DNA from: Agrobacterium vitis
Lineage (GTDB): Bacteria > Pseudomonadota > Alphaproteobacteria > Rhizobiales > Rhizobiaceae
DNA length: 64,000 bases
Direction of reading: 5' to 3'
Assembly (NCBI RefSeq): GCF_014926405.1
Contig: NZ_JACXXJ020000005.1
Location: forward strand, 2,423,001-2,487,000
Position numbers and translations under genes: made by a program. Under the pieces are notes generated by a model. It was not told the origin of the DNA. It saw nothing but the letters and a program-made list of their open reading frames with translations, and did not search any database. Of the stretch, positions 1 to 64,000 are shown piece by piece; within the stretch, counting starts at the first letter, position 1; each line of letters begins with the position of its first letter.

Positions 1-255
1 CGCCACCGTATAGGGCCGCGACGGGCTGGAGGACAGCGTATAGGTGCGCATCACAGGCTCCGGTCCAACCGGCAGTTCCAGCGTCACGAACTGGCCGGGC
101 AGATAGCGGAACCAATGGCCCGGCCTGTCCGACTTGAAGGTGAAGGTCATCACGTCAGGCGCTTCCGGCGTCCAGGCCACGCATTCCAGCAGATGTTCCC
201 GGTCCGACCAGGGCCGCATCTCATCGACATGCCGATAGATCTTGTCCACCGCCAT
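1..255 (-). CDS. gbcB: Hybrid FAD/[2Fe-2S] reductase, GbcB-like (5' part only)
   Basis: Only the first 85 codons are in the window; the gene runs off the left edge. The protein is probably the reductase that passes electrons from NAD(P)H to the Rieske oxygenase encoded just upstream. Visible is the start of a ferredoxin-reductase FAD domain, with the flavin-binding motif RTYTLSSSP at about residues 70-78 after a YLPGQFV strand. The ATG lies two bases after the stop of the oxygenase gene, so the two are almost certainly cotranscribed and coupled. Substrate assignment (glycine betaine rather than stachydrine or another quaternary amine) is an inference from the gene pair, not from diagnostic residues. 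Confidence 0.75.
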   Translation of the reverse strand, partial: MAVDKIYRHVDEMRPWSDREHLLECVAWTPEAPDVMTFTFKSDRPGHWFRYLPGQFVTLELPVGPEPVMRTYTLSSSPSRPYTVA

Positions 256-257
256 GA

Positions 258-1514
258 TCAGGCCACGACCGACAAGGGGGATTTCTGCGCGGATTTATCG
301 CCTCCCAGACGGTCCACCATGAAATTGGCATACCATTCGACGAACTGCATCACGCCGCCTTCATGATCGGGCGAATAGGGGCCGGGCTCATAAGCGGGCG
401 AACGAATGCCAAAGGCATTTTCCTCGACAATCGACCGGTCCTGGTCGTTGGTCATGTTCCAGACATGGGTGAGGTCGTGGAGATTGTAATCCACCCCTTC
501 CACCGCATCCTTATGCACCAGCCAGGTGGTGGTGACGGCGGTTTCCTCGGCACTCAAGGGCAGGACGCGGAAGGTGATAGCGTGGTCGCCAAGCAGATGA
601 TTCCAGGTGGTCGGATAGTGGAACATCAGCATCGTGCCGATATGGGAAATGGTGACATCATCGGACAGCGGGCGCTTGACGGCCCGCTTGCCATCCATCG
701 TATAGCTTTCAGCATCCTGCACCAGCGGCATGCGGGCGACACGGAACTGGCCGCTCTGATGCATGGTGAAGGCGCTGGGCAGGTTTGCCGCCTCGCAGCG
801 CTGCCAATGCTCGGTAATCACAGGATCGTCACCCGCGCCCTGCACGCCGGTGGCGCTTGGCGCTTCCGGATAGGTGCGGCACAATTCCGGGTGATTGCCA
901 GCGCAATGGTAGCATTCCCGGTTGTTTTCCCAGACCAGCTTCCAATTGCCCTTTTCGACAATGGTGTTGCGATGGGCAATCTTGGCTTCGCTGAGCCGGT
1001 GCGGCTGAAGATAAGGCAAGGCTGTAGCGCGGTAGCTGGCGAAATCCTCCGGCACCTCTGCCAGACAGATGAAGATATAGCCGCCAAAGCTTTCGCAAGC
1101 GACCGGCTTCATTCCATGCTGGCTCTTGTCGAAATCCTCGCCCATCTGACGGGCAAACACCAGCGATCCATCCAGATCATAGGTCCACTGGTGATAGGGA
1201 CAGACCAGCTTTGCCGACGCGCCGCGTTCCTGTGTGCAGACCCGGTGGCCGCGATGGCGACAGGTATTATGGAACGCACGGATCACCCCATCGCGCCCGC
1301 GCACAACGACGACAGGATAATCGCCAATCTGCACGGTAAAATAATTGCCAGCTCTCGGAATTTCGCAATCATGCCCCATGAACAGCCAGTCGCGGTACCA
1401 GATCAGCTCCATATCGAGCTTGAAGTAATCCCTGTCGATATAGAAGGGCTGTTCCAGACTATAGCCTTCGCGGCGATTTTTCAGCTGGCGCAGAACGGTG
1501 CTGTGAATATCCAT
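258..1514 (-). CDS. gbcA: Rieske [2Fe-2S] oxygenase, glycine betaine demethylase type (GbcA-like)
   Basis: A 418-residue ring-hydroxylating-type oxygenase alpha subunit. The Rieske cluster ligands are visible as CRHRGH followed about 20 residues later by CPYHQW. The mononuclear iron site is seen in NNRECYHCAGNH. In this family such single-component alpha subunits paired with a hybrid reductase demethylate glycine betaine, stachydrine or carnitine-like amines. I chose the ATG at 1514 because it follows GAGGG at good spacing and because the family starts near here; an in-frame upstream start would add 24 unrelated residues. It is the first gene of a two-gene operon with the reductase. The exact substrate cannot be read from sequence. 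Confidence 0.75.
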   Translation of the reverse strand: MDIHSTVLRQLKNRREGYSLEQPFYIDRDYFKLDMELIWYRDWLFMGHDCEIPRAGNYFTVQIGDYPVVVVRGRDGVIRAFHNTCRHRGHRVCTQERGASAKLVCPYHQWTYDLDGSLVFARQMGEDFDKSQHGMKPVACESFGGYIFICLAEVPEDFASYRATALPYLQPHRLSEAKIAHRNTIVEKGNWKLVWENNRECYHCAGNHPELCRTYPEAPSATGVQGAGDDPVITEHWQRCEAANLPSAFTMHQSGQFRVARMPLVQDAESYTMDGKRAVKRPLSDDVTISHIGTMLMFHYPTTWNHLLGDHAITFRVLPLSAEETAVTTTWLVHKDAVEGVDYNLHDLTHVWNMTNDQDRSIVEENAFGIRSPAYEPGPYSPDHEGGVMQFVEWYANFMVDRLGGDKSAQKSPLSVVA

Positions 1515-1985
1515 GATACCCTCGTTTTCCAACCGGCGCGGGAGCATCGAAAGAAAGGGGACATACCCGCCTACCTGCGACAGCACAGCGCGACCTATGC
1601 CTCATAACCCGCCCATACCTTCAAACCTCGATTCTAACCCATCAATCAGATCAGAACCATTGTTTTTCAGAGGATTTGAGCTTTTTCCCATCTAGCCACA
1701 AGCGCGCCACCCACGCCGCCTTGGCCTACGACATCGCAGATATGGATTGCGACATGGGGTGATTTGGGTGGGGAGTGTATTGGGGGGATAGGATTGCGGC
1801 CGCCGTAACATCCGCAGGATAGACATCACGAGACCGGCAAATATCGGCAGGCTACCCGCAACGACAAGACCCGCCAATCCGATAGCATCGGATAGCGAGT
1901 CAATTGTTGCCATTTTTGGGAACGTCATCAGCGCGTTATAGCCGCATCAAAAAACGCCCCGACGTTTCCGCCCTTCACACGACCT
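1515..1985. other. Non-coding stretch between chemoreceptor and oxygenase genes
   Basis: About 470 bases between the 3' end of the chemoreceptor gene and the start of the gbcA-like gene, both on the minus strand. It should hold the gbcA promoter and the chemoreceptor 3' end. I see no convincing gene, terminator or repeat. A 78-codon minus-strand frame with one hydrophobic segment (1692-1928) has no ribosome binding site and is not called. Confidence 0.5.
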
Positions 1986-3821
1986 TCACGCCGCATAGGA
2001 CATACCGGAATTCCCCGCACTGCGGCCAATCTGGAACTGCCCCAGCAATTGGCGAAGCTTATTCACCTCGCCTGCCAGCGAGGCGCTGGCGGCGGTGGTT
2101 TCTTCGACCATGGCGGCGTTTTGTTGGGTCATCTGGTCCATGTGGTTGACGGCGCTGTTGACCTGGGTAAGGCCCACGGATTGCTCCTGCGCCGAGGTGG
2201 CGATGGCATCCATATGGCCGTTTGCGGTGGAGACGTAATCTTCGATGGTTTTGAGCACGCTGCCGGTGTCGCGCACGAGGTTGACGCCATTGCCCACTTC
2301 CTCGGAAGAATTGCGGATCAGTTCCTTGATTTCCTTGGCGGCCTGCGCCGAGCGTTGGGCCAGTTCGCGCACTTCCTGTGCCACCACCGCAAAGCCCTTG
2401 CCCGCTTCGCCTGCACGGGCGGCTTCAACGCCGGCGTTCAGGGCCAGAAGGTTGGTCTGGAAGGCAATTTCGTCGATCACCCCGATGATGTTGGAGATCT
2501 GGCTGGAGGATGCCTCGATGCGCTGCATGGCATCGACGGCACTGGCCACCACCTGGCCGGATTGGCGGGCTGCCTTGTTGGCCTCAATCACCACGGCGCG
2601 GGCTTCCTGGGTGCGCTTGGCCGAGTTGGAGACATTCACGGTGATTTCATCCAGCGCGGCAGAGGTTTCTTCAAGGGCTGCCGCCTGCTGTTCCGTGCGT
2701 TTAGAGAGATCACCTGCGCCAGACGCAATCTCAGTAGAACCGTTATTGATGTTGCTGACAGAGTCGAGGATAGCGCCCATGGTTTCACCCAGCGTGCGCA
2801 CCGATTGATTAAAGTCCTGCCGCAGGCTTTCAAACTCTTCTGAAAAGGCTTCGCGCAGCTCAACCGTCAGATCGCCGCTGGCCAAGCGCCGCAGACCTGC
2901 GGCCAGACCGGAGGTTGCAATTATCAAGCGTTCGCGGGCATCTTCCTCGGCCTTCAGCTGCGTCTGGATACGCTCCTGTTCGGCACGGCGGCGGTTGGTT
3001 TCCGCCTCTGCCTCCAGCTGGCGCTTGGCAACGGCATCTTCGCGGAAAACCTCAACGGCATCGCACATCAGGCCAATTTCATCGCCCCGTGGGCCAAAAT
3101 CAGCCCTACGGCTTGTATCGCCCGAGGAGAGCCTGTTCATGGCTTCAACCAGCAATTTGATCGGTATCACCACGGTGCTGCGTAACACAAAGGCCGTTGC
3201 AATCAGCACCAGCACAATCAGGATCTGGATCGTGCCATTGATGGTCTCGGAGCGTGCTTCCGTCGCCTGAAGAGAGCTGCGGGCATCCGTCGTTACCTTG
3301 CGGGACGCCGCAACCGCGCTTTGAATGGACTCGTTGAGTTTCGAGGTGATTGGTCTGGTATATTGGTCACGGCGGGCGGTCAGCGCGACAAGGTCCTGAC
3401 TTTGCTGCGCCCGCTGCTCTTTGACGAAATCCTTGATCTTGATGGAAGCCGTTGCGTAGTCGCCGAGACCTGTCGAAATGGCCTGCAACGCGCTCGGATT
3501 TTCAGCAACGCGCATCGCCTCTTTCAGACTGTTTTGACCGTTGAGGGCTGATTTATTGACCGCGGCCAGCTCGTCATCCACCTCCTTGACGGTGGGTGCG
3601 AGCATGATGTTGCGTACACCGCTCTTCATCTCCACAAATGCTTTCTCGCTGGCACTAATACCATCGAGAACCGTCTGTTCACGCGCGACAATGTCCTGCG
3701 CTGCCTTGATCGTGCTGTTCGTCCACTGCTGGTTGGCAACCATGCCCACAACCATGGCCACGCCAAGCCCCGAGGCAATGTAGATCTTCTTTGCGATGGT
3801 GATATTTGATAAAAACGACAT
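1986..3821 (-). CDS. Methyl-accepting chemotaxis protein, four-helix-bundle sensor
   Basis: A 611-residue transmembrane chemoreceptor. A first membrane helix lies at about residues 12-30, followed by a helical periplasmic domain of about 165 residues (four-helix-bundle type), a second membrane helix near 195-216 and a HAMP domain. The cytoplasmic signalling hairpin has the conserved tip [20 protein letters not shown]. The ATG at 3821 has GGGGAAAG upstream and gives a normal short N-terminus; an upstream in-frame start is unlikely. The C-terminus (GMSYAA) has no CheR/CheB-docking pentapeptide. The ligand is unknown. It stands alone, outside any che cluster. Confidence 0.93.
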
Positions 3822-4665
3822 TGTCTTTCCCCGTATAGGGCTTTCCGCCCCCACCCATGATGACAAAAGCTAGCCCCGCGACTGCGACCACAGACGAACG
3901 GTGCGATGTGTGAAAGACCCGCAAAATCAGAAAATCACAGCATAGAGATATCCGCTGGGCCCCAGCCAAACGGATCATCAAACGCACATGATGGTTCAAG
4001 GCCGATAGAGCCTCTTTGCCGATTTGCCGTTGCGGGCTGGCTATCATTCCATCCGGACAACAGGGTGCCTGCATTGTCATAAAGCAGGCCACTCAATTTC
4101 ATGAAACGCTCAAAACGTGCAGATGCATCTGCAACAACCCAATATTGGAAACATTAACTTAAGCATCTCTTAATTTAATGCACTCAAAACAGGAGATGCT
4201 AAATTATTTTGCACTTATAACGTTATTTGCTGCGGGAGCGGTGCGCAGCAAATTGAATGCCCCCTGAAAGGGACGTATCGCGATACAGAAGAAGCGAGCC
4301 GCGAATAGGCGGGAGAAAAGAGTTTGTCAGGACAAATTGGAAACCGGCCTTCTCAAGAATACAACCGAAAACAAAGAAACCTACAGCGCGCTGCGCCTTA
4401 TATGGCGCAGGGCGCTGTCGATCATGTCCTGGGTCGCGCGTTCACCTGTCGCACCGCGAAACTGGACAGCGAGGAGCGCCACGGCCTTGATGTGAGTTCA
4501 CGCTGAAGCGCGAATTTCGGCGCTCGACTGAAATGCCCCCTCTGGAATGGCGCCGCAACCGAACAAATGCGAGCGCCCTCCGCGAGTAGGTCCTATTTCA
4601 GGATTGAGTACGTTCTGGATCGTGTTTTGGGTCGCGCCGTTTAACAGCTCCCCCATACTAGCGTT
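3822..4665. other. Long intergenic region in front of the ABC exporter
   Basis: About 840 bases without a supportable gene between the divergent chemoreceptor and exporter genes. It contains an AT-rich section (about 4130-4230), a hairpin with nine-base perfect arms at 4230-4256 (TTTGCTGCG/CGCAGCAAA), a strong palindrome at 4383-4418, and a partly repeated segment: a stretch near 4422-4441 (GATCATGTCCTGGGTCGCGC) resembles one near 4618-4638. The promoter of the exporter operon must be in the right part. Short frames across the palindrome are spurious. Confidence 0.5.
4383..4418. repeat. Palindromic repeat, module 2 of a dispersed element
   Basis: Arms ACAGCGC-CTGCGCC and GGCGCAG-GCGCTGT pair almost perfectly around a TTATAT centre. 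The same core (ACAGCGCCGTGCGCC, TATATGG, GGCGC) occurs near 8905-8946, 50027-50060 and 61504-61547, where it is joined to a second palindrome. Here it stands alone at the left side of the AT-richer exporter island. Confidence 0.8.
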
Positions 4666-5769
4666 ATGAACATGATACCAGAAAATGATCGAAAACTCCT
4701 TGAGACGCTTAAGTCGCTTTCACTTGAGCCCTCGCTTCAAACGCAAGAGTCGCCGGACAAAAGGTCGCGGCGCCTTTTATATGGTGCTGGTTTTATCGCA
4801 CTGCTGATCAGCGCCGTAGGCGCTGGAACCTTCATTTGGCCCGATGACATCAATCGCGTCAAAGAAGGATTGTCGCAACGATGGCTGAGCCAAAAGGCAG
4901 AGCCAATTTTAGCCGTGGAAACGGCTGGGGAAAATGATGCTTCCTCATCCATACCGCGAAAGCCTGGTCCGGTTGCGGCCAGAGAAATAACCGGTTCCGG
5001 ATATGTCGTGGCTTCAAACGCTGTCTCGGTCTATTCAAAATACGAAGGCCAGATCCGCTCTGTCAGCGTAGAAATAGGCCAGCGTGTAGAGGCTGGTCAG
5101 ACGCTTATCGTTCTTGATGACTCGACCAGCCACCTCGAACTCGAGCAGGCACAATCAGACAAAATTTCTGCTCGCCTGACACTCGAAGCCAAGAGAATTG
5201 AACTCGACCAAGCAGAGGCCAATTTTCTTCGTTCTGAGACACTTGCCGATAAACAGGCTGTTTCCAAGGAGGACCTGTTACAGGCCAGAACCACTTATAA
5301 CAGCGCAAATAATGCACTTGCTCAAGCGCAGCAAAGTCTGGCCAAGGCCGATCTTGACGTTAAAATTGCGCAAGATAAAGTTGACGATTTCGTGTTGAGA
5401 GCGCCAATTTCCGGGACGGTTACGGAACTGAATGCTCATACAGGCGATATGGTTCTCTCCCGCTCGGATAGTGTGCGTGAAAATCAAAAGCTTCTGGCGA
5501 TTACCGACACCACGACGCTGGTGATCGATGCGGATGTGGCAGAAACCAATATAGGGGCGATTGCCATTGGTCTCGCTGGTGAAGCTGTGCTTGACGGACT
5601 TCCCGATCGGCCATTCGCTGTGCAAATACAGCGGATAGCGCCTGTTGCCTCCCTTGAAAAAGGCACTGTTACCTTGCGCCTCAAACTCCAGGATCCGCCA
5701 GGCGGCATCCGACCAAACATGGCGGCGCGCATTCGCTTAGCTCAGAGCGCTGGAGAAAAATCCCAATGA
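4666..5769 (+). CDS. Periplasmic adaptor (HlyD/MacA-type membrane fusion protein)
   Basis: A 367-residue membrane fusion protein. A single membrane segment lies at about residues 38-56, then a split lipoyl/barrel-sandwich domain (GSGYVVASNAVSVY, then VSVEIGQRVEAGQTLIVLDD) around a coiled-coil hairpin of about 80 residues, and a beta-barrel region ending near RPNMAARIRLA. Such adaptors link an inner-membrane ABC exporter to an outer-membrane channel; no TolC-like gene is present here, so a channel encoded elsewhere would be needed. Its stop overlaps the ATG of the ATPase gene (ATGA). No good Shine-Dalgarno precedes the first ATG, so the start is uncertain by a few codons. Base composition is AT-richer than the flanks. 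Confidence 0.88.
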   Translation: MNMIPENDRKLLETLKSLSLEPSLQTQESPDKRSRRLLYGAGFIALLISAVGAGTFIWPDDINRVKEGLSQRWLSQKAEPILAVETAGENDASSSIPRKPGPVAAREITGSGYVVASNAVSVYSKYEGQIRSVSVEIGQRVEAGQTLIVLDDSTSHLELEQAQSDKISARLTLEAKRIELDQAEANFLRSETLADKQAVSKEDLLQARTTYNSANNALAQAQQSLAKADLDVKIAQDKVDDFVLRAPISGTVTELNAHTGDMVLSRSDSVRENQKLLAITDTTTLVIDADVAETNIGAIAIGLAGEAVLDGLPDRPFAVQIQRIAPVASLEKGTVTLRLKLQDPPGGIRPNMAARIRLAQSAGEKSQ

Positions 5770-6467
5770 GTCATCAAGAAGCCTACATTTCGCTCAGTGA
5801 CGTCAAAAAAGGGTATAAAATCAGTGGAGAGATCATCCCGATATTCTCCAACCTCAACCTTGATATTCCCGGCGGAGATTTTGTTGCGATCATGGGGCCG
5901 TCAGGCTCTGGTAAATCCACCCTCCTCAACATGTTGGCGGGCATAGAACGACCTGACTTCGGCTCTTTGCGAATAGGCACAAGCCGCCTCGATCAAATGG
6001 GGGAGGCAGCGCGCGCGTCTTGGCGCGCCAATGGTATGGGTATCGTATTTCAATTTTACAATTTGTTACCCATGCTGAATGTTGCAGAAAACATCGAACT
6101 GCCGTTGCTACTCAAGCCTTTGTCGGCAAAAGACCGGCGGAGCCGAGTGCAAAAAGTGCTCGAACTCCTCGGCCTTGGAGACCGTGCTAAGCAATATCCC
6201 ACGCTGATGTCAGGTGGTCAGCAACAACGGGTCGGCATCGCTCGAGCTATTGTTGCCGATCCAGCGTTACTGCTGTGCGACGAACCGACCGGCGATCTGG
6301 ACCGAAAGTCTGCCGATGAGGTTCTCGAAATATTGCGTTTTCTGAACCGCGAGTTCGGGAAAACGATTGTCATGGTAACCCACGATCCTCAAGCGGCACT
6401 CTACGCTAAACGGACTCTCCATCTGGACAAGGGTTCGTTCATGGAAGAGCAGAGGGCTACTCAATGA
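5766..6467 (+). CDS. ABC transporter ATPase, MacB/LolD type
   Basis: A 233-residue nucleotide-binding subunit. Walker A is GPSGSGKST, the signature is MSGGQQQRVGIARAI, and Walker B is LLLCDEPTGDLD, followed by the switch histidine in MVTHDP. The closest general type is the LolD/MacB/FtsE family of ATPases that drive mechanotransmission-type exporters. It overlaps the preceding adaptor gene and the following permease gene by four bases each (ATGA), so the three proteins are translationally coupled. Substrate is unknown; the nearby remnant of a phosphopantetheinyl transferase makes a peptide or polyketide product thinkable but unproven. Confidence 0.93.
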   Translation: MSHQEAYISLSDVKKGYKISGEIIPIFSNLNLDIPGGDFVAIMGPSGSGKSTLLNMLAGIERPDFGSLRIGTSRLDQMGEAARASWRANGMGIVFQFYNLLPMLNVAENIELPLLLKPLSAKDRRSRVQKVLELLGLGDRAKQYPTLMSGGQQQRVGIARAIVADPALLLCDEPTGDLDRKSADEVLEILRFLNREFGKTIVMVTHDPQAALYAKRTLHLDKGSFMEEQRATQ

Positions 6468-7606
6468 CCTTCTTTGATCTGACCCGGAAAAATGCCTTAC
6501 GCAAGCCTTTTCGAACGATATTGCTCATTATCTGTGTCACGGTCGCTTTCCTTATTTACGGCCTTACGGCAAGTTTCGTAAACGGCAGCCAAGGCGCATC
6601 GGGAGCAAGCGACGACATCCTGGGGGTTATGAGTGCCGCTGGCCGTACCCAGCCGCTTCCGATGTCTTACATGAACCGCCTCATCGCAGATCCGGACGTC
6701 TCAGCGTTAAACTTTATGATCCGCCTGCGAGGATTTGTTGTCACCGAAAAAAACGTGACGAGCGTTAGTGCGGTCGATCCACAGCGTCTCATGGAGACAA
6801 GTGGTAAAGAGCTCGCGCTGACGAAGGAACTCGTTAACGGGTTCAGCCAGCAGCGCAACAGAGTTCTTGTTGGCCGGGCGCTTGCCGAAGCTCAGGGATG
6901 GCAGATCGGGCAGACCATTACGGTCACAAGTTTCGACACCGCCAAACAAGATGGGAGCCGCGACTGGTCCTTCACGATTGCAGGCATTTTCGATGGCGAG
7001 ACCGCCGCCACAGATACATATTTTATACTTGCTCAATATGACTATTTAAACGCATTGCGTGCGCATAATAAAGATACGATCGATGTTTTCGTTGTTCGTC
7101 CCAAAGCAAATGCTTCGGCCAGTGAACTTGCGGTGCGTATAGACGAGATGTTTTCGAACTCCGCCGCACCCACCCGCACACAATCGGAGAAGCAGTTTCT
7201 CGAGGCGTTCCTGCGCCAATATGCCGATGTCGGTCTCATCGTCAACCTTGTCGTTAGCGCTGCTTTTGTCACCCTGTTGATGATCACCGTTAATACGATG
7301 GTGTTTTCAGTACGTGAGCGAACGTTTGAAATCGGTGTGTTGAAAACGTTGGGCTTCTCCGGCATGCAGGTCATGCTGCTGATCCTCGGGGAAACATTGT
7401 TCATTTTCGCGGTCGGCGGAAGTATCGGCCTTTTATTTGCGAAGCTGGCCGTGACTATGAGCGATCCGGCACTCGGCCTGGTATTTTCCACGGCAATCCT
7501 TGCAAAGTCTGTGGTGATGATCGCAGCCCTCGGACTCGCAACCGGCGCACTTCCGGGCTTTAACGCACTCAGAATCCCCGTTATCGCAGCCTTCAGAGAA
7601 AGATAA
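6464..7606 (+). CDS. FtsX/MacB-like ABC permease 1
   Basis: A 380-residue permease. One membrane helix is near the N-terminus (residues about 18-38), then a periplasmic domain of roughly 210 residues (MacB-PCD-like, with RVLVGRALAEAQGW), then three C-terminal helices with the FtsX-type segment VFSVRERTFEIGVLKTLGFS. Four-helix permeases of this kind work as dimers with a LolD-like ATPase and carry substrates from the periplasmic face or inner-membrane leaflet outward. It overlaps the ATPase gene by four bases and is followed three bases later by a second permease, so the pair probably forms a heterodimer. Confidence 0.9.
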   Translation: MTFFDLTRKNALRKPFRTILLIICVTVAFLIYGLTASFVNGSQGASGASDDILGVMSAAGRTQPLPMSYMNRLIADPDVSALNFMIRLRGFVVTEKNVTSVSAVDPQRLMETSGKELALTKELVNGFSQQRNRVLVGRALAEAQGWQIGQTITVTSFDTAKQDGSRDWSFTIAGIFDGETAATDTYFILAQYDYLNALRAHNKDTIDVFVVRPKANASASELAVRIDEMFSNSAAPTRTQSEKQFLEAFLRQYADVGLIVNLVVSAAFVTLLMITVNTMVFSVRERTFEIGVLKTLGFSGMQVMLLILGETLFIFAVGGSIGLLFAKLAVTMSDPALGLVFSTAILAKSVVMIAALGLATGALPGFNALRIPVIAAFRER

Positions 7607-7609
7607 GTT

Positions 7610-8809
7610 ATGACTTTCAACCTTAGGCAGTCACTGGTGATGGTGCGGGCGAATCTCTATAGTTTGCCGCGACGCCTGCCGATTTCCTTATCGATGATCC
7701 TTTCTGTCGCACTGGTCGTTTGCGTCCTCGCTGGCTTTCTATCCATGGCAAGGGGTTTCGAAAAAACTCTGCGGAGTACAGGATCGCCTTCTGTTGCGGT
7801 TGTCCTCGGCGGTGGTACCAATCAGGAGACAGGTTCCGATATCCCACCATCCGTTATCCGCACGCTGGAAGCTAAAATAAGCGATATAGGTGTCGCACGC
7901 AGCAGCGACGGTGCGCTCATGCTCTCTCGTGAGATTGTGGTGACCGTGGATGTCAAGCCTGGCAAAGCTGCGGCCGGACGAACAATCGCATTGCGTGGCA
8001 TGGACGCGGCTGGAATGTCGATCCGCGATAATATTTCGCTGTCTACAGGGCGGCCTTTCAAATCCGGCGCGCGCGAGATTGTCGTTGGTGATCGCTTTGC
8101 CCGTGAGTTGGGATTACATACGGGTGATACGGTTCGGCTCGGGACGGTCAACTGGACCGTTGTCGGGCAATTCTCCGCGCAAGGCAGTGCCTTCGAATCC
8201 GAAATATGGGCCGACCTCGATGCAATTCGTTCAGCGTTTGATCGTCAGGGACAGGTCCAAAGCCTACGACTACGCTTGTTTAACCCAACCTCTCTTCCCG
8301 CGCTTCAAAACGAACTCGCAACGATAACCACAACGCCGCTGATCGCTGTTTCGGAAGCTGATCTTTATGCAGCGCAATCGGGCCGAACAGCCAGCCTGAT
8401 ACGGCTGTTCGGCTGGCCTCTTGCAATATTGATGGCAATCGGCGCCACAGCAGGTGCGTTAAATACCATGATGAATTCTGTCTCTGATCGTAAAGTGGAA
8501 ATCGCAACCTTTAGAGCTTTGGGTTTTACGCGTTTCTCGACATTCATCGGAACTTGGACTGAGGCCGTCCTACTTGCTGCAATCGGTGCGATAAGCGGAC
8601 TGGCAATTTCATGGCTGGTCTTCAATGGATGGCAAGCCAGCACAATCGGCGCGAATGACGCTGGGATGGCATTTCAGTTAGCGGTTACTAGCGACGTCAT
8701 GCTCGTCGCGGGAGCACTAGGGCTTACAATCGGCGTCATAGGTGGGGCATTACCAGCGATCACTGCCACAAGGCTTCCTATAGCAACGGCTCTAAGGTCG
8801 AACAGATAG
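7610..8809 (+). CDS. FtsX/MacB-like ABC permease 2
   Basis: A 399-residue paralogue of the preceding permease with the same plan: N-terminal helix at about residues 22-44, periplasmic domain containing AREIVVGDRFARELGLHTGD, and three C-terminal helices with DRKVEIATFRALGFTRFS. Presence of two different permeases suggests a heterodimeric channel, as in LolCE. It is the last intact gene of the exporter operon. Just 28 bases after its stop the sequence turns into repetitive palindromes and gene debris, so any further operon genes have been lost or moved. Confidence 0.9.
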   Translation: MTFNLRQSLVMVRANLYSLPRRLPISLSMILSVALVVCVLAGFLSMARGFEKTLRSTGSPSVAVVLGGGTNQETGSDIPPSVIRTLEAKISDIGVARSSDGALMLSREIVVTVDVKPGKAAAGRTIALRGMDAAGMSIRDNISLSTGRPFKSGAREIVVGDRFARELGLHTGDTVRLGTVNWTVVGQFSAQGSAFESEIWADLDAIRSAFDRQGQVQSLRLRLFNPTSLPALQNELATITTTPLIAVSEADLYAAQSGRTASLIRLFGWPLAILMAIGATAGALNTMMNSVSDRKVEIATFRALGFTRFSTFIGTWTEAVLLAAIGAISGLAISWLVFNGWQASTIGANDAGMAFQLAVTSDVMLVAGALGLTIGVIGGALPAITATRLPIATALRSNR

Positions 8810-8837
8810 TTTTTTACTGGTGGCTCGAACGCTGGGT

Positions 8838-8946
8838 CTACTGCATAATTCTTTAAACCGAAATCGGTTTAAAGAGAAAAATATGCAGTAGATATAAAGC
8901 GCTACAACGAACCTTTGTGCGCGATATAGGGCGCACAGCGCTGTAG
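8838..8946. repeat. Dispersed two-module palindromic element, copy 1
   Basis: Module 1 (8838-8891) begins CTACTGCATAATT and ends with the near inverse ATATGCAGTAG around a TTTAAACCG/CGGTTTAAA core. Module 2 (about 8900-8946) contains CTACAACGAACC, then GCGCGATATAGGGCGC and ends GCGCTGTAG. Other copies lie at 50027-50132 and 61504-61612, with single modules at 4383-4418 and 36444-36494. It replaces what should be the 5' end of the phosphopantetheinyl transferase relic. Confidence 0.85.
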
Positions 8947-9101
8947 GCGAAGAGCACGTTTGGCATCTTTCTGCCGACTGCTCTTCAACATTCAGAACCG
9001 CGAGGCTTTCTATGGAAGAGCACCGACGCGCAAATTCGCCTGGTTGATCAGCAACACCGCGCTGTTTATGCTCTTGTCCACGGCTCTTTGCGGCCAATCT
9101 T

Positions 9102-9204
9102 AGAGCACAGGACCGAAAAGTTGGAACCGGTTTTCGGATAAATCCGATGCGTAAACAAAACCTTAGAGCATAGTTCCGATTCCTATTTTCGGTCCGATGC
9201 TCTA
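9102..9204. repeat. RIME-like intergenic mosaic element inserted in a gene, copy A
   Basis: About 100 bases with terminal inverted repeats: GAGCACAGGACCGAAAA on the left and the inverse of GAGCATCGGACCGAAAA on the right. Inside is AACCGGTTTTCGG and ATCCGATGCGTAAACAAAA, identical to the copy at 31724-31825. It is flanked by TA on both sides and sits cleanly inside the phosphopantetheinyl transferase relic. Confidence 0.85.
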
Positions 9205-9332
9205 GCCGCCTATCTTGGCTGTGACGACGTCAAGACTACACTTCAACCTAAGCCATTCAGGGGAACGTGCCGTTATTGTCGCCACGGACGCGGACCAAAT
9301 TGGAGTTGATATCGAGCGGCTGCGGGCAAACC

Positions 9333-9357
9333 GGTTCCCACTTTTCAGTCCGAAATC
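9333..9357. repeat. RIME fragment, inverted, at the relic's broken 3' end
   Basis: AAACCGGTTCCCACTTTTCA is the inverse of the conserved GTGGGAACCGGTTT block of the other RIME copies. It directly follows the last recognisable codons (IERLR) of the transferase relic, so a RIME-linked rearrangement probably truncated the gene. Confidence 0.7.
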
Positions 9358-9391
9358 GATACCGTTCACGTTCAGGCGTCAGCGACCTTCC

Positions 9392-10462
9392 TCACACCAC
9401 ATGCGGCTTGTAGATCAGCCAATCCTTCGGCACGTAGCTGTTTTCCGTCACGCCGTAGAGGGTCACGGTATCGCCGCCCGCTGATTTTGAGGCCGTGAGG
9501 GCGCGTTCGGAATAGCTCATCAGATCGAAGGCGTTGGGAGCCTGTTCGGAAAGGCAGATGCCAAAGGACATGGTGAGTGCGGCGAGCGAACCATTGGAGC
9601 CAGCATTGACCACGGCAGTGGCCTTCAGCTTGACGCGCACGGCGTTGACGATGCGGCTGATTTCGTCCTGGTCTGACGTGTAGAACAGCAGGCCGAAGCG
9701 GCTGCCGTCGAAGCGGCAGGCGAGGTCGTCCTTGCCAGCCACAGCCTTCACCACCTTGGCGATCTGCTTGATAAAGCGTTCGGTGACGGTCGGGCCAAGA
9801 TGATCGGCGAGCTTGGCGAAATCGTCGATTTCACCGACCGCCAGGCCGCAGAGCGTCGGCAGGGCCGGATTGGCATAGACTTTTGCGAGCGCCTTGTTAA
9901 ACGCGCGGCGGCTGCCCATGCCGGTCAGCGGATCGACGAATTTCGCCTGTTCCACCTGATCGGCCTCGCGCTGCACATCGGCGAGCTGCTCGGTCTTTTC
10001 CACCACGGTTTTGACGACATTGCTGTTTTCGGCAACGCGCTGGTCGGTGGCAGCCTTCAGCGCCTGAATGGAGCGGCTCAGTTCCGGGTTGCCGAGGTCG
10101 GTGTCGGTCAGGATGCCCTTGGTGGCATCGCCGATCAGGCGACCATAATCGGTCAGCGACAGTTTTTCCTGGTTGAGCAGGCTGATAAAGCTGCTCATTT
10201 CGGCGCGCACCTTGTTGTTGTGGCGGGCCAAAAGACCGTCTTCATGGTGATGGGGCAGATATTTGCGGCCCAATGCGTCCAGTGCATCCTGGGTCTTGAC
10301 CTTGCCGAGCGCAATGAATTCGCGCACCAGATCCGGGTTGCTGCCGGAATAGGCTTCATAGACCAGTTCATAATTGCGCGGCAGGCCCTCGATCCCCATC
10401 TGATGCATGGCTGTCGCTACACGCAGCGCAATGCTGGAGGCCGGATTTTTCATAGGCTGCAT
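9392..10462 (-). CDS. GGDEF-domain protein with degenerate active site
   Basis: A 356-residue cytoplasmic protein. About 160 N-terminal residues are helical and of unknown function, followed by a GGDEF fold starting at DPLTGMGSRRAF. The signature loop that should read GG(D/E)EF is here FDGSRF, so key catalytic positions are missing, and no RxxD inhibitory site is visible upstream. The protein is therefore unlikely to make cyclic-di-GMP and may instead bind it, GTP, or a partner. The ATG at 10462 is preceded by GGGGAAG at ideal spacing; a GTG five codons upstream is possible. It is monocistronic and diverges from the tsaC-like gene. Confidence 0.85.
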   Translation of the reverse strand: MQPMKNPASSIALRVATAMHQMGIEGLPRNYELVYEAYSGSNPDLVREFIALGKVKTQDALDALGRKYLPHHHEDGLLARHNNKVRAEMSSFISLLNQEKLSLTDYGRLIGDATKGILTDTDLGNPELSRSIQALKAATDQRVAENSNVVKTVVEKTEQLADVQREADQVEQAKFVDPLTGMGSRRAFNKALAKVYANPALPTLCGLAVGEIDDFAKLADHLGPTVTERFIKQIAKVVKAVAGKDDLACRFDGSRFGLLFYTSDQDEISRIVNAVRVKLKATAVVNAGSNGSLAALTMSFGICLSEQAPNAFDLMSYSERALTASKSAGGDTVTLYGVTENSYVPKDWLIYKPHVV

Positions 10463-10670
10463 CGGATGCTTCCCCACATCGAATCATTGATTGCACGCAG
10501 AGTAGCGCGACACTTCTTTCTTTCGGTTACAGCTGTATTTAAAATTTTACGGATTGGTGAAGAGACCGTAAAAAGCCATGGATGAAGACGGTGGCGCATT
10601 GGTAAAAGTCATTTGCGCCAAGGGCAGCGTCAGGCTATTTCACCGGGGAAACAGCGGTAATCAGGCAGGC

Positions 10671-11642
10671 ATGGCACAGCGTCTCTCAGTCATCACATCC
10701 CCGGAACCGGCCATCCGCGCCGCGCTGCCTTTGCTTGAGGCTGGCGAGGTGATCGCCATGCCGACAGAAACCGTCTATGGCCTGGCGGCGGATGCCACCA
10801 ATCCGCAGGCCATCACCCGGATTTACGAGACCAAGGGCCGCCCGCAGTTCAACCCGCTGATTTGCCATGTCGCCGATCTCGCCATGGCCGAGCGCTACGG
10901 CCTCTTCGATCCCTTGTCGCGGCAATTGGCGGATCGGTTCTGGCCGGGGCCGCTAACGCTGATCGTGCCGCTCGCCCCAGGCTGCGCCATTCATCCGCTT
11001 GCAACGGCCGGGCTGGACACGGTTGGTCTGCGCATGCCCCTGGGCTTTGCCGCCACGCTGATTGCCGCCTTCGGCAAGCCGCTGGCTGCCCCCAGCGCCA
11101 ATACCTCGGGCAAGATCAGCCCGACCACGGCTGCCCATGTCGAGGAAGATCTGGGGGCAAAAATCCCGCTGATCCTCGATGCCGAAGCGGCGGGCGTCGG
11201 GGTTGAATCCACCATCCTGAAGGTGGAAGACGGCCAGATCCGGCTGCTGCGGCCCGGCGGGCTTTCGGTGGAGGCCGTGGAAGAGGCGACAGGATTGCGG
11301 GTAATCCGTCCACAAAAGGCGGGTGCGATCATCGAGGCGCCGGGCATGTTGGCCTCTCATTATGCCCCGGAGGCGGCGGTGCGGCTGAATGCGACCTCGG
11401 TTTTTGCCGATGAGGCCGTGATCACTTTTGGCTCTACCATCCCGCAAGGGCTTGAAAAGGCTGCCCTCGTGCTCAATTTGAGTGCGGATGGCGACCTCAC
11501 TGAAGCCGCCGCCAATCTGTTTAGCTTCATGAAGCGGGCCGATGCCAGCGGTGCTGCCCGCATCGCCTTCACCGCCATTCCCACCCATGGGCTGGGAGAT
11601 GCAATCAATGACCGGCTGGAGCGGGCCGCTGCACCAAGATGA
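10671..11642 (+). CDS. L-threonylcarbamoyladenylate synthase (Sua5/TsaC type)
   Basis: A 323-residue Sua5-type enzyme that makes threonylcarbamoyl-AMP from threonine, bicarbonate and ATP, the first step of the t6A modification of ANN-decoding tRNAs. The YrdC domain fills residues 15-195, with PTETVYGLAADA, KGRPQFNPL and PSANTSGKISPT; the C-terminal Sua5 domain (ending GDAINDRLERAA) distinguishes it from the short TsaC form. The ATG at 10671 gives the expected N-terminus; an upstream in-frame extension of 31 codons looks non-coding. A flavoprotein gene follows 36 bases downstream on the same strand. Confidence 0.93.
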   Translation: MAQRLSVITSPEPAIRAALPLLEAGEVIAMPTETVYGLAADATNPQAITRIYETKGRPQFNPLICHVADLAMAERYGLFDPLSRQLADRFWPGPLTLIVPLAPGCAIHPLATAGLDTVGLRMPLGFAATLIAAFGKPLAAPSANTSGKISPTTAAHVEEDLGAKIPLILDAEAAGVGVESTILKVEDGQIRLLRPGGLSVEAVEEATGLRVIRPQKAGAIIEAPGMLASHYAPEAAVRLNATSVFADEAVITFGSTIPQGLEKAALVLNLSADGDLTEAAANLFSFMKRADASGAARIAFTAIPTHGLGDAINDRLERAAAPR

Positions 11643-11678
11643 TGGTGTGCGACGATAGAATAACAAGGACGAGACGCC

Positions 11679-13109
11679 ATGACTGATATGCCCCTTTCCG
11701 CCGCCCTGCTCGACCGTTTCATCGCCATTGTCGGCCCCACTAACGCCTTGACCGATCAGGCTGATATCACCCCCTATCTCACCGAGAACCGTGGCCTTTA
11801 CCACGGTGCCTCGCCGCTGGTGCTGAAGCCCGGTTCGACGGAAGAGGTCTCGAAAATCCTGGCGCTGGCCAGCGAGACGAAAAGCCCGATCGTGCCAGTC
11901 AGCGGCGGCACCGGTCTGGTCGGCGGACAGGTGCCGCGCGATAATTCCAGTGATATCCTTCTGTCGCTGGAGCGGATGAACAAGGTGCGCGAGGTCGATC
12001 CGGTTGGCAATGTGATCGTCGCCGATGCGGGTTGCATTCTTGCCGACATCCAGAAGGCGGCGGCTGATGTCCACCGGCTGTTTCCGCTGTCGCTCGGTTC
12101 GGAAGGCTCCTGCCGGATCGGCGGCAATCTCGCCACCAATGCCGGCGGCACCGCCGTGCTGGTCTATGGCAATATGCGCCAACTGTGCCTGGGCCTCGAA
12201 GTGGTGCTGCCGACCGGCGAGATCTGGAACGGCTTGCGGCGGTTGAAAAAGGACAATAGCGGCTACGACCTGCGCGACCTGTTCATCGGCGCGGAAGGCA
12301 CGCTCGGGGTCATTACCGGCGCCGTGCTGAAGCTTTATCCGCAGCCGCTTGGCCATGAAGTCGCCTTTGTCGGGCTGAAATCACCGGTGGAAGCCTTGGC
12401 GCTGTTTGAAAAGGCCAGCGCGCTCTGCGGCCCGGCCCTGACCGGCTTCGAGCTGATGCCGCGCATCGGCGTCGATTTCACCAGCCGCCATATTCCAAAT
12501 GTGCGTGATCCGCTGGCCTCCGTTCATGACTGGTATGTGCTGGTCGATATTGCCACATCCGATGCCGTTGAAACGGCAAGAACCATGATGCATGACGTGC
12601 TGGAACAGGGCGTGGAGGCCGGGCTGATCGAGGATGCCGTGGTCGCCGGTTCGGTGGCTCAGCAAAAGGCGCTCTGGCACATGCGCGAAAGCATGTCGGA
12701 TGCGCAAAAGCCGGAAGGCGGCTCGATCAAGCATGATGTTTCGGTACCAATTGCTCAGGTTCCGGCCTTCATGCGGGAAGCGGAAGAGGCGGTGCTCGCC
12801 GCCATGCCTGGCGCGCGGGTCTGCGCGTTCGGCCATCTGGGCGATGGCAATATCCATTACAACATCAGCCAGCCCGTCGGCGCCGACAAGGCGCAGTTCA
12901 TCGGTCGCTGGCGTGAAATCAATAAGGTCGTACATGATATCGTCCGCGCCCATGGCGGCTCGATTTCGGCTGAACATGGCGTCGGCCAGCTGAAACGTAC
13001 GGAACTGGCGCAGACAAGGCCGGACATCGAAACCGTGCTGATGACCCGCATCAAACGGGCCTTCGACCCCTCCGGCATCATGAACCCCGGCAAGGTGGTG
13101 CCCGGCTGA
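11679..13109 (+). CDS. FAD-linked oxidase, GlcD / D-2-hydroxyacid dehydrogenase family
   Basis: A 476-residue flavoprotein with an N-terminal PCMH-type FAD domain (VSGGTGLVGGQVP, NLATNAGGTAVLVYG, DLFIGAEGTLGVITGAVLKL) and a C-terminal FAD-oxidase domain with metal-binding type motifs HLGDGNIHYN and EHGVGQLK, ending IMNPGKVVPG. Relatives oxidise D-lactate, D-2-hydroxyglutarate or glycolate; residues alone do not settle which. It is probably cotranscribed with the Sua5-type gene. Its stop overlaps the start of the ModE-like frame (TGATG), so the regulator was translationally coupled to it. Confidence 0.88.
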   Translation: MTDMPLSAALLDRFIAIVGPTNALTDQADITPYLTENRGLYHGASPLVLKPGSTEEVSKILALASETKSPIVPVSGGTGLVGGQVPRDNSSDILLSLERMNKVREVDPVGNVIVADAGCILADIQKAAADVHRLFPLSLGSEGSCRIGGNLATNAGGTAVLVYGNMRQLCLGLEVVLPTGEIWNGLRRLKKDNSGYDLRDLFIGAEGTLGVITGAVLKLYPQPLGHEVAFVGLKSPVEALALFEKASALCGPALTGFELMPRIGVDFTSRHIPNVRDPLASVHDWYVLVDIATSDAVETARTMMHDVLEQGVEAGLIEDAVVAGSVAQQKALWHMRESMSDAQKPEGGSIKHDVSVPIAQVPAFMREAEEAVLAAMPGARVCAFGHLGDGNIHYNISQPVGADKAQFIGRWREINKVVHDIVRAHGGSISAEHGVGQLKRTELAQTRPDIETVLMTRIKRAFDPSGIMNPGKVVPG

Positions 13110-13506
13110 TGGCAGACACAGTGCCTTCCCACGACAATTCGCATCCCGCACCGGACAAGGTGCTGTTCCGGATCGACCTGGAGAATGGCGCGCGGTTAGG
13201 ACCGGGCAAGGTACAATTGCTGCGGCTGATCGGCCAGCATGGCTCGATCCGCGCGGCGGGTGCGCCATGGGCATGTCCTACCGACGCGCCTGGCTGCTGG
13301 CTGACGAAATCAACCGGATGTTCAGGGAGCCATCGATTACCACCCGCCATGGCGGCAAAAGCGGCGGCGGCGCTATCCTGACACCCTTCGGGGCGGCTCT
13401 GCTGGCGCGGGCGCAAACGATGGACGTAAAGATCCGTTCAACGCTGGCCGAGGATCTTGCCTGGCTGGAGGCCATGGCGTCCGACGGGATCATGCCACCT
13501 GAGTGA
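13109..13506 (+). pseudogene. ModE-like winged-helix regulator with a frameshift
   Basis: The two halves of a short ModE-type DNA-binding protein are read in different frames. The first half contains LENGARLGPGKVQLLRLIGQHGSIRAAG; the second, from 13267, contains MGMSYRRAWLLADEINRMF, then the wing TRHGGKSGGGAILTPFGAAL. One missing base near 13262-13266 separates them; adding it would restore GAAMGMSYRRAW. The family binds palindromic operators and represses molybdate uptake genes. This version has only the DNA-binding domain, without the C-terminal molybdate-binding domain. It lies tail-to-tail with modCBA. Either the gene is truly broken or this is a sequencing error; the otherwise perfect conservation favours a very recent event or an error. 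Confidence 0.8.
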
Positions 13507-13536
13507 TACAGCAGGCCCGCATACGAAGCCCGTAGT

Positions 13537-14631
13537 TCACCGCAAAGGCTCCGCACGCAACCGATAAACACCTGCCGCGGCTACCGAGACCGCCTTGAAC
13601 AGCACCGAAACCGGCTTGCCGGGTGCCAGATCCAGGGCGCTCAGTGAGCGACGAGTAATTTCGGCGTCAATGACCTGGCCGGAGCAGTCGACCCTGACGA
13701 CGATGCCGGGGCCTGACTCGAAAATAGCCGTCACCTTGCCTGACAAGCGATTGAGGGTGGAAAGCTGACCTGTCTCGCCGGTCGCCAACACCAGATCGCT
13801 TGCAGCGATGAACAGGCGGATCGGGGTACCGACCGGTAGATCGGCATATTTCAGGAAGAGCGGACCCGCAGGGCTTGTTGCCAGCGTCAGGCCTTCCTCG
13901 CGGGCGTGGCCGTTAACATTGGCATGCAGGAAGCTACCGGGGCGGCTATCGCCGAGCCTAGGGAGATGAAGCAAAGCTCCCTCGCCCGCGTCCACCCTTA
14001 CGGCGTTGCCTTTGCTCATCGTGACCACCCGGCTGGCCAGCCGGGTGACTTCCTCGACCGCATGGCTGACATAGAGGATCGGCACGCCCGCTTCATCGCG
14101 AATCCGCTCGATATAAGGTAGGATCTGCGCCTTCAGCGCAGCGTCCAGCGCCGAGAGTGGTTCGTCCATCAGCAGAAGTTTCGGGCTGGCCATCAGGGCG
14201 CGGGCAATGGCCACCCGCTGCTTTTCGCCACCCGACAGCCCATTAGGCGCACGGTCCAGCAAATCGGTGATCCCGAGCAGATCGCAGATCCGGGACAAGT
14301 CTTCGCGCCGTTCGGCTTTCGGGGTAAAATACCGGCCATAGGTAAGATTGGCCCGCACGGTCAGATGCGGAAAAAGCCGCGCCTCCTGGAAGACATAGCC
14401 GATCCGGCGCCGATGCGGCGGCAGGAAAGTGCCGTTCTGCGCATCGCTCCAGACCCGACCCTCGAAGGTGATCCTTCCCTGGTCGGGGCGGATCAACCCG
14501 GCGACGGCATTGATCATCGTGGTCTTGCCCGATCCGGATGGGCCAAACAGTGCCGTCAATCCTGGCCCCAGTTGAAGATCAGCTTCAAGGTCAAACGTTC
14601 CCTGGCGGTGGCGGATATCGATGTCCAGCAT
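13537..14631 (-). CDS. modC: Molybdate ABC transporter ATPase ModC
   Basis: A 364-residue ATPase that powers molybdate import. Walker A is GPSGSGKTT, the signature is LSGGEKQRVAIARAL, and Walker B is LLLMDEPLSALD with the switch region ILYVSHAVEEV. The last 70 or so residues form a TOBE/Mop domain (LSGKVTAIFESGPGIVVRVD), which binds molybdate in this family. The ATG overlaps the modB stop (TGATG), giving translational coupling. It is the last gene of modABC and runs tail-to-tail with the ModE-like frame, 30 bases apart. Confidence 0.96.
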   Translation of the reverse strand: MLDIDIRHRQGTFDLEADLQLGPGLTALFGPSGSGKTTMINAVAGLIRPDQGRITFEGRVWSDAQNGTFLPPHRRRIGYVFQEARLFPHLTVRANLTYGRYFTPKAERREDLSRICDLLGITDLLDRAPNGLSGGEKQRVAIARALMASPKLLLMDEPLSALDAALKAQILPYIERIRDEAGVPILYVSHAVEEVTRLASRVVTMSKGNAVRVDAGEGALLHLPRLGDSRPGSFLHANVNGHAREEGLTLATSPAGPLFLKYADLPVGTPIRLFIAASDLVLATGETGQLSTLNRLSGKVTAIFESGPGIVVRVDCSGQVIDAEITRRSLSALDLAPGKPVSVLFKAVSVAAAGVYRLRAEPLR

Positions 14632-15326
14632 CAGCCCGCCATCCGCACGGTCAGGCGCCGGGTTAGCAGCTCGGAGGCAAGCAGCGCCAGCAGTGACAGG
14701 ACGACAGAGACCAGCGTCAGCCGCAAAGCCCCGGCATCGCCGCCCGGCACCTGGGTATAGGTATAGATGGCGGCGGACAGGGTCTGGGTTTCGCCGGGAA
14801 TATTCGACACGAAGGTAATCGTCGCGCCAAACTCACCCATTGCCTTGGCAAAGGCCAACACGGCACCGGCAGCGATACCAGGCAGGATCAACGGAAGGGT
14901 GACAGTGAAGAACACCATGATCGGCGATGCGCCGAGCGTGGCTGCTGCCGTTTCCAGCTTGCGGTCCACCCCGTCCAATGACAGGCGGATGGCGCGCACC
15001 ATCAAGGGAAAACCCATAATGCCGGAGGCGAGCGCCGCCCCTGTCCAGCGAAAGGAAAACACCAGGCCGAACCATTGATCCAGAAAGGCGCCGACCGCGC
15101 CGCGCCGCCCGAAGGTGATCAGCAGCAGATAGCCGGTGACAACAGGCGGCAGGATCAACGGTAGATGCACCAGCCCGTCCAGCAGGCTGCGGCCTAGGAA
15201 AGAGGTGCGCGACAACAACCAGGCCATGACGATACCAAGCGGCAGCGAGACGGCAACAGCCGTCAGCGCCACTTTCAGGCTGAGCAGGATCGCGGTGATT
15301 TCATCAGCGGAGAGCGCGTCAATCAT
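14631..15326 (-). CDS. modB: Molybdate ABC transporter permease ModB
   Basis: A 231-residue inner-membrane permease with about five membrane helices. The ATPase-coupling EAA loop is visible as AAATLGASPIMVFFTVTLPL. Typical ModB features include VHLPLILPPVVTGYLLL near residue 60 and AKAMGEFGATITFVSNIPGE near residue 175. It starts 31 bases after modA and overlaps modC by one base, so the three genes form one operon. Length and motifs fit the family. Confidence 0.96.
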   Translation of the reverse strand: MIDALSADEITAILLSLKVALTAVAVSLPLGIVMAWLLSRTSFLGRSLLDGLVHLPLILPPVVTGYLLLITFGRRGAVGAFLDQWFGLVFSFRWTGAALASGIMGFPLMVRAIRLSLDGVDRKLETAAATLGASPIMVFFTVTLPLILPGIAAGAVLAFAKAMGEFGATITFVSNIPGETQTLSAAIYTYTQVPGGDAGALRLTLVSVVLSLLALLASELLTRRLTVRMAG

Positions 15327-15357
15327 GGCTCAACGGGCCACAGGTCGACAGGATTTG

Positions 15358-16176
15358 TCAATTGATCTTCGCCAACACCGTAAACCCAGCAGTCCGGAAC
15401 ACATTCGAAGCTGTGACCGATTGCAGATAGGCGAGAAACGCCTTGGCATCGGGATTGGTGGAGGCCTTCAGCACCGCGGCTGGATAGACAATGGCCGGAT
15501 GGGAATTTTCCGGGAAACGGTCGAGGATCTTCACGCCTGGATCAACCCTGGCATCTGTTTCATAGACAATGCCGAGCGGCGCTTCCTGACGCGACACCAG
15601 CAGCAATGCGGCGCGTACATTATCGGCCTGTGCAACCTTGTCCTTGACGCTTTCCCAAACGCCGAGATTTTCCAGCGCCGCTTTGCCGTAGACCCCGGCT
15701 GGCACGGAGGAAACATTGCCCATGGCCAGCCGCTCATCCCCCAAAAGCCCGGCCAGATCGAAACCAGGGGCAATTTTTGTCGTGACCGTGGAAGAAGACG
15801 CCCCCACCAGCACGATCCGGTTGCCCAGCAGGTTGACACGACTGCCCGGCACAAGTTCACCGCCCTTGTCGAGATGGTCCATCCAGTTGAGGTCGGCGGA
15901 GATGAACAGGTCGGCGGGGGCGCCTTCATCAATCTGTTTTGCCAGCGCCGAGGAGGCGGCGAAGGACAGCTTGACCTCCCGGCCGGTCTCAGCCTTCCAG
16001 TCATCGGCAATCTTGCTCATCGTTTCTTTCAGGCTGGCGGCGGCGAATACCGTCAGGCTACGGTCGGCGGCAAACGCCTGGGGAGCGACAAAGAGCATCA
16101 AAGCCGTCAAGATTGCTGGCAGCCGATCCATGATTGTTGTTCTGGCTTTGGCCATCATTTCCCAACCCACTTTCAT
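15358..16176 (-). CDS. modA: Molybdate-binding periplasmic protein ModA
   Basis: A 272-residue periplasmic binding protein for molybdate. An N-terminal signal peptide ends in PQAFA before ADRSLTVFAAASL, the usual start of mature ModA. Ligand-loop motifs SFAASSALAKQI and APADLFISAD are present. The ATG at 16176 has AAAGGGAG upstream at good spacing; an internal ATG at residue 16 could also serve. It is the first gene of modABC. A palindrome matching a ModE operator lies 16-44 bases before the start codon. Confidence 0.96.
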   Translation of the reverse strand: MKVGWEMMAKARTTIMDRLPAILTALMLFVAPQAFAADRSLTVFAAASLKETMSKIADDWKAETGREVKLSFAASSALAKQIDEGAPADLFISADLNWMDHLDKGGELVPGSRVNLLGNRIVLVGASSSTVTTKIAPGFDLAGLLGDERLAMGNVSSVPAGVYGKAALENLGVWESVKDKVAQADNVRAALLLVSRQEAPLGIVYETDARVDPGVKILDRFPENSHPAIVYPAAVLKASTNPDAKAFLAYLQSVTASNVFRTAGFTVLAKIN

Positions 16177-16192
16177 CTCATGCTCCCTTTTG

Positions 16193-16220
16193 CTCGATAT
16201 ATCTGATGGGATATATCGAG
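16193..16220. promoter_or_regulatory. Mo-box (ModE-type operator) of modABC
   Basis: A perfect inverted repeat with arms CTCGATATAT and ATATATCGAG separated by eight bases. The form matches known ModE operators (inverted repeats with a TATAT core). It lies immediately in front of the modA ribosome binding site, placed to block transcription or initiation when molybdate is plentiful. The frameshifted ModE-like frame nearby would be the natural regulator. Confidence 0.8.
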
Positions 16221-16254
16221 TGCGACAGACGAGAGCAAGCGGGAACCACTGTAT

Positions 16255-16287
16255 AAATCCCCTAAATCGGAAGGATCTAGGGGATTT
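16255..16287 (-). terminator. Hairpin after the DUF1217 gene
   Basis: Inverted repeat AAATCCCCTA / TAGGGGATTT with a 13-base loop, 22 bases beyond the stop of the DUF1217 gene on the minus strand. The following T tract is weak, so it is only a likely terminator. Confidence 0.5.
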
Positions 16288-16308
16288 ACATAACAGATAG
16301 CGTAGTCT

Positions 16309-18492
16309 TTACAGGCTGTTGACAGATTCCAGCAGGCTGGCGCTGATACCGCTGGTCGAAGAGCTGCCGCCGAGAATGGTCAGCGCGGCATTGGCCGAGG
16401 AGCCGGTATTGTTCTCCAGATCGTACATGGCCGTAAAGCGTTGCAGGAATTTCTTCTGCTTTTCAGGATCACTCAGATCCTTCAGGTCCATTTTCTTCTC
16501 GATGACCTTTTTCTGCTGCTCGATATCCATATTGCTCATATCGCTGGGCAGACTATAGGCGGTGCGGAACACTTCCAGCAGCGCTGTATCGCCGAGAATG
16601 TCATAGGCCGAGGTAATGGTCGACGACATGCGATCCCAGTAAAGGGCAAGGCGCACACCCTGGTCGCTTTCGCCCTGTTCGTTTTCAAGGGTCTGGTGCA
16701 GATAGAGATTTTCGGTGTTAAAGGTCTCACTGCGGTTCTGCACACCATCGGCATTTTCCTGGGAAATCTTGCCGCTACTGTCAAAATTATAGGAGGCGAC
16801 GAATTTCGCATAGCCCTCGTCGGCCTGGGTGTTGGCAAAGCTCTTCGGATCGGTGAGATCAGATGAAAACAACTGCTTGAGCATGTCGTCACTGACATCT
16901 TCCGGGTCGAGCCCCTGCGCTGTCAGGGCAAAATCCACCAGTTTGCGATCCTTGAGCAAATCCGTGACGGATGACACCTTGACGATGTTTTCCTGGTAAT
17001 ATTTGGAATCCTCCTCCGCCGCGGTCTTGGCGTCGGTCTGCTCCTTGCCTTCGAGAAAGCGGGTCTTCTGGACGATATAATCCTTGGCCACTTCGGTAAT
17101 GGTGCGCTCCGATTGGGCCAGAAGCGGCACGTCAGCGGTCCCATCCTCCTTGAAATTGAAGGCGGACGCCAGGCTGATCAGCCGCTCATCCCGGGTCTTG
17201 TTGGCATAGCTCTTGGGATCATTCATATCGCTGGTCAGAACCTTTTTCAGGTCCGCCTTGGAAAACTCGTCCGTTTCGATACCATAGGCCTTCATCACCA
17301 TATCGTAGATTTTCTCATTGCCGAGCAGGTCATCAACCTTGGTAATGGATTTCATCTGCGTGGAATAATAGGTGGTTAGGCTGCTGAGATCCGCTTGGTC
17401 CTGATCATCGTAATTGGTCATATAGCCGCTGGCGGTCTGGGCCAGCTGGGTCTCGCTCTGGGCATTTCCAGCCGTGGCATTGCCGCTGGTGTCGAAGTTG
17501 AACATGGCAGCGATCTTCGCATACTCTCCCTTCACCTTGCCCTGGGTATTGGCATAGCTGTTGGCGTCGTTGAGATCGCTGGTGACGATATTCTCAAAGG
17601 TGGATTTCAGCGTGTTCTTGTCCATGCCCAGCGCTGTCTTCACATAGCTGAACAGCCGCGAATCCCCTGTTATATCCGAGGCCTTGGTGACAGTGGCGAT
17701 CTTTTCCTTGTAGTAAGCGGCTTCGCGCTCGGCCCGGTAGGCGGTCTCGGTGCTGGGAACCTCCTCCAGATAGAGATCTTCCATCTCCGTTTTCTGCTCG
17801 GAGGTCTGGGCCGTCGCGTTTTTCAGCGAACCGTCGGTATTGAAGGAAAAGGCTTTGGCGATATTCAGGTAATCCGACTTGTTGGTGGTCAGCGTATTGA
17901 CGTAACTTGTACTGTCGTTGACATCGCTGGTCAGGACCTTTTTCAAATGGTCGGTGGAATAATATTTGGTGTCGAGCCCATAGGATTCGAGCACGAATTT
18001 GGTCAGACGACTGTTTTTCAAGAGGTCATCGACATTGGTGACCTTGTCGATAGCGGAATCGTAATATTGAACCTCTTCCTTGGCATCGTCGCCTTCGGTG
18101 ACAAGCGATTGCTTGTAAAGGCCAATCACATCCTCTTCCTGCTTGTCGGTCTGGATGTCAGCGGTCTCGGCAGAAAAATTGAAGGACCTGGCAAAATCGC
18201 GATAACGGTCGTCGGCCAGTTTGTTGGCATAGCTGTTTTCGTCGGACAGATCGCTTTCCAGCACCTTTTTCATGAAGGCCTTGGCATAGGTCATGTCTTC
18301 AAGGCCGTTGGCCTTCATCGTATATTGGTAGAGCCGGTCGTCGTTCATGAAGTCGTCGACGGTTTTGACCTTGCCGATATTCTCCTGGTAATATTTCTGC
18401 TCGCGGGCCACCTCAGGCTCCTGAGACACGCGCTTCAGGCTCGCTTTCATATCGCGATTGACAAGATCATAACCGACATAAGTAGACACCAT
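16309..18492 (-). CDS. DUF1217 protein with six repeats (flagellum-associated family)
   Basis: A 727-residue protein made of six copies of a roughly 110-residue unit. Each contains a YY..I..V...DDLL start, a central short helix ending SDLNDP.SYAN, and a closing A..FNF. DUF1217 proteins occur mostly in alphaproteobacterial flagellar gene clusters, usually as shorter proteins; the function is unknown. No flagellar gene is nearby. The ATG at 18492 (MVSTYVGYDLV) fits the family N-terminus and is preceded by GAGGA; an in-frame upstream start would add unrelated residues. No signal peptide or membrane segment is seen. Confidence 0.85.
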   Translation of the reverse strand: MVSTYVGYDLVNRDMKASLKRVSQEPEVAREQKYYQENIGKVKTVDDFMNDDRLYQYTMKANGLEDMTYAKAFMKKVLESDLSDENSYANKLADDRYRDFARSFNFSAETADIQTDKQEEDVIGLYKQSLVTEGDDAKEEVQYYDSAIDKVTNVDDLLKNSRLTKFVLESYGLDTKYYSTDHLKKVLTSDVNDSTSYVNTLTTNKSDYLNIAKAFSFNTDGSLKNATAQTSEQKTEMEDLYLEEVPSTETAYRAEREAAYYKEKIATVTKASDITGDSRLFSYVKTALGMDKNTLKSTFENIVTSDLNDANSYANTQGKVKGEYAKIAAMFNFDTSGNATAGNAQSETQLAQTASGYMTNYDDQDQADLSSLTTYYSTQMKSITKVDDLLGNEKIYDMVMKAYGIETDEFSKADLKKVLTSDMNDPKSYANKTRDERLISLASAFNFKEDGTADVPLLAQSERTITEVAKDYIVQKTRFLEGKEQTDAKTAAEEDSKYYQENIVKVSSVTDLLKDRKLVDFALTAQGLDPEDVSDDMLKQLFSSDLTDPKSFANTQADEGYAKFVASYNFDSSGKISQENADGVQNRSETFNTENLYLHQTLENEQGESDQGVRLALYWDRMSSTITSAYDILGDTALLEVFRTAYSLPSDMSNMDIEQQKKVIEKKMDLKDLSDPEKQKKFLQRFTAMYDLENNTGSSANAALTILGGSSSTSGISASLLESVNSL

Positions 18493-19085
18493 GGCACTGC
18501 GTTCCTCGATAAGCTCCAAAAGCGCCGCCCGCCACGTCCCTGGCTGCAACGCCCTCAATCACCGCATGACCCTGCCCCTGACCACCCCTGGCCGGTTGCG
18601 TCATGCGGATGTCGGGTAACCCATCATGGCCTACCTGCCTTGCTCCTGGCTTTTGCCGCAAGGCAGAATGGCGTCAAGCCAGAGATACTCACATGCCTGG
18701 CGCCCGCCGTATTCCATTTGCGGCATTCACACTACAACCTGCCAAACACAACCCGAAAGCAATTTTACGGCAGTTCTACACGTATTGTGAAATTCACCGA
18801 TCATACCAATAAAGGTTGGTGACCGACGCAGGTTGTCGTAGCATTATCATTCAAACATAGTAGAATACTCTTAACTAATCCTTCACAATTTTACAAAAGC
18901 CGTTCACCAAATCGAAACCGTTAGCGCTGGCAATTCGATAACCATCTGGAACGGCAAAGTTTTCTTAACCGCGATTTTTAAGCGGTCCGGAACCCGGCAA
19001 GGCTATCTTTGGCCTCAGAGGACGAAAAGTCCCAGTGAAAAGAGCAGATGCAATAACGGCTCTCAGGTAAAACAAGGGTAGTAAG
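18493..19085. other. Intergenic region between DUF1217 and DUF6101 genes
   Basis: About 590 bases between two divergent genes. The right half (18780-19000) is AT-richer and probably carries promoters for both. No gene, repeat or terminator could be supported; short frames here have no family signature or ribosome binding site. Confidence 0.45.
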
Positions 19086-19667
19086 ATGACGAACACGGTT
19101 ATGAAGCCCGTCTGGGCCGGAGCAACGTTTCGACTGGAACCATCACGGTTTCCGCAACATGTGACTTATACGTTGCGCGATGCTTCCGGCCCTGGTGCTT
19201 CCGGAAATGTCTCCGTTACACTCGACGAGCGCGGTGCCGTGCTGCGCAAGATCCTGCCGGCCAGCGGCTTGCCGATGTCCTTTGCCCTTCCAGCCCGGGC
19301 TTTCAAAGGGATTGCCGCCCGCGCCATCGACCATGGCAATGGCGAAGTGACCGTGACGCTGGAACTGCATCATGCTGATCCGGACCTGTGCATTCCGCTG
19401 CTGGTTGCCCATGATCTCTGTGACATTGCCGCCGACTGGCGCAGCTGGGCCGAAACCTTCCGCATTCCGATGCTGATGGTCGAGGCGGACGGCGTTGCCC
19501 GGCCGCTGGAAGAGCATCTGGGCGAATTGCGCGCCGAACCGCCGCGCAGCCGCCGCCGCCATTCCTATTTCGCAGAGCGCCGTCCGCGCTTCCTGGTCCG
19601 CCGCACAACCGGTTCGCTGGGTGTTGCGATGAAAATTTCCGGCAAGGAAATCATCGCCCGCCGTTAA
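19086..19667 (+). CDS. DUF6101 family protein
   Basis: A 193-residue cytoplasmic protein with no signal peptide or membrane helix. It resembles a conserved, uncharacterised family of Rhizobiales (DUF6101). The N-terminal half is predicted beta-rich (VTYTLRDASG, NVSVTLDERGAVLRKILP). It contains a short basic stretch, PPRSRRRHSYFAERRPRFLVRR, near residues 148-169 before a C-terminal GSLGVAMKISGKEIIARR. No function is established. It is monocistronic, with a hairpin terminator downstream. Confidence 0.75.
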   Translation: MTNTVMKPVWAGATFRLEPSRFPQHVTYTLRDASGPGASGNVSVTLDERGAVLRKILPASGLPMSFALPARAFKGIAARAIDHGNGEVTVTLELHHADPDLCIPLLVAHDLCDIAADWRSWAETFRIPMLMVEADGVARPLEEHLGELRAEPPRSRRRHSYFAERRPRFLVRRTTGSLGVAMKISGKEIIARR

Positions 19668-19696
19668 CAGAGCGGTTGTCGATACGCGAATATTTT

Positions 19697-19732
19697 AACA
19701 TGGCTCACCGGAAAAGGCGGGCCATGTTTCGT
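19697..19732 (+). terminator. Rho-independent terminator of the DUF6101 gene
   Basis: Arms AACATGGCTCACC and GGCGGGCCATGTT pair with one or two mismatches around GGAAAA and are followed by TTCGTTTT on the plus strand, 30 bases after the stop. Confidence 0.7.
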
Positions 19733-19788
19733 TTTGAGGCGACGCACCCCGGAAAATGTCCTCCGCCATGTCTGAACGTTGGCGGCAA

Positions 19789-20841
19789 TTATGCCGCCTC
19801 GGCGCGCTCAACCTCGACAGTCACATGGGATAGAGCGGCAATCTGGGACAGTTTTTCGCGGTACCAAGCAGGAGATTGCGGCTCGCGTGCCACCAGCGAA
19901 ACGATGGCACCGTGATGACCGGGGCCTAATTGCCAGACGTGGAGGTCGGCAATATCGACCCCTTCCGCCTCGATCACCCGGCGGATAGTGCCGGAGAGGT
20001 CTTCGCCATCCGAGACATGATCAAGCAAAACCATGCCGCTATCGCGCATCAGGCCGAAGGCCCAACTGCCGATGACCAGCGCACCGACCACACCGATCAG
20101 CGGATCGAGCCAGAGCCAGCCGAAAAGACTGCCAAGCAGCAATGCCGCTATCGCCATCACCGATGTCAACGCATCCGCCAGCACATGAATATAGGCCGCG
20201 CGCAAGTTGCGGTCGCCGCCAGCATGGCTGCCGATGGCTTCGGAATGAGCGTGATGGCCGTGCTCGTGATGCCCATGGTCATGTTTATGCCCATGTCCAT
20301 GCCCGTGATGATGGTCTTCCTGAAGCAGCAGCGCGCAGACCAGATTAACGGCCAGACCGATAATCGCGATGACGATGGCTTCGCTAAAGTCGATGGCGAC
20401 CGGCTGAAACACCCGCCAGAGGCTTTCCCAGGCAATGATAACAGCCACGAGGCCGAGAAAGATCGCGCTGGAAAAGGCGGCCAGATCACCAAATTTGCCG
20501 GTCCCAAAGGTAAAGTCACTGTTATCAGCATGGCGCCGCGCCAGGCTATAGGCGAGCGCCGAAACAAAAATCGCCCCGGCATGGGTAGCCATATGCCAGC
20601 CATCCGCCGTCAGCGCCATGGAGCCGAACAGATTGCCCGCGACGATTTCCACCACCATCATCACCGTGGTGACGCCAATCACCGCCCAGGTACGACGCTC
20701 GTTGCGCCGATGGTTCCGGCCAAGGAAGACATGGCTGTGGCGATTGCCCGGCTGGTGCTGGTGCGGATGATCATGATCGCCTTGCCCGGGAGGATGGTGG
20801 TCATGCGTATGATGATCGTGAGACGTCGGGTCCGGGGTCAT
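19789..20841 (-). CDS. dmeF: Cation diffusion facilitator DmeF (Co/Ni efflux)
   Basis: A 350-residue CDF-family exporter with six membrane helices. The metal-site residues are seen in TADGWHMATHAG (helix 2) and HVLADALTS (helix 5). It has a His-rich N-terminus (HDHHTHDHHPPGQGDHDH) and a second His-rich loop of about 30 residues between helices 4 and 5. In Rhizobium and Agrobacterium DmeF exports cobalt and nickel. The ATG overlaps the stop of the repressor gene by four bases, forming a dmeRF operon. Family and operon context agree. Confidence 0.9.
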   Translation of the reverse strand: MTPDPTSHDHHTHDHHPPGQGDHDHPHQHQPGNRHSHVFLGRNHRRNERRTWAVIGVTTVMMVVEIVAGNLFGSMALTADGWHMATHAGAIFVSALAYSLARRHADNSDFTFGTGKFGDLAAFSSAIFLGLVAVIIAWESLWRVFQPVAIDFSEAIVIAIIGLAVNLVCALLLQEDHHHGHGHGHKHDHGHHEHGHHAHSEAIGSHAGGDRNLRAAYIHVLADALTSVMAIAALLLGSLFGWLWLDPLIGVVGALVIGSWAFGLMRDSGMVLLDHVSDGEDLSGTIRRVIEAEGVDIADLHVWQLGPGHHGAIVSLVAREPQSPAWYREKLSQIAALSHVTVEVERAEAA

Positions 20842-21113
20842 TTCAGGTAGCTCCTGATCACGTCAATGAGTTCGTCGGCACCGTGATGGCGCTCGGATGC
20901 ATTGAGATTTTCGGCAACGATATGCTCGCGGATATGCTCCTCAACCAGTTCGGTCATCAGCCCGGTCAGGGCTCCCCGCACCGAGGCCGTCAGGTTCATG
21001 ATATCGCCGCACGGCTTTTCCGCCAGAAGCGCGGTTTCGATGGCCTCCATCTGTCCCTTCATCCGGCGGATGCGGGCGAGAAGCTTGACCTGGTGTTTGA
21101 TTGTGTGGCTCAT
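20838..21113 (-). CDS. dmeR: DmeR, RcnR/CsoR-family Ni/Co-responsive repressor
   Basis: A 91-residue all-helical repressor. The residues used by RcnR-type proteins for Ni/Co are all present: His3 (MSHTIKH), Cys35 (EKPCGD), and the two histidines of EEHIREH. Metal binding releases it from a G/C-tract operator. It precedes dmeF with a four-base overlap. A G-tract palindrome begins three bases before its ATG. No Shine-Dalgarno is visible, so the transcript may be leaderless. Confidence 0.92.
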   Translation of the reverse strand: MSHTIKHQVKLLARIRRMKGQMEAIETALLAEKPCGDIMNLTASVRGALTGLMTELVEEHIREHIVAENLNASERHHGADELIDVIRSYLK

Positions 21114-21116
21114 AGT

Positions 21117-21133
21117 ATAGGGGGGTACCCTAT
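21117..21133. promoter_or_regulatory. DmeR operator
   Basis: ATAGGGGGGTACCCTAT: a G/C tract flanked by inverted ATAGGG/CCCTAT, the operator form of RcnR-like repressors. It ends three bases from the dmeR start codon, so repressor binding would cover the translation start and the promoter's downstream edge. Confidence 0.8.
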
Positions 21134-21187
21134 TTTGAAGCGAAATACAAGAACGTTCTTATATTCCGCAGCCGTCGGGCCGAGTGA

Positions 21188-22141
21188 TCAGGCGAAGGGA
21201 ATAGCAGCAACCAGACCGATGAACAGGATCAGCCCGACCTTGCCATTCAGCTTGAACAGCGCCAGACACTGAACCGGATTATGGATATCCAGCACCTTGA
21301 TCTGGTAGCCGAGCAGAACCAGCGCCACCAGCAGTCCGAGATAGGCGGGGAAACCGGCACCGGCCAGCACGAAGGACAAGGCCAGCAACAGACCCATCGC
21401 ACCGTAAAATCCGGTCAGCCAGATCTTGGTGTCCTCGGCAAACAGCCTTGCGGTGGAGCGCACGCCGATCAGGGCGTCGTCCTCCTTGTCCTGATGGGCA
21501 TAGATCGTGTCATAGCCAATGGTCCAGACCACGGCAGCGACATAGAGCAGCATGGCGGCGATAGACATTGACCCCGTCAACCCGGCCCAACCCATCAACC
21601 CACCCCAGGAAAAGGCCAGGCCAAGGAAAAACTGCGGCCAATCGGTAAACCGCTTGGCGAAGGGATAGATCACCACGATGGCCAGCGACGCCAGGCCAAG
21701 CAGGATGGAAAAGCCGTTGAAGCAGAATAGCACGGCAGCGCCCACCACCAACTGCGCGACGATGAACAGCTTAGCTTGGCCCCGCGTCACCCGCCCCGAA
21801 GGCAAGGGGCGCGAGCGGGTGCGGGCAACCTCCATATCGATCTTCTCATCGACCAGATCATTATAGGTGCAACCGGCACCGCGCATGGCGACGGAGCCGA
21901 CAAAAAACAGAAGAAGATGGGCGATGAAGGTAAGGACCGGCAAGGCTCCGCTGGATGCCAGAAAATTGGCCGCCAGCGCCGATGACCAGAAGCACGGCCA
22001 CATCAGCAATTCCCAGCCGATCGGCCGGTCCCAGCGGGCCAGCTGCGCATAGGGCCAGACCGCCCGTGGCAACAGGCGGTAGACCCAATTATCAGAAAGC
22101 GCGTCCTGGACGCGGGCGGTGGTGTCGCTGGCGGTGCTCAT
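21188..22141 (-). CDS. ubiA: 4-hydroxybenzoate polyprenyltransferase UbiA
   Basis: A 317-residue membrane prenyltransferase of ubiquinone synthesis, joining a long polyprenyl diphosphate to 4-hydroxybenzoate. Both Asp-rich motifs are present: NDLVDEKIDMEVARTRSRPL and, later, YAHQDKEDD. About eight membrane helices are visible. The ATG at 22141 (MSTASDTT) was preferred to an upstream frame extension with no family similarity; its ribosome site is weak. The polyprenyl donor could be made by the synthase encoded at 42607. Confidence 0.94.
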   Translation of the reverse strand: MSTASDTTARVQDALSDNWVYRLLPRAVWPYAQLARWDRPIGWELLMWPCFWSSALAANFLASSGALPVLTFIAHLLLFFVGSVAMRGAGCTYNDLVDEKIDMEVARTRSRPLPSGRVTRGQAKLFIVAQLVVGAAVLFCFNGFSILLGLASLAIVVIYPFAKRFTDWPQFFLGLAFSWGGLMGWAGLTGSMSIAAMLLYVAAVVWTIGYDTIYAHQDKEDDALIGVRSTARLFAEDTKIWLTGFYGAMGLLLALSFVLAGAGFPAYLGLLVALVLLGYQIKVLDIHNPVQCLALFKLNGKVGLILFIGLVAAIPFA

Positions 22142-22212
22142 GCTGACGTGATAGCCCAAATCCGCGCCTAAGAAAACTGTCCTTAAGCCTTGGCCAACAG
22201 GCACCGGCTCAT

Positions 22213-23469
22213 TCAGAACAACACCTTTTCCAAGGGTGTGCGCAACGCTTCCGCCGCCTTCAGCGCCTCTTCACGCCCAGCGATATAGTCGCGATTGTCG
22301 GGCACGCTCATCCGCTTCTTGGTGACTTGCAGTTGGAAAATGAAGAAATCCTCGTGGGTGAAGGCCATTTCTGAGCCTGCGAGATAAAACTCCCACATCC
22401 GCACGAAGCGTTCGTCATAAAGCCGCGCCGCCTCTTCGCGCCGCGCCAGGAATCGCTCTCGCCAATGGCGCAGCGTATGAGCGTAATGCATCGGCAGAAT
22501 TTCGCAATCGGCCACCAGCAGGCCGGATTTTTCGATGGCCGGCAGGACTTCGGCGAGCGAAGGAATATAGCCGCCGGGGAAGATATACTTCTCGAAAAAC
22601 GGATTGTTGTAGAGCGCCGGATAAGGCTGGCCGATGGAATGCAGGATCATCACCCCATCATCCTGCATCAGTTCGTGGACCTTGCGGAAATAATGCCGGT
22701 AATGGGTTGGGCCGACATGCTCGAACATGCCGACCGACACCAGCCGATCAAAAGGCTGGGACTTCAGGGTCCGGTAATCCTGCAAGTCGAAACGCAATTT
22801 GTCGCCAAGACCGCGCTTGCGCGCCCGTTCGCGCGACACCTTCAGCTGTTCTTCGCTGAGCGTGATACCGCTGACATCGACCCCGCAGGTTTCCGCCAGA
22901 TAGATCGCCATGCCACCCCAGCCGGAGCCGATTTCCAGCACCCGCTGGCCCGGCTCGGCCATCAGCTTTGCGGCAATATGGCGCTTCTTCACCAATTGCG
23001 CCTCTTCCAGCGAAATGCCGGGCGGATTGAAATAGGCGCAGGAATATTGCCAGTCTTCATCGAGAAACAGGTCGAACAGCTTGGCGCTGAGATCGTAATG
23101 ATGGGCAACATTGCGCTGGTTGCGGTTAACAGGCAAAGCCCCCCGCACTTTCGCCGCCACCACCCGCAGCAGCCCGCGCCAGACCATCGGAAAGGTCAGG
23201 TCGGACACCAGCGTATTGGTTTTCACCAGTGCCAGCAGGTCGTAAATATCGCCTTTTTCGAAGGCCATCCGGCCCTGCATGTAGATCTCACCCAGCTTCA
23301 GCTGCGCATCGCGATAGATCTCGTCTTCTGCCTGGTCATCGAAGAAATGGATCGCAATCGGCGGTCCTGAACCATCTCCGAAACGCTGCATCTGGCCATC
23401 GGCCCCGATGACCTCCAGCGTGCCTTTTCGGATGATCCGCATCAACATACCACGAAGAGACGATGCCAT
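22213..23469 (-). CDS. cfa: Cyclopropane-fatty-acyl-phospholipid synthase
   Basis: A 418-residue SAM-dependent enzyme that converts double bonds in membrane phospholipid acyl chains to cyclopropane rings. The N-terminal lipid-interacting domain of about 130 residues is followed by a methyltransferase fold with SAM loop VLEIGSGWGGMAIYLAE and the downstream VSVGMFEHVG. The ATG at 23469 has an outstanding AGGAGGTG ribosome site seven bases upstream. It is monocistronic between ubiA and tex. Some rhizobia have more than one cfa paralogue. Confidence 0.94.
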   Translation of the reverse strand: MASSLRGMLMRIIRKGTLEVIGADGQMQRFGDGSGPPIAIHFFDDQAEDEIYRDAQLKLGEIYMQGRMAFEKGDIYDLLALVKTNTLVSDLTFPMVWRGLLRVVAAKVRGALPVNRNQRNVAHHYDLSAKLFDLFLDEDWQYSCAYFNPPGISLEEAQLVKKRHIAAKLMAEPGQRVLEIGSGWGGMAIYLAETCGVDVSGITLSEEQLKVSRERARKRGLGDKLRFDLQDYRTLKSQPFDRLVSVGMFEHVGPTHYRHYFRKVHELMQDDGVMILHSIGQPYPALYNNPFFEKYIFPGGYIPSLAEVLPAIEKSGLLVADCEILPMHYAHTLRHWRERFLARREEAARLYDERFVRMWEFYLAGSEMAFTHEDFFIFQLQVTKKRMSVPDNRDYIAGREEALKAAEALRTPLEKVLF

Positions 23470-23592
23470 TGACACCTCCTGAAAGGAAAGAGATTGCCTG
23501 TCCGCTAACGGCAACCCTATCCTCTCCAATGGCGCTGACAAGTATGCTTTTGTCACATAATCTTCAAAAACCCAGGGAATGGTCGTAAAAAC

Positions 23593-23633
23593 AAAGCATC
23601 CGCTCACCTCAAGGTGAGCGGATGCTTTTCTTT
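23593..23633 (-). terminator. Rho-independent terminator of tex
   Basis: A perfect 16-base stem (AAAGCATCCGCTCACC / GGTGAGCGGATGCTTT) with a four-base loop, followed on the minus strand by GTTTTTACG. It lies 22 bases beyond the tex stop. Confidence 0.9.
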
Positions 23634-23654
23634 CCCGGAAATGTTATAATTGCG

Positions 23655-25967
23655 CTATTTCTTGCGCATCGCCTCAGCCAGCGCCGCCCCAAGGCCACCC
23701 ATCACGGGCTTTTCATCACGGGCCGGTTTCGGGTTGGCATTGCGCATCACCGCCGGGCCGCGATTGTCGCGGGCGGATGGCGGCGGGGCTTCGCCACCAT
23801 CCTTGCGCATGGTGAGCGCAATGCGCTTGCGCTTCACATCCACTTCCACCACGCGGACCTTGACCACATCACCGGCTTTTACCACCTCATGCGGGTCCTT
23901 GACGAACTTGTCGGCCAGTTGCGAGACATGCACCAAGCCATCCTGATGCACGCCGATATCGACAAAGGCCCCGAAGGCCGCGACATTGGTGACTGTGCCT
24001 TCCAGCAACATGCCGGGTTTCAGGTCGGTGATTTCCTCCACCCCATCGGCAAAGGTGGCAGTCTTGAAGCTCGGGCGTGGGTCACGGCCCGGCTTTTCCA
24101 ACTCGGCCAGAATGTCCTTGACGGTCGGCAGACCGAATTGCTCATCGACGAACTGGCGCGGGTCCAACCCTTTCAACAGGCTGCTGTCGCCCATCAGGGT
24201 GCGCAGATCCCGCCCGCAGGCCGCAACGATTTTCTTGGCAACGCCATAGGCTTCCGGGTGAACAGACGAAGCATCCAGCGGTTCCTTGCCATCGGGAATG
24301 CGCAGAAATCCGGCGCATTGCTCAAACGTGCGCGCACCCAGCCGGGCCACTTTCAGCAATTCCTTGCGACTGGAAAACGGACCAGTCTGGTCACGATGCG
24401 CGACGATTGCCTCAGCAATCGACCCGCCCAGCCCCGATACTCGCGCCAGGAGCGGAGCCGATGCCGTATTGAGATCAACGCCAACAGCATTCACCGCATC
24501 TTCCACCACGGCATCCAGCGAACGGCCTAAACGGCCCTGATCGACATCATGCTGATACTGGCCAACGCCGATGGATTTTGGGTCGATCTTCACCAGTTCC
24601 GCCAGCGGGTCTTGCAGACGCCGCGCAATCGACACCGCACCGCGCAAGGATACATCGAGATTGGGAAATTCCTTGGCGGCCAGTTCCGACGCCGAATAAA
24701 CCGAGGCGCCAGCTTCCGAGACGATCACCTTGGTGGGCTTCTTGCCGGTCGCAGGCAATTGCGCCAGCATATCGGCCACCAGCTTTTCCGTCTCGCGGCT
24801 GCCGGTGCCATTGCCGATCGAAATCAGATCAACGCCATGTTTGCGGATCAGGCTGGCCAGCTCGGCCTGCGTGCCGCGAATGTCGTTTTTCGGCGGAAAA
24901 GGATAGACCGTCGTGGTTTCCAGCACCTTGCCGGTGCCATCCACCACCGCCACTTTCACGCCGGTGCGGATACCCGGATCAAGCCCCATGGTGGGGCGCG
25001 AACCGGCAGGGGCCGCCAGCAGCAAATCCTTGAGATTGCGGGCAAAAACGTGAATGGCCTCTTCCTCGGCCCGCTCACGCAAGTCGCGCATCAAATCCAG
25101 CGACAGCGACATGGAGAGCTTCACCCGCCAGGTCCAGCCCGCCACCTCCATCAGCCATTGGTCGGCGGGGCCTTTTTGGCCGATCTGATAGGCTGACGCA
25201 ATCATCCGATGGGTTGGCTTGATCAGTGAAGTATCGTCCTTGTCCGCCTCGATGGTCAGCGTCAAAATCTCTTCGTTCCAGCCACGCAGCATGGCCAAGG
25301 CCCGGTGGCCCGGCACCGTCGCCCAACGCTCGAAATGGTCGAAATAATCGGCGAATTTCTCGCCAGACGCCTGTTTGCCATCGACCACCTTGGCATAGAG
25401 AATGGCCTTGTCTTTCAAATAATTGCGCAGGCTCTTCAACAGGTCGGCATTTTCCGCCATGGCTTCGGCCACGATATCGCGGGCGCCTTCCAGTGCCGCT
25501 TTGACGTCGGCCACGTCGCCCTTCACATAGGCCTCTGCCAGCTTGGCCGGATCGCCGGTGCGGTCTTCCCAAATCGCATTGGCCAGCGGCTCCAAACCCT
25601 TTTCACGGGCAATTTCGGCACGGGTGCGGCGCTTGGGCTTATAGGGCAGATAGATGTCTTCCAGCTCGGCCTTGGTGGTGGTGCGGGCAATCTTGATGGC
25701 CAATTCATCGGTCATCTTGTCTTGTGATGTGATGCTATCGACAATCGCCTTGCGGCGCGCGCCAAGCTCACGCAGATAGGTCAGGCGCTCGGCCAGATTG
25801 CGCAATTGCGTATCATCCAGCCCGCCGGTCACTTCCTTGCGGTAGCGGGCGATGAAGGGAACCGTCGCGCCACCATCCAGCAAATCCACCGCAGAGATCA
25901 CCTGATCGGCTCGGGCATTGATCTCGCTCGCAATCAGTGCGGCAATGGATTTGATATCGTCGGCCAT
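23655..25967 (-). CDS. tex: Tex transcription accessory / RNA-binding protein
   Basis: A 770-residue Tex protein, the usual length. It has an N-terminal Tex/HTH region ([19 protein letters not shown]), a YqgF-like RNase H fold ([16 protein letters not shown]), helix-hairpin-helix repeats ([14 protein letters not shown]), and a C-terminal S1 RNA-binding domain ([19 protein letters not shown]). Family members bind nucleic acid and affect transcription and stress tolerance. The ATG at 25967 has AAGGAAG upstream; an in-frame extension of over 100 codons contains hydrophobic non-family sequence and is rejected. Divergent from the acyltransferase gene. Confidence 0.95.
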
Positions 25968-26199
25968 GAAACTTCCTTCTTGATCGTGCGGCGCGCACTG
26001 TAGCCAGCCAATCGGGCAACACAACAGCCAAGCAGCGCGCCTCCACAAGAAAGCCGCCAGAAGATCAACCGGCAGGTTAACCATTCCGTCAGGAAATCGC
26101 CAACCGAACAAGGTTAACCATTTATGACCGTTCACTTTTTCTCCGCTGCCCCTATAGTTCAAAATGGAGCAGGCAAACCCTGCCAGGAACAGGTCAGCG

Positions 26200-27267
26200 A
26201 TGAATAAAAGCCAATATATCCAGAGTCTTGACGGGTTGCGCGGCCTTGCCGCCTTTGCCGTGGTGCTCTCGCATATGCCCTTGCTGCTTGGCATCAGCCT
26301 TCCGGCCCTGCTGGTCGGCGATCCCTCGGTGGCACTGTTCTTCTCGCTCAGCGGCTTTCTGATGGCCCATCTTTACGGCACAAAGCCCTTCACCCGCGCC
26401 AGTGTGGCCGATTATCTCGTGCATCGCTTCGTGCGGATCTATCCGGTCTATCTGGTCGCGGTGCTGCTGGTCATCCTGTTGTCGGCCATTCCGCCGCTGC
26501 ACTATATCCAGCCGGTCACCGGTCTGGTGGAGATCTTCCGCCATATCGCCATGCTCGGCTCCAGCGGCGTCTTCTGGTCGGTGCCTCCGGAAATCCAGTT
26601 CTATCTGTTTTTCCTGCTGCTGTGGCTGTGTTTCGAAAATCCGGCCGAGCGCCCCGGCCTTTGCGCGGCCATCACTGGCGGATTCGCCATCGCCATGTAT
26701 CTCGGCTTTCCCGGTCCTGGCATCGTGCTGCTGTCGAAAATTCCCTATTTCCTGTTCGGCGCTCTGGCAGGCCGGGTGTTTTCCGCTGGCTATTGCCGAC
26801 CCGCAACGGCGCTGTCCGGTCTCCTGGTCCTTGCCTTGATCGCCCTGTTCTTTCTCGGCCAAAGCTTTTATGCCGCCGCCAATGCCTTCTGGGGCACGTC
26901 AACGGCGCTGATTGCCACCATCATCGTCTATCTGGCCGCCTGCGAAGCGCCGATCTCCAAGGTGGTGCTGGCCTCGGCTCCGCTACGCTTTGCGGGACGG
27001 ATCAGCTTTTCACTCTATCTCTTCCACATGCCGGTCAGCTTCCTGACACTCACGGTGCTGCGCAATGCATTTGGCGCTGCCCTTCCCGGCTGGCTTGCCG
27101 CCCTTATCATGATTGTCGCCAGCCTCGGGATGGCAACGCTCAGCTATAGCGTGATTGAAAAACCGTCCCGCCGCTTCTTTCTCGGCCTGTGGAAGGCACG
27201 TTTCCCGGCCTTGTCTTCCGCAACGGGTAAACCGGACATTCCCGCTGCCGCGCACCTTTCCTCTTGA
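26200..27267 (+). CDS. Acyltransferase family 3 membrane protein (OafA-like)
   Basis: A 355-residue integral membrane acyltransferase with about ten helices. The family signature appears as [17 protein letters not shown] near residue 9, with the catalytic-type His, and [10 protein letters not shown] near residue 80. Relatives O-acetylate or succinylate exopolysaccharides, lipopolysaccharide or Nod factors. The ATG at 26200 is preceded by AGGAACAGG. The gene is followed by purD, 53 bases later, but a functional link is not evident. The target polymer is unknown. Confidence 0.88.
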
Positions 27268-27320
27268 CCTTTTCGGCTGCCCGCCTTAACCGCCGGGCAG
27301 GTTTTTCAGAGGGCTATGCC

Positions 27321-28601
27321 ATGAATATTCTGCTGATTGGTTCGGGTGGACGTGAACATGCGCTGGCCTGGAAGCTTGCCCAATCGCCGCTGATCGGTAC
27401 GTTTTACGCTGCGCCCGGCAATCCGGGCATTGCCGAACATGCCGAACTGGTCGACATCAATATCGACGACCACAGCGCCGTCATCACCTTCTGCAAGGCA
27501 AAAGCGGTGGATTTCGTCGTGGTCGGGCCGGAAGCGCCGCTGGTTGCCGGGCTTGCCGATGCGCTGCATGCCGCAGGCCTCACCGTTTTCGGTCCATCGG
27601 CGGCAGCCGCGCAACTGGAAGGCTCCAAGGGCTTTACCAAGGATGTCTGCGCCCGCTTCAACATCCCGACCGGCGCTTACCAGCGCTTCAACAATGCGCC
27701 CAAAGCCAAGGCCTATGTGCGCCAGCAAGGTGCGCCGATCGTCATCAAGGCCGATGGTCTGGCGGCCGGCAAGGGCGTGACCGTAGCAATGACCCTGGAC
27801 GAGGCGCTGTCGGCCATTGATGATTGTTTCGAAGGCGCGTTTGGGGCCGCAGGCGCCGAGGTGGTGGTAGAAACGTTTCTGGATGGCGAGGAAGCCAGCT
27901 TCTTCTGCCTTTGCGATGGCAAGACGCTGCTGCCGCTGGCCACCGCCCAGGACCATAAGCGGGTCGGCGATGGCGATACCGGCCCCAATACCGGCGGCAT
28001 GGGCGCCTATTCGCCTGCCCCCGTCATGACGCCTGATATGGTGGAGCGCACCTTGCGCGAGATCATCGAGCCGACCATGCGCGGCATGGCGGAACTGGGT
28101 ATGCCGTTTTCCGGCGTGTTTTTCGCAGGGCTGATGATCACCGAAAAAGGCCCCGAATTGATCGAATACAATGTTCGCTTTGGCGATCCGGAATGCCAGG
28201 TGCTGATGATGCGGCTGAAAAGCGATCTCCTGCCGCTGCTGCATGCCTGCGCGTCAGGCACGCTGGATAAGGTTTCAGCCGAGTGGCACGACGACCCGGC
28301 GCTGACTGTGGTTCTGGCCTCGAAAGGCTATCCGGGCAGTTTCACCAAGAACACCCCGATTGCCGCCGTCCCTGCCGCAAGCGACAAGGCCAAGGTTTTT
28401 CATGCCGGCACCGCCGTGAAGGATGGCCAATTGATTGCCACTGGCGGACGGGTTCTGAACGCCACGGCCCGCGGCAAGACGGTGGCTGAAGCCCAGGCCA
28501 AGGCCTATGCGCTGGCCCATCAGGTAGAATGGGACAATGGTTTCAGCCGCAGCGATATCGGCTGGCAGGCGATTGCCCGCGAAAAGCAATCGGAATCCTG
28601 A
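27321..28601 (+). CDS. purD: Phosphoribosylamine-glycine ligase PurD
   Basis: A 426-residue ATP-grasp ligase that joins glycine to phosphoribosylamine in purine synthesis. The N-terminal loop is [16 protein letters not shown]; the ATP-grasp core includes [18 protein letters not shown] and the magnesium site region YNVRFGDPE. The ATG at 27321 follows AGAGGGC; the in-frame upstream codons do not resemble the family. Length is normal. Confidence 0.97.
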
Positions 28602-28712
28602 TCCAAAACGAGCAATCGATAAAATTTGAACATTCCAGATTACGGCGCGACAACATCCTTTGGCTAATCTCTCCCCATAAATTTGAGGAGCCAGCCGTTG
28701 AGGAGCCTGTCA

Positions 28713-29132
28713 ATGCGTGCCGTAATCGCCACTCTTGCCACCCTGTTGCTGTCACAGACGGCGCACGCCTCGTCCATCGAAATAATCGGTGGTGGCGACG
28801 TGGCGACACCCAGTATTTCGGCTATGGCCTGCACAACCTGCCCGCCCAGCGTCCCGATAAAAGCGCCGGAACAGGCCCAGGAAATCCTAGCGGAAGGCAC
28901 CCAGCGGATCGAGCTTCGCGATAGCAACGGCCATAAACAGCTTGTACGCACCGAAGCCTGGCTGGGCGGCTCGCCCGTCACTTACGTCCAGAAGGCGGAT
29001 GGCTGGCTGGACCATGACAATCAATTGGTGGGGCTGGCCGGAGACGGGCTCGACACGGCAACGACCACCGCCGCCGTCGGCGATGATCATCACCCTCTCG
29101 ATGCAGATAGAATGCAACTGCGCCTGAAATAA
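28713..29132 (+). CDS. Small exported protein, HPE1-like
   Basis: A 139-residue predicted secreted protein. A signal peptide (MRAVIATLATLLLSQTAHA) is followed by a short mature part with CTTCPP and, later, the segment VRTEAWLGGSPVTYVQK. This pattern resembles the rhizobial family annotated as plant virulence effector HPE1-like; that name rests on distant similarity and no effector function is shown here. The ATG at 28713 has GAGGAG upstream. It is in its own transcription unit between purD and a chemoreceptor. Confidence 0.65.
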   Translation: MRAVIATLATLLLSQTAHASSIEIIGGGDVATPSISAMACTTCPPSVPIKAPEQAQEILAEGTQRIELRDSNGHKQLVRTEAWLGGSPVTYVQKADGWLDHDNQLVGLAGDGLDTATTTAAVGDDHHPLDADRMQLRLK

Positions 29133-29293
29133 TCCCTCCGCTACCGGCCCCTTGGTGTTGATGAGGCGACAATCTGAGACTGTGACGTTGCGTTTGCCAT
29201 TTGCGACATAACGCAGACCCACAACCCAATCGTCAGCCATTGATAAAATACAACCAAAAAACTGCCAAGGGACTGTCTTTAGGCTTTTTTTAG

Positions 29294-31174
<1,881 letters not shown>

Positions 31175-31190
31175 AACAGATAATTCCCAA

Positions 31191-31225
31191 GACGAAAGCC
31201 GTCGGAGCAATCCGGCGGCTTTGTC
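31191..31225 (+). terminator. Hairpin after the Cache chemoreceptor gene
   Basis: Arms GACGAAAGCCG and CGGCTTTGTC, 17 bases after the stop. The T tract is short, so termination is only probable. It lies between convergent genes. Confidence 0.55.
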
Positions 31226-31227
31226 TA

Positions 31228-31722
31228 TTAAGAGCCGCTTGAAAGCACTCCCTCAAGCGCTTCGATAGTCCTATCTGAAAACACTGCAACACCCGCTTGT
31301 GTCAACAGTGCCGCTGTCACGCCGAAGCCCGGATGGCGTTTTCCCGAAAACGAGCCGTCATAGATAAAGCCGGAGCCGCAGGACGGGCTGCCATCAATCA
31401 ACAACGCATAGCGGCAGCCCTGTTCCAGCGCCACATCCACCGCCTTACGGCCACCGGCGATGAACTCTGCGGTGACGTCGCCGCCGGTCACTTCCAGCAC
31501 CCGGGCGCGGCCATGCAGCACATCTGCGCCGGTGCCACCCCGCTCGATTTCCGCTGGTGGACGCGGGGTTGGAAGACCACCGGCCTGTTCCGGGCAAAAC
31601 ACCACCAGCCGCCCCTCGTCTTCCCAACGGGCAATAGCGGGATGATGCAGGGGCTTGCCCTTACCATCATAGCGGACTGGACGGCCCATGAGGCAGGCGC
31701 TGATCAGGATTTTATCGATCAT
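31228..31722 (-). CDS. DUF523 family protein
   Basis: A 164-residue soluble protein of the DUF523 family. Conserved cysteines appear in ISACLMGRPVRYDG, VVFCPEQAGGLPTPR and IDGSPSCGSGFIYDG, suggesting a metal or Fe-S site. The function is not established. The gene begins two bases from a RIME-like element, which supplies its entire 5' leader; no clear ribosome site is seen there. Confidence 0.85.
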   Translation of the reverse strand: MIDKILISACLMGRPVRYDGKGKPLHHPAIARWEDEGRLVVFCPEQAGGLPTPRPPAEIERGGTGADVLHGRARVLEVTGGDVTAEFIAGGRKAVDVALEQGCRYALLIDGSPSCGSGFIYDGSFSGKRHPGFGVTAALLTQAGVAVFSDRTIEALEGVLSSGS

Positions 31723-31723
31723 G

Positions 31724-31825
31724 AGAGCATCGGACCGAAAAGTGGGAACCGGTTTTCGGATAAATCCGATGCGTAAACAAAAACTGAGAGCATCGTGCTG
31801 ATTCCGGTTTTCTGCACGATGCTTT
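31724..31825. repeat. RIME-like element, copy B
   Basis: GAGCATCGGACCGAAAAGTG and then GGGAACCGGTTTTCGG and AAATCCGATGCGTAAACAAAA match copy A almost base for base. The right half is a separate palindrome (AGAGCATCGTGC...GCACGATGCT). It fills the whole space between the parE stop and the DUF523 start. Confidence 0.85.
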
Positions 31826-32120
31826 AATCAAGCTGGCGTTCCACATCCATGCGTTCATGAAGAACACGGATGATATCGATAATGGCAAGGTCCAGTTTTC
31901 GATAGAAAATCATATGAACACCCACTCTACGCCGACGATAATCCCTTTTGATCCATGATACATCCTCACCGGAATCGGGGAATGCCGCGATTTCCTCAAA
32001 CTTGTCGAAGAGGAGGTTGAGATAGCGCTCAGCCTGTTCATGTGACCAGCGTTGAGTTCCATAGGCCCAAATTTCACGAAGATCCTGCTCTGCGGCAGGG
32101 CGAAGCCGGTACTCACCCAC
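31824..32120 (-). CDS. parE: ParE/RelE-family toxin
   Basis: A 98-residue toxin of the ParE/RelE superfamily; ParE members poison DNA gyrase. The motif pattern is typical: YRLRPAAEQDLREIWAYG, then WSHEQAERYL, AAFPDSGEDV, RRRRVGVHMIFYR and a C-terminal IDIIRVLHERMDVE. The GTG at 32120 starts four bases after the antitoxin stop, the usual operon order. An ATG-initiated longer reading is not needed. Its stop abuts a RIME element. Confidence 0.9.
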   Translation of the reverse strand: MGEYRLRPAAEQDLREIWAYGTQRWSHEQAERYLNLLFDKFEEIAAFPDSGEDVSWIKRDYRRRRVGVHMIFYRKLDLAIIDIIRVLHERMDVERQLD

Positions 32121-32124
32121 GGGT

Positions 32125-32364
32125 TTAAAGGCCGCTGCGCAAATCGTTGATGAAGGATTGCCTGTCGATTTTGCGGGCAGGTCCGCTGTTTTCCCCATCC
32201 GTCAACGCCTGACGGAGGGTGTTCAGCTTGCGCTGCTCTTGCTCCAATAAACGCAGACCGGCTTCAACCACTTCACGTGGCGAACCGTAACGACCGCTTT
32301 CAACCTGCCGGTCGATGAAGGGAGCGAATTGGTCGCTGATGGCAATGTCTACCGGTTTCGTCAT
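32125..32364 (-). CDS. parD: ParD-family antitoxin
   Basis: A 79-residue antitoxin. The N-terminal ribbon-helix-helix DNA-binding part (VDIAISDQFAPFIDRQVESG, YGSPREVVEAGLRLLEQEQ) should repress the operon, and the C-terminal tail (KIDRQSFINDLRSGL) would wrap the ParE partner. The ATG at 32364 has GAGGC upstream. It is directly followed by parE. The pair sits between DUF523 and glyS genes. Confidence 0.9.
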   Translation of the reverse strand: MTKPVDIAISDQFAPFIDRQVESGRYGSPREVVEAGLRLLEQEQRKLNTLRQALTDGENSGPARKIDRQSFINDLRSGL

Positions 32365-32494
32365 CCATCTGCCTCAGAACGCATGCGCCTAACACCAACG
32401 CGACCAGATAAATATAAGCTCATCGCGCATTTTGCGCAATGACAGGCGGGGCAGGCCAATATGCCCGACCCGACCATCGGATCATCCGGCGACC

Positions 32495-35032
32495 TTACCC
32501 GGCGATTTTGGAGAAATCCGCCACCGTGCCGGTTGCCTCGCGGATGGCCTTCAGCAGAGCCAGGCGATTGGCGCGGATGGCGGCGTCCTCGTCATTGACC
32601 AGCACATCCTCGAAGAACCGATCCACTGGCGCACGCAGGCTGGACAGTGCCTGCATGGCGGAGCGGAAATCTTCCTTGGCCACGGCCTCGGCTGCGGATT
32701 GGGTCGCCTGGGTGATGGCGGCATAAAGCGCCTTTTCGGCGTCGAGTGTCAGCAGCGCCTCGGACACGCCATCGGCCACCACCGTCCCCTTCTTTTCTTC
32801 CGCTGCCAGCAATTGCGTGGCCCGCTTGGTACCCGCCAACAGGTTCTTGCCGTCTTCGGAGGTGATGAAAGCCGTGAGCGCTTCGGCGCGGCGGGCGACC
32901 ATCAGCAGGTCGTCGGCGGCAGAGAAAGCCCCCTCACCCTGTGCTGCATGACCTTGCCGGACAGCCGCACTCCCCTCTCCCCGCTGGGGAGAGGAGGCCG
33001 ACACCGCATCGCCAAGCTCCCTCTTCTCCCCGGCGGGGAGAAGGTGGCCCGCAGGGCCGGATGAGGGGGCGGCGAGCACAGCGTCAATGATGTCGTGACG
33101 AGCGCCTTGGTCGCGGAGGTAGACTTTCAGGCGGTCGTGGAAGAACTCGATAATCGAGACACATACGTCAGATAAAGCTGCAATATTCCACCCACCCTGG
33201 GCCGTTGTCATGATGACAGTCGCTTTTTCTGCCCGCGCTCTAAAACGCTCATGTAGAACAGCTTCGGCGTACTCTTCCCACTCGGTTTCGTAAGACGTTA
33301 TGTCATGCGGAACAACACTGGAATTGAAATAGACGAAACCCTCTTCTCGTCCGACGACCCACGTTGATTTCTGGGCTTGGTGAAGCGCAACATATGCTGT
33401 TGTTATAACATCCAACAACGGCAACCGCACATTCTTCTCCAATAAAATCCGCACCACACCCAACGCCGCCCTTCGCAGCGCAAACGGGTCCTTCGATCCT
33501 GTCGGCTTCTCGTCAATCGCCCAGAACCCAACCAGCGTATCCAGCTTATCGGCCAGCGCCACCGTAATCGCCACCTTGTCTTCCGGCAGGCGATCCGATG
33601 GTCCTTGCGGCTTGTAATGATCCTCGATGGCAGCCGCCACGCTTTCGTGTTCACCCTGAAGCGCTGCATATTTACGACCCATCAAACCTTGCAGTTCCGG
33701 GAATTCGCCGACCGCTTCGGTGCGCAAATCGGCCTTGGCCAGCACCACGGCGCGATCAACTAGTGCTTCGTCAGCACCGACGACAGGAGCCAGAACCTTG
33801 GCCAAGGCGCGGATGCGGGCGACCCGCTCGCCTTGCGTGCCGAGCTTGGCGTGGAACGTGACGTTCAGCGCGTCCAGCTTGGCCATCCGCTGGTCGAGCG
33901 GCTTTTTCAGGTCGAGGTCGAATTTTGCGGCAGAGGCTTCAAGCGTTTCCAGATCCGGCAGATTGCCCTGGTCGCGCTTCCAGAAATGCAGGGCGTCGGA
34001 CAGGCGGGCGCGCACCACCTTGCCATTGCCGTGGATGATTTCCGCGCCGCCATCATGGGCGGAGATGTTGGAGATCAGGATGAAGTGGTTGGAGAGCTTT
34101 TCACTCTCGCCAATTGGCCGGGTGACGAAGCATTTCTGGTTGGTCTTGATGGTCAGCCGGATGATTTCCGAGGGGATCGACAGGTAATCGGCCTCAAACG
34201 TGCCGAGCAGCACCTGCGGATATTCCACCAGGCCGGACACTTCTTCCAGCAGGCCCTCATCTTCCACCAGGTCCAGCCCGTTGGCAAAGGCGATGTCGCG
34301 GGCGTCGTGCAGGATAATGTCCTTGCGCCGTTCGGCATCGAGGATCACCTTGGCCTTTTCGAGGCTCGACACATAGTCGTCGAAGCGCCGCACGGAAATG
34401 GCCTCCGGCGCGTGGAACCGATGGCCATAGGTGATGTTGGAGGCGGTGATTCCGTCGATTTCGAAGGGAATGATCGCCACTTCGTCATGCTCGGAGCCGA
34501 AAGTACAGAGAATGGATTGCAACGGCCGCACCCAGCGCAGGCTTTCCGACCCCTTGCCCTCGATGCCGCCATAGCTTGAACCCTTTGGCATGGATGCAGC
34601 ACCGGAGCGCATATCAACCGGCCAAGGGAAATTGCGGATGATGCGCGGCATCACCTCGGTGATGATCTCTTCGGCTGACCGGCCCGGCTTGTCGATCATC
34701 GCGACGTAGAAATCGCCCTTCTTGGGATCGGTCTTGACCACGGCCTGATCGATGGAGGCAAGCCCCGCGCCGCGCAAAAAGCCCTCAATGGCCTTTTCCG
34801 GCGCCGAGACGCTTGGTCCCTTACGCTCTTCCTTCACATCGGCGGACCGGGCCGTCAGTCCGCGCATGTCCAGCACCAGCCGGCGCGGCGTCCAATATTC
34901 CCGCGCACCTTCATAGGTCAGGCCCGCATCGACAAGTGCATCGGTGACCAGCTTTTTCAGATCACCCGCCGCCTTGCGCTGCATACGTGCGGGGATTTCC
35001 TCGGAGCGAAGTTCAAGCAGAAGATCGGGCAT
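32495..35032 (-). CDS. glyS: Glycyl-tRNA synthetase beta subunit with two extra segments
   Basis: The beta subunit of the tetrameric glycyl-tRNA synthetase, here 845 residues against roughly 700 in relatives. The N-terminus ([19 protein letters not shown]), core (TNQKCFVTR) and HD-like region ([27 protein letters not shown]) are normal. Two in-frame additions stand out. One is an AT-richer segment of about 85-90 residues (about 540-628) between LPLLDVI and [14 protein letters not shown]. The other, about 50 residues (655-705), is coded by a palindromic repeat otherwise found between genes. Family sequence resumes at [20 protein letters not shown]. Both lie in the C-terminal half that contacts tRNA. 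Confidence 0.93.
32935..33072. repeat. Palindromic repeat embedded in glyS
   Basis: Contains two hairpins: CCTCTCCCC/GGGGAGAGG near 32974-32993 and CTTCTCCCC/GGGGAGAAG near 33022-33042, followed by GTGGCCCGCAGGGCCGGATG. The same CTTCTCCCC units occur between genes at 49829-49995. Here the repeat is read through in frame as part of glyS. Confidence 0.85.
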
Positions 35033-35108
35033 ATTGACTTTCCTTGCCTCAGCAGGATGAGGCGAGCGTTTTTACAGGTAGACACCTGCTAGCAAAATTT
35101 TCCGGGGA

Positions 35109-35135
35109 CTTACAATGGCAAACTGCCATTGTAAG
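35109..35135. repeat. Hairpin between aroA and glyS
   Basis: Perfect arms CTTACAATGGC / GCCATTGTAAG with a five-base loop, five bases after the aroA stop. It has no T tract, so it looks like an mRNA-stabilising or attenuating hairpin rather than a full terminator. Confidence 0.6.
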
Positions 35136-35139
35136 CGGA

Positions 35140-36411
35140 TCAGTCGCGTTGATACTCCACCCCAAGCGTCGCCAGCGCGTCCCAATAGCCGGGATAGGTT
35201 TTGGCCACACAGCCGGGATCGAGAATGGTGATGCCGCCCACTTTCAGGCCCGCCAGTGCAAAGCTCATGGCGATGCGGTGATCGGCGAAGGTGTCGATCT
35301 TCGCGGGCAGGGTTTGTCCCGCCAATGCCGGATCGGCGACGATGATCAGGTCGTCGCCCTCTTCGGTGGCAAGGCCGGGGCGGATGGCGTTGAGGCCGGT
35401 CGAGAGCGCCAGGATACGGTCGCATTCCTTGACACGCAGATTGGCGATGCCGACGAAACGCACCGGTGTTTGGTTGAAGGCCGCCAGCACGGCAATGGTC
35501 GGGATGGCGTCCTGCATCTGGCTGCCGTCGATCACAGCGGGCATGGTCGGGAAGGCAGAAATCACCGCATGGGCCTTGGCATCCGGCTGGGTAAACTGCC
35601 CGGCTGGCGTGCCGATATCGACCTTGCCACCGGTCAGCACTTCGGCAGCCCAGAGATAGGTGGCGGCGGAGGCATCCGGCTCGATGTGGAAATCGCTTGC
35701 CTTGTAGCCGGTCGGCTCGACCCGCCAAATCGTCTCGGACGGTTGCTCGATCCGGGCGCCGAAAGCGCGCATGGCCGCAAGTGTCAGGTCGATATAGCCG
35801 CGCGCGCCGATCTCGCTACCGGCCAGTTCCACCTCGAACGCCTGACCTGCCATCGGGGCGGCCATCAGCAGCGCCGAAACATATTGGCTGGAGAGACCGG
35901 CATCGATCACCACCCGGTTTTTGGCAAATGCGCCCTTGGCATCGATGGCAACCGGCGGGCAGCCGCTTGGGGCGGCAATCGCCACGCCCAGCGATTGCAG
36001 CGCATCGACCAGCGGCTGGATCGGCCGTTTGCGCATATGCTCGTCGCCGTCGATGGTGAATCGGCCATTGGCCAGCGCCACCGCCGCCGTCAGGAAGCGG
36101 GTCGCCGTCCCGGCATTGCCCAGAAACAATGCCTCCTCAGGGGCGCGCCACAGGCCTGTGCCGGTCACGACAAAACTGGTCTCATCCGGCTCCTCAACGG
36201 TGACGCCCATGGCCCTCAGCGCATCCGCCATATAGCGGGTGTCATCGCTTTTCAGCGCGCCGGTCAACCGGCTGGTGCCATTGGCCAGACCCGCCAATAG
36301 CAGCACACGGTTGGTGATCGACTTCGAGCCGGGCGGGCTGACATGGCCGGTTAGCGGCTTTGCGGGCGGCAGGATGGTGAGGGCGTCGGCGGTCTGGGCG
36401 GTAAGGGTCAT
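35140..36411 (-). CDS. aroA: 3-phosphoshikimate 1-carboxyvinyltransferase (EPSP synthase)
   Basis: A 423-residue EPSP synthase of the shikimate pathway, joining phosphoenolpyruvate to shikimate 3-phosphate. Signature motifs are PGSKSITNR (residues about 28-36), LFLGNAGTATRF, and DHRIAMSFALAGL near the end. Where the E. coli enzyme reads NAGTAMRP, this one reads NAGTATRF, so the position equal to Pro101 is Phe. The short, class-I-like length and motifs differ from the roughly 450-residue class II enzyme known from Agrobacterium strain CP4. The start at 36411 has better ribosome-site spacing than the ATG two codons earlier. Confidence 0.92.
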   Translation of the reverse strand: MTLTAQTADALTILPPAKPLTGHVSPPGSKSITNRVLLLAGLANGTSRLTGALKSDDTRYMADALRAMGVTVEEPDETSFVVTGTGLWRAPEEALFLGNAGTATRFLTAAVALANGRFTIDGDEHMRKRPIQPLVDALQSLGVAIAAPSGCPPVAIDAKGAFAKNRVVIDAGLSSQYVSALLMAAPMAGQAFEVELAGSEIGARGYIDLTLAAMRAFGARIEQPSETIWRVEPTGYKASDFHIEPDASAATYLWAAEVLTGGKVDIGTPAGQFTQPDAKAHAVISAFPTMPAVIDGSQMQDAIPTIAVLAAFNQTPVRFVGIANLRVKECDRILALSTGLNAIRPGLATEEGDDLIIVADPALAGQTLPAKIDTFADHRIAMSFALAGLKVGGITILDPGCVAKTYPGYWDALATLGVEYQRD

Positions 36412-36443
36412 GAGCATGTCCGTGGGTTTAACCGGGCTTTTGC

Positions 36444-36494
36444 CTGCTGCATAATTCCTTAAATCGTTTCCGGCTTAAGGGCTTATGCAAGTAG
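36444..36494. repeat. Dispersed palindromic element, module 1 alone
   Basis: CTGCTGCATAATTCC...GGGCTTATGCAAGTAG with a TTAAATCGTTTCCGGCTTAA core. It matches module 1 of the copies at 8838, 50080 and 61560. It lies between the DUF4328 gene and aroA. Confidence 0.75.
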
Positions 36495-36534
36495 CGCGCC
36501 GCCGTTTCCATTGCAATCTTCAATGTGCCAACCT

Positions 36535-37275
36535 TCAAGCTTCAGGCAGATCGCGATCCAGGAACAACCGTGCCAGCCTGGTTTCCTGGGCTTTCGCCAT
36601 CGTACGGGCATAGGCATCCATGGCCAAAAGCGACAGCAGGGTCGCAACACCACCGGCAGCGGCAAGATGCAGGATGTGTTGACTATGGGCCGAGAACTGC
36701 AACCGGTCGGCCACAGCCTGTGATACGACGTTCATCACCGTCAGGCTCACCAGATTGCAGACCAGAATGGATGGGACGAGCCAGTACAAGTCCCGAACAT
36801 TCAGAGCTGGCAGATCATGATCCGGCGCTTGTCCTTCCGGCGGAGCGTGGTCATCGCGCATGGTGATGCGGGCAATTTCCATCATCACCACCTGGGGAAA
36901 TATATATTTGATGATCGGCACGAACCAGCAGATCACCGAGACCCAGGGGCCAAGTCGTGGCGGCGCATCAGGTGAAAGACGGATGGCGAAGTGAACGGCA
37001 AACCAGAGCCAGGCCAACCAGAAACAGGCGCTGGCAACCCGAAAGACGAAAGCGCCAATCTCGATGAAAGCCGCCCAGCGACCAACACCCTGCGCCAGCC
37101 AGCTGGTTACGCCGGTATAGGTCGCAAAGCCGGTGGCAGCCACCACATATTGAACCCAGGCGGTGTAGAGAAAAAACGGCACCAGAATGAAATAAAACAC
37201 CCCGCAGAGAGCTGCGAGAATCAGCCAGCCGCGCCGCATCCATGTCATTCGCCGGAGAAGGGTGTCCAGCGTCAT
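36535..37275 (-). CDS. DUF4328-like membrane protein
   Basis: A 246-residue protein with about six membrane helices (the first at residues about 18-38). Features resembling DUF4328 are a central FWLAWLWFAVHFAIR, LGPWVSVICWFVPIIKYIFP and VVMMEIARI. The function is unknown. It starts 33 bases after glyQ and is followed by aroA, so it is probably in the glyQ transcript. The ATG has AAGGGC upstream. Confidence 0.75.
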   Translation of the reverse strand: MTLDTLLRRMTWMRRGWLILAALCGVFYFILVPFFLYTAWVQYVVAATGFATYTGVTSWLAQGVGRWAAFIEIGAFVFRVASACFWLAWLWFAVHFAIRLSPDAPPRLGPWVSVICWFVPIIKYIFPQVVMMEIARITMRDDHAPPEGQAPDHDLPALNVRDLYWLVPSILVCNLVSLTVMNVVSQAVADRLQFSAHSQHILHLAAAGGVATLLSLLAMDAYARTMAKAQETRLARLFLDRDLPEA

Positions 37276-37308
37276 GCCCTTGCCCTCTCCCCAGCCGTTT
37301 CCAAGCTC

Positions 37309-38280
37309 TTACGCGGCCTTGCCGAAATTCGCGCCACCGGCATCGGTCTGCAAAAACGCCTCGCCGCAGGCCTTGGCCAGCGTGCGCACCCGCAGGATAT
37401 AGCTCTGGCGCTCGGTGACGGAAATCACCCCGCGCGCATCAAGCAGGTTGAAGACGTGGCTTGCCTTGATGCACTGATCGTAAGCCGGAAACACGCACTT
37501 GTGCAAAACCTGATTGGCGCTTTCGCCCGGCGCACCGGCATCCAGCAGCGCCTGGCATTCCTTCTCTGCATCGGTAAAATGCCGCAGCAGCATTTCGGTA
37601 TTGGCATATTCGAAATTATGGCGGGAATATTCCTGCTCGGCTTGCAGGAAAACATCGCCATAGGAGATCTTTTCCTCGCCGTCGCGGCCATTGAAGTTCA
37701 GGTCATAGACATTATCGACGCCCTGCACATACATGGCCAGACGCTCCAGACCATAGGTCAGCTCACCCGCCACCGGCGAGCATTCGATGCCGCAGACCTG
37801 CTGGAAATAGGTGAATTGCGAGACTTCCATACCGTCGCACCAGCATTCCCAGCCAAGACCCCAGGCGCCCAGCGTCGGGCTTTCCCAATCGTCTTCCACA
37901 AAGCGCACGTCATGCAGCAGCGGATCGAGGCCGATAGCCTTCAACGAGCCGAGATAAAGCTCCTGCAGGTTGGACGGGTTCGGCTTCAGGATCACCTGAT
38001 ATTGGTAGTAATGCTGCAAGCGATTGGGATTTTCGCCATAGCGGCCATCGGAAGGACGGCGCGAGGGCTGCACGTAAGCAGCCTTCCAGGGTTTGGGGCC
38101 AAGCGCGCGCAACGTCGTTGCCGGATGAAACGTCCCAGCACCGACTTCCATATCATAGGGTTGCAGCACGGCGCAGCCCTTGTCGGCCCAGTAATTGTGC
38201 AGCGTCAGGATCAGCGCCTGAAAGGAGCGCTTCGGGTCCATATGCGGGGCGGAAGCCGAAGGAGCGAGAGGAAGCGTCAT
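37309..38280 (-). CDS. glyQ: Glycyl-tRNA synthetase alpha subunit
   Basis: The catalytic alpha subunit (about 323 residues) of the bacterial alpha2beta2 glycyl-tRNA synthetase. Diagnostic segments are [40 protein letters not shown] and [20 protein letters not shown]. The ATG at 38280 is favoured because GCAGG lies just upstream; an ATG four codons earlier is possible. It is separated from glyS by a membrane protein gene and aroA, all on the same strand. Confidence 0.97.
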
Positions 38281-38371
38281 GGGAACCTGCATTTATCATC
38301 GAAATCAAAGGGTCAGTCTGACCTGCCATGCGCGGCCTTTGCGGTCAAGAGTGGCGTTGTTTGCGAGCGCG

Positions 38372-39580
38372 CTACTCGGCAGACCTTGATCGCTCAGTGG
38401 CTGCGACCTGATCCAATTGCCCGCGCAGTACAAACACCACGCCATCAGCCGCAAAGTCAATTTTTGCCTCGCCGCGAAACAGATCCGCCACGACGCGCTC
38501 AGTCAGCTTGGAACCGAAACCGCGACGCTCCGGTTCAGACACGGGTGGCCCGCCATGTTCGCTCCAGCGCAGAAAGAACCGGCCATCCTGCTGATTGCCC
38601 CATTCCACCTGCACCTGACCGCCCGTTACCGATAGCGAGCCATATTTCGTGGCATTGGTGGCAAGCTCATGCAGGGCAAGCGACAGGCCAAGCGCCTGGC
38701 GCGACGAGGCCTGCATGGATAAAGATCCCGTGATCAGGAAGCGTTCTGGACTGTCCCTATGCGGGTCGATGGCGTTTTCGACCACTTCGGCAATATCCGC
38801 CGAGGCCACGCTCTTGCCGGTCAACAGGTCCTGCGCCTTGGACAAGGCCTGAATGCGGGCCGAAACCAGACTTGCCGCCTGCGGCAACGAATCCGCACCG
38901 CGAATGGTCTGGCCGACAATGGATTGCACCATGGCCAGCATGTTTTTCACCCGATGCGCGAGTTCGCCGTTCAGCAGGCGCAACTCCTGCTCGAATGCTT
39001 CTTTTTGGCGAAGATGCTGGCGGGTTTCTTCATGGCTCGTCTCCAGCGCCTGGCGGTCAAGCACGGCCTGCGTCGTCTCCGTGACGATGTTCAGCAGCCC
39101 ATGCACAGCACCATCGTCGCCATAAAGCGGGCTATAGGAAAAGGTCCAGTAGGTCTGCTCCGCAAAACCGTTGCGGGTCATCACCAGGGGTAAATTTTCT
39201 TCCCATGTCGCCTTGCCGGCCAGGGCGCTGCGCACATAGGGCAGGACCCCGTCCCAGACATCCGCCCAGATTTCGGTAAAGTGAAGGCCCAGCGCCTTGT
39301 CTCTGCGCAGGCCCAGTATCGGCTCATAGGCATCGTTATAGAATTGCAGCAGGTCCGGTCCCCACCAGAAGCACATCGGCTGGCGAGAGGCTAACACCAT
39401 TCGCATGGTGATTTTAAGCGATAGCGGCCATGTGTTGATCGGACCGAGCGAGGTCGCTGCCCAGTCGAAATGACGGATCATCTCGCCAATTTTGCCGCCG
39501 CCAGCCAGAAAATCATCGGTGCTGATAGAGACATGAGAGGATGGCCAGGCGTGTTTCGCCTCCGGAAAAGACAATGCCAA
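38372..39580 (-). CDS. PAS-containing HWE-type histidine kinase
   Basis: A 402-residue cytoplasmic sensor kinase without membrane helices. An N-terminal PAS-like domain (FDWAATSLGPINTWPLSLK, FWWGPDLLQFYNDAY) is followed by an HWE histidine kinase. The phospho-acceptor is His209 in ELAHRVKNMLA; the N box is ALHELATNATKYG; the HWE-type motif is WSEHGGPPV. Such kinases commonly respond to light or stress. No response regulator is adjacent. The start is TTG at 39580 with GGGGGA close by; this is uncertain, and a start further in is possible. Confidence 0.88.
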   Translation of the reverse strand: MALSFPEAKHAWPSSHVSISTDDFLAGGGKIGEMIRHFDWAATSLGPINTWPLSLKITMRMVLASRQPMCFWWGPDLLQFYNDAYEPILGLRRDKALGLHFTEIWADVWDGVLPYVRSALAGKATWEENLPLVMTRNGFAEQTYWTFSYSPLYGDDGAVHGLLNIVTETTQAVLDRQALETSHEETRQHLRQKEAFEQELRLLNGELAHRVKNMLAMVQSIVGQTIRGADSLPQAASLVSARIQALSKAQDLLTGKSVASADIAEVVENAIDPHRDSPERFLITGSLSMQASSRQALGLSLALHELATNATKYGSLSVTGGQVQVEWGNQQDGRFFLRWSEHGGPPVSEPERRGFGSKLTERVVADLFRGEAKIDFAADGVVFVLRGQLDQVAATERSRSAE

Positions 39581-39936
39581 GATCCCCCAGGTTCATAGTA
39601 TTACATCATAGGATTACAGTGGCGAGCGCTCTTCGGGCGCATTCCGGCTCACTGTAACAGTTTATAGGCTTTGTATAATCCTTGTCCTGACCCATGGGGG
39701 ATCAGGCAGACGCACCGCCAAGGCAGTGAAACAGGTTTCACCAACAGGTTGTTCCCGATTATAAAATCATAATTCCAGCATGATGCAAGCGGAGCTGCAC
39801 AACCGACCTGTTTTTGGCACACTTTATCTTGGTCGATAAGTGTCCCTGCACCAAGGTCGCCGTCAACGCACCATGTATACAGGCTGGCATTTCATACCGA
39901 TGCCCGAATAGGAGGGGTCACCTTCGCCCCTTCTTG
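39581..39936. other. Intergenic region upstream of the HWE kinase
   Basis: About 355 bases. It holds a palindrome with outer arms TTACAGTG / CACTGTAA at 39614-39657 around a smaller GC-rich hairpin, 34 bases upstream of the kinase start. The remainder shows no gene or repeat I can support. Confidence 0.5.
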
Positions 39937-40125
39937 TCAGTCGTCCTGCTTCACCCGGTATTCGCCGGTCTTCGGATCCTTGACCAGAGTGGTGACCGCA
40001 TCGCTGTCGCGCCCACTCCGGCGATGGGCATTAACCGCCTTGCGTTGCGCCACCGACGCCGTCCAGCGCCGGTAATACCATACGGCAAGGCCGATCAGGA
40101 TGATAAAAAAGAGAATGCGCGTCAT
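39937..40125 (-). CDS. Small single-pass membrane protein
   Basis: A 62-residue protein: one membrane helix (ILFFIILIGLAVWYY) at residues about 4-18, then a basic cytoplasmic part and a conserved-looking tail LVKDPKTGEYRVKQDD. It resembles small uncharacterised rhizobial proteins ending in a DPKTG(E)YR motif. The ATG at 40125 was chosen because the hydrophobic helix starts immediately after it. It lies after the S49 peptidase gene on the same strand. Function unknown. Confidence 0.65.
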   Translation of the reverse strand: MTRILFFIILIGLAVWYYRRWTASVAQRKAVNAHRRSGRDSDAVTTLVKDPKTGEYRVKQDD

Positions 40126-40251
40126 GCTGCCTGCTCGCCCACGGATTACCACGTCCGTTGGAAAACCGACAGGACATCACTCTCCTTTATCAGGTCACCC
40201 GCATGTCCGAAAGCCCCGGGTTTCCCAAAAGACAAAGGACATCAAGGATAT

Positions 40252-41118
40252 CTAAAGCCCATAGCGCGCCCAGAGCGCCCGATCTTCCAGCGTCTCCACA
40301 AGGCCGGCGGCGGCGGCGCTGCCGATATCACTGGGAGCAGAGAGCGCCGTATCAACCCCCGACAGACGCCTGCCGAACAGGCCGCGGGCACCCGAAATCA
40401 ATTCCAGCCGGGCTGTCTTGCCGTAACGCGCCTTAATCTCCTCGCGCATACTACCAAGGCCGTCGACCAGACCGAGCTCGAAACCCTTGCGCCCCGTCCA
40501 GAACAGGCCGGAAAACAGCTCCGGATTGTCGCCAAGCCTGATGCCGCGCCGCGACTTGACCATGTCGATGAAAACATCGTGAATATCCAGCTGAAGGGTC
40601 TTGAGATAGTCGATATCGCTCTGCTTTTCCGGCTGGAACGGATCGAGCATCACCTTGTTTTCGCCCGCCGTGTAGACGCGCCGCTCGACGCCGATCTTCT
40701 TCAGCAACTCGGGGAAGCCGAAACCGCCGGACACGACGCCGATCGAGCCGACAATCGAGGTCGGGTCGGCAATGATTTCGTCGCCTGCAAGGGCGATCAT
40801 ATAGCCCCCGGAGGCTGCCACATCTTCCACGAACACCAGCACGGTCTTGCTGTGTTCATCGGCCAGCGTGCGAATGCGCTGAAAGATCATCCGCGATTGC
40901 ACCGGCGAGCCGCCCGGCGAATTAAGCGACAGCACCACAGCCGGACTGTCCTTCAACTTGAAGGCTTTTTCCAGAAGCGGGGCGACAGCGGCGAGGTTCA
41001 GCGCCGGGCGAAACCGGCTGCCACCGCTCATGATCGCGCCATGCAGCCGCACGACCGGAATGACGATTTCCTGCTTGCGAAACCGCTTCGGCACCCACCG
41101 CTTCCATAGACCCGCCAT
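40252..41118 (-). CDS. S49-family serine peptidase (SohB/SppA type)
   Basis: A 288-residue Ser/Lys-dyad peptidase, related to signal peptide peptidase A. The nucleophile is the Ser of VEDVAASGGYMIALAGDEI, and the glycine-rich loop is LSLNSPGGSPVQSRMIF. The candidate general-base Lys lies in the VYTAGENKVMLDPF region. There is no N-terminal membrane anchor, unlike E. coli SppA, so it is probably cytoplasmic or peripherally membrane bound. Single transcription unit near trmN6. Confidence 0.88.
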   Translation of the reverse strand: MAGLWKRWVPKRFRKQEIVIPVVRLHGAIMSGGSRFRPALNLAAVAPLLEKAFKLKDSPAVVLSLNSPGGSPVQSRMIFQRIRTLADEHSKTVLVFVEDVAASGGYMIALAGDEIIADPTSIVGSIGVVSGGFGFPELLKKIGVERRVYTAGENKVMLDPFQPEKQSDIDYLKTLQLDIHDVFIDMVKSRRGIRLGDNPELFSGLFWTGRKGFELGLVDGLGSMREEIKARYGKTARLELISGARGLFGRRLSGVDTALSAPSDIGSAAAAGLVETLEDRALWARYGL

Positions 41119-41224
41119 GCGTCACATCCTTTGCTGTTCCAAACCGAACAGTCATGTAAGTCTTGAAGGCGTAAACGCAATGGCAGGGCTCATTTTTGCC
41201 TGATGACCCAGCCGCAGCAACCTA

Positions 41225-42028
41225 TCAGATCGTCTTGATGTCCAGCCTCGGATAGCCCCCCCGACCGTTGTTGAGCGCATCGACCTGCGGCAGGAAGGCA
41301 TGGCCTTCAAGCCCATGCATGATCAGCGGGCTGCGGAAGGTGAGCCGGGCGCGCGAGCCTTTAATCGCCGTCAGCAGCAGGCGGATCGCACTTTCTCCCT
41401 CCCTTGGATGGATGAGGGTGATCTCGATACCGCCAAAGCGTTTGCCGCAGGCAGCGATGATCTCGGCCACCGATTGCGGCCGGGCGATCAGCGACAATTG
41501 CCCGCCGGGTTTCATGATCGCACCCGCCGTGCGCAGCCAGCGCTCAAACAAATCTCCGTCCATGGCATGCGCCTCGGCCTTCAGGCTGTCGGGCGTCGTC
41601 CGGTCACGCCCGTCATTGAAGGGTGGGTTCATGATCACATGATCGAAAGCATCGTCCGGCAATCCCGCCGCCCGGCGCGCCCGCCCCGTCAGCGTCACAT
41701 CCGCCGCGACCAGGTTTACCCGGTCGGCCAGATGGGCATTTTCGGCCAGACCGAGGGTCTTTTGCGCAAAGGACAACATGTCAGGGGAACGCTCAACCAG
41801 CGTCACCATGGCCATCGGAAGACGCGAGGCAACAGCCAAACCCGCTCCACCGGCGCCAGCGCCCAGATCTGCAACCGTGCCACCCTCCCCCACCAACGCT
41901 GCCAAGAGCATGGCATCCATGCCAGCGCGATGACCACGGCCTTTTGGTTGCACGAGGAAAAAGCCGCCGCGATGAAAGGCATCGACGGTTTCGTTGATGA
42001 TATCGGAGGCAGTCCCCTCAAACGCCAT
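41225..42028 (-). CDS. trmN6: tRNA1(Val) (adenine-N6)-methyltransferase-like, TrmN6
   Basis: A 267-residue class I SAM-dependent methyltransferase. The SAM loop is VADLGAGAGGAGLAVA and the catalytic N6-adenine motif is NPPFN. Enzymes of this type methylate A37 of tRNA1(Val). The start region (ETVDAFHRGGFFLVQPKGRGHRAG) resembles the usual RF-Q-G start of TrmN6. It follows a DUF2007 gene by 22 bases on the same strand. Confidence 0.88.
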   Translation of the reverse strand: MAFEGTASDIINETVDAFHRGGFFLVQPKGRGHRAGMDAMLLAALVGEGGTVADLGAGAGGAGLAVASRLPMAMVTLVERSPDMLSFAQKTLGLAENAHLADRVNLVAADVTLTGRARRAAGLPDDAFDHVIMNPPFNDGRDRTTPDSLKAEAHAMDGDLFERWLRTAGAIMKPGGQLSLIARPQSVAEIIAACGKRFGGIEITLIHPREGESAIRLLLTAIKGSRARLTFRSPLIMHGLEGHAFLPQVDALNNGRGGYPRLDIKTI

Positions 42029-42049
42029 GGGCTTCTGTCCCGATCTCGC

Positions 42050-42280
42050 TTATGCCGTGCCGTCGCGCAATTCTGCGCCAAGACCGGCATCGATCAGGAT
42101 GCGCCGCGCTTCCTCTGCCCGGCCCGGCTCGACCAGGAAACGGCGCGGCAAAAGCCCGAGCGATCCTTCCAGAATGCTCATCGACTGGTCGGCAATCAGG
42201 CTCTCGATACCGGCATCCTTCATCAGGCTCTGGGCAAAGGACAGTAAAACGGCGTCATTGGTGCGAATGAGTTCATGCAT
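42050..42280 (-). CDS. DUF2007 small protein
   Basis: A 76-residue protein beginning MHELIRTNDAVLLSFAQSLM, with RRFLVEPGRAEEARRIL in the second half, the DUF2007 pattern. Function unknown; often beside methyltransferase or polyprenyl synthase genes in rhizobia. The ATG at 42280 starts the family domain directly; an upstream in-frame stretch is poorly coding. Probably cotranscribed with trmN6. Confidence 0.85.
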   Translation of the reverse strand: MHELIRTNDAVLLSFAQSLMKDAGIESLIADQSMSILEGSLGLLPRRFLVEPGRAEEARRILIDAGLGAELRDGTA

Positions 42281-42606
42281 GCGATGATGAGTCCTATCAA
42301 ATCTGCGGGATAGAGAAATTCCGCTCTTGCCGGGTCGCCAACGGCTTTTTATGTTTGTTTCAGCATTATGTCTCGAATTTTCGCGCAAACACCGCTTGAT
42401 GACGCGACAGTCAGGCAAAAAAACCGTAAGTTGGGTCGAAGCGACGACAATTGCCCGATCCGGTTAGGCCAAATCCGGTTGGGCTAGGCCCGGTTGGGAT
42501 TGAGATGACATTGAGCCTTGGATATAAGGGGCCAACGCGGTCTTGTGGTGTGTTAATCCACACGCTATCGCAGTCCTGATACAGGAATAAACAGGAGTCC
42601 GGACAG
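42281..42606. other. Divergent intergenic region DUF2007 / ispB
   Basis: About 325 bases between divergent genes. Besides the 15-base tandem repeat at 42456-42500 it should contain both promoters. No small gene or RNA is supported. Confidence 0.5.
42456..42500. repeat. Three 15-base tandem repeats upstream of ispB
   Basis: GATCCGGTTAGGCCA, AATCCGGTTGGGCTA and GGCCCGGTTGGGATT follow one another without gaps, sharing CCGGTT(A/G)GG. They lie about 105 bases before the polyprenyl synthase start. A regulatory role is possible but not shown. Confidence 0.7.
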
Positions 42607-43623
42607 TTGGGCGCAGTGATACCGCTTGGTGACAAGAAAAACAAACAGGCCTCGGTGCAACCTCTGGTGGACCTGACCCGCAACGGCATGGAGCGGGTCA
42701 ATCAACTGATCCTGTCCAAGGCAGGCTCCGATGTCCAGATGATCCCGGAAGTGGCCAATCACCTGATTTCCTCTGGTGGCAAGCGCCTGCGCCCAATGCT
42801 GACGCTGGCCTCCGCCGCGATGTTTGGCTATGAGGGCGAAGGCCATATCAAGCTCGCCACCAGCGTCGAATTCATGCACACTGCCACGCTGCTGCACGAC
42901 GACGTGGTCGATGAGAGCGACCTCAGGCGCGGCAAATCCACCGCCCGGATGATCTGGGGCAACCAGGCCAGTGTGTTGGTCGGCGATTTCCTGCTTGGTC
43001 AGGCGTTCCGGATGATGGTCGAGGTCGGCTCGCTGGAAGCGCTGGATGTCTTGTCAACGGCGGCCTCGGTGATTGCCGAGGGCGAAGTGCTTCAGCTTTC
43101 GGTCGCCAAGAACATGGAAACCACCGAGGACGATTATCAGGCTGTCATTCGCGCCAAGACAGCCGCGCTGTTTGCCGCCGCCGCCGAAGTCGGTCCTATC
43201 GTCGCCGGAACGGACAAAGGTGCGCGCAACGCGCTCAAATCCTACGGCATGAATTTAGGCCTGGCCTTCCAGCTGGTCGATGACGCCCTGGATTACGGCG
43301 GCAAGGTCGCCGATCTCGGCAAGAATACCGGAGACGATTTCCGCGAGGGCAAGATCACCCTGCCAGTCATTCTCGCCTACCGGCGCGGCAACGAGACCGA
43401 ACGGGGCTTCTGGCGCGAAGCGCTGGAAGGCGGCAGGCATGACGATGCCAATCTGGAAAAGGCCATGGGGCTGATTACCAAATATAACGGTCTTTCCGAT
43501 ACAGTGGCGCGGGCCATTCACTATGGCGACGTCGCCCGCGATGCCTTGGCGCCGGTGCCTGACGGCGTCTGGAAAGATGCCTTGATGGACGTCATCGATT
43601 TCTGCATCGAACGGGTCAGTTAA
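42607..43623 (+). CDS. ispB: Long-chain polyprenyl diphosphate synthase
   Basis: A 338-residue trans-prenyltransferase that builds the quinone side chain (octa- or decaprenyl) from isopentenyl diphosphate. The first Asp-rich motif is LLHDDVVDESDLRRG and the second is QLVDDALDYGG. GGKRLRPMLTL is also typical. The start is probably TTG at 42607, since AGGAGT lies eight bases upstream and the following residues (MGAVIPL...KNK) fit relatives. The UbiA encoded at 21188 would use its product. The product chain length cannot be read with confidence. Confidence 0.92.
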   Translation: MGAVIPLGDKKNKQASVQPLVDLTRNGMERVNQLILSKAGSDVQMIPEVANHLISSGGKRLRPMLTLASAAMFGYEGEGHIKLATSVEFMHTATLLHDDVVDESDLRRGKSTARMIWGNQASVLVGDFLLGQAFRMMVEVGSLEALDVLSTAASVIAEGEVLQLSVAKNMETTEDDYQAVIRAKTAALFAAAAEVGPIVAGTDKGARNALKSYGMNLGLAFQLVDDALDYGGKVADLGKNTGDDFREGKITLPVILAYRRGNETERGFWREALEGGRHDDANLEKAMGLITKYNGLSDTVARAIHYGDVARDALAPVPDGVWKDALMDVIDFCIERVS

Positions 43624-43997
43624 AACATTTCCAGCCAGACCATGTTGCGGTTTGGCATCTGGAAATACATCCACCAAAGACACCCGGTTTTCTTGAAACG
43701 CTGAAATGCTCCGACGTTCCTCCGGAAAACCGGGAGCCATTGCCGCTAACACGTTCCGGGAGGTTTTTATGTCACTTACGCAAAAAAGCCATTCTGTTGC
43801 CATCACATTGACTGGTCACGTGGGGGCAAGGCTCTTACATATCATGTTCCGGTCTCAGCGAACTGGCTGGCAGCGAGCCTCGCAGCCTTCTGATTCGCTG
43901 GCCTGATGTTGAATTTTCCGATCCGGCCAGAATGGCCGGTGACCCTGGTTGCCCGATCCGGTCGAATGACCGGTGATCTTGGTTGAAAGGCTTCTTC
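43624..43997. other. Intergenic region with tandem hairpin units before the TPR gene
   Basis: About 370 bases. Just after ispB there is a loose hairpin (ATTTCCAG / CTGGAAAT near 43627-43667). Next to the TPR gene lie two tandem units described separately. No gene is supported in between. Confidence 0.5.
43918..43986. repeat. Two tandem hairpin units upstream of the TPR gene
   Basis: Two units of 35 and 34 bases, both starting CCGATCCGG and ending (C/T)TGGTTG(C/A). Each contains a small palindrome: CCGGCCAGAATGGCCGG in the first, CCGGTCGAATGACCGG in the second, the latter with compensating base changes. They end 12 bases before the TPR start codon. Confidence 0.8.
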
Positions 43998-45857
43998 ATG
44001 CGGCAGATCTTTGCCAAACGCTTCCTCTCGGGCACAGCGCTCCTGCTTCTGGTGTCCTTCAGCGGGGGCGTCCTCCCGTCCTTCCTGGCTCCGCCGGTAG
44101 CGATGGCGGCAGAAACGGCAAAACAGCCGGTCGATGGCTTCGATCTCGATGAGGTCGATACTCTGTCCGGCGCGTATCTGGCGGCCCGCACGGCCAATAC
44201 CGACCGCGATTTCACGACCGCCGTGACCCTTTACGAGAAGGCGCTGCGTTTCGAACCGCAGGATCTGGAAATCCGCGAAAGCCTGATGCTGTCGCTGCTG
44301 ATGGCTGGCCGCTTCGAGGAAGGCGCGAAATACGCCAACGAGCTGCGCAAGGATCAGGCCGTTGAGCGCATTACCGCCATTGTCCGCGGTCTGGAGGCTA
44401 TCAAAGGCAAGAAATACCGCACGGCGGAAAAAGTCCTTGCCTATAAGGGGCCGAACGATCTCGACCGGTTGACCAATGCGCTGCTGACCGCTTGGGCGAA
44501 AATGGGCGCCGGGCGTGGCAAGGAAGCCCTTGCCGATCTCGACAAGATGAAAGGCCCGGACTGGTACGGCATTTTCAAAAACTACAATGCGGGCGTGATG
44601 GCTGCCGCCATTGGCGACGAGACCAAGGCCCGCAGCTATCTGAGCGGCGTTATCACCGACCGCGAGGGCGGCGCGACCGCACCCGACACGTTCCTGCGGG
44701 CTGTCATGGCCCTGGCGACGCTGGAAGCCAAGACCGGCAACAAGCAGAAAGCACTCGATGCGCTGGCGGCTGGCGACGAAGTGTTGAACAATTATCCGCC
44801 CTTCAAGGCGATGCGCGAGCGGATCGAAAAGGGCGAGGTTCCCAAGCCGCAGGTGGCCACCGCCGATGAAGGAGCAGCCTCAGTGCTGTTTTCGATCGGT
44901 GGCGCCCTGAACCGCCAGGGAACCCAGGACACCGTTGCGCTCTATCTGCAATTGTCGCGGGCGCTCGATCCCGACAGTGCCGATACGCTGATCATGCTGG
45001 GTGGCATTGCCGAGGGCAACAAACAGACTGATCTGGCCATTTCCTTCTACAAGCAGGTGCCGGCCGAATCGCCGATGCGGCGGATTTCCGAAATGCAGCT
45101 GGGTCTGGCGCTTGCCGAAACCGGCAAGGTCGAGGAATCCAAGGCCCATCTGAAATCGCTGATCGCCTCCGATCCGCAGGATATCCGCTCCTATCTGGCC
45201 TATGGCAGCGTGCTGTCGGATGCCAAGGACTACACTGAGATGGCCGCCAATTACGACAAGGCAGCGGAGATTCTTGGTTCGGCCCCCGGGAAGAACCAGT
45301 GGCCGGTGTTTTTCCAGCGCGGCATTGCCTATGAACGCCTGAAGAAATGGGACCAGGCCGAGCCGAACTTTCGAAAGGCGCTGGAGCTCAACCCCCAGCA
45401 GCCGCAGGTTCTCAACTATCTCGGCTATTCCTGGGTGGATATGAACCGCAATCTCCAGGAGGGCCTGGAGATGATCAAGAAAGCCGTCGAGCTGAAGCCT
45501 GATGATGGCTATATCGTCGACTCGCTTGGCTGGGCCTATTATCGGCTGGGCCGGTATGACGAGGCAGTCGAGGAATTGGAGCGCGCAGTGCAGTTGAAGG
45601 CCGGTGACGCGACGATCAACGACCATCTGGGCGACGCCTATTGGCGGGTTGGTCGCAAGCTGGAGGCCACCTTCCAGTGGCGTCAGGTCCTGGCGTTCAA
45701 GCCGGAACCGGAACTGATCGCCACGGTGCAGGAAAAGCTGGAAAAGGGACTGCCGGACCTGCCTGCTGGGCCGGGGGCAGCCGAAGTCACGCCGCCGGTC
45801 GCCCCGGCGCCCGCACCCACGCCGCAGACCCCGGACCAACCTGAAAAGAAATCCTAG
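43998..45857 (+). CDS. Exported tetratricopeptide-repeat protein
   Basis: A 619-residue periplasmic or envelope protein. A signal peptide precedes PVAMA-AETAKQP near residue 38. TPR helices fill most of the chain, clearest at YLAARTANTDRDFTTAVTLYEKAL, WDQAEPNFRKALELNPQQPQ, LGWAYYRLGRYDEAVEEL and INDHLGDAYWRVGRK. The C-terminus is Pro/Ala-rich (about 35 residues). TPR proteins serve as scaffolds, so no specific role can be given. The ATG at 43998 has AAAGG upstream. It is followed by ispE after 47 bases. Confidence 0.85.
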   Translation: MRQIFAKRFLSGTALLLLVSFSGGVLPSFLAPPVAMAAETAKQPVDGFDLDEVDTLSGAYLAARTANTDRDFTTAVTLYEKALRFEPQDLEIRESLMLSLLMAGRFEEGAKYANELRKDQAVERITAIVRGLEAIKGKKYRTAEKVLAYKGPNDLDRLTNALLTAWAKMGAGRGKEALADLDKMKGPDWYGIFKNYNAGVMAAAIGDETKARSYLSGVITDREGGATAPDTFLRAVMALATLEAKTGNKQKALDALAAGDEVLNNYPPFKAMRERIEKGEVPKPQVATADEGAASVLFSIGGALNRQGTQDTVALYLQLSRALDPDSADTLIMLGGIAEGNKQTDLAISFYKQVPAESPMRRISEMQLGLALAETGKVEESKAHLKSLIASDPQDIRSYLAYGSVLSDAKDYTEMAANYDKAAEILGSAPGKNQWPVFFQRGIAYERLKKWDQAEPNFRKALELNPQQPQVLNYLGYSWVDMNRNLQEGLEMIKKAVELKPDDGYIVDSLGWAYYRLGRYDEAVEELERAVQLKAGDATINDHLGDAYWRVGRKLEATFQWRQVLAFKPEPELIATVQEKLEKGLPDLPAGPGAAEVTPPVAPAPAPTPQTPDQPEKKS

Positions 45858-45904
45858 GCATCGTCGATGCCTTGGTTTTCAAGCAGGGCGAGGCAGGAAC
45901 CCCA

Positions 45905-46777
45905 ATGACCGTATTTCGTGAAATTGCAGCGGCAAAGATCAATCTTGCCCTGCATGTTACGGGAAGGCGGGATGATGGCTATCACCTTCTCGACACACTC
46001 GTGACATTTGCCGAACATGGCGACGTGATTACGGTGGAAACGGCCCGACAGGATGAATTAACCCTGTCGGGGCGCTTCGCAGGTCCGCTTCAGTCGGAGG
46101 ATCCGGCTGGAAACCTGGTTATTCGGGCGCGGGATCTGTTGCGAACAGCCACTCTGGCCAAGGGCCTGCCTGCCCCGCCCGTTGCCATCTCCTTACAAAA
46201 AGATCTGCCAATTGCGTCCGGCATTGGTGGCGGTTCAGCCGATGCCGCAGCCACGCTGCGGGCTTTACAGCGCCTATGGGTCAGCCATCTTGAGCCAGCC
46301 GCCCTCGAGGATCTGGCCCTAAAGCTGGGCGCAGATGTGCCGATGTGCCTTGCAAGCACATCCTTGCGCGCCACAGGCATTGGCGAAGCCCTGACACCCC
46401 TGCCGGCCTTGCCACGCTTTGGCCTCCTGCTCGGCAATCCGTTGCAGGCGGTCTCGACACCAGCGATCTTCAAGGCGATGACCAGGCGCGATAATCCACC
46501 GATTGGCACGCTGCCACCTGTAGCTGAGCAAGCCCTATGGACAGAGACGCTCCGCCGATTGCGCAATGATCTGCAACCCGCCGCCGAAACCTTGTGTCCG
46601 CACATTGCCGAGCTTTCCCGGATGATCGAAGCAACCGGCGCGCTTGTCACCCGGATGTCCGGCTCCGGCGCCACCTGTTTCGGCCTTTATCCCACCTATG
46701 AAGCCGCTGTCGCCGCTGAAAAACTGCTTCTCACGGAGAGGCCTGATTGGTATTTTCAGGCGAGCCAGACTCTATAA
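45905..46777 (+). CDS. ispE: 4-diphosphocytidyl-2-C-methyl-D-erythritol kinase IspE
   Basis: A 290-residue GHMP kinase of the non-mevalonate isoprenoid pathway, phosphorylating CDP-methylerythritol. The signature loop is LPIASGIGGGSADAAATLRAL; AAAKINLALHVTGRRDDGYH is the typical N-terminus, and the third motif is MSGSGATCFGLY. The ATG at 45905 gives the usual start. It lies 47 bases after the TPR gene and is likely cotranscribed with it. Confidence 0.95.
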   Translation: MTVFREIAAAKINLALHVTGRRDDGYHLLDTLVTFAEHGDVITVETARQDELTLSGRFAGPLQSEDPAGNLVIRARDLLRTATLAKGLPAPPVAISLQKDLPIASGIGGGSADAAATLRALQRLWVSHLEPAALEDLALKLGADVPMCLASTSLRATGIGEALTPLPALPRFGLLLGNPLQAVSTPAIFKAMTRRDNPPIGTLPPVAEQALWTETLRRLRNDLQPAAETLCPHIAELSRMIEATGALVTRMSGSGATCFGLYPTYEAAVAAEKLLLTERPDWYFQASQTL

Positions 46778-46888
46778 ACTATCGCGTGGTTCGGAATTGA
46801 CCGGACATGCTATAGACTAGTCTTTTCGCATGTCTTTTCCCGAAGCCTCTGCACGCTTTCGGAAAACATGCTGTATCGGAGACCCGAC

Positions 46889-47437
46889 ATGCCCGGAATG
46901 GACGAAACACGCGCTTTTATTCCCCTCGGCTTCGCCGTTCTGACGGTGTCGGACAGCAGGACATTGACCGACGACCGCTCCGGCGACGTGCTGGTGGAAC
47001 GAATCGAGACGGCCGGGCATCAGCTCATCGACCGCGCCATCGTCCCCGACGATGCCGATCGGATCGCCAACCAAGTGCGCGCCTGGAGCCAATCACAGGA
47101 TGTCGACGTGATCATCACCACCGGTGGCACCGGCTTTACCGGTCGGGATGTGACGCCGGAGGCGGTGGAGCCGCTGTTCGACAAGCACATGGACGGATTT
47201 TCCGCGGTGTTTCACCGGATTTCCTATGACAAGATCGGCACCTCGACCATCCAGTCGCGCGCCACAGCCGGACTTGCCAATGGCACCTTCGTTTTCGTCC
47301 TGCCCGGCTCTCCCGGTGCCTGCAAGGATGGCTGGGACGGCATTCTCGCGCAACAGCTGGACTATCGCTATCGGCCCTGCAATTTCGTGGAAATCATGCC
47401 ACGGCTGGCCGAGCATCTGAAACGCGACAAGGCGTAA
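46889..47437 (+). CDS. moaB: Molybdenum cofactor biosynthesis protein MoaB
   Basis: A 182-residue MoaB/MogA-type protein that adenylates or inserts molybdenum into molybdopterin. Motifs: LTVSDSRTLTDDRSGD near the N-terminus and TTGGTGFTGRDVTPEA, with the tail LPGSPGACKDGWDGIL. The ATG at 46889 has CGGAGA upstream; an ATG three codons later is possible. Molybdenum genes also occur at 13.5-16.2 kb, but they are not in one operon with this. Confidence 0.95.
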   Translation: MPGMDETRAFIPLGFAVLTVSDSRTLTDDRSGDVLVERIETAGHQLIDRAIVPDDADRIANQVRAWSQSQDVDVIITTGGTGFTGRDVTPEAVEPLFDKHMDGFSAVFHRISYDKIGTSTIQSRATAGLANGTFVFVLPGSPGACKDGWDGILAQQLDYRYRPCNFVEIMPRLAEHLKRDKA

Positions 47438-47515
47438 AACAAAAACACTGGCTGGGCCAATATGGCAGTAGGCCCATCAACACTATCTAAGCCATAGTGA
47501 ATTAAGCTGGCAATG

Positions 47516-48037
47516 TTAAGCCCGTGCCTGACGGACAGCCCAAGCTGGCACCATTTCACTGGACAGCGCCCTGCCCCTCAGCCCAGCGACCAGATCAGCG
47601 AGCTTCATGCCCGCCCGGACCAGGGATTGAGCTTGGCTCTTTCGCAGCAGAAATCCATGTTCCAACGGCGGACCGCGCCGGGTGAAGCGCCGAAAAAACG
47701 GACGCTTATGATGCCGTGAAGGTGAAAACCGGGCCGGCGCGCTGTTCAGCGCCACATATTCCGCCACTTCCTCGATCCATCCAGAGGATGGCCGAGCGCC
47801 TGGCTCGACCAGGAGCAACCACTCGCCCCTGGCTGCCGCAACCACATCTCGCAAATCCCAGATCATGTGAAATCGGCAGCCCGCTGCATCGGCCAACCGC
47901 GACGTCCCATCGCTGGACCCATGATCCAGAACAACAACATCACAAATAATACCCTGCACCGCCCCGGCAACAAGGGTGGTCAAGGTTTGCGCCAATTCGC
48001 TTTCCTGATCGCGGCATTCGATAATAACAGTCAACAT
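47516..48037 (-). CDS. Short GT-A glycosyltransferase-like protein
   Basis: A 173-residue protein with the start of a family 2 glycosyltransferase fold: LTVIIECRDQESELAQTL, VVVLDHGSSDGTSRLADA and EWLLLVEPGARPSSGWIEE. The nucleotide-sugar DxD motif is replaced by an EPG sequence, and the acceptor domain is missing, so it may lack transferase activity. It lies converging with moaB and divergent from the radical SAM gene. Similar truncated genes beside moaB are seen in relatives, so the length may be normal for the group. Confidence 0.7.
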   Translation of the reverse strand: MLTVIIECRDQESELAQTLTTLVAGAVQGIICDVVVLDHGSSDGTSRLADAAGCRFHMIWDLRDVVAAARGEWLLLVEPGARPSSGWIEEVAEYVALNSAPARFSPSRHHKRPFFRRFTRRGPPLEHGFLLRKSQAQSLVRAGMKLADLVAGLRGRALSSEMVPAWAVRQARA

Positions 48038-48307
48038 GCGTTACTCATACCGCAATGCATCATGCTTTACCACGGGTGAACCGTGCTTGACTGGAATTTG
48101 ATCGAGGACAGATCGGCAAGTGGATGGAGCAGGACATGCTGTTTTTTACTTCTCATTGCGGCTACTGAATATATTTTTTGGTGTATTTTTGATTTTACAC
48201 AATCCATGATTACGTTTTCAAGATCAGTATTTTGTTCTTGCATTGTTCTCTTTTTAGCGTTAGATCTGAGCTCATGAAAGGGCCGGTTGGCCCGTCAGGA
48301 GTTCCAA

Positions 48308-49465
48308 ATGACCGTACTGTCTGATGTCAGGCAGGCTGCCTTTCAGCCTGCCAATACGGCGGATATTGCCGACGCGCTACTGGTCGCCTCAGGGCTTCGG
48401 GTGGATGGCGCACGCAGGCGTGGACGCGGCGCGGGTCTCAATCCCTCCGGGCGTTTTGAAACGCTGGAGCGGCAGTTGGAAGACGATGGCTGGGCAAGCC
48501 TCGAAGACATGCCGCCTTTCCGCACCGAAGTCCAGGTGGAACGACCAAAGACGGTGATTACCCGTAATGATTCGCCGGACATTCCCTTTGATCGTTCGGT
48601 CAATCCGTATCGCGGCTGTGAGCATGGTTGCATCTATTGTTTTGCCAGGCCGAGCCACAGTTATATGGGCCTGTCTCCAGGGCTTGATTTTGAAGCCCGG
48701 TTGTTTGCCAAGCCGGATGCGCCGAAGCTTTTGGAGCGCGAACTGTCCAAGCCCGGCTACAAGCCCCGCACCATCGCCATCGGTACTAATACCGATCCTT
48801 ACCAGCCCATCGAGCGGGAATGGCGGATCATGCGGCAATTGCTTGAGGTGCTGAAAGAGGCCAATCATCCGGTTGCCATCGTGACCAAGTCGGCAATGGT
48901 GCTACGGGACATCGATATTCTGGCCGATATGGCCGAAAAGGGCCTCGCCAAGGTCGGTATTTCAGTCACCACGCTGGACCGCAAACTGGCCCGGACCATG
49001 GAGCCCCGCGCCTCGACCCCAAGCCGTCGGCTGGAGGCGATCAAGGCCCTGAGCGAGGCTGGCATCTCGACAAGCGTCTTGGTGTCGCCGATCATTCCCG
49101 CCCTGAATGATCATGAAATTGAGCGTATCCTCGATGCTGCCAAGGTAGCCGGGGCCTCGGAGGCGAGCTATGTCCTGTTGCGCCTGCCGCTGGAGGTCAG
49201 CCCGCTGTTTCGTGACTGGCTGCTGCAACATTATCCTGACCGCTATCGCCATGTCATGTCGTTGGTGCGCTCAATGCGCGACGGCAAGGATTACGATGCG
49301 GAATTCGGCAAGCGGATGAAAGGCACCGGCCCCTATGCCTGGCAGATCAGCCGCCGTTTCGAGATAGCCACCAAACGCCTCGGAATGGGCCGTCGGAGCA
49401 TGCAATTGCGCGACGATCTGTTCATCCCGCCTATGGGCAATGGTGTGCAGCTATCGCTGCTGTAA
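48308..49465 (+). CDS. PA0069-family radical SAM protein
   Basis: A 385-residue radical SAM enzyme. The [4Fe-4S] cysteines are in NPYRGCEHGCIYCFARPSH. Other family features are RVDGARRRGRGAGLNPSGRFE near the start and IAIGTNTDPYQPIE. The reaction is unknown; the family is widespread and often called SPL-like. The ATG at 48308 has AGGAG six bases upstream. The 3' end is followed by a remarkable hairpin array. Confidence 0.92.
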   Translation: MTVLSDVRQAAFQPANTADIADALLVASGLRVDGARRRGRGAGLNPSGRFETLERQLEDDGWASLEDMPPFRTEVQVERPKTVITRNDSPDIPFDRSVNPYRGCEHGCIYCFARPSHSYMGLSPGLDFEARLFAKPDAPKLLERELSKPGYKPRTIAIGTNTDPYQPIEREWRIMRQLLEVLKEANHPVAIVTKSAMVLRDIDILADMAEKGLAKVGISVTTLDRKLARTMEPRASTPSRRLEAIKALSEAGISTSVLVSPIIPALNDHEIERILDAAKVAGASEASYVLLRLPLEVSPLFRDWLLQHYPDRYRHVMSLVRSMRDGKDYDAEFGKRMKGTGPYAWQISRRFEIATKRLGMGRRSMQLRDDLFIPPMGNGVQLSLL

Positions 49466-49583
49466 CGAACCATTGTTCGGCTTGGCAGCGCGGGCGCAAG
49501 AGATTGATCACTCTGGCACCTGTGCCCCTGGCCTCGGACTATCCATCCAACCCGGCACCACGCACATAAATTTCAACCTTCTC

Positions 49584-49724
49584 TTTCCGAGGCCACACCG
49601 CCTACCGCAAGGGCGGCCCTCGGAAATGCCGGAAGCGGTTTCCTTGACCGCTTGTCCGGCGCGGCGTCGCGTCTTGGGTAGAGGGATCGACCCCTTTCGA
49701 TCCTTCTACATCAAGGCGACGCCG
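49584..49724. ncRNA. Candidate structured RNA or mosaic element: three adjacent hairpins
   Basis: Three hairpins stand back to back with one-base gaps. H1 (49584-49626) has TTTCCGAGG / CCTCGGAAA plus an inner CCGCC/GGCGG. H2 (49628-49660) has GCCGGAAGCGGT / ACCGCTT-GT-CCGGC. H3 (49662-49724) has outer CGGCGTCGC / GCGACGCCG, then CTTG/CAAG, then a 13-base inner stem GTAGAGGGATCGA / TCGATCCTTCTAC with one G-T pair. A short T-rich run (CCTTTTA) follows. Whether it is transcribed is unknown. Confidence 0.55.
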
Positions 49725-49828
49725 AAGCCTTTTACCAACAGCATGACAGCGCCGTGGGTTTTATAAAACGCCACAGGACACGACGCAAACGTCTCTCGGC
49801 TTTTCCGCCCCCTCTTGCCTCTGCCGCC

Positions 49829-49995
49829 ACCTTCTCCCCGATGGGGAGAAGAGACCTGCGGCACCCTCTTGTGCCTTATACGCGCGGCAAAAGCCGATAA
49901 ACCCCTTAGCCCGCAGCCTCAGGATGAGGCTCAGTCCTCTCGTGTTGACCTCTTCTCCCCAGCGGGGAGAAGTCCCCGGCAGGGGGATGAGGGGG
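49829..49995. repeat. CTTCTCCCC palindromic repeat block
   Basis: Two hairpins, ACCTTCTCCCC-GAT-GGGGAGAAG and CTTCTCCCC-AGC-GGGGAGAAG, in opposite-facing surroundings (the second followed by GGGGGATGAGGGGGG). They are the same units that sit inside glyS near 32935-33072. Confidence 0.8.
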
Positions 49996-50026
49996 GCGAA
50001 GCCAATTCATCAAGGTGCGTCGTGTA

Positions 50027-50132
50027 CTCTACAGCGCCGTGCGCCATATATGGCGTACAAAGGACGCGCTAACACTATAAATCTACTGCATAATTCTCTC
50101 CTTAAATCGATTCCGGTTTAAAGAATTATGCA
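50027..50132. repeat. Dispersed two-module palindromic element, copy 2
   Basis: CTCTACAGCGCCGTGCGCC, ATATATGGCG and GACGCGCT (module 2), a short ACTATAAAT linker, then CTACTGCATAATTC...AAAGAATTATGCA (module 1). It is the same as copy 1 but with the modules in the opposite order, that is, inverted, and lies just before rnhB. Confidence 0.85.
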
Positions 50133-50174
50133 ACGGGCTTGCAAGCCAGGCGGATGATGTGCGACGTCTACCGC

Positions 50175-50837
50175 ATGCCAAAACGTTCTCCATCCGACAT
50201 GCGCGATCTTTTCACCCTGCCCCTGACCGGACCGGATTTCTCCCTAGAGGAAAGCTTCCGAGCCAAGGGTTGCTGGCCAGTGGCCGGCACAGATGAAGCC
50301 GGGCGGGGACCGCTGGCGGGGCCGGTGGTGGCCGCAGCGGTCATTCTTGACCCCGACGCCATTCCTGATGGTCTCAACGATTCAAAAAAGCTTACCGCCG
50401 CCAAACGCGAGGCGCTTTTTATTCAGATCCTGGCAACGGCAACGGTCTCCATCGCCTCTTCAGGCTCCGATCATATCGACCGGCGAGATATCCGAAAAGC
50501 CAGTCTCGACGCCATGCGCCGCGCCGCAGCCGGACTTTCACTCACCCCCGCCCATCTGCTTTGCGATGGCAAGGACGTTCCTCCTGGGCTGATCTGTAGC
50601 GGCACTGCCGTGATCAAAGGCGACGCAAGATCGCTCTCCATTGCCGCCGCATCGATTGTCGCCAAGGTCATGCGAGACCGGATGATGACACGCGCCGCCC
50701 TGGTCTTCCCCCAATACGGATTTGATGCCCATGCGGGCTACGGCACCAAGGTCCATCAGCAGGCCATTGCCGACCATGGTCCCTGCCCCCTTCACCGGAT
50801 GAGTTTTAGTCCTCTGCGCCTATCGGATGAACGGTGA
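50175..50837 (+). CDS. rnhB: Ribonuclease HII
   Basis: A 220-residue RNase HII that cleaves RNA in RNA-DNA hybrids and removes single ribonucleotides. The active-site Asp-Glu is in [17 protein letters not shown]; later acidic residues are in [10 protein letters not shown] and near RDRMMTRAA. The ATG at 50175 fits relatives (M-P-R/K-...); two ATG codons further up are possible but lie close to the palindromic element. It converges on the ATP synthase operon. Confidence 0.93.
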
Positions 50838-50944
50838 AGAAATGAGAGTGTGTCCGGTACTGATTGCAACAGAGATATTTTCATTTTTCTTTTCGAAAAT
50901 GGGTTCGATTGTCGTCTGAGTAACACTGCAAACACCCAGACATG

Positions 50945-50971
50945 AAAAAGCCGGGCTGAACCCGGCTTTCA
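50945..50971 (-). terminator. Terminator of the F0 ATP synthase operon
   Basis: A perfect stem AAAGCCGGG / CCCGGCTTT with a five-base loop, followed by TTTTT on the minus strand. It ends the atp operon 24 bases after the atpF stop and may also serve rnhB on the other strand. Confidence 0.85.
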
Positions 50972-50992
50972 ATTCATCGTTGATGAACAATC

Positions 50993-51478
50993 TCAGTTTA
51001 GACGGCTTTTCACTTCGCTTACAGACGAATTAAACAGGCCTGACTGCAACTGGGCGTCGACTTTCTGCTTCAACAGGGTCTCTGCAGCCGAGATTGCAAG
51101 ATCGACAGCAGCTGAGCGAACCGCATTGATGGCGTCGGTTTCGGCCTGCTTGATCTTCTGTTCCGACAGCGCATTGCGGCGCTGAACGAATTCCTCGGTC
51201 TTCTGACGGGCTTCTTCCGTCAGCGCAGCAGCTTCGCGCTCAGCGGCGGCAACGATGGCCTGAGCTTCCGCTTCAGCCTGTTTGCGCTTGGCACGATATT
51301 CAGCCAGCAATTGCTGGGCTTCTTCCCGCAGGCGCTTGGCTTCCGCCAATTCGTCGCGGATATTGTCTGCCCGTGCATCCAGCGACTTCGCCATCATGCC
51401 CGGGACTTTGAGATAGGCAATCAGTGCCAGAAACAGCACCAGGCCGACAAAAGCGAAGAAAGTTGCATCATATTGCAT
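50993..51478 (-). CDS. atpF: F0F1 ATP synthase subunit b
   Basis: A 161-residue b subunit: one N-terminal membrane helix (FFAFVGLVLFLALIAYL) then a long charged coiled coil (AEAKRLREEAQQLLAEYRAK) that forms the peripheral stalk. The ATG at 51478 (MQYDATFFAF) was preferred; an in-frame upstream extension overlaps the b' gene. Last gene of atpIBEF'F, four bases after b'. Confidence 0.94.
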   Translation of the reverse strand: MQYDATFFAFVGLVLFLALIAYLKVPGMMAKSLDARADNIRDELAEAKRLREEAQQLLAEYRAKRKQAEAEAQAIVAAAEREAAALTEEARQKTEEFVQRRNALSEQKIKQAETDAINAVRSAAVDLAISAAETLLKQKVDAQLQSGLFNSSVSEVKSRLN

Positions 51479-51482
51479 CGGC

Positions 51483-52067
51483 TCAGCCCCTCTTGCCAGC
51501 GGCAACAGCCGATTGCGCATCTGCTGCGGTGACATTTGCACCGGTCAGCTGCTCAACGATAGCGGCAACGGTTTCCGTGGCAATCGTATCGACCTCGGCA
51601 AAAGCCTTGGTCTTGATTGCTGCAATGCTGGCTTCCGCCGCAGCAACCTTGCTCGACAGCTCGGCCTCGACAGCAGCGCGGTCGGCGGCAGCCTTGGTCT
51701 TGGCGGCTTCCCGGGCGGCAGAGGCGATCTGGTTGCCCCTCGCCTTGGCGGCGGTCAATTCTTTTTCATAGGTCTCGACTTCGGCATCCGCTTCCGCCTT
51801 CAGGCGGCTGGCCTCATCGATATCCTTGGCGATACGGTCGTGACGATTTTCGAGGATACCGCCGACGCGTGGCACGATGACCCGCTGCATCAGAATGTAG
51901 AACAGGCCAAAGGTGATGACCAGCCACAACAGCTGCGATGGGAACGTAGAATGGTCGAAGGGCGGAAAAACGCCTCGTCCATGTCCGGCTTCCGCGGGAA
52001 CGCCGGTTTCCGTGTGGGTCTCAGCCGCTGCCGGGACTTCCTCGGCATAGGCGGGGGTAACGAACAT
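51483..52067 (-). CDS. atpG: F0F1 ATP synthase subunit b'
   Basis: A 194-residue b' subunit, the second, divergent stalk protein found in alphaproteobacteria and photosynthetic bacteria. A distinctive N-terminal extension ([20 protein letters not shown]) precedes the membrane helix [19 protein letters not shown], followed by a long coiled coil. The ATG at 52067 has GGAGGCG upstream. It forms a heterodimer with the b subunit encoded directly after it. Confidence 0.93.
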
Positions 52068-52146
52068 ACTCGCCTCCAGTATCCTGCTAATACAAAAGAT
52101 CACGGCCGACGTCGAAGGCCGGCCGTGATCCTGAATTCCGCTGAAA

Positions 52147-52374
52147 TCAGACAGCGAACAGGAGCAGGAGGGCTACGAGCAGCGAGAAGATGCCCAGAGC
52201 TTCCGTAACGGCGAAGCCGAATACCAGACGGCCGAACTGGCTGTCAGCGGCAGACGGGTTGCGCAGTGCGCCCGACAGGTAGCTGCCGAAAATGTTGCCA
52301 AGGCCGAGAGCCGTGCCGGCCATGCCAAAGCAAGCCAGACCTGCGCCGATGAACTTTGCTGCTTCCGCTTCCAT
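52147..52374 (-). CDS. atpE: F0F1 ATP synthase subunit c
   Basis: A 75-residue proteolipid of two membrane helices joined by the polar loop RNPSAADSQ. The proton-binding acid is Glu58 in [10 protein letters not shown]. It forms the rotor ring. AAAGGAGT lies at ideal distance from its ATG, a strong site that fits the high stoichiometry of this subunit. Confidence 0.96.
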
Positions 52375-52441
52375 GAGAGTACTCCTTTGAAATGGTTATT
52401 GCGGCGAATGACTGACGCTTGTTACGCCAATGTCGATATCC

Positions 52442-53194
52442 TTAGTGCCCACCGGGATGGATTGCGTCGTTCAGGTACATGCAAGTCAGTACCGCGAAGA
52501 CGTAAGCCTGAAGGAAGGCAACCAGGAACTCCAGACCGGTCAGTGCGACGGTCATAGCAAGAGGAAGGAGCGCGCCACCGACGCCAAGGGCGCCAAGGCT
52601 GCCAAGCGAGGCAACGAAGCCCGCAAACACCTTCAATGTGATGTGGCCTGCCAGCATATTGGCAAACAACCGGATCGACAGAGAAATCGGGCGCGACAGA
52701 AACGAGATCACCTCGATCGGCACCACGAGTAACAAGAGAGCGCCAGGGACGCCAGAGGGCACGAACAAATTGAGGAAGCCAAGGCCGTGCTTATAGAAAC
52801 CGTAGACCAACACCGTGCCGATCACAAAAATCGCCAACGCAAAGGTGACGACGATCTGGCTGGTGATGGTGAAGAAATAGGGCATCATGCCGAGAAGGTT
52901 CGCGGTCAACACGAACATGAACAGCGAGAACACCATGGGGAAGAATTTCATCCCGTGGCTGCCCGCCCCTTCCCGCAGCATGGACGCCACGAATTCATAG
53001 GACATTTCCGCGACCGACTGCGCCCGACCGGGAATCAGACCGCGATTGGATGTGGCGAAGTAGAGGAAGCCAGCTGCGCAGGCCACCGTCGCCACCATGA
53101 ACAGCGAGGCGTTGGTGAACGAAAAATCAATGCCGCCAATCTCGATCGGAACAATCTTGTGGATCTGGAACTGATGGGTCGGATCGTTTGACAC
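52442..53194 (-). CDS. atpB: F0F1 ATP synthase subunit a
   Basis: A 250-residue proton-channel subunit with about six helices. The essential Arg is in [13 protein letters not shown], and [14 protein letters not shown] is the conserved final helix. It starts with GTG at 53194 ([13 protein letters not shown]). Second gene of the operon, after atpI. Confidence 0.95.
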
Positions 53195-53271
53195 CTGGTG
53201 ATCTCTCTCGCTTTTGCCACCCTCAGGCAGCGTTCCTTACCTCGTCCGCCGGATGCCAGGCATCCGCCGTG

Positions 53272-53619
53272 TTATTTCCCTTTGCCGTCCGAGCTGCGAT
53301 CCGCGGGATGAGGCGAAGCCACCTTTCCCGCCGCACGCAGCACGTTCAGCACCCCGGCGCAAAACCCCAGCAATAGGAGGACGATAAGCCCCCAAGGCGA
53401 GGTTCCGGCAAAATGATCGATCAGGAAGCCCAGAATGATACCGACGATGATGGCGGAAAGGAATTCGCTGGAGAGCTTCATGGCCTGGGCGTAGCCTTTT
53501 CGGCTTGCCTGCGCCCGCTCGTCCTGTGCGGCCTCTTCCCCCGTCCGCAGATCCTTCGCAGCCAGCTTGGCTCCGAGATGGCTGCGACGCCGTTCCAATT
53601 CTCTTTCCTGATCGTCCAT
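53272..53619 (-). CDS. atpI: ATP synthase assembly protein AtpI
   Basis: A 115-residue small membrane protein with two helices (FLSAIIVGIILGFLIDHF and WGLIVLLLLGFCAGVLNVL) after a charged N-terminus. AtpI aids assembly of the c ring. The ATG at 53619 has GGGAGG upstream. First gene of atpIBEF'F. Confidence 0.9.
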   Translation of the reverse strand: MDDQERELERRRSHLGAKLAAKDLRTGEEAAQDERAQASRKGYAQAMKLSSEFLSAIIVGIILGFLIDHFAGTSPWGLIVLLLLGFCAGVLNVLRAAGKVASPHPADRSSDGKGK

Positions 53620-53927
53620 GCGCCCTCCCCGTCCGATCCCAGTCCGGCTGCTAAAGCCTTATCCGAGTATGCAAACAGCTCGGATTTACACATGGTCCGA
53701 CCGGTTCTGAATTTGGCCGCACCATAATTTTGCGAGCTTTGATAGTCAAGGCATTGCCAAGGGTTGTTTCACGACAAATTAACCGAATAAAATCAGTTTG
53801 TTAGTCGAAATTTTGGAATTCCCCACAGAAAGTGGCATGAAAAAGCCGCGTTCCGGGCGGTGAATTCACGGAATCGGTCCGGCTTTGTGGCGATGCCCGT
53901 CGCGCGAAACACCGCCACAAATAACCC
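53620..53927. other. Intergenic region upstream of the ATP synthase operon
   Basis: About 305 bases, holding the atp promoter region near 53640-53830 and the kup terminator hairpin near 53839-53888. No gene is supported. Confidence 0.5.
53839..53888 (-). terminator. Probable terminator of kup
   Basis: Arms AAAGCCG / CGGCTTT around a long GC-rich centre that itself can pair (TTCCG/CGGAA), with TTTTT on the minus strand. It ends the kup transcript about 40 bases after the stop. Confidence 0.65.
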
Positions 53928-55832
53928 TCAGATGATCACATGCGAGCCAAGTTCGACGACGCGATTGGCCGGAAGCCGGAAGTAATCCGAGGGGTCGGTT
54001 GCCGAATTGGCAAGCGCGATGAACAGCCTATCCTGCCAGTTCGGCATGCCTGCCTTGGCATCCGGCACGAGTTTGCGGCGGCCGAGATAGAAGGAGGTGG
54101 ACATGATGTCGAATTTCAGCCCACCCTTGCGCAGCTTGGCCAGTGCCTGCGACACATTCTGCTGTTCCATATAGCCGAAGCGGATCTCCACCCGGCTAAA
54201 CCGCTCCGAGAGGCTCTCGGCCACGAAGCGTTCCGCTTCGCTGGCGCGGGGCCGGTTGACGGTCTTGATGGTCAGGATGATGTTTTTCTCATGCAGAACG
54301 TGGTTGTGCTTGAGATTATGCAGCAGGGCCGCGGGCGCCGTTTCCGGGTCGCTGGTCAGGAAAATTGCCGTCCCCGGCACACAGACCGGCGCATGCTCGC
54401 TCTTGCGCTCCACCGATGAAATAAACGAGGACAGCGGAATATCGGCATGGCGGGTCTTGGCAAACAGGATGGCCGTGCCGCGCCGCCAGGTCCACATGAC
54501 GATGGTGAAGCCAGCCGCAAACAGCACCGGAATATAGCCGCCATCGTGGATCTTCAGCAGGTTGGCGCCAAGGAAAACCGTTTCCAGAGCCAGAAGCGGC
54601 ACAATCACCAACAGCGCCACGAAAACCGACCATTTCCACTTCTTGCGCACGAATTCAAACGCCATGATTGTCGTGACGACCATGGCGCCGGTGACGGAAA
54701 TACCATAGGCGGTCGCGAGTGCATCGGAGCTTTCAAACAGTAGCACCAGGCTGAGAACGCCAAGCAGCAGCAGCGTGTTGACGGCAGGAAGATAGATCTG
54801 TCCGGTATTGGTTTCCGAGGTGAACAGGATCTCCATGCGCGGCAGGAAGCCGAGATGGATGGCCTGACGCACCATGGAAAACGCCCCTGTTATCACCGCC
54901 TGGCTGGCAATAACGGTGGCCGCCGTCGCCAGGATGATGACCGGCAGGATGGCCCAGCTTGGAAACATCAAGTAGAAAGGGTCCGATGCCATGGCCGGGT
55001 CCTTCAGCACCAGCGCGCCCTGGCCGAGATAGTTCAGCACCAAGGCCGGAAACACCAGCACGAACCACGCCCACTGGATCGGACGACGGCCAAAGTGGCC
55101 GAGGTCGGCATAGAGGGCTTCGGCGCCGGTGACGGTCAAGAAAACTGCGCCCAGCACGACGAAACCGAGAAATTTCTCCTGAAACAGGAAGGTCACGGCA
55201 TGAATCGGATTGAAGGCCCGGAAAATCGCCGGATCGTCGAAAATATGGCCGATACCGCCTGCCGCCATCACCAGGAACCAGACCACGGTGATCGGCCCGA
55301 AGAAATTGGCAACCGCGCCCGTACCGCGCGACTGCACGGCAAACAGCACGATCAGGATCACCACCGAGATCGGCACGATAAAGCCGGAGGATTGCGGCGC
55401 CACCAGTTTCAAGCCTTCCACCGCCGACAGAACCGACAGCGCAGGCGTGATCATCGCATCGCCCAGAAACAGCGCTGCGCCGACCAGGCCCAACACCATC
55501 AGCACAACGGTATGACGCCCGGCCGATTTGCTGAGCAGGGCCAGCAGCGAAAGGGTGCCGCCTTCACCGTCATTGTCGGCGCGCAGCAGAAACAGCACAT
55601 ATTTCAGCGTGACGATGATCGTCAGCGTCCAGACGATCAGCGAAGTCAGCCCGATCACCTCGAAACGGGTAATGCCGTCATGGGCAATCGGCTTCAGCGC
55701 CTCGCGAAACGCATAGAGCGGGCTTGTGCCGATATCGCCGTAGACGACGCCGACAGAACCGAGCGCCAGCAGCATCAGGCTGCGCAGGTCTTTCTTTTCG
55801 GCCGGTGCTGCGTGGGTGTTTTCCTGGGACAT
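53928..55832 (-). CDS. kup: Potassium uptake protein Kup
   Basis: A 634-residue K+/H+ symporter with about twelve helices and a C-terminal cytoplasmic domain. The start segment [18 protein letters not shown] is diagnostic, and [15 protein letters not shown] follows. Rhizobia often have several Kup paralogues. The ATG at 55832 is chosen; a TTG one codon earlier would also fit. It ends 15 bases after... its start lies 15 bases downstream of corA, so the two may be cotranscribed. Confidence 0.95.
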
Positions 55833-55847
55833 CAATCTTACAGGCTC

Positions 55848-56825
55848 TCAGAGCCAGCCTTTCGAGCGGAAGAACAGGAAGGGAATGATCGCGGACAGAA
55901 CCATGACGATCAGAGCAAATGGGTAGCCAAGCAGCCACGTCAACTCCGGCATGACCTGAAAGTTCATTCCATAGATGGAAGCGACCAGCGTCGGCGGCAA
56001 AAACACCACCGATGCAATCGAGAAAATCTTGATGATCGAATTCTGTTCGACATTGATCAGACCAAGCGAGGCATCGAGCATGAAACTGATATTGCTGGCG
56101 ATGAAACCGGCATGTTCGGACAGGGATTGAATATCATGGGCGACGACCTGACAGAGGTCGCGGGCTTGCGCATTGGACTTGACCGGTTCCACCGACAGCA
56201 GGAAGGACGACAGCCGCGACAGGGATGCCAGGCTGTCGCGCGTCTTGCTGACCAGCCGATGATGGCTGGCGATATCGAACAGCCGGTCTTCCAGAAAGCG
56301 CGCCGCCCGGCGCTTGGTGCGGCTGCGATCGACGAACACATCGCCGGACAGCGCATCGACCCGCATACCGGCAATTTCCAGAATTTCGGCGGTGCGGTCG
56401 ACCACCGTTTCCAAAAGACGCGCCAGCATGACAGCGTTGGAGGTGCAATGGGCCTGATTGCGGCTGAGGGCTGCGGTAAACAAGCCAAAAGCGCGGGGCT
56501 CGGCATAGCGCACGGTGACCAGACGCCCTCCGCCCAGAATGAAGGCGACATCGGCCAGATGCGGCAGGTCCGATTCGGCCTTACAGAGCAGCGATGCGGT
56601 CATGTAAACGCCATGATCGTCCATATACAATCGGCTGGAGGGCTCGATATCCTTTAGGTCGTCACGGGTGGGAAGCGGCAGGCCCAGCAAGCGTTCGGCC
56701 AAAGCCTCCTCTGTCCTGTCAGGATTGAGAAGATCGAGCCATAGAACATCTTTGTCCAGCACCGCTGGCGCATCGCTGGGCAGGATCATATCTGCCGTCC
56801 CGTCACACCTGTAAGCTTTGATCAA
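55848..56825 (-). CDS. corA: CorA-family magnesium transporter
   Basis: A 325-residue pentameric divalent cation channel. The selectivity motif is YGMNF between the two C-terminal helices (IFSIASVVFLPPTLVASIYGMNF and FALIVMVLSAIIPFLFF). The large N-terminal cytoplasmic funnel is helical. Start is TTG (56825), preceded by AAAGGTG at eight bases. A short frame with a signal-like segment ends at this start codon with a TTGA overlap. Followed 15 bases later by kup. Confidence 0.93.
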   Translation of the reverse strand: MIKAYRCDGTADMILPSDAPAVLDKDVLWLDLLNPDRTEEALAERLLGLPLPTRDDLKDIEPSSRLYMDDHGVYMTASLLCKAESDLPHLADVAFILGGGRLVTVRYAEPRAFGLFTAALSRNQAHCTSNAVMLARLLETVVDRTAEILEIAGMRVDALSGDVFVDRSRTKRRAARFLEDRLFDIASHHRLVSKTRDSLASLSRLSSFLLSVEPVKSNAQARDLCQVVAHDIQSLSEHAGFIASNISFMLDASLGLINVEQNSIIKIFSIASVVFLPPTLVASIYGMNFQVMPELTWLLGYPFALIVMVLSAIIPFLFFRSKGWL

Positions 56826-57109
56826 ACGTTCGACACCTTTGCCCGATGACGGACAGTGCCGCCAGCCGCAGCATTTTCATGGACACCCATGAAAACCTGC
56901 GATGATTTACCCTTGCCCATGCGCGTGACTATCATTTCCCATAGCGGGAAGACATGTTCCTGCCCATGATCCATGCTCAGCGGGCAAGCAATAGCACCTG
57001 CCGTGAGGATGGCAAGGGCAATTGCGCGCAGGCATTTGATCCTGATCAATGCAACCTGAAGAAATTTCCCCGACAAAGCCTCCGCCAGGGTAGCGAGATC
57101 CTGTTGCAT
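56822..57109 (-). CDS. Possible small exported protein upstream of corA (weak)
   Basis: A 95-codon frame that overlaps the corA start by four bases (TTGA). It has one hydrophobic segment (LRAIALAILTAGAIACPLSM) that could be a signal anchor, then HGQEHVFPLWEMIVTRMGKG. I do not recognise a family. Overlap with corA is the only support; it could be chance. A shorter start inside is equally plausible. Confidence 0.25.
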   Translation of the reverse strand: MQQDLATLAEALSGKFLQVALIRIKCLRAIALAILTAGAIACPLSMDHGQEHVFPLWEMIVTRMGKGKSSQVFMGVHENAAAGGTVRHRAKVSNV

Positions 57110-57186
57110 TTCCGCCGGAACCCTACAACCGTGCGGTTCGCCGTTGCAGTATCAATCTGCAACGGCGGCTCTATTCTGTGCTGACC

Positions 57187-58353
57187 TCATTCAAAGGTAA
57201 TGGTCGGCGCCTGTCTTGTTGAATGTCGCTGGACCTCGCGCCAGACGCGGGTGGCGATCTCACGATACACCAGCGCCTGGGGGCTCTCCGGCTCGGAAAC
57301 CACGACCGGGGTGCCTGCATCGGAATGTTCGCGGATGGAAATGGTCAACGGCACTTCACCCAGGAATGGCGCACCAATGGCTTCAGCTTCGGCTTTGGCG
57401 CCGCCATGACCGAAAATATCGTAACGGGCGCCGGTATCGGGAGCGATGAAATAGCTCATGTTCTCGATGACGCCGAGTACTGGCACTTCGACCTTCTTGA
57501 ACATGTTGATACCCTTGCGGGCATCGATCAGCGCCAGATCCTGCGGGGTCGAGACGATCACCGCACCGCTCAACGGGACCTGCTGGGCCATGGTCAATTG
57601 CGCATCGCCCGTGCCCGGCGGCATGTCCACCACCAGCACGTCCAGCTCGCCCCAGGCCACTTCGCGCAACATCTGCATCAGGGCCGATTGTACCATCGGG
57701 CCGCGCCAGATCATCGCGGTGCCCTCATCCACCAAAAAGCCGATGGACATCGCCTTCAGGCCATAATTTTCCATAGGCACGATAATGCGCCCGTCGATCT
57801 GCTGAGGTCGCCCGGAAATGCCAAGCAGGCGCGGCATCGACGGACCATAGACATCGGCATCGAGAATGCCGACCTTCAGGCCATTGGCAAGCAAGGCCAG
57901 CGCCAGATTGACGGCCGTGGTGGATTTGCCGACGCCACCCTTGCCGGAAGCCACCGCGATGATGGCGCCGATACCGGGAATGCCAGCCTTGGCCGGGCGG
58001 GCCGGCTGGCTTTGGGCCGGCGCATGAGAATGCCCGTGTGAATGGGAATGCGAGTGGGAAGAATTGGGTGCCGAGGGAGCAGGCGGCGTCGATGGCGATC
58101 CGGCCTTGCGCTCGGCTGTCAGGCTGACAAGCGCTCCCTTGACGCCGGCAAGCGCCTTGACACTGCGCTCCGCCGCCTGGCGCAAAGGCTCCAACTCCCG
58201 GGCGCGCTCAGCCGGAACATTAATGGAGAGATAGACCTTGGCGTCGGAAATGAACACGTCCGATACCATGCCCAGATCGACAATATTGCCCTCGAGATCG
58301 GGTCCGCGCACGGTCTTCAAGGCTTCAAGAACAGTGTTTTTATCGAGCGTCAT
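57187..58353 (-). CDS. Mrp/ApbC-family iron-sulfur carrier ATPase
   Basis: A 388-residue P-loop ATPase. The N-terminal DUF59/MIP18-like domain (VLEALKTVRGPDLEGNIVDLG) is joined by a His/Ser-rich linker (HSHSHSHGHSHAP, residues about 99-112) to the ATPase domain with deviant Walker A GKGGVGKSTT and DVYGPSMPRL. The usual Fe-S cysteines near the C-terminus (CPDC in many relatives) are replaced by APDT in SYFIAPDTGARYD. So the metal role may differ or be shared with other sites. The ATG at 58353 follows AAGGAAG. Confidence 0.9.
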   Translation of the reverse strand: MTLDKNTVLEALKTVRGPDLEGNIVDLGMVSDVFISDAKVYLSINVPAERARELEPLRQAAERSVKALAGVKGALVSLTAERKAGSPSTPPAPSAPNSSHSHSHSHGHSHAPAQSQPARPAKAGIPGIGAIIAVASGKGGVGKSTTAVNLALALLANGLKVGILDADVYGPSMPRLLGISGRPQQIDGRIIVPMENYGLKAMSIGFLVDEGTAMIWRGPMVQSALMQMLREVAWGELDVLVVDMPPGTGDAQLTMAQQVPLSGAVIVSTPQDLALIDARKGINMFKKVEVPVLGVIENMSYFIAPDTGARYDIFGHGGAKAEAEAIGAPFLGEVPLTISIREHSDAGTPVVVSEPESPQALVYREIATRVWREVQRHSTRQAPTITFE

Positions 58354-58764
58354 GGATCCGCTTCCTTGGTGAAGGCCGGGACACTCGACTGGAAATTGTC
58401 CGCGCCCGACGAAACGTGTGAGTGACGCTCAAATAAGGTTTTATCGCCTGCAACGGAAGAGCCAAAAACAAACGCCGCCAAAACCATTGCCCTGAAGCAC
58501 GGTTAAGGCGGCGTTTTGTGAGGGCGATTTCCAGACCGCCCTTCTCCAAGTCCCCTCTGGACCCTGTTGCTGTATTGAAAGCACAAACCGTGCCAACTCG
58601 AAAGATTGGGCTTTTCACCCGGTAAATCCTGTCAAATCACCGGAGACGCCGCCAATTGGCTGAAGAAATCACCACAATCCAGCCGCGCCATTCCGGCAAT
58701 TGCTTAAAAAACAGCCGCACCAACGCTTTGAACATTCACGTCATAGGGTTTCTGTGCTGCAATA
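58354..58764. other. Intergenic region with one terminator
   Basis: About 410 bases between the Mrp-type gene and the NasS-like gene, both minus. Apart from the terminator at 58472-58516 no repeat or gene is supported; it should hold the mrp promoter. Confidence 0.5.
58472..58516 (-). terminator. Probable terminator downstream of the NasS-like gene
   Basis: Perfect arms AAACGCCGCC / GGCGGCGTTT with a long loop, followed on the minus strand by GTTTTTGG. It lies about 250 bases past the gene's stop, so the 3' UTR would be long. Confidence 0.6.
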
Positions 58765-60009
58765 TTAATTTCTCGGAACCGCTGGTGAAGCGGCAAGATA
58801 ATCATCAAGCCGGTCAGGGTCGAAGACCCGTCCATCGAAAAATCCGTCCGGCCCAAGCAACAAACGGCCATTGCTGGCGCCGACATAATCGGCTGCTGCC
58901 ATCGCCCCCTCCACCTTGATATTGGCGCCTGGCATGGCGGCGAAGACCGGCCTGAGGGCGCGGCGATAAAGATCCGGGCGATAGGTTTCGAGCACCGTGG
59001 CAATCCGCTCGCGGTCATGGACAACGTGACCGCCAAGCACCATCTGGCTATAAAACCACAGGGCATGGCTGACCCAGGGGAAATTGGCGGCCTTGCGCTC
59101 CAGCACCAGAAAATCCTCAAGCGGCTGAACCTCTCCCGGCGCGGTTACCAGATCGCCGGTCAGGCCGGGTAACAAAAGCCGGCCTTCGACACCGAGATAG
59201 CGGGGGGCCGCCATGATACCGGCCAGCTCCTCGGTATTGCCGGGATTACCGCACCATTGCGCGGCGCGGTAAAGCGCACGGATCAGCGCATCGAGCGCGG
59301 CGGGATTGTTCTCGCCCCACTGCCTGCCAATGCCGAGAACCTTGTCCGGACCGCCGCGCCAGATAGCTGCGGTCGCAGCAACAATGCATCCGACCTGCCG
59401 GTCCACCGCAACACTATTCCACGGTTCCGCCGCGCAAAATCCGTCAAGCACGCCCGCGCCAAGCCCATCCGCCATCAGCGGCGATGGCAATGAGACGATT
59501 TCGATCTCACTGCCACGGTCCAGATTGCAGGCAGCAAGCCAGTAGCGCAGATAATAGGCCTGGCTGGAATGGGTATCGCCGACGGCAATCCGCAAAGGCG
59601 GCAGGGACTTAGCGCGACGTTTCTCCACCACTCGTTTCAGTGCGGCGCCCGCCGCTATTGGCTCCAGAAGGTGGCTTTCCCAGCCTGCCTGTTGCATGGC
59701 TGTTGCAAGCGCATTCGACACAGTGAGCGCGCCGCCACCCAAATTGAGGGCCATAGGGACCAGCAGAGCGGGGGCCAGCGGCGAAAAACCGAGATTGGCG
59801 GCCAGCGCAAAGGGGCCAGGCAGATGCGCGCCATCGAAATGACCGACCGTCAGGCGGTCGCGGATCTGGGTCCAGCAGGTTTCGCGCACTAGGCGCAGGG
59901 TCAGGCCTTCGTCGGAGGCAAAGCCTTTTTCCATCGCCGCAACCAGTGGGGCGCTATCGAGACATGGCATGTAGCCAAGAGTGACATGCAAAGAAATGTG
60001 CTGACCCAT
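58765..60009 (-). CDS. NasS/NrtA-like binding protein without signal peptide
   Basis: A protein of about 414 residues of the CmpA/NrtA/NasS family of nitrate- or bicarbonate-binding folds (LGYMPCLDSAPLVAAMEKGF, DGAHLPGPFALAANLG, DGFCAAEPWNSVAV). It lacks a signal peptide, unlike transport binding proteins, and so resembles NasS, the cytoplasmic nitrate sensor that controls the antiterminator NasT. No NasT or nitrate gene is adjacent; the gene upstream is a LuxR-type regulator. The start is ambiguous (candidates 60009, 60021, 60045). Nitrate binding is inferred only. Confidence 0.75.
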   Translation of the reverse strand: MGQHISLHVTLGYMPCLDSAPLVAAMEKGFASDEGLTLRLVRETCWTQIRDRLTVGHFDGAHLPGPFALAANLGFSPLAPALLVPMALNLGGGALTVSNALATAMQQAGWESHLLEPIAAGAALKRVVEKRRAKSLPPLRIAVGDTHSSQAYYLRYWLAACNLDRGSEIEIVSLPSPLMADGLGAGVLDGFCAAEPWNSVAVDRQVGCIVAATAAIWRGGPDKVLGIGRQWGENNPAALDALIRALYRAAQWCGNPGNTEELAGIMAAPRYLGVEGRLLLPGLTGDLVTAPGEVQPLEDFLVLERKAANFPWVSHALWFYSQMVLGGHVVHDRERIATVLETYRPDLYRRALRPVFAAMPGANIKVEGAMAAADYVGASNGRLLLGPDGFFDGRVFDPDRLDDYLAASPAVPRN

Positions 60010-60114
60010 TGCAGCATACATGCCGCAAACCGCTGCCTCAGGCAAGTTGCACCTGCCGGAGAAGGCCGTCCTTCGGATGCATTATTCAAGACATCGAAGA
60101 TGTCTCACGCATTC

Positions 60115-60882
60115 CTATTTGATCAGACTCAACCGTAGCGCCTTCGCGACCGCCTGGGTGCGGTTCACGGTATCCAGCTTGCGGGTGGCGCGGTTGAGAT
60201 AATGATTGATCGTATGTTCTGACAGGCCCATGATCTCAGCGATTTCAACGGAGGTCTTGCCCGCCGCCGTCCAGGTCAGACATTCGATCTCGCGCTCCGT
60301 CAGCGTTTCGGTGACCCGTGCATCCAGTTCGCGAATTTCGGCAAGTCGGTTGAACACATGCCCGGCCAGATATTGCAGCAGCACCATGTCAACGAAGGAA
60401 AATGCTGGCATTTCACCGCAAATATTGACAGCGCCCCGGTTACCATGGGCATCATGAACCGGAAAACAGGCGCCGCGCGGCATGCCAAACCGCAAAAACA
60501 GGTCCGTCGCCAGCTCGACAGTCTTGGGATCGCGTTCACGGGCGACCACATGCACATCGAAAACAACGGGTATAGAGGTGTTGCGCAACCGGTTGAACAT
60601 CGGGCTGGACGACAGCAGGGACGCCATGTCGTATTCGCTGAGAAAATCAGCAGGCCAGTTGGTGATGACCGAGCTGCCGGTCAAAGTTTTTGCACCAGCC
60701 GAAGGCACATTCATGACCATGAAGCCCTTGGCGCCGAAAAAGTCAGTCAACCGCTTCATCAGCCTGAAAACGTCAAACTGGGTCTTATAGCCACTTAATT
60801 CGCGCACATAGCGTTCTGCCGTCGCAAATTTCGAGGCCGCATCTTCGGCAACCATTGCCATATGGACCAGATCGTCACCCAT
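60115..60882 (-). CDS. LuxR-type regulator with autoinducer-binding-like domain
   Basis: A 255-residue regulator. The N-terminal half resembles an autoinducer-binding domain but lacks several usual acyl-homoserine-lactone contacts: the Asp-Pro pair reads SSP and the aromatic after PV is Phe. The C-terminal helix-turn-helix is intact (LTEREIECLTWTAAGKTSVEIAEIMGLSEHTINHYLNRA). It probably does not sense a standard acyl-homoserine lactone, and no luxI gene is near. No clear ribosome site precedes the ATG. It lies 105 bases upstream of the NasS-like gene on the same strand. Confidence 0.85.
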   Translation of the reverse strand: MGDDLVHMAMVAEDAASKFATAERYVRELSGYKTQFDVFRLMKRLTDFFGAKGFMVMNVPSAGAKTLTGSSVITNWPADFLSEYDMASLLSSSPMFNRLRNTSIPVVFDVHVVARERDPKTVELATDLFLRFGMPRGACFPVHDAHGNRGAVNICGEMPAFSFVDMVLLQYLAGHVFNRLAEIRELDARVTETLTEREIECLTWTAAGKTSVEIAEIMGLSEHTINHYLNRATRKLDTVNRTQAVAKALRLSLIK

Positions 60883-61053
60883 CGATAAAAAGCCTTGTTC
60901 TCTTTACATATCGCGACCGCGTCGCAACCCGTTGCAGACCTGCTATAGCCGGACATTGCGAAAATTGAATGCCGACTGCATTCCGGCAGTTACAGCCAAA
61001 AACATTGATAACTAAAAAAGCCAGTCCTGAATAATTTAACGAAGCCCTCTATC

Positions 61054-61104
61054 CATTCACCTATCTTCCGGCCATTCATTTATTTTCCGGTCATTTATTT
61101 AGGT
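61054..61104. repeat. 19-base tandem repeat, two and a half units
   Basis: CATTCACCTATCTTCCGGC, CATTCATTTATTTTCCGGT and a partial CATTTATTTAGG follow each other directly. Confidence 0.75.
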
Positions 61105-61475
61105 CCTGCCGCAACAGAAAAAGGCTTCCGGTCTTATCGTTTGGCGATAACGATGCCCACCCGAACGCAATTGCCCATCCTATAGATCGACCATCCTGCC
61201 AATACCAAGGGCTGAAACCACGTTTTTAGAAAATTCTATCGTCTAAGCCGCGAAATAGGCCAACGCCACAAAACAGGTTCGCACATCAAGTATTCCCTGT
61301 TTTGCTTGCGCGACGTTGACCAATACGACGGCCATGTCGGCCTGGATGTGAAACCGCCGTCATCGCACGCAGTTTATTTTGCCTGGCATTGTCATTCGTA
61401 CCAAATCGGCTGTCGTGGAACCATCCGAGCGGCTTGAATCGCGTTCTCTGCGGTCTAGATGAAACGCGATTGGCA

Positions 61476-61507
61476 AAACCGGTTTCCACTTTTTCTGGAC
61501 ATGCTCT
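61476..61507. repeat. RIME fragment, inverted
   Basis: AAACCGGTTTCCACTTTTTC then ATGCTC is the inverse of the GAGCAT...GAAAAGTGG-AACCGGTTT left end of the full RIME copies. It directly abuts the two-module palindrome. Confidence 0.7.
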
Positions 61508-61612
61508 ACAGCGCCGTGCGCCCTATATGGCGACAAAGGTTCGCTGTAGTGCTTTATATCCGCTGCATAATTTCTCCTTAAATCGATTCCGATTTCAAAA
61601 ATTATGCAGTAG
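61504..61612. repeat. Dispersed two-module palindromic element, copy 3
   Basis: CTCTACAGCGCCGTGCGCC, CTATATGGCG, CAAAGGTTCGCTGTAG (module 2), then a GCTTTATAT linker and GCTGCATAATTTC...AAAATTATGCAGTAG (module 1). Same module order as copy 2. It ends about 38 bases before the SMP-30 start. Confidence 0.85.
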
Positions 61613-61649
61613 ACAAGAGAGCCACAGCGATTGGATGAAGGAGACCATC

Positions 61650-62531
61650 TTGCAAACAGCGTATTCCGGCACCGTCCTGGTCGATACCCGCCTGCATCTG
61701 GGTGAAGGCCCGACCTATGACGTCGCGCGTGACACCGCCTGGTGGTTCGACATTCTCGGCAAGGGGCTGATCGAGCATCGGTTTGCCACGGGCGAAACGA
61801 TCCGCCACGATCTGCCGATGATGGCCAGCGCGTTGGCGACAATCGATGCTGAACGCCAGATGCTGGCGACAGAACAGGGTATTTTCATCCGCGCCATTGC
61901 CAGCGGCGAACTGACTTTGCTGACCGCGCTGGAACCGGAACTGATCGGCAATCGCTCCAACGACGGGCGGGTCCATCCTTGCGGTGCACTGTGGATCGGC
62001 ACGATGGGCAAGACGGCAGCCGATGGGGCTGGTGCGATCTATCATGTGGCGGGCGACAAGGTGACTCGTCTTTATGATAGCATCAGCATTCCCAACGCCA
62101 TCTGTTTTTCGCCGGATGGAAGCCTCGGTTACTATGTCGACACGCGGGTCAATACGCTGATGAAGGTCAGTCTCGATCCGGCAACCGGCCTTCCGACCGG
62201 GACGCCATCCGTCCATATCGACGGACGCGGCAAGGATGGTGGCATCGACGGTGCGGTCTGCGATGCGGAAGGCGGCTTGTGGAATGCCCGTTGGGGCGTT
62301 GGCGCCGTCGATCACTACGATAGAACAGGACAGCACCTGGCGCGCTACCGGCTTCCCGCTGCCCAAACCACCTGCCCGGCCTTTATCGGTGCCAAGGCCG
62401 ACCGCCTGTTGGTCACCTCCGCCACCGAAGGGCTCGACGCCGATGGCCTGGCCGCAGATCCCCATGGTGGCAAGACCTTCGTCCTCGATATCGCGGTCAA
62501 GGGCAGACACGAGCCAAGCTTCCGCTTGTAA
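61650..62531 (+). CDS. SMP-30/gluconolactonase-family lactonase
   Basis: A roughly 293-residue six-bladed beta-propeller hydrolase. Metal-site residues are in HLGEGPTYD (Glu), SNDGRVHPCGALWIGTM and GGIDGAVCDAEGGLW (Asp). Relatives open sugar lactones such as gluconolactone or arabinolactone. The start is probably TTG at 61650, since AAGGAG lies six bases upstream; an ATG at 61635 has no ribosome site. No sugar dehydrogenase gene is adjacent. The real substrate is unknown. Confidence 0.88.
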   Translation: MQTAYSGTVLVDTRLHLGEGPTYDVARDTAWWFDILGKGLIEHRFATGETIRHDLPMMASALATIDAERQMLATEQGIFIRAIASGELTLLTALEPELIGNRSNDGRVHPCGALWIGTMGKTAADGAGAIYHVAGDKVTRLYDSISIPNAICFSPDGSLGYYVDTRVNTLMKVSLDPATGLPTGTPSVHIDGRGKDGGIDGAVCDAEGGLWNARWGVGAVDHYDRTGQHLARYRLPAAQTTCPAFIGAKADRLLVTSATEGLDADGLAADPHGGKTFVLDIAVKGRHEPSFRL

Positions 62532-62640
62532 AGCCCAGCCTCACACTCCTCAACCCTTGGTCTTTGAACGAGGCGCGCCCCAACTCATTTTTATGCCTAA
62601 AGTTCCGTCAATTTGCAGAAATAAAATGCACAATATTATC

Positions 62641-62665
62641 GGAACTCCTGCCTCTCTCGGGCATT
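62641..62665 (+). promoter_or_regulatory. Possible EcfG-type promoter of the PRC-barrel gene
   Basis: GGAAC, a 16-base spacer, then CATT; the general-stress sigma factor EcfG of alphaproteobacteria prefers GGAAC with CGTT at this spacing, so there is one mismatch. It lies about 140 bases upstream of the PRC-barrel gene. Confidence 0.35.
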
Positions 62666-62700
62666 TCACTACCGAGCCGAGCAGAGAGCCAGTCACTCAC

Positions 62701-62727
62701 GCTCATGAAAACACACTTTTCATGAGC
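62701..62727. promoter_or_regulatory. Perfect hairpin upstream of the PRC-barrel gene
   Basis: Arms GCTCATGAAAA / TTTTCATGAGC with a five-base loop, about 54 bases before the start codon. It would form in the mRNA leader if transcription starts at the candidate promoter. No T tract follows. Confidence 0.6.
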
Positions 62728-62780
62728 GACTAGCTCTCCCTCAGTCCGACACGAAACAAAGACCGAAAGGCAGGTTTAAG

Positions 62781-63314
62781 ATGAACAAGACCCTTAATTT
62801 TGTAGCAGCAACCGTACTCATGGGTTCCACTGTTGTCGCGCCAATGGCCTTTGCGCAGAGTGCAACGACACCAGCAACGCCCGGCACCACCACAACTGCT
62901 CCAAGCACCGGCACCGCCCCTGCAATGACCACGCCTGGCGCATCGGCTGCCATGGATACCTATCTGACCCAGCAGGGCAGCGACCAGTTGGCCGCATCCA
63001 ACTATGTCGGCCAGAACGTCTATGCTGGTGACAAGAGCATCGGTGAGATCAAGGACCTGATCATGCAGCAGAATGGCGGCCTTGTCGCAGCTGTGATCGG
63101 CGTTGGTGGCTTCTTGGGCATCGGCGAAAAGAATGTCGCCGTTCCCGTTAGCAAGATTACAGTGACCCGTGATGCGCAGAATGCAGACAAGCTGCGTCTG
63201 ACAACGACGGAAACGGCTGAGACGCTGAAGTCCGCTCCGGAATTCAAGACGCTGGAAGAGCAGAAGGCCGATTCAGGCACCACTGCCTCCACGCCGGCAA
63301 CTGTTACCAAGTAA
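62781..63314 (+). CDS. Exported PRC-barrel protein
   Basis: A 177-residue periplasmic protein. A signal peptide ends in PMAFA-QSATT near residue 25, followed by a Thr/Pro/Ala-rich linker of about 35 residues and a PRC-barrel domain (YVGQNVYAGDKSIGEIKDLIM, AAVIGVGGFLGIGEKNVAVP). Such proteins are common in rhizobia and often stress induced; the function is not defined. The ATG has AGGCAGG upstream. A rho-independent terminator follows. Confidence 0.88.
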   Translation: MNKTLNFVAATVLMGSTVVAPMAFAQSATTPATPGTTTTAPSTGTAPAMTTPGASAAMDTYLTQQGSDQLAASNYVGQNVYAGDKSIGEIKDLIMQQNGGLVAAVIGVGGFLGIGEKNVAVPVSKITVTRDAQNADKLRLTTTETAETLKSAPEFKTLEEQKADSGTTASTPATVTK

Positions 63315-63354
63315 GCATTTAACAGTGGCCCCACAGGCCAGCGTCAATAGAGAG

Positions 63355-63386
63355 AAGGCGGGACCGAAAGGCTCCCGCCTTTTTTA
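63355..63386 (+). terminator. Terminator of the PRC-barrel gene
   Basis: AAGGCGGGA / TCCCGCCTT stem with a short loop, followed by TTTTTTATT. It lies between convergent genes. Confidence 0.9.
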
Positions 63387-63397
63387 TTGCCCACACT

Positions 63398-64000
63398 TTA
63401 TTTGGCGCTAAGGTTTTCCGCAGTGGCGGCCCCACCTGCCAAGGGCTGCCGATGGCCGGACACATCGGCACCGGCATTCTTGTCCATAAAGATATAGGGA
63501 ATGACGGCGGCCAGCGACAAAAAGGCCACGACGGCAAAGGCCACATGAAAATCGGCAAGATCCAGATGACCACCGGTCAGCATGGTGCTGATCTCCAGAA
63601 CGAAGGCCGCGCAAGCAACGCCGAGCGCCAGACTGATCTGTTGCAACACCGAGGCAATTGAGGTTGCCTGACTGGCCTCGTTATTGTCGATATTGGCATA
63701 GCCCAGCGCATTGGTGCCGGTGAAGAAAAACGAGCGGCAGAAACCAGCCATCAGCAGGAAGAACATCAGCAGCGCATGCGGGGTCTGCGGCGTGAAAAAC
63801 GCGTTGAGAAAGGTGGTCGCGGCGCCGCAGACGCCCGCCACAATCAACACACTGCGAAAACCGGCAGCGGCAAACACCCGGCGCGCCAGGAATTTGGTGC
63901 TGATCGCCCCAATGGCGCCGACAAAGGTGGTCAGCCCGGATTCAAACGGTGTCATGCCGAAGCCGAGTTGCAGCATCAGCGGCATCAGAAAGGGAATGGC
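63398..64000 (-). CDS. MFS drug-exporter-like protein (C-terminal part)
   Basis: The last 200 codons of a major facilitator of the DHA2 (EmrB/QacA-like, 14-helix) type; the gene continues past the right edge. Seen are about five helices and motifs LMPLMLQLGFGMTPFESGL and NEASQATSIASVLQQISLALG, typical of this family. The last helix ends in IPYIFMDKNAGADVSG and a short polar tail. Substrate unknown. Confidence 0.85.
   Translation of the reverse strand, partial: AIPFLMPLMLQLGFGMTPFESGLTTFVGAIGAISTKFLARRVFAAAGFRSVLIVAGVCGAATTFLNAFFTPQTPHALLMFFLLMAGFCRSFFFTGTNALGYANIDNNEASQATSIASVLQQISLALGVACAAFVLEISTMLTGGHLDLADFHVAFAVVAFLSLAAVIPYIFMDKNAGADVSGHRQPLAGGAATAENLSAK

Follow-up and report, generated by a model that had tools for sequence, protein, structure and literature searches.

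In-frame palindromic repeats in the beta subunit of glycyl-tRNA synthetase of Agrobacterium vitis and other Rhizobiaceae

The glyS locus and its in-frame insert

The window, a stretch of 64,000 nucleotides of Agrobacterium vitis DNA, is located on contig C5 (3.79 Mb) of a 6.4-Mb genome that belongs to the Agrobacterium (Allorhizobium) vitis complex. It contains glyS, the gene for the beta subunit of glycyl-tRNA synthetase, and an intergenic palindromic element (Table 1). The closest named GlyS, encoded on chromosome 1 of A. vitis CG78, is 97% identical to the protein of the window. Pfam assigned residues 4–654 to tRNA_synt_2f and residues 736–832 to DALR_1. The segment designated site C is located between the two domains according to these match coordinates.

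In an alignment of 30 GlyS loci, the window sequence reads HDIIDAVL, followed by 52 residues and then by family sequence; the neighbours are short at this position. In relatives whose site is empty, the residues TPE or TPD stand in place of the insert, a net difference of +147 nt. An earlier note on this DNA had described positions 32920–33072 as an intergenic palindromic repeat that is read in frame in an essential gene, with family sequence resuming directly behind it. The comparison with empty-site relatives moved the borders to 32918–33073, a difference of at most 2 nt, and family sequence does pick up directly past the insert. The reading as an intergenic palindromic repeat in frame in an essential gene is supported. 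Across 110 loci, site C comprised 9 nt in 92 cases, 12 nt in 7 and at least 54 nt in 11. Two of these 11 loci duplicate another row, and two have just 54 nt and no strong fold, namely L114 and L023, the latter from another taxonomic family. The short piece in L114 looks like a remnant.

Both hairpins of the insert are GC-rich. The predicted RNA fold of positions 32910–33085 was stronger than that of 200 out of 200 dinucleotide shuffles (z -3.1). A target-site duplication was not demonstrated: the motif GCCGC is present on either side of the insert, with extra bases at the right end. Rfam 15 had no match within the window at the gathering score, and an identity of the insert as a known Rfam RNA was rejected on this basis.

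Table 1. Features of the glyS locus and the related intergenic element, in window positions.
Feature	Position	Strand	Basis
glyS, glycyl-tRNA synthetase beta subunit, 845 aa	32495..35032	-	ORF; Pfam PF02092 (E 9.8e-172) and PF05746
Site C, in-frame palindromic repeat insert, residues 654–705, 156 nt	32918..33073	-	110-locus comparison, alignment, peptide search
Hairpin 2 of the glyS insert, CCTCTCCCC...GGGGAGAGG, repeat family D7	32974..32994	-	Repeat analysis
Hairpin 1 of the glyS insert, CTTCTCCCC...GGGGAGAAG, core of the intergenic copies	33023..33043	-	Repeat analysis and genome pattern
Hypervariable low-GC segment of GlyS, residues 531–629, between loops B and C	33146..33442	-	Identity and GC comparisons
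Site B loop, about residues 413–425, empty in the window; in-frame palindromes in relatives	33758..33796	-	
Site A loop, about residues 305–313, empty in the window; in-frame palindromes in relatives	34094..34120	-	
Intergenic element with the same hairpins, two inverted half-elements (I4)	49803..50000	.	Repeat analysis; crossed by short ORFs only

Copies of the repeat in the genome

The arms of the intergenic element in the window (49803–49853 and 49950–50000) are 51 nt long and 80% complementary. Its hairpin at 49949–49972 matches hairpin 1 of the glyS insert with 96% over 24 nt. The likeness between the insert and this copy does not extend beyond the hairpins and short flanks. Genome-wide, the strict hairpin pattern CTTCTCCCC-N(2-8)-GGGGAGAAG was present at 26 places in 6.4 Mb, all on C5, and the reversed control gave 0. 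A looser hairpin pattern had 67 places, of which 50 were listed.

An nhmmer search with the glyS insert had as targets 39 genome loci chosen by the hairpin patterns and the rest of the window. It yielded 14 matches with E values of at most 1e-3, spread over 11 places, against 0 for 20 shuffled queries. Chance similarity of the insert to the repeat was rejected by the shuffle controls for fold and nhmmer. The intergenic copy of the window did not reach the threshold of 1e-3 in this search, which counts against reading the insert as a copy of the element. Full copies consist of two inverted half-elements with about 178–191 nt between the trimmed ends (11 copies; two of 13 were dropped, as the two hairpins were not found in them). 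The element resembles a miniature inverted-repeat transposable element (MITE) in its terminal inverted repeats, with arms 80% complementary, and in a size within 70–300 bp, as judged on the 11 full copies.

A second repeat family was found by its core CTCCCCCTCAAGGGGGGAG, with at most 2 mismatches. The genome has at least 21 places of the glyS-insert family and at least 24 of the CTCCCCCTCAAGGGGGGAG family. All 45 places were checked for ORFs spanning the element, and longer ORFs were analysed with Pfam. A conserved ORF around the element with domains on both sides was present at 2 of the 45 places: one is glyS, the other encodes a 1244-aa biotin-dependent carboxylase. In the carboxylase (L234, G000:C5:1251472-1251577), an in-frame palindrome of the CTCCCCCTCAAGGGGGGAG family is located between the Pfam domains CT_A_B and CT_C_D.

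Several candidates were not counted. The loose hairpin match at G000:C1:55904 (L133) looks like ordinary coding sequence. Among ten longer ORFs across other copies, Pfam detected no domain in seven. L046, L266 and L279 have the element at the ORF start, outside the domain, and in L239 the domain match is confined to the region downstream of the element. L231, L232, L235–L238, L240–L242 and L297 were judged by eye as chance frames by appearance.

The insert within the A. vitis group

The glyS insert is present in the window genome, A. vitis CG78 (L053), A. vitis S00303 (L054), A. taibaishanense (L084) and the genomes G438 and G458. The insert peptides of G438 and G458 are identical to that of the window. 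When 60 genomes of the genus were searched with the insert peptide, it or a variant was detected in glyS of G000, G011, G438, G439, G457 (right border of the insert only), G458 and G461. A. vitis NCPPB 3554 (L055) lacks the insert, so the possibility raised earlier that all relatives carry it does not hold. The insert is not strain specific either: several genomes of the A. vitis group share it, and the site recurs across the family. It belongs to a clade and is one example of a pattern that recurs. Rhizobium sp. CG5 (L020/L067) has a different element at the same glyS site, and R. giardinii H152 (L115) and Rhizobium sp. Leaf371 (L122) have further elements at site C. In A. vitis S00303, a further copy of the element was observed just downstream of glyS (about 3915–4186 of L054).

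Recurrence at site C across the family

A 104-aa query with an empty site found a match in 383 of 394 family genomes. Coordinates were re-searched for 70 genomes, 67 of them with two matches, and 69 were retrieved. The site C count covers 66 two-match genomes, which were picked by eye, the single-match genomes G041 and G122, 30 other single-match genomes, and G000 and G011. G227, G260 and G269 also have two matches and stand outside the count, together with G182, in which the glyS halves are on two contigs, and G070, which ends at a contig edge.

All 66 two-match genomes have 63–363 nt exactly at site C; an empty site has 12 nt on the same scale. Every one of these inserts has a length that is a multiple of three and no stop codon, and the frame was no criterion of the search. 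Together with G000 and G011, site C inserts are present in at least 68 of 383 family genomes. The single-match genomes G041 and G122 have 48 and 24 nt at site C, and none of the 30 other single-match genomes has 45 nt or more. A fold better than that of codon shuffles at z < -2 was predicted for 57 of the 66 inserts and for 66 of 78 rows when all insert rows are included. The remaining nine inserts (12 rows) fold no better than shuffles at this threshold, and decay or another origin is possible for those nine.

The insert peptides at site C belong to several families, for example ISPLEGEMSAKPTEGG...SPSTLRGEG and LPLDGGGRAEGAGGG...HPTPALRADPPHQGEGG. In G193, the insert peptide has at least 85 matches in its own genome among the candidates scored, with both strands and half-elements counted. 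The borders are more uniform than the inserts. An asparagine precedes the DDLL motif in 63 of 66 carriers, the insert starts with alanine or serine in 62 of 66, and a leucine precedes it in all 71 carriers parsed, some rows being unparsed. In some genera, empty congeners have ITP where carriers have the leucine (DAVITP versus DAVL). The shared flanks could be due to convergent helix capping, an old common opening or an exchange of glyS segments. Their likeness among carriers, and their difference from empty sites, means that a common origin, or spread by recombination, is possible for part of the gains. The recurrence in glyS looks far above the expectation from a random filter acting on all genes, a point against filtered insertion as the explanation.

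Loops A and B

Two other loops of GlyS, empty in the window, have in-frame palindromes in relatives. Loop A follows the motif QKCFVTR; loop B is located between helices ahead of the LAKADL motif. Internal insertions, defined as columns filled in less than 60% of rows, were analysed in 200 distinct GlyS rows. Those of at least 15 residues were confined to loops A, B and C or the hypervariable segment, except for one row near position 537. A length of at least 12 residues above the median was found in 32 of 200 rows at loop A and in 37 of 200 at loop B. Regular expressions, which left some inserts as other, assigned a repeat family to 23 of the 32 rows at loop A and to 23 of the 37 at loop B. 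About ten rows at loop B look like ordinary length variants. Fifteen rows are long at all three sites, for example L154, L156, L177 and L214.

Parsimony on a FastTree phylogeny of the core (197 rows) required a minimum of 23, 19 and 21 presence/absence changes at sites A, B and C, respectively; the set is enriched for site C carriers, and gains and losses are pooled. On the GlyS chain of PDB 7yse, the sites were mapped by eye to about residues 288–300 (A), 377–385 (B) and just after 550 (C).

The hypervariable segment

The segment between loops B and C differs strongly even in closely related proteins. For 31 row pairs whose cores are at least 95% identical, the segment had a median identity of 24%; distant pairs had 20%, and a core control stretch had 97%. 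A different blastp segment type was assigned in 180 of 217 pairs with at least 88% core identity, and some types are common to rows that are only 68–74% identical in the core. The GC content of the segment is 51.5%, compared with 63.9% in the N-terminal core, and 94 of 98 rows had the lower value in the segment. In five pairs whose segments are unlike, identity was high in the flanks and fell towards background inside the segment, with sharp borders in the pairs inspected. In G458, the insert peptide equals that of the window in all 52 residues, and the hypervariable segment is unrelated.

The segment looks like a set of exchanged cassettes in an essential enzyme and is not obviously derived from repeats. 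Five hypervariable peptides had no match below E 0.07 in PHROG, and four had no match above the cut-off in Pfam. A GlyS search of a phage collection found only distant GlyS-like matches with less than 60% identity, in 15 records.

In-frame elements in other genes

GlyS is not the only protein with such elements. The dihydrolipoamide acetyltransferase (PDH-E2) L228 has an element in the linker that joins the lipoyl domain to the E3-binding domain, and L281, L285 and L298 are further PDH-E2 cases. In the HyuA protein L230, the element is located between the N-terminal and main domains, with L301 and L286 as further cases. Two in-frame elements are present in L229, a class I tRNA synthetase whose sequence suggests IleRS, and one each in the sulfite-reductase-like protein L233 and the UvrD-type helicase L299. 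The names of L281, L285, L286, L298, L299 and L301 come from reading the sequence, not from a family search. A placement between domains was common where Pfam was run. The PDH-E2, HyuA, IleRS and UvrD-type cases come from other members of the family; for PDH-E2 and HyuA, several genomes were seen to carry elements in about the same linker.

A search of 199 genomes with a composed peptide, in which at most 35 candidates were scored per genome, gave 35 rows, 16 of them with a frame of at least 400 aa. By reading, the 16 rows are five glyS, four PDH-E2, four HyuA/B (from three genomes), one IleRS, one UvrD-like protein and one apparently spurious frame. The share of glyS in these rows is biased because the query was composed from GlyS inserts and the candidates were scored in part.

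Constraint and reading frame

The dN/dS of the insert, based on 53 codons only, was 0.26, 0.29, 0.35, 0.38, 0.62 and 1.34 in the six pairs of four A. vitis-group genomes. The flanks of the insert had 0.04–0.07 in the same pairs. Protein constraint on the insert is weak. In all six pairs, dS in the insert is below that of the flanks, which hints at stem conservation or homogenisation and not at pure neutrality.

The frame in which related elements are read differs between species, as seen for the window frame and ALRAPSPRERGEG in R. giardinii (L115). This argues against selection for one peptide. The 11 full-length copies in the window's genome have 19 open frames out of 66. Multiplied by one third for a fitting length, roughly one insertion in ten would leave the ORF open.

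Origin and persistence of the inserts

It is likely that MITE-like intergenic palindromes insert widely, and that permissive surface linkers keep and translate the copies that happen to be in frame. The source would be a short, non-autonomous palindromic element that is normally intergenic; homology of the insert to the genome copies identifies the repeat. Such elements are probably mobile, and spread by transposition is a plausible route. With empty relatives on one side and carriers on the other, the landing may date back to an ancestor from which the A. vitis group descends. The position hit would be the linker that joins the catalytic/HD part of the GlyS beta subunit to its anticodon-binding (DALR) part. 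By chance, length and frame would have left the ORF open, as it is today, so that the element could be transcribed and translated. The product would be a loop of about 50 residues, rich in Gly, Ala, Ser and Glu, probably disordered and tolerated in a stable protein without clear benefit. The relaxed constraint is consistent with a nearly neutral loop. Selection would act as a filter, and essential genes would keep only copies in permissive surface loops. This filter may explain why the three GlyS loops and the linkers of a few multidomain proteins were hit repeatedly by unrelated families. Recurrence and the variety of element families at one site are as observed above.

The number of insertions behind this pattern can be viewed differently. 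Instead of many independent insertions, one or few ancient openings of the site may have been followed by replacement of the element in place and by horizontal exchange of glyS segments. Carriers share the pattern DAVL-A/S...N-DDLL even where empty congeners read DAVITP, and recombination beside the site is evident from G458 with its combination of the window's insert peptide and another hypervariable segment. However, several element families occupy one site, eight genera include both carriers and empty genomes (the g115 insert being short with a weak fold), and the core tree has 21 changes at site C, although gains and losses are pooled in this number. A history with few openings appears unlikely.

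Inserts may also be favoured in GlyS as an adaptive decoration, which is rather improbable. As long, flexible loops they might keep an antagonist, for example a phage protein or a bacteriocin, away from the enzyme. Alternatively, the hairpins in the mRNA might make ribosomes pause at the borders of domains, which would help the protein to fold or set its expression. The hits at three loops, the frequency of site C inserts (at least 68 of 383 genomes) and the position of site C between two Pfam domains fit a function, and a hypervariable low-GC segment between sites B and C would be expected for a surface under diversifying pressure. But the peptide is not conserved, frames differ, segments at site C vary from 63 to 363 nt, 30 other single-match genomes live with an empty site C, and other genes carry elements too. 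In its most specific form, Rhizobiaceae GlyS would be a surface under diversifying pressure from an antagonist, with palindromes as flexible shields in three loops and a low-GC segment that is replaced between species. The chance of this is small. If true, loops and segment would change what the antagonist sees and leave catalysis untouched.

Very improbable is a removal or skipping of the hairpin by RNA processing or ribosomal bypassing, with GlyS made without the insert. The inserts do contain strong hairpins, but all 66 keep the length modulo three and have no stop codon, which would be needless in a skipped segment. Since every insert read is in frame, the segment is argued to be translated, and bypassing or splicing was rejected. 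An assembly or annotation artefact, considered in the earlier note, is practically negligible: repeats can cause misassembly, and G182 has its glyS halves on two contigs, but at least five other genomes carry the insert independently, which rules out an assembly error, and these include CG78 with a chromosome recorded as complete sequence.

Coding palindromes have been described in Rickettsia and in scattered species that have REPs. GlyS, an essential enzyme, offers a natural series of several element families at three loops in dozens of genomes, and congeneric genomes supply empty alleles. With this series it can be tested directly whether selfish DNA can routinely give rise to new protein loops, what frames and what loops a protein accepts, and if the inserts remain neutral. 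Such segments should be taken into account when GlyS of the family is annotated or placed in phylogenies.

Relation to known repeat systems

The principle is known from Rickettsia palindromic elements (RPE), intragenic REPs and enterobacterial repeats, and the hosts and elements described here appear to be new. Osteras et al. in 1995 reportedly described RIME, the Rhizobium-specific intergenic mosaic elements. The likeness to RIME, as repeated intergenic elements of rhizobia, is by name only.

RPE are short palindromes present between genes and in frame in conserved protein genes (Ogata et al. 2000; PMC2229807, in the part on these elements). The same part of this review states that the product of an RPE-bearing gmk is translated and active. 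The elements in glyS resemble RPE as in-frame coding palindromes that are absent from the protein of relatives and have many genome copies, mainly between genes. They differ in their hosts and probably in their sequences, and also in that three loops of a single enzyme have received elements of several families, across dozens of genomes. The analogy to RPE drawn in the earlier note was apt, with the same principle in new hosts and elements.

Intragenic REPs of the GTAG and CGTC families are palindromes in ORFs, including those of tRNA synthetases and UvrD/Rep helicases, and the recB gene of Xanthomonas has a REP at about the same site in two species (PMC3733652, sections on intragenic REPs). 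REPs are 20–40 bp long and are tagged by GTAG or CGTC at one of their ends (PMC3733652, same sections). Full copies of the present element have about 190 nt, and the glyS insert has neither tag on either strand. The words Agrobacterium and RIME are absent from the main text of PMC3733652. ERIC/RU, NEMIS and other bacterial MITEs are small non-autonomous repeats with open frames that are fused to protein genes (Delihas 2007, PMC2759123; PMC2229807, in the parts on these repeats). They are other elements in other hosts, and the same parts of PMC2759123 and PMC2229807 report no single essential enzyme in which such repeats landed repeatedly. Searches of the open-access literature, with most subscription journals outside this scope, returned no paper with a title or abstract on in-frame palindromes in glyS or other genes of Rhizobiaceae. 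The earlier remark that such elements seem little described in rhizobia agrees with these searches.

Other repeats in the window

The window has further repeats. Another dispersed family (CTACAGCGCCGTGCGC... and TTTAAACCGAAATCGG types) is present at 8836–8904, 36454–36489, 50027–50132 and 61504–61614, with copies that are 64–92% alike. Several copies of 35–70 nt are located at 16832–18396 with a spacing of about 330–370 nt (D1, D2 and D9), probably within one or more coding sequences. A 103-nt repeat at 9102–9204 and 31724–31826 is 86% identical, and short inverted copies are present at 9328–9353.
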